Source: Deltaproteobacteria bacterium
GTDB lineage: Bacteria; Desulfobacterota; Desulfarculia; Adiutricales; Adiutricaceae
Direction of reading: 5' to 3'
Length of the DNA stretch: 38,428 nucleotides
Assembly (NCBI GenBank): GCA_031264185.1
Contig: JAISEL010000078.1
Coordinates: forward strand, 1-38,428
In this document: positions 1 to 38,428 of the stretch, piece after piece
How the letters are laid out: each line of letters starts with the position of its first letter
How positions within the stretch are numbered: position 1 is the first letter of the stretch
Notes under the pieces: model-generated
What the model saw: the letters and a program-made list of their open reading frames with translations, nothing else
Database searches by the model: none
Told to the model about the DNA's origin: nothing
Made by a program: the position numbers and the translations under genes

Positions 1-131
1 AATATTAAAAAGTGCCAAAAATAAATAAAAAAGCGTTTAGAAATCAAATTTATTGAATAATGGCAAATAAAAAATGGCTAATTGGTGTAGCCTTAAAAAA
101 AACCGGGAATTACGGATAACTAGTTTTGATA

Positions 132-329
132 TTATATTTTGATGCCAATGTGGGCGCTTATCTTTCTTAGCGATTCTGTTGTACATGACAGTACCTTACC
201 TGGGTCTCCATAGATACTGGCATCAACTATTTCACGTATGCAATCTTGTATGTTTGGGTAACGAAAATCTGCAAGTTTAGGGCCGCTCCATTTTCCGGAC
301 TCTCTCACTGCTACCATCATTATTTTCAT
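132..329 (-). pseudogene. Fragment of an ISAzo13-type transposase
   Basis: This 65-codon open frame resembles part of the N-terminal half of ISAzo13-family transposases. A stretch with GDP, a serine/threonine-rich segment and a following helix (residues about 35-58) sits where that family has its conserved GDPxxPLxWT-CKSTRK block. There is no DDE catalytic region and no terminal repeat nearby, so it is a remnant. It is not the same copy as the ISAzo13-type element near 27 kb, whose corresponding segment differs. The surroundings are AT-rich and hold no intact gene. Recognition is from memory of the family pattern only, so confidence is moderate. Confidence 0.4.
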
Positions 330-752
330 TGAGAGTTCTTTTCCCGGCTGTTATCGTGTCATCACCACACCAGTTTCTTAATGCACAACTTTTCCTCAGC
401 TATATCCGTAGTTGTTTGCAAGCGTCGATGCAAACATTCAGCGTTGTTTTTCATTCAGAGACGGAGATAAATAATCGCCCAACATCCGCTTTATCTGTGT
501 ACGTGCCATGTTCTAACGACACCGCCAAATCTAAATGGTTATGTAATCTGACATGGGAACATAAGAACACACCTTATGGGTTTTCACAAATTATTTTTTA
601 ACAAATTTTCCAGACATAAAAAGATCTATTTTTGAATTAAATATATTTACTAAAAATAAATTCCTTATACTGTATACTGTATTTTTGCATAATGTTTGGC
701 ATCGGAACCTATGCGGATTTCTACGTTTTCACAAATTATTATCTCGCAGTCC
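330..752. other. Gene-poor stretch with a 16-bp direct repeat
   Basis: No convincing gene. An open frame at 329-601 (plus) has no recognisable domain and no good ribosome site. The 16-mer GTTTTCACAAATTATT occurs at 580-595 and again at 725-740, 145 bp apart. The copies may be edges of decayed insertion DNA. The downstream copy abuts the end of the DHH phosphoesterase gene. Confidence 0.4.
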
Positions 753-1877
753 CTAAGGAGTTTTATCCGGTTTAGGCTCTTGAGATTTCTCTTCGCTGCT
801 CTTGTGTTCCAGGGGCTTCTTCCGGCTAAGTGACTCAGTCAGGCGGCGATGAACAAACCGACTTATCTGGCCCGGTTTAGATACAATTTTAGGGTCCAGA
901 TCGCTCAGTTCCATTTCCGCTCTGGCCATGTTCTTATGCCCGCCGGCCGAACCGTAAGCTCCGAAAGCAGTTTTTGCAAGATGACCTATGTGGCTTCTAA
1001 GTCCGGCTGACCTTAAAACAACGACCAGTTTGTCTTTGTCCACTCCGCTTGTTACGGCCCGGCTGACTCCGTTTATAAGCATTAAAAAATCGGCTATTAA
1101 GACTAAAGTATCGGCGTGATCTAATTTTTCCACAAAAGTATAGGCAAAATTTTTGTGAAAGACAGCCTGGCCTAAAGCCTCCAGCATAACTTTAAATGAT
1201 GTACGGTCAATAGGCGCCCGCTCAATTGCCGAAAGCAGAGACTGGTTAATCAAAGGATAAAGCCACCTGAAGGCGGCCATGTCCTCCAATTGTCCCTGGC
1301 GGACGAAGTTCTGGGTATCGGTTTTTATGGCGTAAAATAAAGCTGTAGCCAAAACCAGATTGGGTTTTATCTTGGCAGCTCTTAAATAATTGACAAATAT
1401 GGTGGCTGTGGCCCCATAATCAGGCCGGACTTCAAAAAACTCCGGGCCGCCGCCGGCCGGACCTAAAGGATGGTGATCAATTACGGCCTGAAAATGAAGA
1501 TTTTCTGTCTGGACACAGTGATGGGGCTGGGAATCTAAAATGACCAGTTTGGTGTAGTCGGCCAGATTAAGCTCCGCCAGCAGGGGCAGCTTAAGTTTTA
1601 AAGCCGCCACCAGATGAAGATTATCGGGCCGCCGAACCCGGTTCGTACTGGCCACGGTAATCTGAGCAACCCTTCGCCACATAAGCCTTTTAAAGGCCAC
1701 AGCCGAGGCCAGGGAATCTGGATCGGCAGTGATAATGATCAGGACCTTATCCTCCCGGACAAAACCTTTGTACAAAGCTTTAAGACGCTGGCCCGCCCCG
1801 TGCAAAATCTCCGAGGAGCCGGTTTTAAAAGAACCTGTCTTATTTCCCCTTTGTGATTTGAGCGCACTGTCGGGCAT
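753..1877 (-). CDS. DHH-family phosphoesterase (NrnA-like)
   Basis: Probable manganese-dependent phosphoesterase of the DHH/DHHA1 superfamily, whose members degrade nanoRNA, pAp or cyclic dinucleotides. Visible motifs: DPDSLASA near residue 52 (the DxD motif), VILDSQ near 112, the signature VIDHHP near 130, a conserved TDT near 187, and the DHHA1 motif GSAGGHK near 308. The length of 374 residues fits a stand-alone DHH-DHHA1 protein. A charged, probably disordered tail of about 30 residues follows the DHHA1 domain. The start lies 3 nt after the dnaJ-like stop, with no clear Shine-Dalgarno, so translation is probably coupled. The first about 35 residues are poorly conserved in character, so a start further in is possible. 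The exact substrate cannot be told from sequence. Confidence 0.85.
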   Translation of the reverse strand: MPDSALKSQRGNKTGSFKTGSSEILHGAGQRLKALYKGFVREDKVLIIITADPDSLASAVAFKRLMWRRVAQITVASTNRVRRPDNLHLVAALKLKLPLLAELNLADYTKLVILDSQPHHCVQTENLHFQAVIDHHPLGPAGGGPEFFEVRPDYGATATIFVNYLRAAKIKPNLVLATALFYAIKTDTQNFVRQGQLEDMAAFRWLYPLINQSLLSAIERAPIDRTSFKVMLEALGQAVFHKNFAYTFVEKLDHADTLVLIADFLMLINGVSRAVTSGVDKDKLVVVLRSAGLRSHIGHLAKTAFGAYGSAGGHKNMARAEMELSDLDPKIVSKPGQISRFVHRRLTESLSRKKPLEHKSSEEKSQEPKPDKTP

Positions 1878-1880
1878 GCC

Positions 1881-2900
1881 TTAGATCTCAAACTTTACCG
1901 GGGCGGACTGGCTAAGTTTTTTTACCAGTTCCACAGCTTCGTAGCTTAACTTACCGGGCAGAGAGACCTTGACCGTTATGTAGAGATCTCCGGCTTTTTT
2001 CTGACCAACGGCTGGTACGCCGTGGCCTTTAATTCTGAACTTCTGGCCGTTTTGGGTTCCGGCCGGCACTTTTAAGTTAGACTGCCCGTTTAATGTCGGC
2101 ACTTCCATCCAACCGCCCAAAAGGCACTCGTAAAGGGAAACCGGCTGCTCAACGTACAAATCCTGATTTTGGCGGGTAAAAACTTTGTCCGGGAGCACAG
2201 TGACTTTAATGAGCAGATCCCCGTTGCCTCCACCGTTCTCCCCTGCCCCGCCCTGACCTTTTAGGCGGATAACCTGCCCATCGCTGACCCCGGCCGGAAT
2301 GCGGGCTTTTAAGGTCTGATGTCCGACAGTTTTGCCCTGACCGGCGCAAACCGGACAGCTTTTAACCCCAGCGCCGGAAGCCACCACGCCCTGACCGCTG
2401 CAGCGGGAGCAGATTTCCGGGACGTCCTTTTCTAAAGTCACATCAGTCCCGTTTACGGCGGAACGGAAATCCAATTCCAAAGAGTAGTCTATGTTAGGGC
2501 CTTTTTTCGGTTTCTGGCCAAAGGAAAAATTCTGGCCGAAGGAAAAACCGCCTCCGCCGGCGGATTTGCGGGAAGATCTGGCTCCGCCGCCTAAAATATC
2601 ATTAAACATGTCGGCCCAGGGAAACTCGCCTGTTTCAAAATTAGGCCGCTTATAACCGGTTCCGCCAAAACCGGACTGGTAAAAAGCATCTTTGCCTAAA
2701 TTGTCGTATTCGGACTTCTTGGCGGGATCCGACAGAATATCGTAAGCTTCGGACAGTTCCTTGAATTTGGCTTCCGCTTCCTTACTGCCGGGATTGAGGT
2801 CAGGATGGAACTTTCTGGCCAACTTCCGATAAGCTTTTTTAATATCCTCCGGTTTGGCCTTAGTGTCCACACCCAAAGTTTTGTAAGGGTCAAGACTCAT
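1881..2900 (-). CDS. DnaJ-like J-domain co-chaperone with half a zinc finger
   Basis: Hsp40 co-chaperone expected to stimulate DnaK ATPase and deliver unfolded clients in the cytoplasm. The J-domain occupies residues 1-70 with the HPD motif near 33. A Gly/Phe-rich linker follows (about 75-130), then the C-terminal substrate-binding domains (about 137-335). Between the sheets there are only two CxxCxGxG motifs, near 164 and 181. Classical DnaJ has four and CbpA none, so this protein should bind a single zinc ion. The length of 339 residues is between CbpA and DnaJ. It is the first gene of a two-gene unit with the DHH phosphoesterase. The ATG at 2900 has no normally spaced Shine-Dalgarno; see the hairpin leader at 2901-2954. 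Whether it is the main DnaJ of the cell or a paralogue cannot be decided here. Confidence 0.9.
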   Translation of the reverse strand: MSLDPYKTLGVDTKAKPEDIKKAYRKLARKFHPDLNPGSKEAEAKFKELSEAYDILSDPAKKSEYDNLGKDAFYQSGFGGTGYKRPNFETGEFPWADMFNDILGGGARSSRKSAGGGGFSFGQNFSFGQKPKKGPNIDYSLELDFRSAVNGTDVTLEKDVPEICSRCSGQGVVASGAGVKSCPVCAGQGKTVGHQTLKARIPAGVSDGQVIRLKGQGGAGENGGGNGDLLIKVTVLPDKVFTRQNQDLYVEQPVSLYECLLGGWMEVPTLNGQSNLKVPAGTQNGQKFRIKGHGVPAVGQKKAGDLYITVKVSLPGKLSYEAVELVKKLSQSAPVKFEI

Positions 2901-2954
2901 CCGATCTTCGGCGTGGGAACCCCGGCCAAAAAGCCAGGAAAAACGCCGCCTCCT
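2901..2954 (-). promoter_or_regulatory. Shine-Dalgarno/hairpin/start leader of the dnaJ-like gene
   Basis: Minus-strand order: AGGAGG (2954-2949); hairpin outer arm CGGCGT (2948-2943); inner arm CCTGGC (2938-2933); loop TTTTTG; inner arm GCCGGG (2926-2921); outer arm ACGCCG (2914-2909); spacer AAGATCGG (2908-2901); then ATG. The Shine-Dalgarno is 48 nt from the start in linear sequence but 8 nt if the hairpin is skipped. No other good Shine-Dalgarno lies in the last 15 nt. The same architecture and similar sequence precede the fur gene. Structure and spacing are seen directly; a role in translation is inferred. Confidence 0.65.
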
Positions 2955-2968
2955 GAAGTTTAGCTTAA

Positions 2969-2997
2969 ATTAGAAACGAAGTAGCGGTTATTGACAA
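2969..2997 (-). promoter_or_regulatory. Sigma-70-type promoter of the dnaJ-like gene
   Basis: Minus strand: -35 TTGTCA (2997-2992), 17-nt spacer, -10 TCTAAT (2974-2969). Each hexamer matches the consensus at 5 of 6 positions. The predicted transcript would start near 2962, giving a leader of about 60 nt that begins just before the AGGAGG and hairpin. Confidence 0.6.
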
Positions 2998-3010
2998 TAC
3001 CAAAAGGCTG

Positions 3011-3865
3011 TTATGATAATCCACCTCTGCCAGAACCGGGTCTTTTTTTCAATAAACTCCATAATATGACCGGCCCGATGACCAGCAGACCGCCCCACAG
3101 AGCCATGGGCCCGGGTTTTTCCCCGTACATAAGATAGACCCAGACCGGATTTACGACCGGCTCAAGCATGGTCACCAAAACCAGCTCCAAAGAAGTTACC
3201 CTGGGCACGGCTAAGGCGTACAGATAATAGGGAATGCCCATCTGAAATACGCCCAATAAAATTAAAATGAACCAATCCCCGAAGCCCGGCCAGGGACCTG
3301 ACCAGGCCCATAGGCCGAGAATAAACGTCAGGTAGTTACCCAGAATAAGTCCGCCGGCCGGCAGGTAATTGTTCCTAAAACGTAAAACCAAGGCCTGGAC
3401 ACCGAAAAAAAGGCCGCTGACCAGAGCCAGGATGTTACCCCAGAAGCCTTCCGAACTTAAGCTGTCCTGAAAAAAAAGGACCACCCCGCCGAAGATTAAA
3501 ATGATGAAAATCCAGTCCGTCCGGGACGTTTTTTCCTTTAAGATCCAGGGAGCCAGAAGAGCCACCCACAAAGGAGCGGTGTACTGAAGGACAATGGCGT
3601 TGGCCGCCGTCGTCAGCTTGATGGCGCTGACATAACAGATAGACAGGGAAGCCAGGCAAAAACCGCTGAAAACCTGAGGCCGGTTAAGTTTCCTGGGCCG
3701 AAAACCGCCTGGCAGGATCAGGGACATAGTCAGCCCGGCCACGAGGCCTCTGGCCGAAGCTATGGCTACCGGGTTCCAGTTAAGCCCTTTGACCAGAACT
3801 CCGGATGTACTCCATAAAAGGGCCGCCACAAACAGTATGCCCAGGGCCCCGGTTTTGCTGCCCAT
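3011..3865 (-). CDS. EamA/DMT-family inner-membrane transporter
   Basis: Drug/metabolite-transporter superfamily protein of 284 residues, the usual length for two tandem EamA domains. About ten hydrophobic segments are visible. The first carries the typical start with a W-S-T-S-G-V motif near residue 20, and each half holds a conserved proline/tyrosine helix. A basic C-terminus follows the last segment, as expected for a cytoplasmic tail. Such proteins export or import amino acids, nucleosides or other metabolites; the substrate cannot be predicted. The Shine-Dalgarno GAGGA lies about 9 nt before the ATG. It sits between the DEAD-box helicase and the dnaJ-like gene and appears to be a separate unit. 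Confidence 0.85.
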   Translation of the reverse strand: MGSKTGALGILFVAALLWSTSGVLVKGLNWNPVAIASARGLVAGLTMSLILPGGFRPRKLNRPQVFSGFCLASLSICYVSAIKLTTAANAIVLQYTAPLWVALLAPWILKEKTSRTDWIFIILIFGGVVLFFQDSLSSEGFWGNILALVSGLFFGVQALVLRFRNNYLPAGGLILGNYLTFILGLWAWSGPWPGFGDWFILILLGVFQMGIPYYLYALAVPRVTSLELVLVTMLEPVVNPVWVYLMYGEKPGPMALWGGLLVIGPVILWSLLKKRPGSGRGGLS

Positions 3866-3916
3866 GAAATAAAGTCCTCATCAGCCGAAAACGAACAAAA
3901 TTCCAAAAACCAAGAC

Positions 3917-6433
3917 TTATTCCCGGACAGTATCACCGGCCGGAGCTGTCGCAGCCGACCCGGCTTCGGCCGTTTTTTTGGCAGTTTTTTTAACGGCCGA
4001 TTTTTTTACCCCCGTCTTTTCGGACTGACTTTTGGCCGATTCCGATTTAGGGCCTGAAGCCGGTACAGCCTGGGATCTGGTTTTAGGGGCTTTTTTAGCC
4101 ACCGTACTTTCGGAAAAAGCCGGTTTAGCCGAAGATTTCCGTGGCCGGGGCGTTTTAGGTGTCTTAGCCGGGACTGATTTAGCCGAGGGTTCGGGTACGG
4201 CGCTTAACTGAACCGCCTGCTCAAAGGCCTCAAAAGCCGGTTGGTCCGGATACTCTTCGGCCGTGACGGCGGACCCCAAAAAGCTGTTGTCCAGGACTTC
4301 GGCCGGCGGATTTTGGGATTTATCTTCAGAAGTTGCAGCTTTAGCCGAGGACTTCCGAGGAGTCCGGGCCGATTTGGATTCCCGGACCGGCTTCTGACTG
4401 ACGGCTTTTTTCCTGACCTGGCTGCGGCGGGATTTGGCCGGAGGTTCTTCGGCCGCCGGTTCCTGGGCCACTTCTTGAAACTCGACCAGAGGCGCAGGCT
4501 CCTGAGGTTCGGAACTTTTGCCTTCAACCGGCCCGGCTGAAGATTGCGCCTCAACAGACAAAGGCTCCTGTTCGTAGGCTAAGGGGGCCTCATAAGCGGT
4601 CCCGGCCGAAGGCTGACCCTGAACCGGCAAGAAGCCTTTGGGTTCTAAAGCCCCGGAATCCAAAGGCGATCCAGAAGCCAGGGTGTCCGCCGCCGATTCT
4701 TTTTCAGTAAAACATAAAGTCTCAGACTCGGCTACGGTTTTTGGAGCCAGGCTTTCAGGAGGCTGGTTTAAGCCGGACTGGGCTGTCTGAGCCTCAGTCT
4801 CGCGGGGGCCTTTACTCCAGCGGCGTTTGCGGCGACGGCCTTCCTGAGCTTTTTTGTCCCCTTGGTTTTCCGGCTCCGGGAATCCTTCCAGACCGGCCGG
4901 GGTCCAAGACAGAATCTGGCGGACATCGGGGGTAGCCTCTGTCAGCGGCTGGCGGGGAGCCAAGCCGAAAATACCGCCAGGACGACTGCTCTTAGCCGGA
5001 CTGCGGAACCGGGTGTCTTCAAGCCTGGTGGCCGGTCCCCGGTCGCTGCGGTCATCAGGTTTCCGGTCGCCGAACCGGCCTTTCCGGCTGTGAGGCCGTT
5101 CTTTAAGTTTAACTTCAGCAGTTAAATCAGGCACAAAAAGTTCGTCGTCAGCCCAGACTACGGGGATCTTTTCGCCTAAAATATTTTCAATGGCTTCTAA
5201 ATGAAAGACATGATCCTCACAGGCAAAGGAAACAGCCTGACCGCTCTTGCCGGCCCTGGCTGTCCGACCTATGCGGTGAATATAATTTTCCGCATCCTGG
5301 GGCAGATCATAGTTATAGACATGGGAGACATCCTCAACGTGAATACCCCGACTGGCCACATCGGTGGCCACCATGATCTGGAGGCGTTTCTGCTTAAAAT
5401 CTTCCATTAATCTCAAACGTTTAGGCTGGGGCAAATCACCGGTAATGCCCTCGGCCTGGAAATTATTTAAGACCAGTTTCTTGGCCAGCCACTCAACTTC
5501 GCTTTTCGTATTGCAGAAAATAATAACCCGGCTGTGTTCTGCCCGGCCCAGGAGGCCCAGCAGCAGAGGCAGCTTTTCCTCTAAACTGACATGGTAGAGA
5601 GTCTGGTTAATCTGAACCTTGGAAGCCGGATCGGGTTCGGCCGTAATGTACTGGGGCGGATTCATGAACTGGTACGTCAGTTCCAGGACCCGTTCATCTA
5701 AAGTGGCCGAAAAAAGCATAGTCTGACGGTGGGTATAGGAAGGCAGTTTCGACAGAAGGGATTTTAAATCCCGGATAAACCCCAAGTCTAAAAGGCGGTC
5801 GGCTTCGTCCACCACAGCCACTTCCACGGCCCGGGGATCAAAAACACCCTGCTTTAAATAATCTAAAATCCGGCCTGGAGTGCAGATAACTATGTCCGGG
5901 CCGGCCTCCAGAGCCTGAGCCTGTTCACGGTATTCGATGCCCCCGATGATTAGAGTCTGGGTTAAACTGGTAAAACTGGAAAGTATCCGGGCGTCTTTAT
6001 AAATTTGTTGAGCCAGTTCCCGTGTGGGTGTGACCACGATGGCTCTCGGCAGGCCGACCAGAAGGGACGGTCTTTTTAAAAGACGGGTCAGAAGGGGCAC
6101 CAAAAAGGCCGTCGTTTTGCCGGTCCCGGTCTGGGCCTGACCGGCAATGTCATAGCCATCCATGGCCACCGGAATAACCTGAGCCTGAATCGGAGTGCAG
6201 CACTCAAACCCGGCCGCATCCAGACCGCTCATAATTTCCTGTGGCAGAGTCAGATCGGCAAAGCGGGTTGAGGTTAAAAAATTGGGCCGAACTGCCCTGA
6301 TTTCCGGGTGTTCGGAGGAATCGTCTAAATCGGGTAAAGGCCGGTTTAAATCTTCCTCCGGCAAAGATGGATCCAGAACCGAGTCAGAATCCCGGAAAGG
6401 ATGCGGCTCTGTTCCATCAGCAGTTGACTGCAT
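3917..6433 (-). CDS. DEAD-box RNA helicase with very long low-complexity tail
   Basis: ATP-dependent RNA helicase of the RhlE/DeaD group. Motifs in order: the Q motif PIQAQ (near residue 82), AQTGTGKT (motif I, near 100), PTRELA (Ia), DEAD (motif II, near 208), SAT (III), a TDVASRG-type motif V, and HRIGRTAR (VI, near 386). The helicase core ends near residue 430. The remaining about 400 residues are rich in Lys, Ala, Pro, Ser and Glu with repeated SAK/KTP-like runs and no recognisable domain. They are probably a disordered RNA-binding tail. I chose the ATG at 6433 because AGGAG lies 5 nt upstream. An earlier frame start at 6469 falls in the terminator. The gene directly follows the S41 protease but is separated by a terminator. 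Confidence 0.92.
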   Translation of the reverse strand: MQSTADGTEPHPFRDSDSVLDPSLPEEDLNRPLPDLDDSSEHPEIRAVRPNFLTSTRFADLTLPQEIMSGLDAAGFECCTPIQAQVIPVAMDGYDIAGQAQTGTGKTTAFLVPLLTRLLKRPSLLVGLPRAIVVTPTRELAQQIYKDARILSSFTSLTQTLIIGGIEYREQAQALEAGPDIVICTPGRILDYLKQGVFDPRAVEVAVVDEADRLLDLGFIRDLKSLLSKLPSYTHRQTMLFSATLDERVLELTYQFMNPPQYITAEPDPASKVQINQTLYHVSLEEKLPLLLGLLGRAEHSRVIIFCNTKSEVEWLAKKLVLNNFQAEGITGDLPQPKRLRLMEDFKQKRLQIMVATDVASRGIHVEDVSHVYNYDLPQDAENYIHRIGRTARAGKSGQAVSFACEDHVFHLEAIENILGEKIPVVWADDELFVPDLTAEVKLKERPHSRKGRFGDRKPDDRSDRGPATRLEDTRFRSPAKSSRPGGIFGLAPRQPLTEATPDVRQILSWTPAGLEGFPEPENQGDKKAQEGRRRKRRWSKGPRETEAQTAQSGLNQPPESLAPKTVAESETLCFTEKESAADTLASGSPLDSGALEPKGFLPVQGQPSAGTAYEAPLAYEQEPLSVEAQSSAGPVEGKSSEPQEPAPLVEFQEVAQEPAAEEPPAKSRRSQVRKKAVSQKPVRESKSARTPRKSSAKAATSEDKSQNPPAEVLDNSFLGSAVTAEEYPDQPAFEAFEQAVQLSAVPEPSAKSVPAKTPKTPRPRKSSAKPAFSESTVAKKAPKTRSQAVPASGPKSESAKSQSEKTGVKKSAVKKTAKKTAEAGSAATAPAGDTVRE

Positions 6434-6451
6434 ATGTTCTCCTGAAAAACC

Positions 6452-6490
6452 AAAAAAAAAGGCAGGCACTCACCATACAGACCAGCGCCT
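6452..6490 (-). terminator. Intrinsic terminator after the S41 protease gene
   Basis: Minus-strand stem AGGCGCT (6490-6484) pairs with AGTGCCT (6470-6464) with one G-U pair and a 13-nt loop. GCC and a run of nine T (6460-6452) follow. The helicase Shine-Dalgarno begins only 9 nt later, so readthrough or a promoter upstream of the hairpin would feed the helicase. Confidence 0.65.
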
Positions 6491-6538
6491 GGCCATGAAA
6501 ATTATATTTACTGCCCAAAATTCAAGGCTCAAGCGACC

Positions 6539-8023
6539 TTACCCACGGGGCCGGACAGAAACAGGGGGGCCGGTAAAATGGCTTTGAACCTTGCCGTTTT
6601 GCAGCATCTTAAGGGCCTGACTTAACTGCTTGTCCACTTCCAGACGCTCGGCCAGAGTCATTTCATACAGAGGCTTGTCTAAAAACGGCCCTTCTTCGTC
6701 ATCGGATGATTTTCGGCCTGACTTGCGATCCTTGTTGGAGCCAGAAGACCGGCCGACTGTTTTATCGTCGGTTTTCCGGCCGGAGAAGGTATCCTCATCT
6801 TCATCTGCGGCCTCACTGTCTTTATCCGGCTTTCTGTCTTCCCTGACTTCATTGGCCCCCAGTAAATGGCGTTCCAAATCCGTCTCCCTGATGGCTTTAA
6901 TATTGGGAGGCAGAAGACTGGGCACTACCACGTCAGGAGTAATGCCTTCCGACTGAATAGCCCGGCCGGAGGGAGTATAAAAACGGGCTGTAGTCAGCCG
7001 CAGACCCGAGCCGTCAGGCAGACGGACAACGCTTTGGACCGAACCTTTGCCGAAAGTTTTGGCCCCTAAGATGACAGCCCGGCCATAGTCCTGCATGGCT
7101 CCGGCCACAATCTCACTGGCGCTGGCAGAACCTTCGTTGACCAGGACCACAATGGGGCACTTCAAAGATAAAATAGCATCCTGTTCCGAGGTGTAAACCT
7201 CATTCTGGTCTTCCACCCGGCCTCTTGTCTCCACCACCTGAACCGGGCCCATGAAAAGGCCGCTGACCCGGATGGACTGATCCAGAAGTCCGCCCGGATC
7301 GTTTCGCAAATCCAGAACCAGACCGGTCATAGGTTTGGGGGCGCCCAAAGTGCGGATAGCTTTCTCCACTTCCTGAGCCGTATCACCCTGGAAATTAGTA
7401 ATATGGATATAGCCGATGCCAGGCGCCAGTTCTTCGGAACGGACACTCCGGAGGGGGATAAAGTCGCGGATAATGGTCATGGTTATGATCTTGTCCTGGC
7501 CGGGCCGATAGATCCCGAACACGACTTTGGAGCCCTTGGGACCCCTGATAGCTTTGACCGCTTCCATGACCGACATATCTTTGGTGGGTTTCTCGTCAAT
7601 GGAAATGATTTGATCGCCGGAGCGCATCCCGGCTTTGGCGGCCGGGGTTCCGTCTATAGGGGCAACCACAGTCAGAATCTGATCCCGGGTGGAGATCTCC
7701 ACTCCGACCCCGGTAAAACTGCCTGAAGATTCCTGTTGAAACTCGTTCATTTCCTCGACAGTCATAAAAGAAGAGTGGGGATCTAAGGTATTGAGCATAC
7801 CACGGACAGCCCCCTGGACCATCTCGGAATTGTCGGGTTCTTCTACAAAGCGCTGATTGACTTCATAGAAAACCCGGGCCAGAGTCTTGAAACCCTCATA
7901 AATTTTAAAATCCGAGGCCTTGGCTTCCGGAACAATGACCAGTACGCCAACCAGAACAACCAGTCCCAGAAAATTGGCCAGCCTGTGTCTGGCGGCCAAC
8001 GGCCGATCCAAACCTATTGACAT
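6539..8023 (-). CDS. S41-family carboxy-terminal processing protease (CtpA-like)
   Basis: Periplasmic or membrane-anchored C-terminal processing protease. An N-terminal hydrophobic segment (about residues 18-36) serves as signal or anchor. A PDZ domain spans about 80-165 with a GVGVE carboxylate loop near 92. The S41 catalytic domain follows, with the nucleophile in GSASASEI (near 285) and the lysine in GKGSVQ (near 310). A DLRNDPGG motif precedes the nucleophile. The C-terminal about 100 residues are charged and low-complexity. The ATG at 8023 has GGAG 6 nt upstream; a TTG four codons earlier overlaps that site. It lies 57 nt downstream of fur in the same direction, so the two may be cotranscribed. 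Confidence 0.93.
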   Translation of the reverse strand: MSIGLDRPLAARHRLANFLGLVVLVGVLVIVPEAKASDFKIYEGFKTLARVFYEVNQRFVEEPDNSEMVQGAVRGMLNTLDPHSSFMTVEEMNEFQQESSGSFTGVGVEISTRDQILTVVAPIDGTPAAKAGMRSGDQIISIDEKPTKDMSVMEAVKAIRGPKGSKVVFGIYRPGQDKIITMTIIRDFIPLRSVRSEELAPGIGYIHITNFQGDTAQEVEKAIRTLGAPKPMTGLVLDLRNDPGGLLDQSIRVSGLFMGPVQVVETRGRVEDQNEVYTSEQDAILSLKCPIVVLVNEGSASASEIVAGAMQDYGRAVILGAKTFGKGSVQSVVRLPDGSGLRLTTARFYTPSGRAIQSEGITPDVVVPSLLPPNIKAIRETDLERHLLGANEVREDRKPDKDSEAADEDEDTFSGRKTDDKTVGRSSGSNKDRKSGRKSSDDEEGPFLDKPLYEMTLAERLEVDKQLSQALKMLQNGKVQSHFTGPPVSVRPRG

Positions 8024-8080
8024 GGAGAACTCCAACAGATGAGCCCAGTCAGGCCCAATACTTTCGCTTTGAGGCCCAGG

Positions 8081-8563
8081 CTACCTTTTCTCCGCTTGAC
8101 AGGCCGAGCAAAGACCCCAAATTTCAAATTTATGCCCTTCGCTTTTAAAACCTTCCTGACGGGAGATTCGTTTTTCCACCTGACCAAGTTCCGGAGCGGA
8201 AAACTCAAATATACGGTGGCAGTTTAGGCATCTTAAATGACTGTGATGTTCCCGTCCGTAAACCCGTTCGTAATGCATATGGCCGTTTTCCAAATAAACT
8301 TCAGCCAGAAGACCCGACTCGATCATCAAAGGAATAGCCCGGTAAATTGAAGCCTTGGACACCGGAGTTTTGGCCCGGAGATATAAAAACAACTCATCTA
8401 CATCAAAATGATCATGGTTTTTTAAAATAGACTCAGCAATGGCCTCCCGTTCTTTCGTCACCCGGTAGCCGTGAGTTTTAAGAAACCCTCGGAAAGCATC
8501 CATTTCCTCTGACAGATCAACCGACGGTTCGGCGACGGCTGGATTGTTTCTGTCTTCACTCAT
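8081..8563 (-). CDS. fur: Fur-family metal-responsive repressor
   Basis: Ferric-uptake-regulator family protein of 160 residues, normal length. The winged helix (about residues 25-105) includes the recognition helix around SKASIYRAI. The metal-binding dimerisation part has HHSHLRCLNCH (near 110-120), a histidine near 148 and a C-terminal CSAC, giving the two CxxC pairs of the structural zinc site. Fur, Zur and PerR cannot be separated with certainty. The iron-uptake-like cluster with a Fur-box candidate at 20708-20726 makes an iron-responsive role plausible. The ATG at 8563 has no Shine-Dalgarno at normal distance; the leader at 8564-8621 carries the same hairpin arrangement as dnaJ. Confidence 0.88.
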   Translation of the reverse strand: MSEDRNNPAVAEPSVDLSEEMDAFRGFLKTHGYRVTKEREAIAESILKNHDHFDVDELFLYLRAKTPVSKASIYRAIPLMIESGLLAEVYLENGHMHYERVYGREHHSHLRCLNCHRIFEFSAPELGQVEKRISRQEGFKSEGHKFEIWGLCSACQAEKR

Positions 8564-8621
8564 CCGAATCTTCGGCGTAGAAACCCCTGCCTTCCGGCCG
8601 GAGAGGAAACGCCGTCTCCTT
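8564..8621 (-). promoter_or_regulatory. Shine-Dalgarno/hairpin/start leader of fur
   Basis: Minus-strand order: AAGGAGA (8621-8615); outer arm CGGCGT (8614-8609); inner arm CCTCT (8606-8602); loop of 13 nt; inner arm AGGGG (8588-8584); outer arm ACGCCG (8578-8573); 9-nt spacer AAGATTCGG; then ATG. Linear distance from Shine-Dalgarno to start is about 51 nt; it is about 9 nt if the hairpin is skipped. The outer stem, the spacer and ATGAGT match the dnaJ leader almost exactly. The inner stem differs in sequence yet still pairs. Confidence 0.65.
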
Positions 8622-8639
8622 AAGTTTATTTATTAGAAC

Positions 8640-9060
8640 CAAAGTATCCGTATCCGAATCCTTATAATAATTAATACCCTCAGCGGGTTGAATGGCCGCC
8701 CTTTCGGGCCGCTCCCCTCGGGGACATTTTACGCAGAAGAGATTCCGGCCTGCCTCAGACCTGCCGTTGGCTGATCGGCAAACCCAGACTTCAAGATGAC
8801 GAAGCATTTGAACACCCCGCCGCAGGTCGAATCCTACGGCAGACGCAACGGACTGGGGCCGCCTTCCCCGGTCAATCCCGGGATTTTCAAGCCCCCTGTC
8901 TCAGCTGGTGCGATTAACGGCCTTGGCCTGAAAAACAGGACCGATTCAAACCGGTTGTGCGGTTAGGTACTAAAAACAATATTTCTATGCCTCCACCATG
9001 CTTTCTTCACACCTTAATATCCTAAGTCTACCATAAATAGAATTGATTAACAAGATTAAT
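8640..9060. other. GC-rich non-coding stretch with alternative stems
   Basis: About 350 bp between fur and rsfS without a convincing gene; a minus-strand open frame at 8556-8807 has no homology I recognise and overlaps the fur leader. GACCTGC (8758-8764) can pair with GCAGGTC (8822-8828). Overlapping CTGCCGT (8761-8767) can instead pair with ACGGCAG (8836-8842). CCCCTCGGGG and a GAAA-capped GC stem (minus strand near 8690-8712) add further structure. This could be a small RNA or a long fur leader. I could not match it to 6S, tmRNA, RNase P or SRP RNA. Confidence 0.3.
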
Positions 9061-9093
9061 TTGACCCTGAACGATCAGCTTCCTGGGTTTTTC

Positions 9094-9111
9094 GGCGGGA
9101 ATTTACCCGCC
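9094..9111 (-). terminator. Hairpin just after rsfS
   Basis: GGCGGG (9094-9099) and CCCGCC (9106-9111) form a 6-bp GC stem with a 6-nt loop, 9 nt past the rsfS stop. On the minus strand no T-run follows, so it may stabilise the mRNA 3' end or end transcription inefficiently. Confidence 0.4.
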
Positions 9112-9119
9112 CGGGGAGG

Positions 9120-9728
9120 CTAAAGCCGGGGGGCGTCAGCCCACAGACCTTCCAGATCGTAATAAGCCCGGGTTTCGTCATTAAAAATATGGGCCACTAC
9201 CTCGCCTAAGTCCACCAGAGCCCAGTGGATATCGCCAGAGACGAGACCTTCCTGACCCAGAAGTTTTACTCCGGCCTCCAGTGACCTTTGGATAATTTTA
9301 TCGGCAATGGTCTTAATCTGGCGGGGATTCTGGGCGCTGGTTATGAAAAACCAGTCGGCCACCGACGACAGGCCCGAGAGATCCAGTAAGACCGGGGCGT
9401 GAACCTTATGCTCGGCAGCGGCTTTAAAGACCAGTTCGGCCAAGGCCCGGCCGCTGGGGGCCAGGGGGACGATTTTTTTCTTCCGTGTCCGGGGTGGCTT
9501 GGATTCCTGATCAGTCAAAAGATCGGCCGGAATCCCAGCCGGTTTTTCTTCTTCTGCCAGAGGTGTGGGGCCGACCGAAGGGCTGGATTTAAGCGGACCG
9601 GACCTGGGTTTCCCGGTCCCGGTCTTGGCGGTGGATTCGGTGGTTTTTTTTACCCGGACAGTTCTGGGCCGGCCAGTACGGCGGCTGTCGCCGGAGTTTA
9701 AATTCGTCTCAGGAGAAACCGGAATCAT
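9120..9728 (-). CDS. rsfS: Ribosome silencing factor RsfS with basic N-terminal extension
   Basis: RsfS (Iojap/DUF143 family) binds ribosomal protein L14 (uL14) and blocks subunit joining during starvation. The family domain covers about residues 95-200: an ALAELVFKAA start, DLSGLSSVADWFF, a QIKTIAD helix and the signature DIHWALVDLGEVVAHIF. The first about 90 residues are a Lys/Arg/Pro/Thr-rich extension that most RsfS proteins lack. I chose the ATG at 9728 because GAGGT ends 4 nt upstream; a GTG two codons earlier overlaps that site. The start overlaps the end of the nadD region, so the two are coupled. The nadD-rsfS order is widespread in bacteria and supports the call. Confidence 0.92.
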   Translation of the reverse strand: MIPVSPETNLNSGDSRRTGRPRTVRVKKTTESTAKTGTGKPRSGPLKSSPSVGPTPLAEEEKPAGIPADLLTDQESKPPRTRKKKIVPLAPSGRALAELVFKAAAEHKVHAPVLLDLSGLSSVADWFFITSAQNPRQIKTIADKIIQRSLEAGVKLLGQEGLVSGDIHWALVDLGEVVAHIFNDETRAYYDLEGLWADAPRL

Positions 9729-9735
9729 CAGCACC

Positions 9736-10398
9736 TCAATTTTTTGGATTGTATAAACCGTGTCCGGCCAGATAGACCCGGACCTCCTCGGGGACTAAGT
9801 AGCGGACCGAATCCCCGTAAGCCAGACGTTCTTTAATGTATGTTGAAGATATATCCAGGCGCAAACCCTGATAATAATGGACCGGATTAAAGCCCGGCCG
9901 GACAAAAGCTTCCCGGGTTTCGTCCCACAAAGGCTCTCCGCCCATAATCCCGGTTAAAAGACGGCCCAAAGCCTCTCTGTCCCCAGGCAGGGCCCACTGC
10001 CCCGGGCGCCGGAAGACGACCAGGGAGACCAGGGACATAAGTTCTTCGTAGCCCCGCCATTTACGGATGCTTTGAAAAGAATCATACCCCACCAGAAAAA
10101 ATAATTCTCCTTTTTCCTTTTCTTTCAAAGCCCTCAATGTGTTAACCGTGTAACTGGGCCGGGGCAGACTTTCTTCTAAATCCGTGACCTCAAAGCCTGG
10201 CCGATTTTTGATCGCCAGTTTCAGCATGGCCAAGCGATGCCGGAAATCGGCCGAACCTACAGGCTGTTTATGGGGATGCTGGGCAGCCGGAATAAAAATC
10301 ACGCGGTCAAACATAAAGTGGGCGGACAATTCTTCAGCGGCCCTTAAGTGCCCTAAATGGACCGGATCAAAAGATCCGCCGAATAAACCCAGACGCAT
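9736..10398 (-). CDS. nadD: Nicotinate-nucleotide adenylyltransferase NadD
   Basis: Converts nicotinate mononucleotide plus ATP to nicotinate adenine dinucleotide in NAD synthesis. The Rossmann nucleotidyltransferase fold is shown by GGSFDPVHLGHL at residues 6-17 (GxFDPxHxGH motif) and by ISSTYIKERL near residue 186 (the ISSTxxR motif). The length of about 220 residues is typical. The ATG at 10398 has AAGG 5 nt upstream and follows the gpsA stop by one base; a GTG at 10410 is an alternative. The gene is the middle member of a tight gpsA-nadD-rsfS unit. Confidence 0.95.
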   Translation of the reverse strand: MRLGLFGGSFDPVHLGHLRAAEELSAHFMFDRVIFIPAAQHPHKQPVGSADFRHRLAMLKLAIKNRPGFEVTDLEESLPRPSYTVNTLRALKEKEKGELFFLVGYDSFQSIRKWRGYEELMSLVSLVVFRRPGQWALPGDREALGRLLTGIMGGEPLWDETREAFVRPGFNPVHYYQGLRLDISSTYIKERLAYGDSVRYLVPEEVRVYLAGHGLYNPKN

Positions 10399-10399
10399 A

Positions 10400-11443
10400 T
10401 CAGCCTTCACTGAACTCCGGGGGTTTCAAATCAGGGGCCAGTTCCGGCTTAAGCCTTCTGGTCAGCAAATCCACCAGACCCTGACGGGGCGCTTTGCCCT
10501 CATACAAAACCCGGTAAATCTCCCGGATCGTCGGAAGGTTAAGCCCGTTGGCCTGAACCAGACCCCACAGAGATTTGGTGTTTTTGACTCCTTCGGCCAC
10601 TTCCCTCTGGCCTGCCAGTATATCGGTCAGGTTCTCCCCCGAGCCCAAACGAAGACCGACCCGCCGGTTGCGGGACAGATCCCCGGTGGCGGTCAAGAGC
10701 AGATCGCCTAAACCGGAAAGCCCGGAGATTGTCAGAGGGTTGGCTCCGACCGAGACGGCCAGACGGGTCATCTCGGCCAGAGCTCTGGTCAGAAAAGCAG
10801 CCCGGGCGTTTAACCCCAGACACAAACCGTCGCAGATGCCGGCCGCTATGGCATAGACATTTTTCATGGCTCCGCCCAGTTCTACGCCTTTAACGTCTCC
10901 GGAAGTATAGATCCTAAAAACCGGCGCCGAAAGCCAGGTCTGAACCTGGGCCGCTACCTGAAGATCCTCAAAAGCAACGGTTACGGCCGTCGGCAGCCCT
11001 TCAGCCACTTCCCGGGCAAAACTGGGGCCGGACAGGGCGCCGACAGGCATGGTCAGACCCAGGGTTTCTTCGGTCAGGATTTCGGTCATGGTGGCAAAAC
11101 TGTCGTCTTCTATGCCTTTGGCCGCGCTGACTAAAATTGTCTTCGAAGTTAAGTAAGGCCGAAATCCCCGGACCACTGACCGTAAAACATGGCTGGGCAC
11201 GACCCAGATAACAAGCCGGGCCTCTTTAACCGCTTCTTCATGGTCGCAGGTAGCCACAATTGACGGCGGCAGGGTCAGACCTGGCAGAAAGCTTTCGTTT
11301 TCCCGTTCCAGATTTAAAGTCTCAGCCAGTTCCGGTCTTCTGGCCCACAGGCGAACAGAAAAACCCTGGCGGGCGGTATGGATGGCCAAAGCCGTGCCCC
11401 AGGCTCCGGCTCCTATTACAGCGATTTTCTGGCTGGTCCGCAT
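10400..11443 (-). CDS. gpsA: Glycerol-3-phosphate dehydrogenase [NAD(P)+]
   Basis: Makes sn-glycerol-3-phosphate from dihydroxyacetone phosphate for phospholipid synthesis. The N-terminal Rossmann motif GAGAWGTALA lies near residues 12-21. Other family landmarks are SAAKGIE (near 107), LSGPSFAREVA (near 142), the catalytic lysine in GAMKNVYAIAAG (near 195) and a C-terminal GLSGLGDLLLT. The length of 347 residues is normal. The ATG at 11443 has GAGG about 4-5 nt upstream; the TTG just before it is less likely. First gene of the gpsA-nadD-rsfS unit. Confidence 0.96.
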   Translation of the reverse strand: MRTSQKIAVIGAGAWGTALAIHTARQGFSVRLWARRPELAETLNLERENESFLPGLTLPPSIVATCDHEEAVKEARLVIWVVPSHVLRSVVRGFRPYLTSKTILVSAAKGIEDDSFATMTEILTEETLGLTMPVGALSGPSFAREVAEGLPTAVTVAFEDLQVAAQVQTWLSAPVFRIYTSGDVKGVELGGAMKNVYAIAAGICDGLCLGLNARAAFLTRALAEMTRLAVSVGANPLTISGLSGLGDLLLTATGDLSRNRRVGLRLGSGENLTDILAGQREVAEGVKNTKSLWGLVQANGLNLPTIREIYRVLYEGKAPRQGLVDLLTRRLKPELAPDLKPPEFSEG

Positions 11444-12127
11444 CAAACCTCACAACCCCGCAGGCCTTGTTCCGCTTTTGAAAAATGGGCCGAAATTGAG
11501 CCCGAAATTTAAGATTTTTGGCCCCCGGGCCGACAAAATATTAAGGCCGCCCGCAATCCAGGCCGCTTTGGGGAACTATGATTCTTGAACTTAATCTTCT
11601 TATGGTTTACATTATTTAAGATCGGATTTCCAGAAAAAAACTTGGCCAAGCATAAAGAGACAGAATTAAATCTCATTGAGAGCAATTTTAGTATATTAGC
11701 GCAGATTCAAAAATAAATTTTCCTGGACTGTCTGATAAATTTTCCTGTTTTTTTGGGTCTCTTAGGTAAATTTTTTTTATTGAACTTAAAAAACTTAGTA
11801 CTTTCAGGCACTTAGTCTATATTTTTTTTAGGCCTTTATAAATAAAACAGTTGACAGGCCCTCACTTTTAATAGTAACATAGTTTTTATATTTTAAAAAC
11901 AATTTGCCGTTTAAGTACGGACTTGTTTTGAGCCGCTTAAATAAAATCTAAATTAAAACTTCCTCTGTCTGGGAGATCTTTTCCCAAAACCAAAGGCCTG
12001 TAAGATGGCCACTATGCAGTTGATGATTTTTAATATAGGGTTGATTTGTTAAATTTGCTGGCAATTACAGCTCATTAAATAGGCCGCCATAGCCGATAAT
12101 ATTCAAGGGTTCCTTAATACTACAATC
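11444..12127. other. Long AT-rich divergent intergenic region
   Basis: About 700 bp between gpsA (minus) and the LysM gene (plus), with no gene. A plus-strand promoter candidate TTGACA (11851-11856), 18-nt spacer, TAACAT (11875-11880) lies about 300 bp upstream of the LysM start. This would give a long leader. T-rich runs near 11740-11840 are notable. A minus-strand promoter for gpsA should also lie here, but I see no strong match. Confidence 0.35.
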
Positions 12128-12176
12128 AAGGAGGCCGCGCTGGCTTTAATAAAGCTCAAAGCGCGGAGAAGACGTA
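12128..12176 (+). promoter_or_regulatory. Shine-Dalgarno/hairpin leader of the LysM gene
   Basis: AAGGAGG (12128-12134) is directly followed by stem arm CCGCGCT (12135-12141). A small inner stem GCTTT/AAAGC (12143-12155) and arm AGCGCGG (12160-12166) follow, then 10 nt, then ATG. Linear spacing is 42 nt; hairpin-bridged spacing is 10 nt. Unlike the dnaJ and fur leaders, a second weaker site GGAG (12165-12168) lies 8 nt before the ATG, partly inside the stem. Conventional initiation is therefore also possible and would be masked by the folded stem. Confidence 0.5.
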
Positions 12177-13229
12177 ATGGCAAGACCTTTAATCGTGATA
12201 TTTCTGGCTCTGGGCCTGGCACTGCTGGGGCTTTCCCAGGGTTATTCCCAAGACGGGGCGGCCACCCAGACTTACGTGGTCCAAAAAGGCGATACGCTTT
12301 CCAAGATCGCTAAAAAGTTCTACAACAAAGCCAGTTTAGGCTCGCGTCTGTGGCGGGCAAACCAAAATCTCGTGGCCCACCCCAAAAGACTGACCCCGGG
12401 CGATGTGCTTTATATTTTCCCGGAAAGCACTCTAGCTTTAAACACCCCCATTTCCGTGCCTCCGGCTCCGGAAGCGCCGCCCCAGAACCTTTATCCCCAA
12501 AACGAATATATGAGGATGTCTTTCCCCAAGTACTTCTCCTTTGTCTCTGACCTGCAAAGCCATGCCAACACGACCAGGGTCAAAGTAAAAAAAATAGTCC
12601 CCCGGACCGTGACTGAAATTGATCCGGAAACAGGTGAACCCGTTGAAGTTACCTCCGAGACCATGGTCGACGAACTCTACGAAGTCCGCATTGTCGGCGA
12701 AATCATCGCCAGCCAGGAACGGGGAGCCACTATCCGCGACGACGGTTTTTCGGCTGTGGCCACAGGCCGGACTCTCCTTTCCACAGGGGACACGGTTATG
12801 GTCCGTTTTTCCGAGGATCTGGCCAAGATAATGGATTCCGATACTTATGATGATTCGGATCCCTATTTTACCGCATTTCCGGTCTATTCCCCTAATGTAA
12901 TTATTCAGGAGCCAGACCGCAAAAAAGCCGATTACGCCCGCAGCCTGGGCAACCTGATGTATTTTAAAGGCCGGATAAATATTGTCAGCCGGGTCGAAGG
13001 TCTGGCTCCTCCGGTGCCCAGAGACGCCAGCAGAGCTAAAAACCGAGCCGGCCAGTCCAATCAGGATCTTGAGGACGTCTCCTATGTCGCCCGGATCACT
13101 TATTCGGAAGATGCTATTTACTTAGGCGATAAAGTTGTCCTGTTTGTGCCCTTAAAACCCGGACCGGAAAGGCGTTTGGACTCTCCCTATGTCGAACAGC
13201 CGGATTCTTACCGGGCGCCGGGCAAGTAA
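12177..13229 (+). CDS. Exported LysM-domain protein
   Basis: Probable periplasmic peptidoglycan-binding protein of 350 residues. A signal peptide spans about residues 1-25. One LysM domain follows at about residues 32-85, with the classic YVVQKGDTLSKIAKKFY start and a PGDVLYIFP end. The remaining about 260 residues are a conserved-looking beta-rich region with no domain I recognise. Similar LysM plus beta-rich exported proteins are common in deltaproteobacteria. It starts a plus-strand envelope block with the lipoprotein and the OmpA-like protein, which also bind or sit near peptidoglycan. An exact role is not assignable. Confidence 0.8.
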   Translation: MARPLIVIFLALGLALLGLSQGYSQDGAATQTYVVQKGDTLSKIAKKFYNKASLGSRLWRANQNLVAHPKRLTPGDVLYIFPESTLALNTPISVPPAPEAPPQNLYPQNEYMRMSFPKYFSFVSDLQSHANTTRVKVKKIVPRTVTEIDPETGEPVEVTSETMVDELYEVRIVGEIIASQERGATIRDDGFSAVATGRTLLSTGDTVMVRFSEDLAKIMDSDTYDDSDPYFTAFPVYSPNVIIQEPDRKKADYARSLGNLMYFKGRINIVSRVEGLAPPVPRDASRAKNRAGQSNQDLEDVSYVARITYSEDAIYLGDKVVLFVPLKPGPERRLDSPYVEQPDSYRAPGK

Positions 13230-13298
13230 AATTTTTTAAAGCAAGTTATATTTTGCCCTTCCTGGATTTCTTCGGCGGGACTGCATCCAGTCATGCGG

Positions 13299-13395
13299 TG
13301 ACCTGGCCAAAATAGGGAGACAGACTCCCGGCGGAATTGGACTATTTCAAAAGGAGGTCTCTGGCTTTTGGCCAGGTCAAAAGCCAAATATTGCT
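13299..13395 (+). promoter_or_regulatory. Two-state structured leader of the lipoprotein gene
   Basis: AAAAGGAGGT (13349-13358) lies 37 nt before the ATG. Between them TGGCTTTT (13362-13369) pairs perfectly with AAAAGCCA (13379-13386), leaving 9 nt to the start. This brings the Shine-Dalgarno to an effective spacing of about 12 nt. A competing perfect 14-bp pairing exists between TGACCTGGCCAAAA (13299-13312) and TTTTGGCCAGGTCA (13366-13379). It uses part of the bridging hairpin and so excludes it. A further small stem GGGAG/CTCCC (13315-13329) lies inside that loop. Pairings are seen directly; switching is inferred. Confidence 0.6.
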
Positions 13396-14079
13396 ATGAA
13401 AGCTTTCTTTTTTCCGATGCTGGCGGCTTTAGTGGCCGCAACTTTACTTTCCGCCTGCGGCCCCCCCCGTATTTACCGGCAGAATACTTTTCCGGTCTGC
13501 GAAGGCCGCACCAGGGCTTCCCACGGTCCCTTGGGCAATCTTTATTCGCCCATGTCCGGTTCGTCCTGCCGCCAGGTTTTAACGGCCGAAGATGTTTCAG
13601 GCTGGGTTGAGTCGCCTTTAAACTCCCACCGCCGCCGGGGTCTCAGAACCATAGTCTTAGGCTGCACCAACCTGACTCCTTCAGCCGAATCCTGCGAGTA
13701 CGGCGGACCTGAGGGCAACGCCGGCACTTTGGACATGGTCTTCGACTTTACCCGCTATCCGGACACAGCCAGAGTTCAGCGGGCGGTGCTGGCGGTTTAC
13801 GCCTTCAATAACGCCAGTTTTCTGACCCAGGAATCTCGGCTCAGAGGCCGGTTAGTTGCCGGTGACACTTACGCCAGTTTAGGGGCCCAAAGACAGCCCC
13901 CTTCGGGTTCGGCCGACTGGATTATGTTTGATATCACCGATATTGCGGCCCGGGCCATAGCCGACCGCCGGACTCAGGTTCACTTTGAAATATCCCTGCC
14001 CTGCGGACGCACAGAGCAGGAACTGAGTACGGTCGGAGTTCTGAGCCGGGAACCGGTTGTTCTGGTGGAATATAAGTAG
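13396..14079 (+). CDS. Outer-membrane lipoprotein with DNRLRE-like beta domain
   Basis: A 227-residue exported lipoprotein. A short signal peptide ends in the lipobox LLSAC, so cysteine 21 should be lipidated. The mature part contains two further conserved-looking cysteine pairs. Its C-terminal segment (about 110-227) has the alternating beta pattern LAVYAFNNASF ... WIMFDITD ... VHFEIS ... EPVVLVEY. That pattern is typical of DNRLRE-type or carbohydrate-binding-like repeat domains. The ATG at 13396 is the only sensible start for the signal peptide but has no nearby Shine-Dalgarno; see the leader. It sits between the LysM and OmpA-like genes. Function unknown beyond an envelope location. Confidence 0.75.
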   Translation: MKAFFFPMLAALVAATLLSACGPPRIYRQNTFPVCEGRTRASHGPLGNLYSPMSGSSCRQVLTAEDVSGWVESPLNSHRRRGLRTIVLGCTNLTPSAESCEYGGPEGNAGTLDMVFDFTRYPDTARVQRAVLAVYAFNNASFLTQESRLRGRLVAGDTYASLGAQRQPPSGSADWIMFDITDIAARAIADRRTQVHFEISLPCGRTEQELSTVGVLSREPVVLVEYK

Positions 14080-14230
14080 CTTTAGCCCCAATACCGGTAC
14101 TGAATATCAGTGCTCTTTCATTTCACAAGATCTGTGTCTTTGATATTACCTGTCTTTTAGATGGCCCATTGGAGCCTCGGGATCCAATTATCCCTCGGAA
14201 TCAGCCGGGGGCATGTTGAGGGTTATTTAT

Positions 14231-15244
14231 ATGCTAAAAACTTTTGTCGCCTGGGTGACGCTCATGGGACTTATGAGTCCGGCCCTGATGTCAGGAGCGG
14301 ATACGGAATCAGTCATTGCTCAGCAGTTGGTGGCCGATCAGGGGCTGTTTTTCGCCTTGGCCCAGAAAAATATTCCGGCCATGGCCGCTCTAAGAGACCA
14401 GGGAGCTGACCCAAACACTAATCTGGCCCGTCTGGGCCTGAAACCGACAGCTATTTTTAATTCTGAGCTGCCGATTTTCTCACAGCCCTTCAACACATCC
14501 GGCTGGCCCATTCTGACCTGGGCTGTATATCTAAACGACGAACAGGCGGCTAATCTTTTAATGCGGGCCGGAGCCAGAATCAATGCCTCGGACGAATACG
14601 GAGCCACCGCTCTGCACTGGGCCGCCTGGGCCGGCCGTCATACCCTGGCTCAGCAGCTTTTAAACAACGGGGCCAACTGTCAGGCCAAGGACTTTAAAGG
14701 CCGCACACCCAAAGACTGGGCCGTCATGGTCACCCAGACCGATATGATCCGGCTTTTAGACAGCCGGACATGCCGCAATTATCCAAAAGGGGATGAAGAC
14801 CGCGACGGGGTAACCGATGACATAGATCTCTGCCCCGGTACTCCTTTAGGGGCCCAGGTTGACGAACGGGGGTGCTGGATTGTGGCTTACGCCACCTTCT
14901 TTGACCATGACAAATCTGTCATCAAAAGCGCTTTTTTACCTCATGTCCGGCAGGCGGCCAGAGTACTGGCCAATAATCCCGGCATTCAGGTGACTTTAGT
15001 CGGCCATACCGATTCCACCGGAACTGAAGAGTACAATTATGACTTAGGCTACCGGCGGGCCGAGGCTGTCCGGCGGGAACTCGTCCGTCAGGGGGTGACC
15101 GAAAGCCGTCTTTCCATATCTTCTGAAGGCGAATCGGCCCCCATTGACAATAACGCCACCCAGGCCGGACGAGCTAAAAACAGACGGGTGGAAATTCATG
15201 TGGCCCAGCAGGAGGGTATGGGCGCAACCGTTTATAATTACTGA
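14231..15244 (+). CDS. Ankyrin-repeat/OmpA-domain envelope protein
   Basis: Exported protein of 338 residues joining three parts. After a signal peptide (about 1-23) comes an ankyrin-repeat region (about 38-185) with repeats such as GWPILTWAVYLNDEQAANLL and YGATALHWAAWAGRHTLAQQL. A thrombospondin type-3-like calcium loop DRDGVTDDIDLCPGTP (about 192-207) follows. A C-terminal OmpA peptidoglycan-binding domain (about 215-330) carries VGHTDSTGTEEYNYDLGYRRAEAV and NRRVEI. The ATG at 14231 has GAGGG 8 nt upstream; an in-frame ATG at 14213 lacks one. The OmpA domain anchors to diaminopimelate in the cell wall. The ankyrin part presumably binds a periplasmic partner. It ends at a strong terminator. 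Confidence 0.85.
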   Translation: MLKTFVAWVTLMGLMSPALMSGADTESVIAQQLVADQGLFFALAQKNIPAMAALRDQGADPNTNLARLGLKPTAIFNSELPIFSQPFNTSGWPILTWAVYLNDEQAANLLMRAGARINASDEYGATALHWAAWAGRHTLAQQLLNNGANCQAKDFKGRTPKDWAVMVTQTDMIRLLDSRTCRNYPKGDEDRDGVTDDIDLCPGTPLGAQVDERGCWIVAYATFFDHDKSVIKSAFLPHVRQAARVLANNPGIQVTLVGHTDSTGTEEYNYDLGYRRAEAVRRELVRQGVTESRLSISSEGESAPIDNNATQAGRAKNRRVEIHVAQQEGMGATVYNY

Positions 15245-15272
15245 TTCCTGGCCCGAGTCTTACCTTAATTTC

Positions 15273-15312
15273 GGCCGTCAAATAGCTCTATTTGACGGCC
15301 TTTGTCTTTAAT
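15273..15312 (+). terminator. Intrinsic terminator after the OmpA-like gene
   Basis: GGCCGTCAAATA (15273-15284) pairs perfectly with TATTTGACGGCC (15289-15300) around a 4-nt loop. T-rich TTTGTCTTTAA follows. It separates the envelope block from the helicase gene. It also rules out a helicase start inside it, although the frame is open from 15292. Confidence 0.85.
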
Positions 15313-15324
15313 GCGGGGATCTTT

Positions 15325-16887
15325 TTGTCTGCCCCTTTGGAATTGACCGATGAACAGAAAGCCGTAGTGGCGGCCGATGACGGGCTTTTGGCCATTACCG
15401 CTCTGGCCGGCACCGGTAAGACCTCAACCTTAAAATATTTTGCCAAAAAAAGGGCCTTGGCCAGAATGCTGTATCTGGCCTTTAACCGCACCCTGGCCGA
15501 GGAAGCCAAAAGGTCTCTGGCTGACTGCCCCAACGTTGAGGTCCGGACCATCCACTCTCTGGCCTATAAGTTCGTCGGCCACAAGTACCGGGATACTTTG
15601 GGCTCCCACCGTCCTTTGGATTTATCTAAATTTTTAGACCGGGATCCTTTTGAAAATTCTTACCAGCTGGCCAGGATTTTAAGCGACATCCTGAACAGCT
15701 ATCAATTAAGCGCTCAAAAGACCGTTGAGGCTTATATAAAAAAAGAGGCCAGATCTTTTTACCCATCCCTGGCTCTGGCCATGAATTGCCCGTTGGAACG
15801 GAAAAAAACATTGAAGAGGACTTTAGCCTTATTGGGCCAGGTGGCCCAGGAAGTCTGGGAAGCCATGCAGAACAGGCGGTTTCCCATTACTCACAACGGC
15901 TATTTAAAGCTTTTTCAGCTTGACCCGAGAGAACTTAATTACGACTATATTTTAGTGGATGAGGCTCAGGATTTAAACGACTGCATGATCGATTTAATAA
16001 TCAGCAATCAGGCTAAGAAGATTCTGGTCGGCGATCCGTTTCAGCAGATCTACGAATGGAACGGAGCCGTCAATGCCCTTAAAAAGACCTCCGACGGGGC
16101 GGCGATCTATTATCTGACCCACTCGTTTCGCTGTCCGGACTGGGTGGCCCAAAAGGCTAACCAGGTTTTAAAGCTTCTGTCAGCCCCGAAAAATTTTACC
16201 GGTTTAACAACGCCCCGCCCCCGGAAAAAAGAACCCGTGGCCATGATCGCCAGGACGACTTTCGGTATCTTTAAGTTCGCAGTGGATAATTTTCAAAAAT
16301 TCCGCCTGGCCTATAACGGCGGTCTGGCGGCTTACGAGTTTGATATGGTCAAAGATATCTACTACTTAAAAAACGGCCAGATAAAATCACTCCTGTCGTC
16401 TTTTATTAAAAATTTTGACCATTACGATAAGCTGGTTAATTACGCCGATCAATCAGGTGACGTGCAGCTGAAAAGTAAAATCAGACTTGTTGACTGTTAC
16501 AATAGCCAAATCATTCCCCTGTATGACCAGCTGGTCAAAAATGAAGCCCGCCCGCCGGCCTGTGATTATATTCTAAGCACTGCCCACCGGGTAAAGGGTC
16601 AGGAATTTGGGGAAGTTGTTATGGCTGAAGATTTTATAGATCTGCCCTCTTTGTGCTATTCCCTGGATGAAGCCAGAAAAAAATTCTACCCTGGTAAAGA
16701 GACCAACCGGCCTGCTGCAGCCAATTTTGAGCCGATTATCTTTCAGGCTGAAGAAATAAGGCTTATCTATGTGGCAATAACCCGGACCTTCGGTGGACTG
16801 GCTATGCCCGGCCAATACAACTTCTCTGACCATTTTCTGGATACGTTCAAGAGCTTAAAAAAAGACGGCTGGCTGAAACTAATCTGA
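15325..16887 (+). CDS. UvrD/FBH1-like superfamily 1 DNA helicase
   Basis: ATP-dependent superfamily 1 helicase of 520 residues, shorter than UvrD or Rep (about 700). Motifs: ALAGTGKTSTL (Walker A, near residue 27), a FNRTLAEEA motif Ia, IHSLA, DYILVDEAQDLND (motif II, near 210), VGDPFQQIYEWNGA (motif III) and HSFRCP (motif IV). TAHRVKGQEF (motif V) and YVAITR (motif VI) lie near the C-terminus. The compact layout with FNRTLAEEA resembles FBH1-type and stand-alone UvrD-like helicases. I propose the TTG at 15325 as start because GGGGA lies 5 nt upstream. A TTG at 15292 lies within the terminator stem. It is not clearly linked to its neighbours and lies at the edge of the degraded region. Confidence 0.82.
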   Translation: MSAPLELTDEQKAVVAADDGLLAITALAGTGKTSTLKYFAKKRALARMLYLAFNRTLAEEAKRSLADCPNVEVRTIHSLAYKFVGHKYRDTLGSHRPLDLSKFLDRDPFENSYQLARILSDILNSYQLSAQKTVEAYIKKEARSFYPSLALAMNCPLERKKTLKRTLALLGQVAQEVWEAMQNRRFPITHNGYLKLFQLDPRELNYDYILVDEAQDLNDCMIDLIISNQAKKILVGDPFQQIYEWNGAVNALKKTSDGAAIYYLTHSFRCPDWVAQKANQVLKLLSAPKNFTGLTTPRPRKKEPVAMIARTTFGIFKFAVDNFQKFRLAYNGGLAAYEFDMVKDIYYLKNGQIKSLLSSFIKNFDHYDKLVNYADQSGDVQLKSKIRLVDCYNSQIIPLYDQLVKNEARPPACDYILSTAHRVKGQEFGEVVMAEDFIDLPSLCYSLDEARKKFYPGKETNRPAAANFEPIIFQAEEIRLIYVAITRTFGGLAMPGQYNFSDHFLDTFKSLKKDGWLKLI

Positions 16888-17077
16888 ACCCTTTGGCCGG
16901 AGCTGAGACTAGTCGCCCTCAAAAGCTGAATAATCACCAGGTTTTGGGTAAAATACCAGGATTCGGCGATTTGGCCTCTCCGGGCCTGAAGGAAGAATAG
17001 CATCATTTTTTCCTGATGAAACATTAAATAAATATCAATTAACGTTCATCTCCAGACCGTGGTATACTGTACTCTAT

Positions 17078-17121
17078 CGTGTTGCAGACTCTAAATTAGC
17101 GTGTTGCAGACTCTAAATTAG
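17078..17121. repeat. 22-bp tandem direct repeat, two copies
   Basis: CGTGTTGCAGACTCTAAATT followed by AG occurs at 17078-17099 and immediately again at 17100-17121, without a mismatch. Tandem copies beginning TGTTGCAGA resemble the multi-repeat ends of some insertion sequences, but no matching opposite end is seen in the window. The repeat sits just before the broken AAA-ATPase gene. Confidence 0.7.
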
Positions 17122-17180
17122 AACTTGACCGGGATCCATTACCCAGGCAGTCTGGCGGACAGAAATGGTGAGCATCATGA

Positions 17181-17590
17181 GTGGATCTTAAAGGATTGCC
17201 CATTGGGCAAGCTAAATTTGAGTCAATTCGCCGGAAAAACTTTATTTACGCCGACAAAACAGAGCTTCTGTACCCTCTGGTCAACAGTGAGCTGCCGTAT
17301 TTTCTTTCCCTCCACCCCGCCGGTTCGGCAAATCTCTCCTGGTGAGCACCTTAAAGGCCATTTTAAAAGGAGAGCGAAAGCTTTTCGAAAAGCTTTAGAT
17401 CGATAAGCACTCAGATTACGACTGGACGCCCAATCCTGTCATTCATCTTTCAATGAACGGGTTAGTCACCCGTAACGCCGACACGCTGACAAATTCTTTG
17501 GCTGCTCTAGTGCGGAGAGTTGCCCGTCTGGAAAAGATAGCTCTGGAAAGCCAAAATCTGCCGATATATGCTCTGGAATTTAATTTATGA
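17181..17590 (+). pseudogene. Broken AAA-ATPase/PD-(D/E)XK (DUF1703-type) gene, 5' part
   Basis: From a GTG at 17181 the frame reads like the N-terminus of the AAA-ATPase-like/DUF1703 family: LPIGQAKFESIRRKNFIYADKT, with the usual YVDKTELI-like and YFLS stretches. Near 17303 the frame must shift by one base to continue into PRRFGKSLLVSTLKAI, the family's P-loop-like motif. A TAG at 17396 replaces the expected tryptophan of a KLWI motif. The homologous reading then runs on to a TGA at 17588. The usual full length is above 450 residues and the C-terminal nuclease half is missing. A plus-strand open frame at 17568-17756 may be junk or another fragment. These genes are common, often multicopy, in gut and symbiont bacteria. 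Confidence 0.7.
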
Positions 17591-17751
17591 TGATGCTAGA
17601 TCTCAGATATTATTGGCTCCTGACAGAAAGGTCTCTAAGGATTCGATTATGGCTGTTCTGCAAATCAGCAGGTCGACCATAGAGGACAGAAAAGCCTATC
17701 TGACGAATGGATCCAGATGCCAATCAACGGCAATCCACGACCTGGGCTACC

Positions 17752-17801
17752 TATAGTTATAAATGCACCTTTCTAAAAAACGGACTTTTTGCGAGGCCGT
17801 C
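17752..17801. repeat. Dispersed hairpin repeat, copy A
   Basis: A block of about 50 bp beginning TATAGTTATAAAT and ending CTTTTTGCGAGGCCGTC is found here and again at 37485-37530. The end forms a hairpin in which ACGGACT pairs with AGGCCGT, with one mismatch in this copy. The two copies differ in the middle by a small indel and substitutions. Confidence 0.6.
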
Positions 17802-17840
17802 AGCAATGTCTTAACCTTAGGTTAACTGATTAGGTTAACT

Positions 17841-17969
17841 GATTTAGACCGCATAAAAACCGAAGTCGATATTTGGCAGAAAAATAGAAATAAAGGTAAA
17901 GCAAGAATAAATTGGACTTTCAGCAAGGAAAAAGCCGACTTAAAATTTGGCTATAAATATATGTTATAA
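17841..17969 (+). pseudogene. C-terminal fragment of an IS630-type transposase
   Basis: The frame reads a typical IS630/DDE_3 tail: IKTEVDIWQKNRNKGKARIN followed by WTFSKEKADLK, matching the family ending of the type WVxHRNxxKxxINWxFTxxDARIKL. It stops at a normal-looking TAA. No catalytic core precedes it; the sequence upstream is a GGTTAACTGATT direct repeat (about 17820-17845). It lies upstream of the N-terminal IS630 fragment, so the two cannot form one intact gene in this order. Confidence 0.6.
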
Positions 17970-18060
17970 TTAATAAATAATATCAATAGACTTAGCAAAG
18001 AGGAAAATTTGAACTATTTAAATTGCGATTTCACCAGCAGAATCTCAATTGGACACTCGC

Positions 18061-18222
18061 CTACAGTCGAGGTTCCATCAACACCGGGAGCGGAGTAGTT
18101 ATCTTTTTCCCATCGTAGTCAAACTTCAACTTTTTCACGGGCACTCCGTACAGATGAGGCAGATTCTGCTCATATAATAGCAGATCGATTCCAAAATAGC
18201 GTGACAATAAGATGATTTTGCG
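18061..18222 (-). pseudogene. Unrecognised open fragment
   Basis: A minus-strand frame of about 53 codons, ending at a TAG at 18063-18061, has protein-like composition (hydrophobic start, then NLPHLYGVPVKKLKF). It has an in-frame stop upstream and no normal start codon. I do not recognise the family. It lies in the debris between two IS630 fragments and may be a leftover of a lost gene. Confidence 0.25.
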
Positions 18223-18258
18223 TTATAATTACCTTGAAGCTTCTCAGGAGGTGTCCTG

Positions 18259-19097
18259 GTGCCATTTCAGCGGTCAAAACCAGAACTGGTCAGTTCTGCC
18301 GAAACACGGGATTTATTATCAAAATTGGTCAGTTCTCGAACTGAACCAGTCCGGCGGGTTGAAAGAGTTCGTATGATCCTAAGTTTTTCCGACGGTGAGT
18401 CTGTCTCTGAAACAGCAGCCCGGTTTTCAACGAACAGAATGAAAGTTCAGCGTTGTATTGATAAAGCTCTTGAACTGGGTGTTGACGCAGCGCTTAACGA
18501 CCTGCCCGGCCGCGGAAGGCCGGGGACTGTTTCTGCGGAGGCAAAAACGTGGATTATTTCACTGGCCTGTCAAAAGCCAAAGGATTTAGGATATCCTTAT
18601 GAACTATGGACCACCCGTTTACTTGCTAAGCATGTACGTAAAGAATGCTCAAAACTGGGGCATGATTGTGTATCTAATATATCTAAAGGCACTATATCAA
18701 AGATACTGTCTAAGCACGGCATTAAATCCCACAAAATTAACTGCTGCCTTGGCGCAGAGACCCGGATTTTGATAAAAAAACGGCTGATGTTTTATACGTA
18801 TATAAAAAAGTTTCTTTGCTTAGGGATAAAACAGATAATGAAGATTCAATGACTGCAATTTTATCTTATGATGAAAAGCCAGGAATACAGGCAATTGAAA
18901 ATACTGTCAAAGATTTCCCTTCCGTTACAGGAAAACAAGCTTGTACCGGTCGCGATTATGAATACAAAAGACACGGAACAGTCAGCATTTTAGCAGGCAT
19001 TGACCTGTCGAGCGGAGCAGTTCATGGTATAGTAGAAGAAAGACACCGCAGTCTGGAGTTTATTAAATTTTTACAATTAGCAGATAAACCATTCTGA
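18259..19097 (+). pseudogene. IS630-family transposase, frameshifted and 3'-truncated
   Basis: A GTG at 18259 with AGGAGGTG 6 nt upstream opens a transposase N-terminus: a helix-turn-helix (about residues 25-85, with SVSETAARFSTNRMKVQRCI) and a linker GRGRPGTVSAEAK. The KGTISKIL helix and the KSHKIN boundary follow. Near 18750 the frame shifts by one base; the other frame then continues RDPDFDKKTADVLYVYKKV and on into the DDE domain, with ILSYDEKPGIQAI carrying the first Asp and DLSSGAVHG. Homology ends near 19095, before the second Asp and the Glu. The junction falls inside the ABC ATPase pseudogene of the opposite strand. Programmed frameshifting occurs in some IS630 elements, but the missing 3' end makes this copy dead. 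Confidence 0.8.
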
Positions 19098-19605
19098 CCA
19101 TCCATTCCAGAACTAAAGCCTGATTCTTCAGATCCATGGCTGAAATTGGTTCGTCAATAAACAGGATTTCGTCCCCAGCACAAAGCTCTGGCCAATATCA
19201 CCATAGGCAGCTGGCCAGTGGAAAGCTCATGAAAAGAAGCGTCAGTGCAATCGGGTAGTCTGAACCGGTCCAAGGCTTCTTTGGCTGCTGCTATATCGGT
19301 CTTAGACGGCTGGAAAAAGAGGCCAATTCCACAGGCCCGGCCCACAAGAGCCATATCCATAACAGTAAAGGAAAGACAGTTTGAAACAGCTGGGGACCCA
19401 AAGCCAGAAAACCGCAAACAGCCAATTGACCTTCAAGTGGTTTGAGAAACCCAAGAATAAGCTTCAGTAAAGAACTTTTGCAGCCGTTTGGACCCAAAAT
19501 CGTAAAAACCGAACATGATTCCACCTCTGCCCGGTAACCTTGAAATATCAGGAAACCTAGGAGACAAGAGAACGCCAGATTGTTGAAAGTAACGACTTCA
19601 GTCAC
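19095..19605 (-). pseudogene. FecE/BtuD-type ABC transporter ATPase, inactivated
   Basis: Reads as the ATPase of a siderophore/B12-type importer, starting from a GTG at 19605 that overlaps the permease stop. The Walker A region reads GPNGCKSSLLK where GPNGCGKSS is expected, so one glycine codon is missing. After GQLAVCGF the frame is lost and part of the Q-loop region is deleted. FTVMDMALVGRA and LSTGQLPMVILARAL (signature LSGGQ-like) are in a second frame. GDEILFIDEPISAMD (Walker B and D-loop) needs a third frame. The 3' end is cut at about 19095 by the truncated IS630. The importer therefore lacks its own ATPase unless another protein substitutes. Confidence 0.82.
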
Positions 19606-20632
19606 TGACCCAGCCTTTATTTTGCAGTTTCACAAAAAGGATAACAAAAACAGGCGCACCCAAAACTGCAGTCAACAGACTTATTGGTATCTCCTGTCTG
19701 GTCAGAGATCTGGCCAAATTATCAATAAGCATCAGATAAATACCTCCCATCAGAGCAGAAACCGGCATCAGGCGGGAATGTTCCGGACCAACCAGCATTC
19801 GGGCCAGATGGGGTATGATCAATCCGACCCAGCCCACTCCACCGCTGACCGAAACCTGGCCAGCCACAATCAAAGATGCCAGGATCACCACCAATAAGCG
19901 GAGTCTGTTGACGTTCAGCCCCAAACTTCGAGCATCGTCCTCTCCTAAAGAGAGAAGATTCATTCGCCAACTTAAAGCCACAAGAGGCGTTCCGGCAATC
20001 AAAATAACGGCAGCTAAAAAGGCCGTATTTTTAAAGTTAGCCGCTGCAAAGCTACCCATAAGCCAAAAGATGATTGGGGCGAGTTGGGTGTTTGGGTCAG
20101 CCACGTATTGGGCGAGACCCACCAAGGCCCCGAAAAAAGCGCTGATGATTACTCCGGCAAGAATGAAACCCAAAATGCCACTATGACCGGCCAGCCTGGT
20201 AATAATTAAGGCCACAATCAAGGCTCCGCCGCCGAAGATAAAGGCAGAAACGATCATATAAGGAAGTGACGACCAGCCTAAGACAATGGCTAAGACTCCT
20301 CCGAAGGCCGCCCCGCTTGAGACTCCTAACACTTCAGGTCCCACCAAAGGATTACGAAAAACTCCCTGCATAACCACGCCGACCAAACTCAGACCCATTC
20401 CAGAAATGGCCACCATGAGGATGCGAGGCATACGGACCATCCATATGACGATCCAGGGAAAATCGTCAGGGTCATGATTGGTGCCCAGCTCAGAGGTCAT
20501 AAGAATTTTCAAGATTTCCACTGACGAAACCGGATAATGTCCCAGCCCAAGCGACCCGAACATGACCGCCAAAAAAGCAAAAAATAAGAGCGGCATCATT
20601 AGTCGCGATTTAAGATTATTTTCAGAAAACAT
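19598..20632 (-). CDS. FecCD/BtuC-family permease
   Basis: Inner-membrane subunit of a siderophore, heme or cobalamin ABC importer, 344 residues. About nine to ten hydrophobic helices are visible. Family landmarks are PRILMVAISGMGLSLVGVVMQGVFRNPLVGPEVLG (read as PR-x-ILMA-type start with the NPL-P-G motif, near residues 50-85), an AGVIISAF stretch, and the cytoplasmic coupling helix around GLIIPHLARMLVGPEH (near 265). The ATG at 20632 follows a TTG and has no clear Shine-Dalgarno. A Fur-box candidate lies about 75 bp upstream. It appears intact although its ATPase partner is dead. Confidence 0.9.
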   Translation of the reverse strand: MFSENNLKSRLMMPLLFFAFLAVMFGSLGLGHYPVSSVEILKILMTSELGTNHDPDDFPWIVIWMVRMPRILMVAISGMGLSLVGVVMQGVFRNPLVGPEVLGVSSGAAFGGVLAIVLGWSSLPYMIVSAFIFGGGALIVALIITRLAGHSGILGFILAGVIISAFFGALVGLAQYVADPNTQLAPIIFWLMGSFAAANFKNTAFLAAVILIAGTPLVALSWRMNLLSLGEDDARSLGLNVNRLRLLVVILASLIVAGQVSVSGGVGWVGLIIPHLARMLVGPEHSRLMPVSALMGGIYLMLIDNLARSLTRQEIPISLLTAVLGAPVFVILFVKLQNKGWVSD

Positions 20633-20707
20633 CAAATTTATAGCAGCCCAATTGAAGTTTTTATAACTACTACAGACTTAAAGCAAAGTGATAAGTTATT
20701 TTATAAA

Positions 20708-20726
20708 CATAATAAATATCATTATG
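20708..20726 (-). promoter_or_regulatory. Fur-box candidate
   Basis: The minus-strand 19-mer CATAATGATATTTATTATG matches the classical 19-bp Fur consensus (GATAATGATAATCATTATC) at 15 positions and is itself a near-perfect dyad (CATAAT/ATTATG). It lies 2 nt after the binding-protein stop and about 75 bp upstream of the permease start. That could give the permease an internal iron-regulated promoter. A Fur-family gene is present at 8081-8563. Confidence 0.55.
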
Positions 20727-20727
20727 C

Positions 20728-21822
20728 TTATTTCTGTGCCGCAACGAACTGCTCATAGTTGGCAGATCCTCTGTTTTCTTTCATTTGGAGCATGTGGTCG
20801 ATTTCCTCTTGAGTCATCTCATAGCCAAAAAACTCGTGGTAGGTGTTTTTAATTTGCTCTCGTAATGAAACTGGCTCACTCATCTCAGGATAAGCAATCT
20901 TGCTTAGCCAGGCTGCTAAGATGGGCTCCTCTACCGGTCCCTCCAGCCGTGAGGTGCCCTTAGGCAAACGATAGACTTGACGCATGCGAGATGCTTTAAG
21001 GCTACCAAGAACCGGATGGGTGTAAACATCATCGACAGAAAAAGAGAGATCATGAAAATATAAAAATATGAAATCAGGATCCAGTTCCAAGAACACTTCC
21101 AGATTCAAAGGCCCCTGACGGGAGTCATAGTTTTGGGCTATGTGTTTCAGGCCGACCCTATTCAAATTGGTATTTACTGAAATAAAATTTCTGCCCATAA
21201 TATGCAGATGTCCGTTTAAAGGCATGGCCGTCAAAAGCTTTTCCGGCCGCAGAGGCAAATGAGCTGACAAAACTGCCAATTGCTCGTGAAACCTTCGGTA
21301 TAAATAGCTTACCCGGCCATTTTTACCAGTTAAGCGGCCCAAAAGTCCATACAGTTCACTAGTGTCAAAATTGGCCGGAACCTGAATTAAACCAGGGTAT
21401 TTTATATAAAGAAATTCATGGGAAAAGTGAGCCCAGTTTAAAAGGATATCTGGCTTGGCGACTAAGACCAGTTCCAGACTTAAAGGGCGAGCAACAGCCA
21501 CAGCCTGTCCCAATACCGGTTCCTTCATGGACAGACCTGGAAAAATATGGTCCAAAAGCTCGCCTTTAATCTCCTGAGTCATGAAGGCGGCTATAGCCTG
21601 AATGTTTTGGTCAGTCTCATCAACAGTTACATAATGCCAAGCTGAAGGAGTAAACAGCATGGCTTCTTTGGCCGGTCCCGAAAGATCCACCTGACAACCG
21701 GTCAGATCTGTCACTATGTAGGGCAGAGTGCCCCGTTCCTTTAAGCCCGGGGCAGACAAGGACAACAATAGCGAACCAAGAATAATTAAACCGAAAACTG
21801 CCGTACCGTTAAAGAGCCTCAT
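20728..21822 (-). CDS. Periplasmic binding protein of the metal-chelate importer
   Basis: Class III solute-binding protein (FepB/BtuF/FecB type), 364 residues. An N-terminal hydrophobic segment (about residues 8-24) acts as signal or anchor without a clear lipobox. Family features: VTDLTGCQVDL at the mature start, LVAKPDILLNW in the first lobe, LDPDFIFLYFHD in the second lobe, and RLEGPVEEPILAAWLSKIAYPE near the C-terminus. The ATG overlaps the radical SAM stop as ATGA, so the genes are translationally coupled. The ligand is probably an iron siderophore, heme or cobamide. Context with a TonB receptor supports a large chelate. Confidence 0.85.
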   Translation of the reverse strand: MRLFNGTAVFGLIILGSLLLSLSAPGLKERGTLPYIVTDLTGCQVDLSGPAKEAMLFTPSAWHYVTVDETDQNIQAIAAFMTQEIKGELLDHIFPGLSMKEPVLGQAVAVARPLSLELVLVAKPDILLNWAHFSHEFLYIKYPGLIQVPANFDTSELYGLLGRLTGKNGRVSYLYRRFHEQLAVLSAHLPLRPEKLLTAMPLNGHLHIMGRNFISVNTNLNRVGLKHIAQNYDSRQGPLNLEVFLELDPDFIFLYFHDLSFSVDDVYTHPVLGSLKASRMRQVYRLPKGTSRLEGPVEEPILAAWLSKIAYPEMSEPVSLREQIKNTYHEFFGYEMTQEEIDHMLQMKENRGSANYEQFVAAQK

Positions 21823-22865
21823 TTTCGAACCGTTCCGACCGAATTGTAAAAACAGTCTACCTGATCGGCCAACGTTGGCGAATCTCTAGCAAATCTGTCC
21901 AGCCAAAGGTGCCGCAGTTCCGACAATCGGTAGAGGCAGTCATTGTTCCGGTCGCCATATGCCGATGCCAGCCGGTACAGAGGTGGCAAGACAGACCAGG
22001 CTTCCTGCCGCCGAAATTTTAATTCTTCAACCACCTCTTCACAGTCGGTCTCTTCAATCCATTCAAGATTGTTTTCCTGAAGTCTGATCATTATAGAAAC
22101 ATTGAGAACCTCCTGATCAATATGACCCTGATCAATTATGGAGAACCATTCTCTTTCGGTTTTGAGACCATCAAGTTTAGCCAATTTTCTGACCCGTTCT
22201 GGAAGAGCTTCATTGGTGGACTCGTGGATTCGTTCCTTTTCCAAAAATTTGGCCCAACCGACATAACTAAGGGTATGAATTTCCCGGATGACTTCTCCAG
22301 AAATCCGGTCCAGAAAATCCATCAATTCCGGCAGTCTCGTCCAAGAGGATTCGGTCAGAAACAGTTTCTCCAAACGAGGGAAACCAATTTCACCACAAAT
22401 AACGGCAATGCGGACCAAAAAATCAAATTCGCCTTTCCGACCGCACCACAGGTCATGCATCTCACTCGGTCCAGCGAATGTGAGACTAATCTGCTTAAAA
22501 CCGGCCTCTTTTTTCTCAATCAGTAGACACCTTAATTCATCGTCTGGCCGAAAACCCAGTCCGTTAATCTGGAGAGGCAAAGGCTCATAACCGCCACGCC
22601 GACAAAGTTCAAATCGGCGCCGCAGGTGATCTGGAGGCATCTGCGCCAAAGAGTAGAGCTGAACAGGGGCGATAGGGAAATCCACCAAATTTTGATGATC
22701 GCGCCAGTTAAGAAAGCGCTCGACTACCGCCTCGTACCGATCAAAGGGAATGTTGTGGACAATTTTTGTCCCCGCCGAACAAAATCGGCAATGGTTGGCG
22801 CAGGGAGTGGTTACCCGCATGACAGTGAGACCTTTGAAGCAGAGGGATTCGGCCACTAATTTCAC
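21819..22865 (-). CDS. Radical SAM enzyme within the uptake cluster
   Basis: Radical S-adenosylmethionine enzyme of 348 residues. The cluster-binding motif CANHCRFC (CxxxCxxC) lies near residues 23-30, preceded by MRVTTPC. The following GLGFRPDDELRCLLIEKKEA and KQISLTFAGPSEMHD segments look like the beta strands of the partial TIM barrel. No SPASM or B12-binding domain is evident; four further cysteines are scattered. The GTG at 22865 overlaps the receptor stop as GTGA, and the stop overlaps the binding-protein start. It therefore sits firmly within the transport operon. It lacks the HemN-like features of heme-degrading ChuW/HutW. It may modify the imported ligand; the reaction is unknown. 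Confidence 0.82.
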   Translation of the reverse strand: MKLVAESLCFKGLTVMRVTTPCANHCRFCSAGTKIVHNIPFDRYEAVVERFLNWRDHQNLVDFPIAPVQLYSLAQMPPDHLRRRFELCRRGGYEPLPLQINGLGFRPDDELRCLLIEKKEAGFKQISLTFAGPSEMHDLWCGRKGEFDFLVRIAVICGEIGFPRLEKLFLTESSWTRLPELMDFLDRISGEVIREIHTLSYVGWAKFLEKERIHESTNEALPERVRKLAKLDGLKTEREWFSIIDQGHIDQEVLNVSIMIRLQENNLEWIEETDCEEVVEELKFRRQEAWSVLPPLYRLASAYGDRNNDCLYRLSELRHLWLDRFARDSPTLADQVDCFYNSVGTVRK

Positions 22866-24961
22866 CAAAGAGAGTATTCTACGGAAAGAATAATCGACCT
22901 AGGAGTCCCCAAGTAATTAGCGTTCATCCAGTAATTTTTATTGGTTACATTATTAATATCCAGCCGTAAAGTTAAAGGGTGTTTTTCGTCTAAAGTAATC
23001 CTATAACGGGCACCCAGGTCTACCAAAGTTACCGACGAAAGTTTGTCAGTATTCAGAGCATCAGCATACATAGAACCGAAATAATAAATACCTCCTGTGA
23101 GAGTGGCGCCTCTTAGGAATGGCAAGTCATATTCCGCATAAAGTTTAAACATACTATTCGAAACATTGGCTGGTCGTTTACCTTCCAGAGCTCGGTTATT
23201 AGCTTTAAGATCTTTGACCTTGGCGTTCATCAAAGTCATACCGCCATAAAGAGTCAGGAGGTCTGAAGGCTTACCGACAGCCGTGAATTCCAAGCCTCGG
23301 TGAACCTGACGACCGTCCTGGTATTTAGTTTGAGTGTTGTTAGAGTTACGCAGATCGTATTCTAAAGATTTATTGATTTCAAACAGAGCTGCAGTCAAAA
23401 GAACTCCTCCAAGTTCGACTTTGGCCCCCAACTCATACTGTTCACTGAGATAAGGCTTTAAGCTTTCTCCCTCATTGGTATATCTAGGATTTCCGTTTAA
23501 TGGCACTGAACTGCCTTTTTCCAGAGCTTCCATATAGGTAGCATAAATTGTAGCCTGATGTACTGGTTTAAACATCAGAGAAACTGTCGGTGTAGCCTTG
23601 CTTTCGTTATAGTCATTATTGATATTTCTTTGGCCGGTATTCGTATTATAGTTGGCCGATTTTATGTTAGCGCGGTTAACTCCAACCATCGCTCTCCATT
23701 TTTCGTTGAAAACAATGTCATCTCCGATCAAAAAGCTAGTTTGAGTCAATTCAGTTCCACGATTCAAACGACCGGTAGTTGTTGAAGTTATTTTCTGCGT
23801 ATAATCGTCAAAATTTACCCCAATGGTCAGGCTGTGCCCTATGGGCCCTGTATTAAACTTAAAGTCTCCATAAATATAGCCGGCCATCATATCATATGAT
23901 ATGGGTTTCAAATAATTAATTGCAGAGATGTAGTCGCCTCGGCTACTGGTAATAGTATTGTTAATGAAAGTCTGATCTTTTTGATATACATAATCATATT
24001 GATAAGCTGCCCTGACAGTGATGGAATCATTTATGTCCCATCTAATTTTAGTGCCGAACTCATAACTGGAAGTTTCAAATTTGCCTATGTCTGTATTTAG
24101 CCAGTTTTTTGAGTTATCATAGGCTTTAGGGTGAAGTACTCCAGCTTGAATACCCCAGGAGGCTGTTTGGTTAAGAACTCTATGCTGATGGTAAGCCCCA
24201 TTAAACTGAACCAAAAAATTTTCTGCCGGACGCCAATCAATGGCGCCGCTAATTAAACCCCGCTTAAGTTCCTGATCTTCAATTACCGTGGCACCGTCCT
24301 GTCCCATAACATTCAGTCTATAACTCAACGAACCTCCACGATCGACAGGCCCCCCTAAATCCAAATGAAAGAAATAATTCTCACCTCCAGTTCCACCTAT
24401 TTTGATGTTAGCGAATGGCTCCGCAGTGGGCTTTTTTAGTACATAATTAATGGTTCCGCCGACGTTCGCCGGACCATAGAGGAATCCGGAGACCCCGCTT
24501 AGAACTTCAATCCTTTCCTTGTCTTCCAGAGGCATTTGTAAAAAGAAACTACGCAGGCCATCCTGCATCTTTCCACTGGTATTAGGAATGGTAAAACCTC
24601 TTATAATGAAGTTCGGTACTGCTCTGTTGGTTGGGCTCCAAGGTTGAATGACCGGATTCATTTTGTAAACGTTATCAATACTACTCACCTGGGCGTTTTC
24701 CAGGAGAGCTGACGACATGACATTAATTGAATATGGTGTATCCAATAAGGTCATTTTTCCCCAAGGTCCAGTGGCTGTGGTTGTTTTGACCTTATAGCCA
24801 TCACTTTCTGTACCTTCAATAGTTGCCGGTGCTTGACCTTCCATAGGTGAAAGAATCACCACAGGTGGCAATTGTTCTGTCTGAGCTATGACATTTACCT
24901 CAGACCCCATGATAATCGTAACTGAAACTAGCATCATAATTATGGTTCTTGTGTTGAACAT
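22862..24961 (-). CDS. TonB-dependent siderophore-type outer-membrane receptor
   Basis: Outer-membrane gated channel of about 699 residues powered by TonB-ExbBD. A signal peptide (about 1-26) is followed by a plug domain (about 55-165) with DTPYSINVMSSALLENAQ, NFIIRGF and a GVSGFLYGPANVGGTINYVLKKP stretch typical of FhuA/FpvA-type receptors (quoted in parts; about residues 132-155). The 22-strand barrel ends in SVEYSLW with a terminal aromatic residue. I chose the ATG at 24961 because AAAGGAT lies 9 nt upstream and a signal peptide starts there; an upstream GTG at 24988 is less likely. First gene of the uptake cluster. Its base composition looks more AT-rich than the housekeeping blocks. Confidence 0.92.
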   Translation of the reverse strand: MFNTRTIIMMLVSVTIIMGSEVNVIAQTEQLPPVVILSPMEGQAPATIEGTESDGYKVKTTTATGPWGKMTLLDTPYSINVMSSALLENAQVSSIDNVYKMNPVIQPWSPTNRAVPNFIIRGFTIPNTSGKMQDGLRSFFLQMPLEDKERIEVLSGVSGFLYGPANVGGTINYVLKKPTAEPFANIKIGGTGGENYFFHLDLGGPVDRGGSLSYRLNVMGQDGATVIEDQELKRGLISGAIDWRPAENFLVQFNGAYHQHRVLNQTASWGIQAGVLHPKAYDNSKNWLNTDIGKFETSSYEFGTKIRWDINDSITVRAAYQYDYVYQKDQTFINNTITSSRGDYISAINYLKPISYDMMAGYIYGDFKFNTGPIGHSLTIGVNFDDYTQKITSTTTGRLNRGTELTQTSFLIGDDIVFNEKWRAMVGVNRANIKSANYNTNTGQRNINNDYNESKATPTVSLMFKPVHQATIYATYMEALEKGSSVPLNGNPRYTNEGESLKPYLSEQYELGAKVELGGVLLTAALFEINKSLEYDLRNSNNTQTKYQDGRQVHRGLEFTAVGKPSDLLTLYGGMTLMNAKVKDLKANNRALEGKRPANVSNSMFKLYAEYDLPFLRGATLTGGIYYFGSMYADALNTDKLSSVTLVDLGARYRITLDEKHPLTLRLDINNVTNKNYWMNANYLGTPRSIILSVEYSLW

Positions 24962-25040
24962 GACTAAGTTATCCTTTCGGGTTACCACAAAAAAATATTA
25001 ATTTTTAATCTCTTTACTGGATCAAAAAATCATAATGCGA

Positions 25041-25085
25041 CAGGATTTAGCATTCCAATAATTTATGCTCAATTATCCGATCCTG
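25041..25085 (-). promoter_or_regulatory. Nested inverted repeats upstream of the receptor gene
   Basis: CAGGAT (25041-25046 as read on plus) pairs with ATCCTG (25080-25085). Inside it AGCAT (25049-25053) pairs with ATGCT (25065-25069). A 19-bp AT dyad ATAATT/AATTAT occupies 25058-25076. The element lies about 80-125 bp upstream of the receptor start and could be an operator or an RNA leader structure. It is only a weak match to a Fur box and lacks the conserved core of a cobalamin riboswitch. Confidence 0.3.
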
Positions 25086-25308
25086 CGTTAACGGTAATGG
25101 AGCTTAAACTAAAGTCAACCGCAGTCTTTTGGCCGCTGAAATCCATTTACGTCCTTCTCCGATTATTGGCCGCAAAACTCCCCTTCCACCACAGGACAGC
25201 CCTTTTTAACTGTCCGGATTATAATCCTCACCGGACTTCAGCTGCACATTGGAGATGAATTCTTGACCAACGTCTATTTAAAATTGAGGATGTTAAATTT
25301 ATGGTTCA

Positions 25309-25584
<276 letters not shown>

Positions 25585-25589
25585 TAATC

Positions 25590-26463
25590 ATGCCAACAAT
25601 ATTTGGCTAAATTCAGATGCCAATTCGAGTGATTATTCATAAAAATCATTGTAATATCCAACAAAAAACACAAATTATACCTAAAAAACTTGGCGACACA
25701 CTTTTAGTTGCCTTAAAAGGAACCAAGCCCAATAATCTTCTCAGTCATACTTTTGATTATACAGGAAAGAAACCATGTGTCAAGAAAAAAATGGTTCATG
25801 ACCGATTTTAAGTCAGATAAAAATTCTAAATTGTTCTGTATTTATTCATACTTATCACCTCCAATCCATTTTAATTATTTCCATACTAAATCTAATATTA
25901 AAATTATTTTATGCCTAATAAGAATATTTATATAAACATTTAACTCTTTACTAATAATTACCTGTACATTATCAGATAAAAATACAGACCGTAGCCATGA
26001 TTACGAGGCCGCGAATCAGATTTGATTGACCTAATCCGCAAAATTCTTAATTAAAAATTCCTGCTTAAATTTGTCAAACCTTCTAACGTTCTGCTCAAGA
26101 CCCTGCCGTTAGACCCGACTACTTGGAATCTTTTCTTCAAGATAACTTCTAATTTTCTCTTCTTTAGTAAAAATGCTGCGGCCCGAAGATGGAACTATCC
26201 AATGGCCTTTCCTATGTGAGCGGCGAACTATGTGATGACTATATCAACGATATGAATCTCATCCAACAGGTCGCCGTACTAATTCCCCAAACGATAACAG
26301 AGGTAATCATGGACATAATACAGCGGAATAAAGCTGATCGCTTCACGACAATCAGCAACGCAACTGCATTGGCCCGGAATCAGTGATGCTAGGCAAAGGC
26401 TCCGTTTTCGCAAGATTGGGCGAGCGGCTGTTAATTCCTGTAAGCATCCGTGACGGCTGCTAA
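25590..26463. other. AT-rich stretch with only short unassigned frames
   Basis: Plus-strand frames at 25617-25811 (64 codons) and 26189-26386 (65 codons) show no domain I recognise. They have no convincing ribosome sites, so I do not call them genes. The surrounding AT content and the nearby IS elements suggest decayed accessory DNA. Confidence 0.35.
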
Positions 26464-27749
26464 GGAACTGTCGATAAATAACTTGACTATTTACTGCGAG
26501 AAATGAGATAGTTCCAAGTAGGCAAATATTTTGCATTTTTTATATTTATTGCTACAAAATCCTCATCGCTAATTTTTATACCAATCTCATAAACAATATC
26601 ATCTTTCACGCAAATGATTTTCAATCCGGTCGTTGTTGTCGTGATGCCGATCAACTGTATAACCGTCTCAACGTCTATCAATGGCTGCCCTTTCCAGTGG
26701 CTGATGATGTAGCAGAACATCCTGTGCTCCACTTTGTTCCATTTGCTTGTTCCCGGCGGGAAGTGTGATACATGGACTTCAAGGCCGCTCTGGTTCACGA
26801 ATTACTGCAATTGAAATTTGAACAATCTGTTTTTGCACCCGTTGCTGCGTCATCGCAATTAATGCAGAGCTTTTTGCTTTTGGATAAGTACTTTTTCTAA
26901 TGCCAACCATCATCGGGATATGCTTTTCACCGCGAAATATGAGGTGTCTGAAGAAATCCCCAAATTAACGAAACCTTCATTTCTGCCTGTGTCATACACG
27001 CCATGTGAGGTCACTTTACCCAACTCCTTTATGAGAAAATCATGATCCAACATTTTTATGGGCTCATTCTTTTTCCTGTATGCTCTGCCGTTGTTTAGAA
27101 AATTCCCGATTTTCTCCTTTTTCTTTGCGTCGATGGAAATAACAGGGACACCTGCCTTCAAAAAACTTTTAACCTTATTGTCAATAAACTGAAATTGCTT
27201 ATCTCTGTCTGGGTGTTCTTCCTCGACTCGCAGCATCTTCTGATTCAACTGCAGACTGTATCCCAATTCTTTCAATAAGCCCGCAACCACATCGTGCCCA
27301 ATGTCATAATCCTTCCCGCTCAGTATTCGCTGTATCTTCCTTGTACTTTTTGCAGTATAGGACAACGGGTTTTCATGGTTCCCAAACGTCGTACCGCTTA
27401 CGATCCTTTCGATTTCCATACTTATGTCAGGATACTTATCCTTGATCGATTTCCTGCCTCCGCCGACCTTGCGGACACCCTTTGTGAGGTCTTTTCCGCT
27501 CTTGTTCTCTTTTATTCCGGCCACAATCGTATTTCGTGACTTGCCACTTATTATTGAGATTATCGCTATTCCACCTCGGCCTGTCGCTTCCGCCTCACTT
27601 ACCAAATATTACCTCAATTGCTTCTCGTTTAAAATCGGCATCATTCGCTTGATTTTGTTCTCAAGTATGTCACACATAAGAAAACCTCCAACGCTTTTTT
27701 TATGTGTATCACAAATGCTTCATATAGCAAGTTATTTATCGACAGTTCC
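26464..27749 (-). mobile_element. ISAzo13-type insertion sequence, 1286 bp, complete ends
   Basis: GGAACTGTCGATAAATAACT plus TG at 26464-26485 is repeated inverted and without mismatch at 27728-27749, giving 22-bp terminal inverted repeats. TAA flanks both ends (26461-26463 and 27750-27752), a possible 3-bp target duplication. The interior is filled by one ISAzo13-family transposase reading on the minus strand. Intact ends with a broken gene mean the element could still be moved in trans. Confidence 0.85.
26487..27677 (-). pseudogene. ISAzo13-family transposase with several stops
   Basis: From the ATG at 27677 the frame reads MPILNEKQLR and then meets TAA at codon 23 (27611-27609). It continues YLVSEAEATGRGGIAIIS, SGKSRNTI, a GGGRK motif, the NPLSYTAKSTRKI block and VISIDAKKKEKIGNF, which holds the first catalytic Asp. 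HDF and the GFVNLGIS stretch follow. Near 26920-26800 two or more stops interrupt the region where the second Asp (ITADGGGSN in relatives) is expected. The frame resumes with FPPGTSKWNKVEHRMFCYI, including the catalytic Glu, and runs to the end. Substitutions rather than large deletions killed it, so inactivation is fairly recent. Confidence 0.85.
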
Positions 27750-28042
27750 TAAATTAAATTTAGGCTGGATATTATTGTCCCGACGACAGGAACAAGTTCC
27801 CTCCGCAGGCGCTGGTAAGCATATAAGTAATAATCGGACAAAGACTGCACTGTCTCCGGACGAGGACGAAGCCGAGATGAGCGGGATATTCACAACTTCC
27901 GTCAGTTGTCAATCACCTGACGATGTTCCGATGACGGACAAAAACATAGCCGAAACCACCCACCTCACTGAGACGACAGCTGAGATTGGGCAACTGGTTC
28001 GCCTGGCCTAGAACTTCAGGGCAGGCTAATGGAGGTCTGACA
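27750..28042. other. No recognisable gene
   Basis: About 290 bp between the IS and the YkgJ-type pseudogene. Frames are open over short distances on both strands but carry nothing I recognise. The G+C content is higher than in the DNA on the other side of the IS. Confidence 0.3.
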
Positions 28043-28574
28043 ATGCTAACACCAGCCGAAGTACAATCAGCGGCGAAAAGCGTGAAGCCGTTAATCACAA
28101 ATTCAGGTCATTCCTGAAATGCCGCGCTCCCATGGGCGAATTAGACGCGCAGTTTTTAAAGCTTCATAACGAGTTGTAAGCGGACTGCAATTGCTGCCGC
28201 ACATTTCTGATCCTGCTCACAGCCGATGAGGTTACATCAATCGCGGAATTTCTTGAGATATCTGAACACGACTTTATTGCAACCTATCTGGTCAAAGCGG
28301 CAGACTATGAATACGACTACCATATGAAGTCAATGCCGTGTTCTTTCCTTGACGGCAACGGGTGGTGCTGTATCCATGGCTGCAAGTCCGCCGCTTGCCG
28401 GAACTTCCCCAATACGAGCAAGCCCAACCGACTCGGCAGCATGTACGGCATTATCATGTCCGCCGAAATCTTCCGGTTGTCTTTGAAATTATCAAAAAGC
28501 TGAAGCGGATATACCGCTTCAAAAATAAGCGGCAATATGTAACGTTCCAGCCGCCAGATCTCAGACTTCAATGA
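28043..28574 (+). pseudogene. YkgJ-family cysteine-cluster protein, broken
   Basis: An ATG at 28043 with GGAGGT 6 nt upstream begins MLTPAEVQSAA. A one-base change in an A-run near 28075 is needed to continue REAVNHKFRSFLKCRAPMGE. A TAA at 28177 interrupts just before CNCCRTFLILLTADE, and the frame continues with PCSFLDGNGWCCIHGCKSAACRN, read as the C-x-F-L-x-n-G-C-x-I-H-x-x-K-x-x-x-C-R-x-F-P pattern. Near 28465 a second shift restores LPVVFEIIKKLKRIYRF. YkgJ-family proteins (PF03692) are thought to bind zinc or an iron-sulfur cluster through these cysteines. At least three lesions mark it as a pseudogene. It would once have been an independent gene next to trpS. Confidence 0.72.
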
Positions 28575-28650
28575 AATGGCTGATATTCTCCGCCGCCCAA
28601 AAAATCGGAGCCTGCTGCCTGATTCTGGCAATAACAAAAGACGGCATTTT

Positions 28651-29616
28651 TCAGTAATTAAGACCAGCCTTAGACCTGACCGCATCCATTGTCTCTTGGG
28701 CCACTTTCCCGGCCCGTCCGGCTCCGGTTTTCATGATATCCCGGACATAATCCGGCCTTTTGGTCAAATCTTCCCGGACATCCCGGTAAGGCGCAAAATA
28801 GTCCCAAATAATCTCCACCAGTTCTTTTTTGACTTCCCCGTACTTAAGGCCGGGCCTTAAATAGCGGCCTCTAAGTTCGGCTTCCTGATCCTGATTTAAA
28901 AAAAGTCGGCAGATAGCAAATAGATTGCAGTTATCAGGATCTTTTATATCCTCCACAGCCCTGGCGTCGGTCACTATGGACATGACTCTTTTTTGGAGTT
29001 CTTTTTTGGAAATAAAGATATTGATGGCGTTATTGTAGCTTTTGCTCATCTTCTGGCCGTCTATGCCAGGGATTGTGGCTAAATTCTCGTCAATACCCGC
29101 CTCTGGCATAGTAAAGGTCTGACCAAAGAGATGATTGAACGTCCCGGCGATATCCCGGGTTATCTCCAGATGCTGTTTTTGATCCTGACCGACCGGCACC
29201 AGATTGGCCTGATAAAGGAGAATGTCGGCGGCCATCAAAACCGGGTAGGCAAAAAGACCGTGATTGGGCATCAGGCCGCGGCTTATTTTGTCTTTATAGG
29301 AATGGCTGCGCTCTAAAAGACCCATGGAGGTGAAGTTATGAAGAATCCAGGTCAGTTCGGTGTGTTCCGGCACATCGCCCTGGACCCAGAAACAGCATTT
29401 ATCGGGCTCAAGCCCCAAAGCCAGAAAATCCGTGGCTGCGTCCAGAGTGTTTTTGGCTAACAAAGGTCCGTCATTAATGGTTGTCAGGGCGTGGAGATTA
29501 ACAATAAAACAGAAAAGCTCGCTTTTTGACTGCCAGCCAATCATAGACTTCATCATGCCAAAAAAATTGCCGATATGCAAACTGCCGGAAGGCTGAATGC
29601 CCGAAAGAACACGCAT
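28651..29616 (-). CDS. trpS: Tryptophanyl-tRNA synthetase
   Basis: Class I aminoacyl-tRNA synthetase charging tRNA-Trp, 321 residues, typical of the short bacterial TrpS. Motifs: GIQPSGSLHIGNFFG at residues 6-20 (the HIGH-like HIGN), KMSKSYNNAI near residue 193 (KMSKS loop) and VPVGQDQKQHLEITRDIA near 145. The ATG at 29616 has AGAGGAT about 6 nt upstream, inside the last codons of the GlmS-like gene. The spacing of 4 nt makes cotranscription with the GlmS-like and GlmU-like genes likely. The sequence appears complete and conserved. Confidence 0.97.
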   Translation of the reverse strand: MRVLSGIQPSGSLHIGNFFGMMKSMIGWQSKSELFCFIVNLHALTTINDGPLLAKNTLDAATDFLALGLEPDKCCFWVQGDVPEHTELTWILHNFTSMGLLERSHSYKDKISRGLMPNHGLFAYPVLMAADILLYQANLVPVGQDQKQHLEITRDIAGTFNHLFGQTFTMPEAGIDENLATIPGIDGQKMSKSYNNAINIFISKKELQKRVMSIVTDARAVEDIKDPDNCNLFAICRLFLNQDQEAELRGRYLRPGLKYGEVKKELVEIIWDYFAPYRDVREDLTKRPDYVRDIMKTGAGRAGKVAQETMDAVRSKAGLNY

Positions 29617-29620
29617 ATAA

Positions 29621-30757
29621 TTATCCTCTTTTTAATATGTCCGGTTTATTAATGTCTTCCCCGTCCAAAAGTCCGCCGGGGCTGTCCACATCCACTCCTC
29701 TTAATCGGCCCAGATGGTAAGCCAGAAGCTGGAGAGGTATGACCGCCACCATGGGGCGCAAACGGGCCTGGACAGCCGGCAGAGGGAAAAATACCTCGGC
29801 CACTGAGGCTAAAGCCAAATCTTTTTTTGGTCCGCCCTCGGAAATCAGATAAACCGGGGCGCCTCTGGCCTGACAGAATTGAGCCAGAGCCAGAGTCGGT
29901 ATTTCTTCCTCATCGGCAAAAGCAATCAGGATAATGGGAGTCTTAGGGCTGACTAAAGCTAAAGGTCCGTGGCCAAACTCACCGGTGGAATAGCCCTCAG
30001 CATGAAAATGGGCCACTTCCTTAAGCTTTAAGGCTCCTTCGTAGGCCATAGGCAGTAAGGCCCCCCGAGCCAGAATAAACACATGCTCATAATTGGCCAG
30101 TTTTTGGGCCATTTCCAAAACTTTTTCTTCCATAGCCAGAACATAGCGAACCAGTTCCGGGATCCGGCCCAGATTTTCCAGTTCCAGATGCCAGGGACCT
30201 TTCATAAGTCCCCGGCTCTGGGCCAGACGGAAGGCAAGTAAACCTAAGACCAGAGTCTGGGAAGTAAAAGCTTTCGTTGAAGAAAGAGTAAAGACGGGCC
30301 CGGCCAGGGTCAAAAGCGATCCGGCCGCTTCCTGGGTCAAAGGCGACGGGGACTCATTAACTAACGCCAAAGTGACGGCTCCCCTGGCTTTGGCCAGCTT
30401 CAAAGCGGCTAAAGTCTCCGGACTGCGTCCGGACTGGGAGACGGTCACGGCCAGAGTTCTTTCGTCGACCAGAAGATGGTGTCGGCCGGCTTCCGAGGCC
30501 GGTTCCACCACCGTCGGCAGTTGAGTCAGCTCCTCAAAAATATATCTGGCCGTCATGCCGGCGTGGTAGCTTGTTCCGCAGGCTGTAATATAGACCTGAC
30601 TGATCTTTTTCAGGGTCAAATCGTCCAGAGGCGGACGGGTCATCTTGAGCAACAGATTAGGACCCAAATACTGGGTCAGGGTGTTGGCCAAAACTTTTGG
30701 TTGTTCTTTAATATCTTTTAAGAAAAATGGTTCTTTGTCAATATCTTTCACGAACAT
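29621..30757 (-). CDS. GlmS-like SIS isomerase lacking the glutaminase domain
   Basis: Contains only the isomerase half of glucosamine-6-phosphate synthase. Two SIS domains are seen: CGTSYHAGMTARY near residue 62, SQSGRSPETLAALKLA near 112 and SSTKAFTSQ in the first; EGALKLKEVAHFHAEGYSTG near 240 and EFGHGPLALV in the second. The N-terminal nucleophile domain of GlmS (about 240 residues) is absent. The usual C-terminal RNLAKSVTVE is replaced by GGLLDGEDINKPDILKRG. Such a protein could use free ammonia, act as a sugar-phosphate deaminase/isomerase, or be a remnant. The start may be the ATG at 30757 or a TTG at 30778 directly after the GlmU-like stop; neither has a clear Shine-Dalgarno. Confidence 0.82.
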   Translation of the reverse strand: MFVKDIDKEPFFLKDIKEQPKVLANTLTQYLGPNLLLKMTRPPLDDLTLKKISQVYITACGTSYHAGMTARYIFEELTQLPTVVEPASEAGRHHLLVDERTLAVTVSQSGRSPETLAALKLAKARGAVTLALVNESPSPLTQEAAGSLLTLAGPVFTLSSTKAFTSQTLVLGLLAFRLAQSRGLMKGPWHLELENLGRIPELVRYVLAMEEKVLEMAQKLANYEHVFILARGALLPMAYEGALKLKEVAHFHAEGYSTGEFGHGPLALVSPKTPIILIAFADEEEIPTLALAQFCQARGAPVYLISEGGPKKDLALASVAEVFFPLPAVQARLRPMVAVIPLQLLAYHLGRLRGVDVDSPGGLLDGEDINKPDILKRG

Positions 30758-30778
30758 TTTCCAGTAGTGGTGATACAA

Positions 30779-31849
30779 TCATACTCGGCGGCGGAGAAAG
30801 CTTCTTCTGACCGGACGCCTCCTGGTCTTCCGGCCCAGATACAAAACGGCCCCGGAATAACTTTCATGGGGACCTACCATAAGTCCCGGACCGACCTGAA
30901 CATTACTGAGACAGGCATAAGGTCCGATACTCGCCCCTGACTCTATCCGAGTGTTGCCGGTCAAAACGACTCCGGGTCCTAAAGTTACATCCCGGCTCAG
31001 GCGCACTGTGGCCTCAATGTGAGTGGTGGAAGGGTCAGCCATGGTCACTCCGGCCGCCAGCCAGGCCGCGTTGATCCGGGACCTTAAAACAGACTGAGCC
31101 CTGGCCAGATCAATGCGATCATTAATGCCCTGAACCTCATCGGGCTCGGGACTTAAAACCGCAGCCGCCTTATAGCCTCTGGCCCGGAACTCAGATACAG
31201 TGTCGGTCAGGTAATATTCGCCCTGGACATTATTAGGTTTAAGTTCAGCCAAAGCCTCGAAAAGCTTAAGACTGTCAAAAACGTAAAGACCGCTGTTGAT
31301 TTCGTTAATGGCAAGTTCATCACTCGTGGCGTCCCTGGCCTCAACTATCCGCATAAGCCAACCGGCCTCATCCCGGATAACCCTGCCGTAAGCGGCCGGC
31401 TCAGGAACGCTGACAGTCAGACAGGAGAGATCGGCTTTTAAGGCCTTATGGGCGGCAACTAAGTCCAAAAGAGTCTGAGGGGAAACCATGGGCACATCGC
31501 CCGGCAGGATAACGACGGAACCTTTAAAACCGGCCAGAACCTTTCCGGCCGAGGCTGCGGCGTGACCGGTACCCAGTTGCTGTTCCTGACGAACAAAAGT
31601 CAAATTGGGGGTTGGGGGGGCCGAACGTTCGACTTCTGAAGCTCCCACCCCGGTGACGACCACCAGGAACCGGGGACTTAAAAATCCGGCGGCGTGGAGA
31701 ACATGGTCCAAAAGCGTCCGGCCCATTAGTTCATGGAGGACTTTGGGGCGGTCCGACTTCATGCGCTTACCCTGGCCGGCGGCCAGTATAATTACCGCCA
31801 AAGCCGGATTATCGGTCAATTCGGGTTTTTTGGTGGCCCTGCCTGACAA
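30779..31849 (-). CDS. GlmU-like uridylyltransferase with truncated acetyltransferase domain
   Basis: The N-terminal nucleotidyltransferase half is complete: ILAAGQGKRMKSDRPKVLHE (GxGTRM-type motif, near residue 22), QLGTGHAA, LPGDVPMV, NEINSGLY and NNVQGEYYLTD. It should make UDP-GlcNAc from GlcNAc-1-phosphate and UTP. The left-handed beta-helix begins (about 280-335) but stops after about four coils, followed by a basic tail ending RRSFLRRRV. The catalytic His and Asn region of the acetyltransferase is missing; full GlmU has about 460 residues and this has 356. I chose the TTG at 31849 because GAGGAG lies 6 nt upstream; the TTG at 31876 lacks a site. It is immediately followed by the half-length GlmS-like gene. 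Confidence 0.82.
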   Translation of the reverse strand: MSGRATKKPELTDNPALAVIILAAGQGKRMKSDRPKVLHELMGRTLLDHVLHAAGFLSPRFLVVVTGVGASEVERSAPPTPNLTFVRQEQQLGTGHAAASAGKVLAGFKGSVVILPGDVPMVSPQTLLDLVAAHKALKADLSCLTVSVPEPAAYGRVIRDEAGWLMRIVEARDATSDELAINEINSGLYVFDSLKLFEALAELKPNNVQGEYYLTDTVSEFRARGYKAAAVLSPEPDEVQGINDRIDLARAQSVLRSRINAAWLAAGVTMADPSTTHIEATVRLSRDVTLGPGVVLTGNTRIESGASIGPYACLSNVQVGPGLMVGPHESYSGAVLYLGRKTRRRPVRRSFLRRRV

Positions 31850-32179
31850 TCCCCTCTCCTCAAAATAAGTCCGCAAAACGGCTAAATTAATTTAAGCCTG
31901 ACAATGACCCTTGATTAGACCGGACTATATTACCAAAAACAGCCCGAAATTAATATTATCTTTTAACTTTAGAAAAGTTGAAAACGGCTGCGGAGCTTTA
32001 ATTGGCCTTTTACCGGAAGGATTTTAAAGTTAAGTATTTATTTAGGTTCTATTAAAGTAATTTAACTATGTAATTATTATTAAATAAATTTATTTCATAG
32101 CCTAAGAGTGTCTATTTCTATCTTTAACTCTCCAAAACTGTCCGGCCGATTTTTATATTTCAGTCAAAAATATCCGAAG
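31850..32179. other. AT-rich intergenic region
   Basis: About 330 bp upstream of the GlmU-like gene. No gene seen. It should contain the promoter of the glmU-like/glmS-like/trpS unit, but I see no strong hexamer pair. Confidence 0.4.
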
Positions 32180-32235
32180 GCCATTGGCGAACATCCTAAG
32201 GCAAGACCAGCGTATTTCGCCAATGGCATTTTTTT
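32180..32235. terminator. Long inverted repeat, probable bidirectional terminator
   Basis: GCCATTGGCGAA (32180-32191) and TTCGCCAATGGC (32216-32227) are perfect 12-bp arms around a 24-nt loop. A run of T follows on the plus strand (to about 32235), and TATTTTTG follows after a few bases on the minus strand. It lies 26 bp past the end of the DUF2269-type gene on the minus strand and would end that transcript. Confidence 0.6.
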
Positions 32236-32261
32236 CAGACTGAGAATAAGCTCCAGGATGG

Positions 32262-32768
32262 TCAGGCAGCCGGGACAGATTTTCGCCAGGGTTTAAAGAC
32301 AGAAATTATGACCATAAAGGATAAGGCCAGCATCTGAAAAATGCCGCCTAAAATGCTGTAAAAATAATTAGCCATATATTCAGGGTTATTTAAGGCCTGA
32401 AGTCCGTATTCCTGGGAATACTGAGGCTGGTCATTGACGGTCGGTCCCAGGACCACTATTCCAAAAATAATGCAGAAGACAGTTAACAGCCACTTAATGG
32501 CCACCCACCGGTGTTTAAAAAAACCCCAGGGGGTCAGCCCTGAAATCAACAGGCCCGTTACCAGGCAGCCCATGGCTCCGGGTATGATGACTAAATCATC
32601 AACTAAAATTACCGACATGTTGTATCCAAAGAGCTCCTCACCAGAAGTGGCCGGGCCAAGCAAAATGATCATGAGGTTCAGACCCACCGCTCCGCCAATC
32701 CACAAACCGGCCATCAAAAGATGGACAGCTTTAAGAACTTTTTGTCCGGTTTTGCCAAATTTCTTCAT
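32262..32768 (-). CDS. DUF2269-type four-helix membrane protein
   Basis: Integral inner-membrane protein of 168 residues with about four hydrophobic helices (about residues 12-33, 50-72, 85-108 and 135-158). The pattern LKAVHLLMAGLWIGGAVG in helix 1, with a His facing the membrane, and a second histidine/arginine loop HRWVAIKW fit the DUF2269/CopD-like predicted membrane protein group. A tyrosine-rich external loop sits between helices 3 and 4. Function unknown. I chose the ATG at 32768 because GAGAGGT lies about 6 nt upstream; a start five codons earlier overlaps it. It stands alone between a terminator and a 500-bp gap. Confidence 0.75.
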   Translation of the reverse strand: MKKFGKTGQKVLKAVHLLMAGLWIGGAVGLNLMIILLGPATSGEELFGYNMSVILVDDLVIIPGAMGCLVTGLLISGLTPWGFFKHRWVAIKWLLTVFCIIFGIVVLGPTVNDQPQYSQEYGLQALNNPEYMANYFYSILGGIFQMLALSFMVIISVFKPWRKSVPAA

Positions 32769-32980
32769 AAGCGCACCTCTCAAACAATTATATTTTTTTA
32801 ATCATTAATTGTCAAACAGGTGAGGAATATCGGAAATTCAAGACAATTGCTAATTTTTATTAAGCAAATTTAATTTTGACTTCTTTAAAAAAATAAGTCT
32901 AAAAAAACAGATTGCTTTAAGTAGTTTTCTGGTATATTTAGTGAGGTAAATAATATTATCAAACGGATTAGATAAAAATA

Positions 32981-33040
32981 GTGCCCCACATAACCGAAGC
33001 ATATTGGACTCAGCCGGGGGCACTTCTAAAACTTTAGAAT
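32981..33040. other. Structured intergenic segment between gyrB and the DUF2269 gene
   Basis: In a 500-bp gap (32784-33244) without genes, GTGCCCC (32981-32987) pairs with GGGGCAC (33017-33023). The perfect palindrome TTCTAAAAC/TTTAGAA (33024-33039) follows at once. Two adjacent hairpins suggest an RNA terminus or a small RNA, but no T-run follows directly. Confidence 0.35.
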
Positions 33041-33244
33041 GACTGTTCGTTATTTATTCCATGATCAAATAGTATTAAGGCCGAATAAAATAATTTTGGG
33101 ATCAAAATTGAACCCCGCCGGAGACTAAAAGATATAATGGACATAAAAAGCGGCCCAGGTTCTTTTAGAGAAGATTAAAAAAGAAACAGGCATACTTGGC
33201 TGAAGCAGGAATATTAAAAAATTTGGCCGGTCATAATTCGGGCC

Positions 33245-33269
33245 AAAAAAAGCCGGCTAGCCGCCGGCT
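33245..33269 (-). terminator. Intrinsic terminator after gyrB
   Basis: Minus-strand arms AGCCGGC (33269-33263) and GCCGGCT (33257-33251) form a perfect 7-bp GC stem with loop GGCTA, followed by a run of T (33250-33245). It lies about 25 nt past the gyrB stop. Confidence 0.88.
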
Positions 33270-33291
33270 GTAAAAAAGACATTAAACCTTC

Positions 33292-35769
<2,478 letters not shown>

Positions 35770-35837
35770 TTATGCTGAAACGTTTTTTGGAAATGGGCGA
35801 ATTAAATCGGGGAGCAGCTGACCTTCTTATTTAACCC

Positions 35838-35865
35838 CTTCGGCCGGACTGACGTCCGGCCGAAG
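35838..35865. other. Perfect 12-bp hairpin between dnaN and gyrB
   Basis: CTTCGGCCGGAC (35838-35849) and GTCCGGCCGAAG (35854-35865) are perfect arms around a 4-nt loop. It lies 30 nt past the dnaN stop and about 95 nt before gyrB. No T-run follows on the minus strand, so it is not a classical terminator. It may be an attenuator, a processing site or an mRNA stabiliser separating dnaN and gyrB expression. Confidence 0.6.
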
Positions 35866-35894
35866 AAAAATACCGGTCATCATATTAAAACGGG

Positions 35895-37010
35895 TTAAAC
35901 CGTGGATGTCATGATAATGCCGAAATAACCTAAATCAGCGGTGCCGGTCACCAGAAAGGCCAATTTGGGGTCCCTGAATGAAATCGTAATCTCATCGCTC
36001 CTGAGACTGTTCAAAACCTCAATGTAGTAAGTGAGGTTAAACCCTGTTGACATACTCTCTCCGTCATATTCAATGGTCAGAGTTTCCTCAGCCTGACCAA
36101 CCGCAGAATTGACTACCGAGATATGGAGACTGTCCTGGGAAAACTCAAACTTGCCGATGCGCGACTGGTCATCGGAAATCAGAGCTACCCTCTTCAAGGT
36201 CTCCAAAAAAGTCAGCCGGTTAACCTTAGCGTGTCTTTCGTAATTTTTGGGGACCACCAGCCGGTAATCGGGGAAACCGCCTTCCAGAAGATGGATCTCC
36301 AAAAGAGAGGTCTCGGTTTTGGCCATAACACTGGAAAAGCTGACTCCCAGCTGAATGGAAGTGCTGGTCTCAGCCAGACGGCGCAATTCCTGAACCCCCT
36401 TTTTGCTCATAATTATGCCACGTTCTAATTCGAAATCCTCAATTTCTCTGGAGACGGTGGCAATGTTAAGCCGTTTAGAGTCAGAAGATACCAGCCTCAA
36501 AGACTTTCTCTCATCAATTTCTTCTAAGACCATGTAGATACCGGCCAAGTTATAGCGGTCATCCCGAGCCGCCACCGAGAAAATGACCTTGTCAATGGCG
36601 TCTGTTAAAGCCTTTGAATCTATCTCCTTAAAGACAAAATCCTCTTCGTTCAACAGCTTGGGAAAGGACTCGGCCGACAAACCGAAAAAGACAGTCCTGA
36701 ACTGGTTGGCCTTAAACTCCAATGTCAGCTGGTCCCCTTCTTTCAAGCTGACTGTCTCGGAATTAATTGAACGGACGATGGAAGAGAAGGCCTTAGATGG
36801 GACGGTTAACTTACCGGGGGACAGAACCTCAGCCGGAATGATTCCTCGGATAGTGGTTTCCAGGTCTGAAGCGGTGATAATCAAAGAATTGTCCCTAGCC
36901 TCCAGAAGGAAATGGGAAAGAATAGGCAGAGTACTCTTCTTTTCGCTGGCCGATACCGTCAGGTTGACGCCTTTGACCAATTCATGGGTATTGATGTTTA
37001 CCTGAAGCAT
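35895..37010 (-). CDS. dnaN: DNA polymerase III sliding clamp (beta subunit)
   Basis: Ring-shaped processivity clamp, 371 residues, three repeated clamp domains. Landmarks: SASEKKSTLPILSHFLLEA near residue 22, TVPSKAFSSIVRS near 88, DRYNLAGIYM near 152, SSDSKRLN near 175, LLEGGFPDYRLVVPKN near 242 and VNSAVGQAEETL near 300. The protein ends GIIMTSTV rather than the usual MPMRL-type tail, which lines the peptide-binding pocket; this is a variation. The start codon lies inside a 14-bp palindrome. AAAGGA is about 14 nt upstream, a rather long spacing. No dnaA is found in the 1.4 kb upstream. Confidence 0.97.
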   Translation of the reverse strand: MLQVNINTHELVKGVNLTVSASEKKSTLPILSHFLLEARDNSLIITASDLETTIRGIIPAEVLSPGKLTVPSKAFSSIVRSINSETVSLKEGDQLTLEFKANQFRTVFFGLSAESFPKLLNEEDFVFKEIDSKALTDAIDKVIFSVAARDDRYNLAGIYMVLEEIDERKSLRLVSSDSKRLNIATVSREIEDFELERGIIMSKKGVQELRRLAETSTSIQLGVSFSSVMAKTETSLLEIHLLEGGFPDYRLVVPKNYERHAKVNRLTFLETLKRVALISDDQSRIGKFEFSQDSLHISVVNSAVGQAEETLTIEYDGESMSTGFNLTYYIEVLNSLRSDEITISFRDPKLAFLVTGTADLGYFGIIMTSTV

Positions 37011-37020
37011 AGGCCTATGC
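37007..37020. promoter_or_regulatory. Palindrome over the dnaN start codon
   Basis: GCATAGGCCTATGC is a perfect 14-bp palindrome containing the minus-strand ATG (37010-37008). The nearest Shine-Dalgarno, AAAGGA, ends about 14 nt before the ATG. The palindrome could be a protein-binding site or could limit initiation by pairing between transcripts. A 14-mer without loop would not make a good hairpin. Confidence 0.45.
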
Positions 37021-37484
37021 CTATTCCTTTCTGGCTAATTGTTGATGTCAATTCCGAGATCATTTGACACCCAGCCTTTATATTTCCCGGCCGCAAAATA
37101 GGCCGAGTGTTAATCTTCTTAACCCAAGTATAATACTATATTTTGTGACCTAAGGCAACAATTTTTTCAAAAAAAACCGGATTTCACACCCAGGCAGATC
37201 AAAAAACAAATCCCTGAAAAAAAATTTATTCCCCCAAGCTTAACTCATCCGACCTTCAGTGCCGTGACACCAGCCAAAAGACCGGACAGGAAGCCGACTC
37301 TTCTATTTTAGTTTAAATAAAAAATACGATTCTTTTTATTAAAGACCCATACGGGTTGAAAAAAGACGCGCCACATCACGCTCCTCCAGGGAATGTTTTC
37401 GCCGATGATGCCTTCACAAAAATCCCTGTTTTCAGAAGTCGAGTTAAAAAATGTAATGATGTCACTTAGTTATAAATATATTTT
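37021..37484. other. AT-rich upstream region of dnaN, no gene
   Basis: No gene and no TTATCCACA-type DnaA box that I can see. It presumably carries the dnaN promoter. Confidence 0.4.
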
Positions 37485-37530
37485 TATAGTTATAAATCTA
37501 TTTTTAAAACGGCCTTTTTGCGAGGCCGTC
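37485..37530. repeat. Dispersed hairpin repeat, copy B
   Basis: Second copy of the block at 17752-17801: TATAGTTATAAAT, a T/A-rich middle, then ACGGCCT (37509-37515), loop TTTTGCG, AGGCCGT (37523-37529) and C. In this copy the stem is perfect. The TAGTTATAAAT part is itself duplicated just upstream (about 37467-37478). Confidence 0.6.
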
Positions 37531-37692
37531 TCCTATGTTTTTGACGTTTTATAAGATAATATGTTTATTTATTAGCTTCAATTAAAGTTTTTTAAGTATA
37601 AATTATACCAATAGCTATCTATTTATGTCAATAACAGTATTATACAATTTAATAAAATCTTTGTATTTAATTCCAATTTCTTTCACCATAAT

Positions 37693-37878
37693 TTAAGAAT
37701 CTTTCCATTCAGCTTTCAGCTGTTTTTTATTTCGTTTCAATCTGCTTCCGTTCCATTTCAATCGTTTTCCTTCCATTTCAATCTGTTTCCCTTCCGCCTA
37801 AGCCTTTTTTGCCATGGCTTCAACCTCCACCTCCGATTGGTTGAACATTTGATGCAGATCGAAAGTCAGACGACCCAT
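37693..37878 (-). pseudogene. Short lysine-rich ORF interrupted by TAG
   Basis: An ATG at 37878 has AAAGGGGG 4 nt upstream. The frame reads MGRLTFDLHQMFNQSEVEVE, meets TAG at codon 27 (37800-37798), then continues for 34 codons of Lys/Glu-rich, coiled-coil-like sequence to a TAA. The second part is built from about three 20-21-bp units of the type ATTTCAATCTGTTTCCTTCC (plus strand). It resembles the charged tails of some nuclease/transposase families but is too short to assign. Confidence 0.4.
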
Positions 37879-38428
37879 TTAGCCCCCTTTATCAAGATTG
37901 CCCAAAAGATAAGAATCGAAATACATCGCAGATATGAAATATATATCACAGTCGGCCAAGAAAATTTCAAAAACTAAGTCCATTTTCGTAACTCCCTGAT
38001 AATAGCTGCCACTCAACTGTCAAAAAAGGCGGCTTGAATTCCTAACCCCTCTCTCTTTGATGGGGTCTGAGGTTTGCTGTCCAAAAAAACCACTGCCTCT
38101 TCCTTACAGGATGGCCAACAAGAACAGCTTTTTTTCTTTTTGTCCAGACAGGATAAGGGTTTCAGGTAACTATAAAACCAGGTTCTCAATTCAGCCGGTT
38201 GAATTGGGCCTCAGTTATGCTGTCCAGGAAATCGGGCCGGTCACAATCCGGGTAATGACAGCTCGTCCAGGCGGAGTCAGACTAAAACAGTCCGGCCTCT
38301 CTGCCTTCACCGCCGGCCTTTGACGGCCCTGCCTCTGCCATGACAGCTTCAGGGAATATCCTGCCGATCTCGCCTTTACCGCCAAATTGAAGGGTAGTCT
38401 TAAAAAGGCATCTGGCGCTGCACTAAAG
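37879..38428. other. No recognisable gene at the window end
   Basis: A plus-strand frame at 38057-38323 has no recognisable domain or ribosome site. The G+C content rises after about 38200, suggesting that a gene begins or ends beyond the window, but I cannot place it. No dnaA and no DnaA boxes seen. Confidence 0.35.

Follow-up and report, generated by a model that had tools for sequence, protein, structure and literature searches.

Two genes on the reverse strand of the window, the whole stretch of 38,428 nucleotides that was analysed, are preceded by leaders of the same construction. The dnaJ/cbpA-like gene (1881..2900, -; NCBIfam DnaJ 8e-92) begins with ATGA and adjoins a segment at 2901..2967 (-) that we assign to the right end of an ISC/HEARO transposon by alignment, folds and a match to our covariance model R1 (2895-2967(-), 87.1 bits). 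This right end has an AT-rich lead, the Shine-Dalgarno (SD) sequence AGGAGG at 2949-2954(-), a hairpin P1 pairing 2943-2948 with 2909-2914, and a hairpin P2 inside it; by sequence reading and folding the stem covers 2909-2948 and 8 nt then remain to the ATG. The fur-family regulator gene (8081..8563, -; NCBIfam Fur 1e-21) starts with ATGAGT, and the segment before it at 8564..8633 (-) is assigned in the same way (R1 match 8558-8633(-), 86.4 bits). Its SD is AAGGAGA at 8615-8621, P1 pairs 8609-8614 with 8573-8578 and P2 lies inside. Reading and folding gave GGAGA at 8615-8619(-), a stem at 8573-8614 and a linker of 9 nt to the ATG.

The two leaders share the sequence AACTTAAGGAGG-CGGCGT-TTTCC-[P2]-TTTCT-ACGCCG-AAGATTCGG-ATGA, in the order SD, hairpin P1, internal loop, hairpin P2, 8-9 nt and ATGA. 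They are two copies of one element; that they belong to one sequence family had been missed in the sequence-only reading of this DNA. The dnaJ copy is a right end alone, and the fur copy has a HEARO-plus-right-end form running from 8564 to about 8910 (-). A probable HEARO (omegaRNA) remnant of the same element as the fur right end was located at 8706..8918 (-), with a match to RF02033 of 18.5 bits (E 0.14-0.25, below gathering). Colinear homology of the fur copy with other copies extends to -346 from the fur ATG, and iscB has probably been deleted between the HEARO remnant and the right end. A decayed orphan right end, with a broken SD and no gene behind it, was detected at 37243..37315 (-) (R1 42.3, R2 48.9 bits), near the contig end.

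The leader of a lipoprotein gene (13351..13395, +) contains the SD AAGGAGG at 13351-13357, a stem pairing 13362-13370 with 13378-13386, and a 9-nt linker before ATGAAA. This genome and five congeners share its SD AAGGAGGT unchanged, 38-64 nt away from ATGAAA. The sequence of the intervening stem differs in each of these genomes, the z-scores of single-sequence folds were mixed (-3.75 to +0.5), and the leader scored 17.1 bits against model R2. By its sequence we take it to be a separate, genus-conserved split ribosome-binding site; perhaps it is an old transposon insertion or end. The distal SD and gap-filling hairpin that the earlier reading had described before the dnaJ-like, fur and lipoprotein starts were verified by sequence and folding. 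The same reading had included the leader of a LysM gene (12130..12176, +). The distal GGAGG (12130-12134) with its hairpin is indeed present there, but the gene also has a proximal GGAG (12165-12168) 8 nt before its ATG. Six congeners retain this proximal SD, without the distal GGAGG, and their sequence cgGGAGagacgcg-ATG corresponds to GCGGAGAAGACGTA-ATG in this genome. Because of this correspondence we concluded that LysM uses an ordinary SD, likely the proximal GGAG, and we ruled it out as a structure-bridged case.

It had also been suggested that such leaders reflect a general mode of initiation, which would appear as an excess over shuffled leaders. We counted distal GGAGG sites followed by a bridging hairpin before ATG and compared the counts with dinucleotide shuffles; raw counts of GGAGG at 25-75 nt fell mostly on internal ATGs. 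In random regions of this genome 16 cases were observed against 10.5 in shuffles, three of the 16 being the window cases. The corresponding values were 12 and 13.9 in the congener G003, 39 and 37.8 in G015, 20 and 20.6 at the fusA loci of the family, and 54 and 45.8 in unrelated bacteria. Once the repeat family described below was set aside, no excess of the SD-hairpin-ATG arrangement over shuffles was found in this genome, the congener, another genus or unrelated bacteria, and a single case of it therefore proves nothing. A general initiation mode arising gene by gene was dropped on these counts, most cases being dispersed transposon ends. The more limited proposal, that structure-bridged SD sites recur selectively in this lineage, held in the form of about 70 homologous copies and the lipoprotein leader.

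The repeat family could be recognized from the exact string ACGCCGAAGAT-N0-6-ATG, for which the genome has ten matches, all of them preceded by a GGAG-type SD site, and the reversed control 0. R1 was built from these ten matches; searched with it, the 4.4-Mb genome yields about 70 full-length copies, most with E <1e-10. Among the 69 good copies, 65 lie at an ATG, reading ATGA, and 59 have an ORF of at least 66 codons behind them. The base at +4 was A in every copy (69/69), compared with 56 of 165 control genes. The genes behind the copies include nrdR, secA, rplO, cysS, pheT, guaA, asd, argB, argD, aconitase, folC, hemW, trpC, trpF-trpB, pcm, modA, fur and the dnaJ homologue; they are diverse and without a common pathway, and many are essential or core housekeeping genes. 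A leader peptide with the TGA of ATGA as its stop codon was ruled out, since one-base differences in linker length between copies change the frame. A known Rfam cis-regulatory leader was likewise ruled out, as no Rfam family matched the SD-hairpin module itself. Members of one paralogous gene family (MKIRQDFVTNSSSTSFII...), present in at least four copies, three of them in tandem, each have their own transposon-end leader (L094 on contig C11, 12753-14484; L099, 613-684). Short ORFs with a long LSLSLSLS dipeptide run were found behind right ends L033 (C90:46816) and L097 (C68:182); the run could be a phase-variable repeat of the hexanucleotide type. The closest named records for this bacterium, Deltaproteobacteria MAGs and Candidatus Adiutrix, presumably come from the termite gut.

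Similarity between copies breaks off abruptly at the ATG; on the upstream side it covers 100 to 1,400 nt and forms a mosaic whose 5' ends differ. In the longest, full-length copy, on contig C97, the order is HEARO, iscB, leader module and ATGA. Its HEARO matched with 47 bits (E 2.9e-8; HEARO matches in this genome reach 47-48 bits, below gathering), and its ORF of 431 aa contains RRXRR (PF14239, 2.5e-34) and HNH (PF01844, 1.4e-4) domains and was identified as IscB. Most other copies are deletion derivatives without iscB, consisting of HEARO plus right end or of the right end alone. In the sister genera G010 and G024, HEARO RF02033 was found at 95-106 bits, above gathering (L259, L260, L269), with an intact iscB, the same end directly 3' of it and then ATGA; two of these three intact-element ends, L259 and L260, had been left out of model building. 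Of a Y1 transposase, only one short PF01797 fragment was found in this genome. ISC elements have their target motif 3' of the element, the same side on which ATGA is found here, and the original HEARO description reportedly mentioned ATGA/GTGA insertion sites. IsrB requires an NTGA target-adjacent motif (PMC9581776), with which the ATGA flank agrees. From gene order and flank we identify the recurring leader as the right (3') end of ISC/HEARO (IscB-omegaRNA) transposons. A REP/RAYT origin, an idea that came from the GGAG and the imperfect palindrome, was dropped because iscB and HEARO lie upstream.

Comparison with congeners indicated that the copies were inserted. The nrdR and fur leaders of the congeners are ordinary and unrelated to the element. 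This genome has 332 nt between the end of the conserved rpmD and rplO. In congeners the distance is about 0-4 nt, the stop codon of rpmD adjoining or overlapping the start of rplO (CAATGAGG in G006); in G001 the tail of rpmD is longer, yet there is no gap. In size the 332-nt insertion roughly matches a HEARO-plus-right-end copy. At nrdR, rplO and fur the element was absent in the congeners compared. Upstream of nrdR (L231, L232, L233, L235) the congeners have a conserved AT-rich promoter-like block that this genome lacks.

Scanning 37 genomes of the family with model R2 revealed the right end in 19, several of which have between 5 and 36 copies. Copies read in other genera are nearly all followed by ATGA, TTGA or GTGA, and in the genomes read nearly all precede the ATGA of real genes, including, as named by eye from their N-termini, rplC, era, gltX, glmM, alaS, dnaJ, trmD and ilvH. 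P1 and P2 differ in sequence among genera yet stay paired (94.9% of cells). Two-sided changes numbered 83, in 11 of 13 pairs, which 0 of 500 shuffles equalled; the alignment was fitted to structure and favours it, but slid controls were far lower and the differing P1 sequences are plain nonetheless. G-U pairs exceeded A-C mismatches on the coding strand (91 vs 32), as expected for RNA. The leader of the elongation-factor-G-like gene fusA has the same architecture in nine species, with the SD kept over several genera, which makes at least one copy a maintained leader of long standing.

The distribution has exceptions and side branches. A TTGA-flanked subfamily in G010 and G024 has the same SD and hairpin, mostly without a clear gene behind. 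It comprises about 30 copies, many at contig ends and with a second small hairpin before them (e.g. L056 and L063 in G024, L061 and L064 in G010). In G004, G009 and parts of G014 and G015 the right ends have no strong SD before the hairpin. Another ISC subfamily is represented in the congener G003 (L253, L254, L256, L265) by 27 iscB fragments; its 3' end differs (...CTCTCCCTTGTGAACGCTT) and is without the SD-hairpin-ATGA architecture. In two other families of the phylum the ends 3' of iscB read SD-hairpin-ATGA (L324, L327), which suggests that the start-codon device belongs to the transposon group as a whole rather than to a single bacterium.

To judge whether the end supplies the SD of the host gene, we compared gene-linked with orphan copies. 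The SD core was kept in 55 of 59 gene-linked and 4 of 10 orphan copies (Fisher p 3e-4), and of the 6 P1 pairs 5.55 and 4.9 were kept, respectively (p 0.016), in an orphan sample of ten of which some lie at contig ends. Retention of P2 did not differ between the two groups. Another SD core 4-12 nt before the ATG was present in only 4 of 59 gene-linked copies, compared with 68 of 165 control genes. This pattern of retention favours initiation from the distal SD with the hairpin folded in between, and a split ribosome-binding site of the phage T4 type is the best candidate mechanism because P1 and P2 covary strongly across genera. In some copies CCUCC in the internal loop could, from its sequence, pair with GGAGG and hide the SD; CCTCC occurs in 21 of 69 copies and is not conserved, so sequestration as a family-wide feature was ruled out.

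Our explanation, to which we give a probability of about 0.78, is that a transposon right end carrying an outward-facing SD and a bridging hairpin lands before ATGA and initiates translation of the host gene. ISC/HEARO elements sit directly 5' of NTGA, and in this genome that motif is nearly always the ATGA with which a gene begins, so that the transposon comes to lie between the start codon of a gene and its old leader. The right end presents its SD, the hairpin of P1, internal loop and P2, and 8-9 nt. Folding of the hairpin would bring the transposon SD to about 8-9 nt from the ATG, where ribosomes could use it. Most copies have lost iscB and survive as host leaders. A further step, which we judge slightly better than an even bet, is that ISC/HEARO elements are start-codon specialists whose right end evolved as a split ribosome-binding site with the transposon hairpin as the bridge. 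Insertion at a start codon would thereby spare the host gene and be harmless, and copies could be adopted in large numbers as leaders of essential genes.

The same ends might instead serve transposition only, GGAGG and hairpin acting as a single-stranded DNA hairpin and guide for the Y1 transposase, while host genes start independently of an SD and ATGA is a target-site effect. TTGA-flanked copies without genes keep the GGAGG, and the SD may thus have another role in the transposon; ends in some genera have no strong SD, and GGAG with an imperfect palindrome resembles REP and IS200 ends. We nevertheless consider this explanation unlikely. ATGA is frequent everywhere, yet 59 of the 69 copies are at the starts of real genes; gene-linked copies keep SD and P1 better than orphan copies do, with no such difference for P2, the gene-linked copies are without a proximal SD, and the SD of the fusA leader persists over several genera.

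A cis-regulatory RNA class, riboswitch or protein-bound leader, controlling a regulon of about 60 genes would account for the conserved internal loop UUCCU/UUUCC, the covariation and the number of genes, and Rfam lists multi-copy lineage-specific leader motifs such as TD-1/TD-2. It is very improbable, as the homology upstream runs into HEARO and iscB, orthologous genes in congeners are without copies, the genes have no pathway in common and the same end occurs 3' of intact iscB in other families. Chance was given hardly any weight. Hairpins between a distal GGAGG and an ATG are common, unrelated leaders match shuffles and LysM is such a case, but for the dnaJ, fur and lipoprotein leaders chance is already refuted by about 70 homologous copies and the genus-wide lipoprotein SD.

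The elements resemble known ISC/HEARO elements (IscB or IsrB with omegaRNA, IS200/IS605 superfamily) in their HEARO RNA, RRXRR-HNH protein, NTGA-abutting end and small deletion derivatives. They differ from those reported in lying at about 60 host start codons in one genome, with a right end that would supply SD, hairpin and spacing. In the open-licence literature we found no paper that connects start codons or SD sites with IscB or IS200/IS605 ends. Putative mobile promoters, REP/REPIN and BOX are short dispersed repeats near genes, whereas the repeat here stops precisely at the start codon and has its origin in an IscB element. The comparison with T4 genes 25 and 38 made in the sequence-only reading is apt, given the SD adjoining P1, the 8-9 nt linker and the stem covariation. 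In the split sites of T4 genes 38 and 25, which are conserved in relatives, the SD-AUG distance is reduced from 22 to 5 and from 27 to 11 nt (PMC3014915), so that in both systems an over-long gap is closed by a stem, to 5-11 nt in T4. In T4 the device is confined to single genes, has short stems and is proven by experiment, whereas here, as read from sequence, a mobile element brings a two-part hairpin of about 40 nt to many genes. IStrons, which combine a group I intron with an IS, offer a parallel as mobile elements with an RNA device that renders insertion harmless (PMC4227781). They splice themselves out of mRNA, whereas the element described here would provide a start signal anew.

Cas9 descends from IscB elements, which are under study as tools for editing, while their life with their hosts is little known. 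If the right end is a ready-made ribosome-binding site, this would explain how an element adjoining ATGA is tolerated before secA, rplO, guaA and pheT. So far a few genes of phages have provided the known examples of structure-bridged initiation; the approximately 60 genes in this genome, with more in other genera, would be natural replicates of it. The ends would also offer transposons a route to rewire translation starts wholesale.
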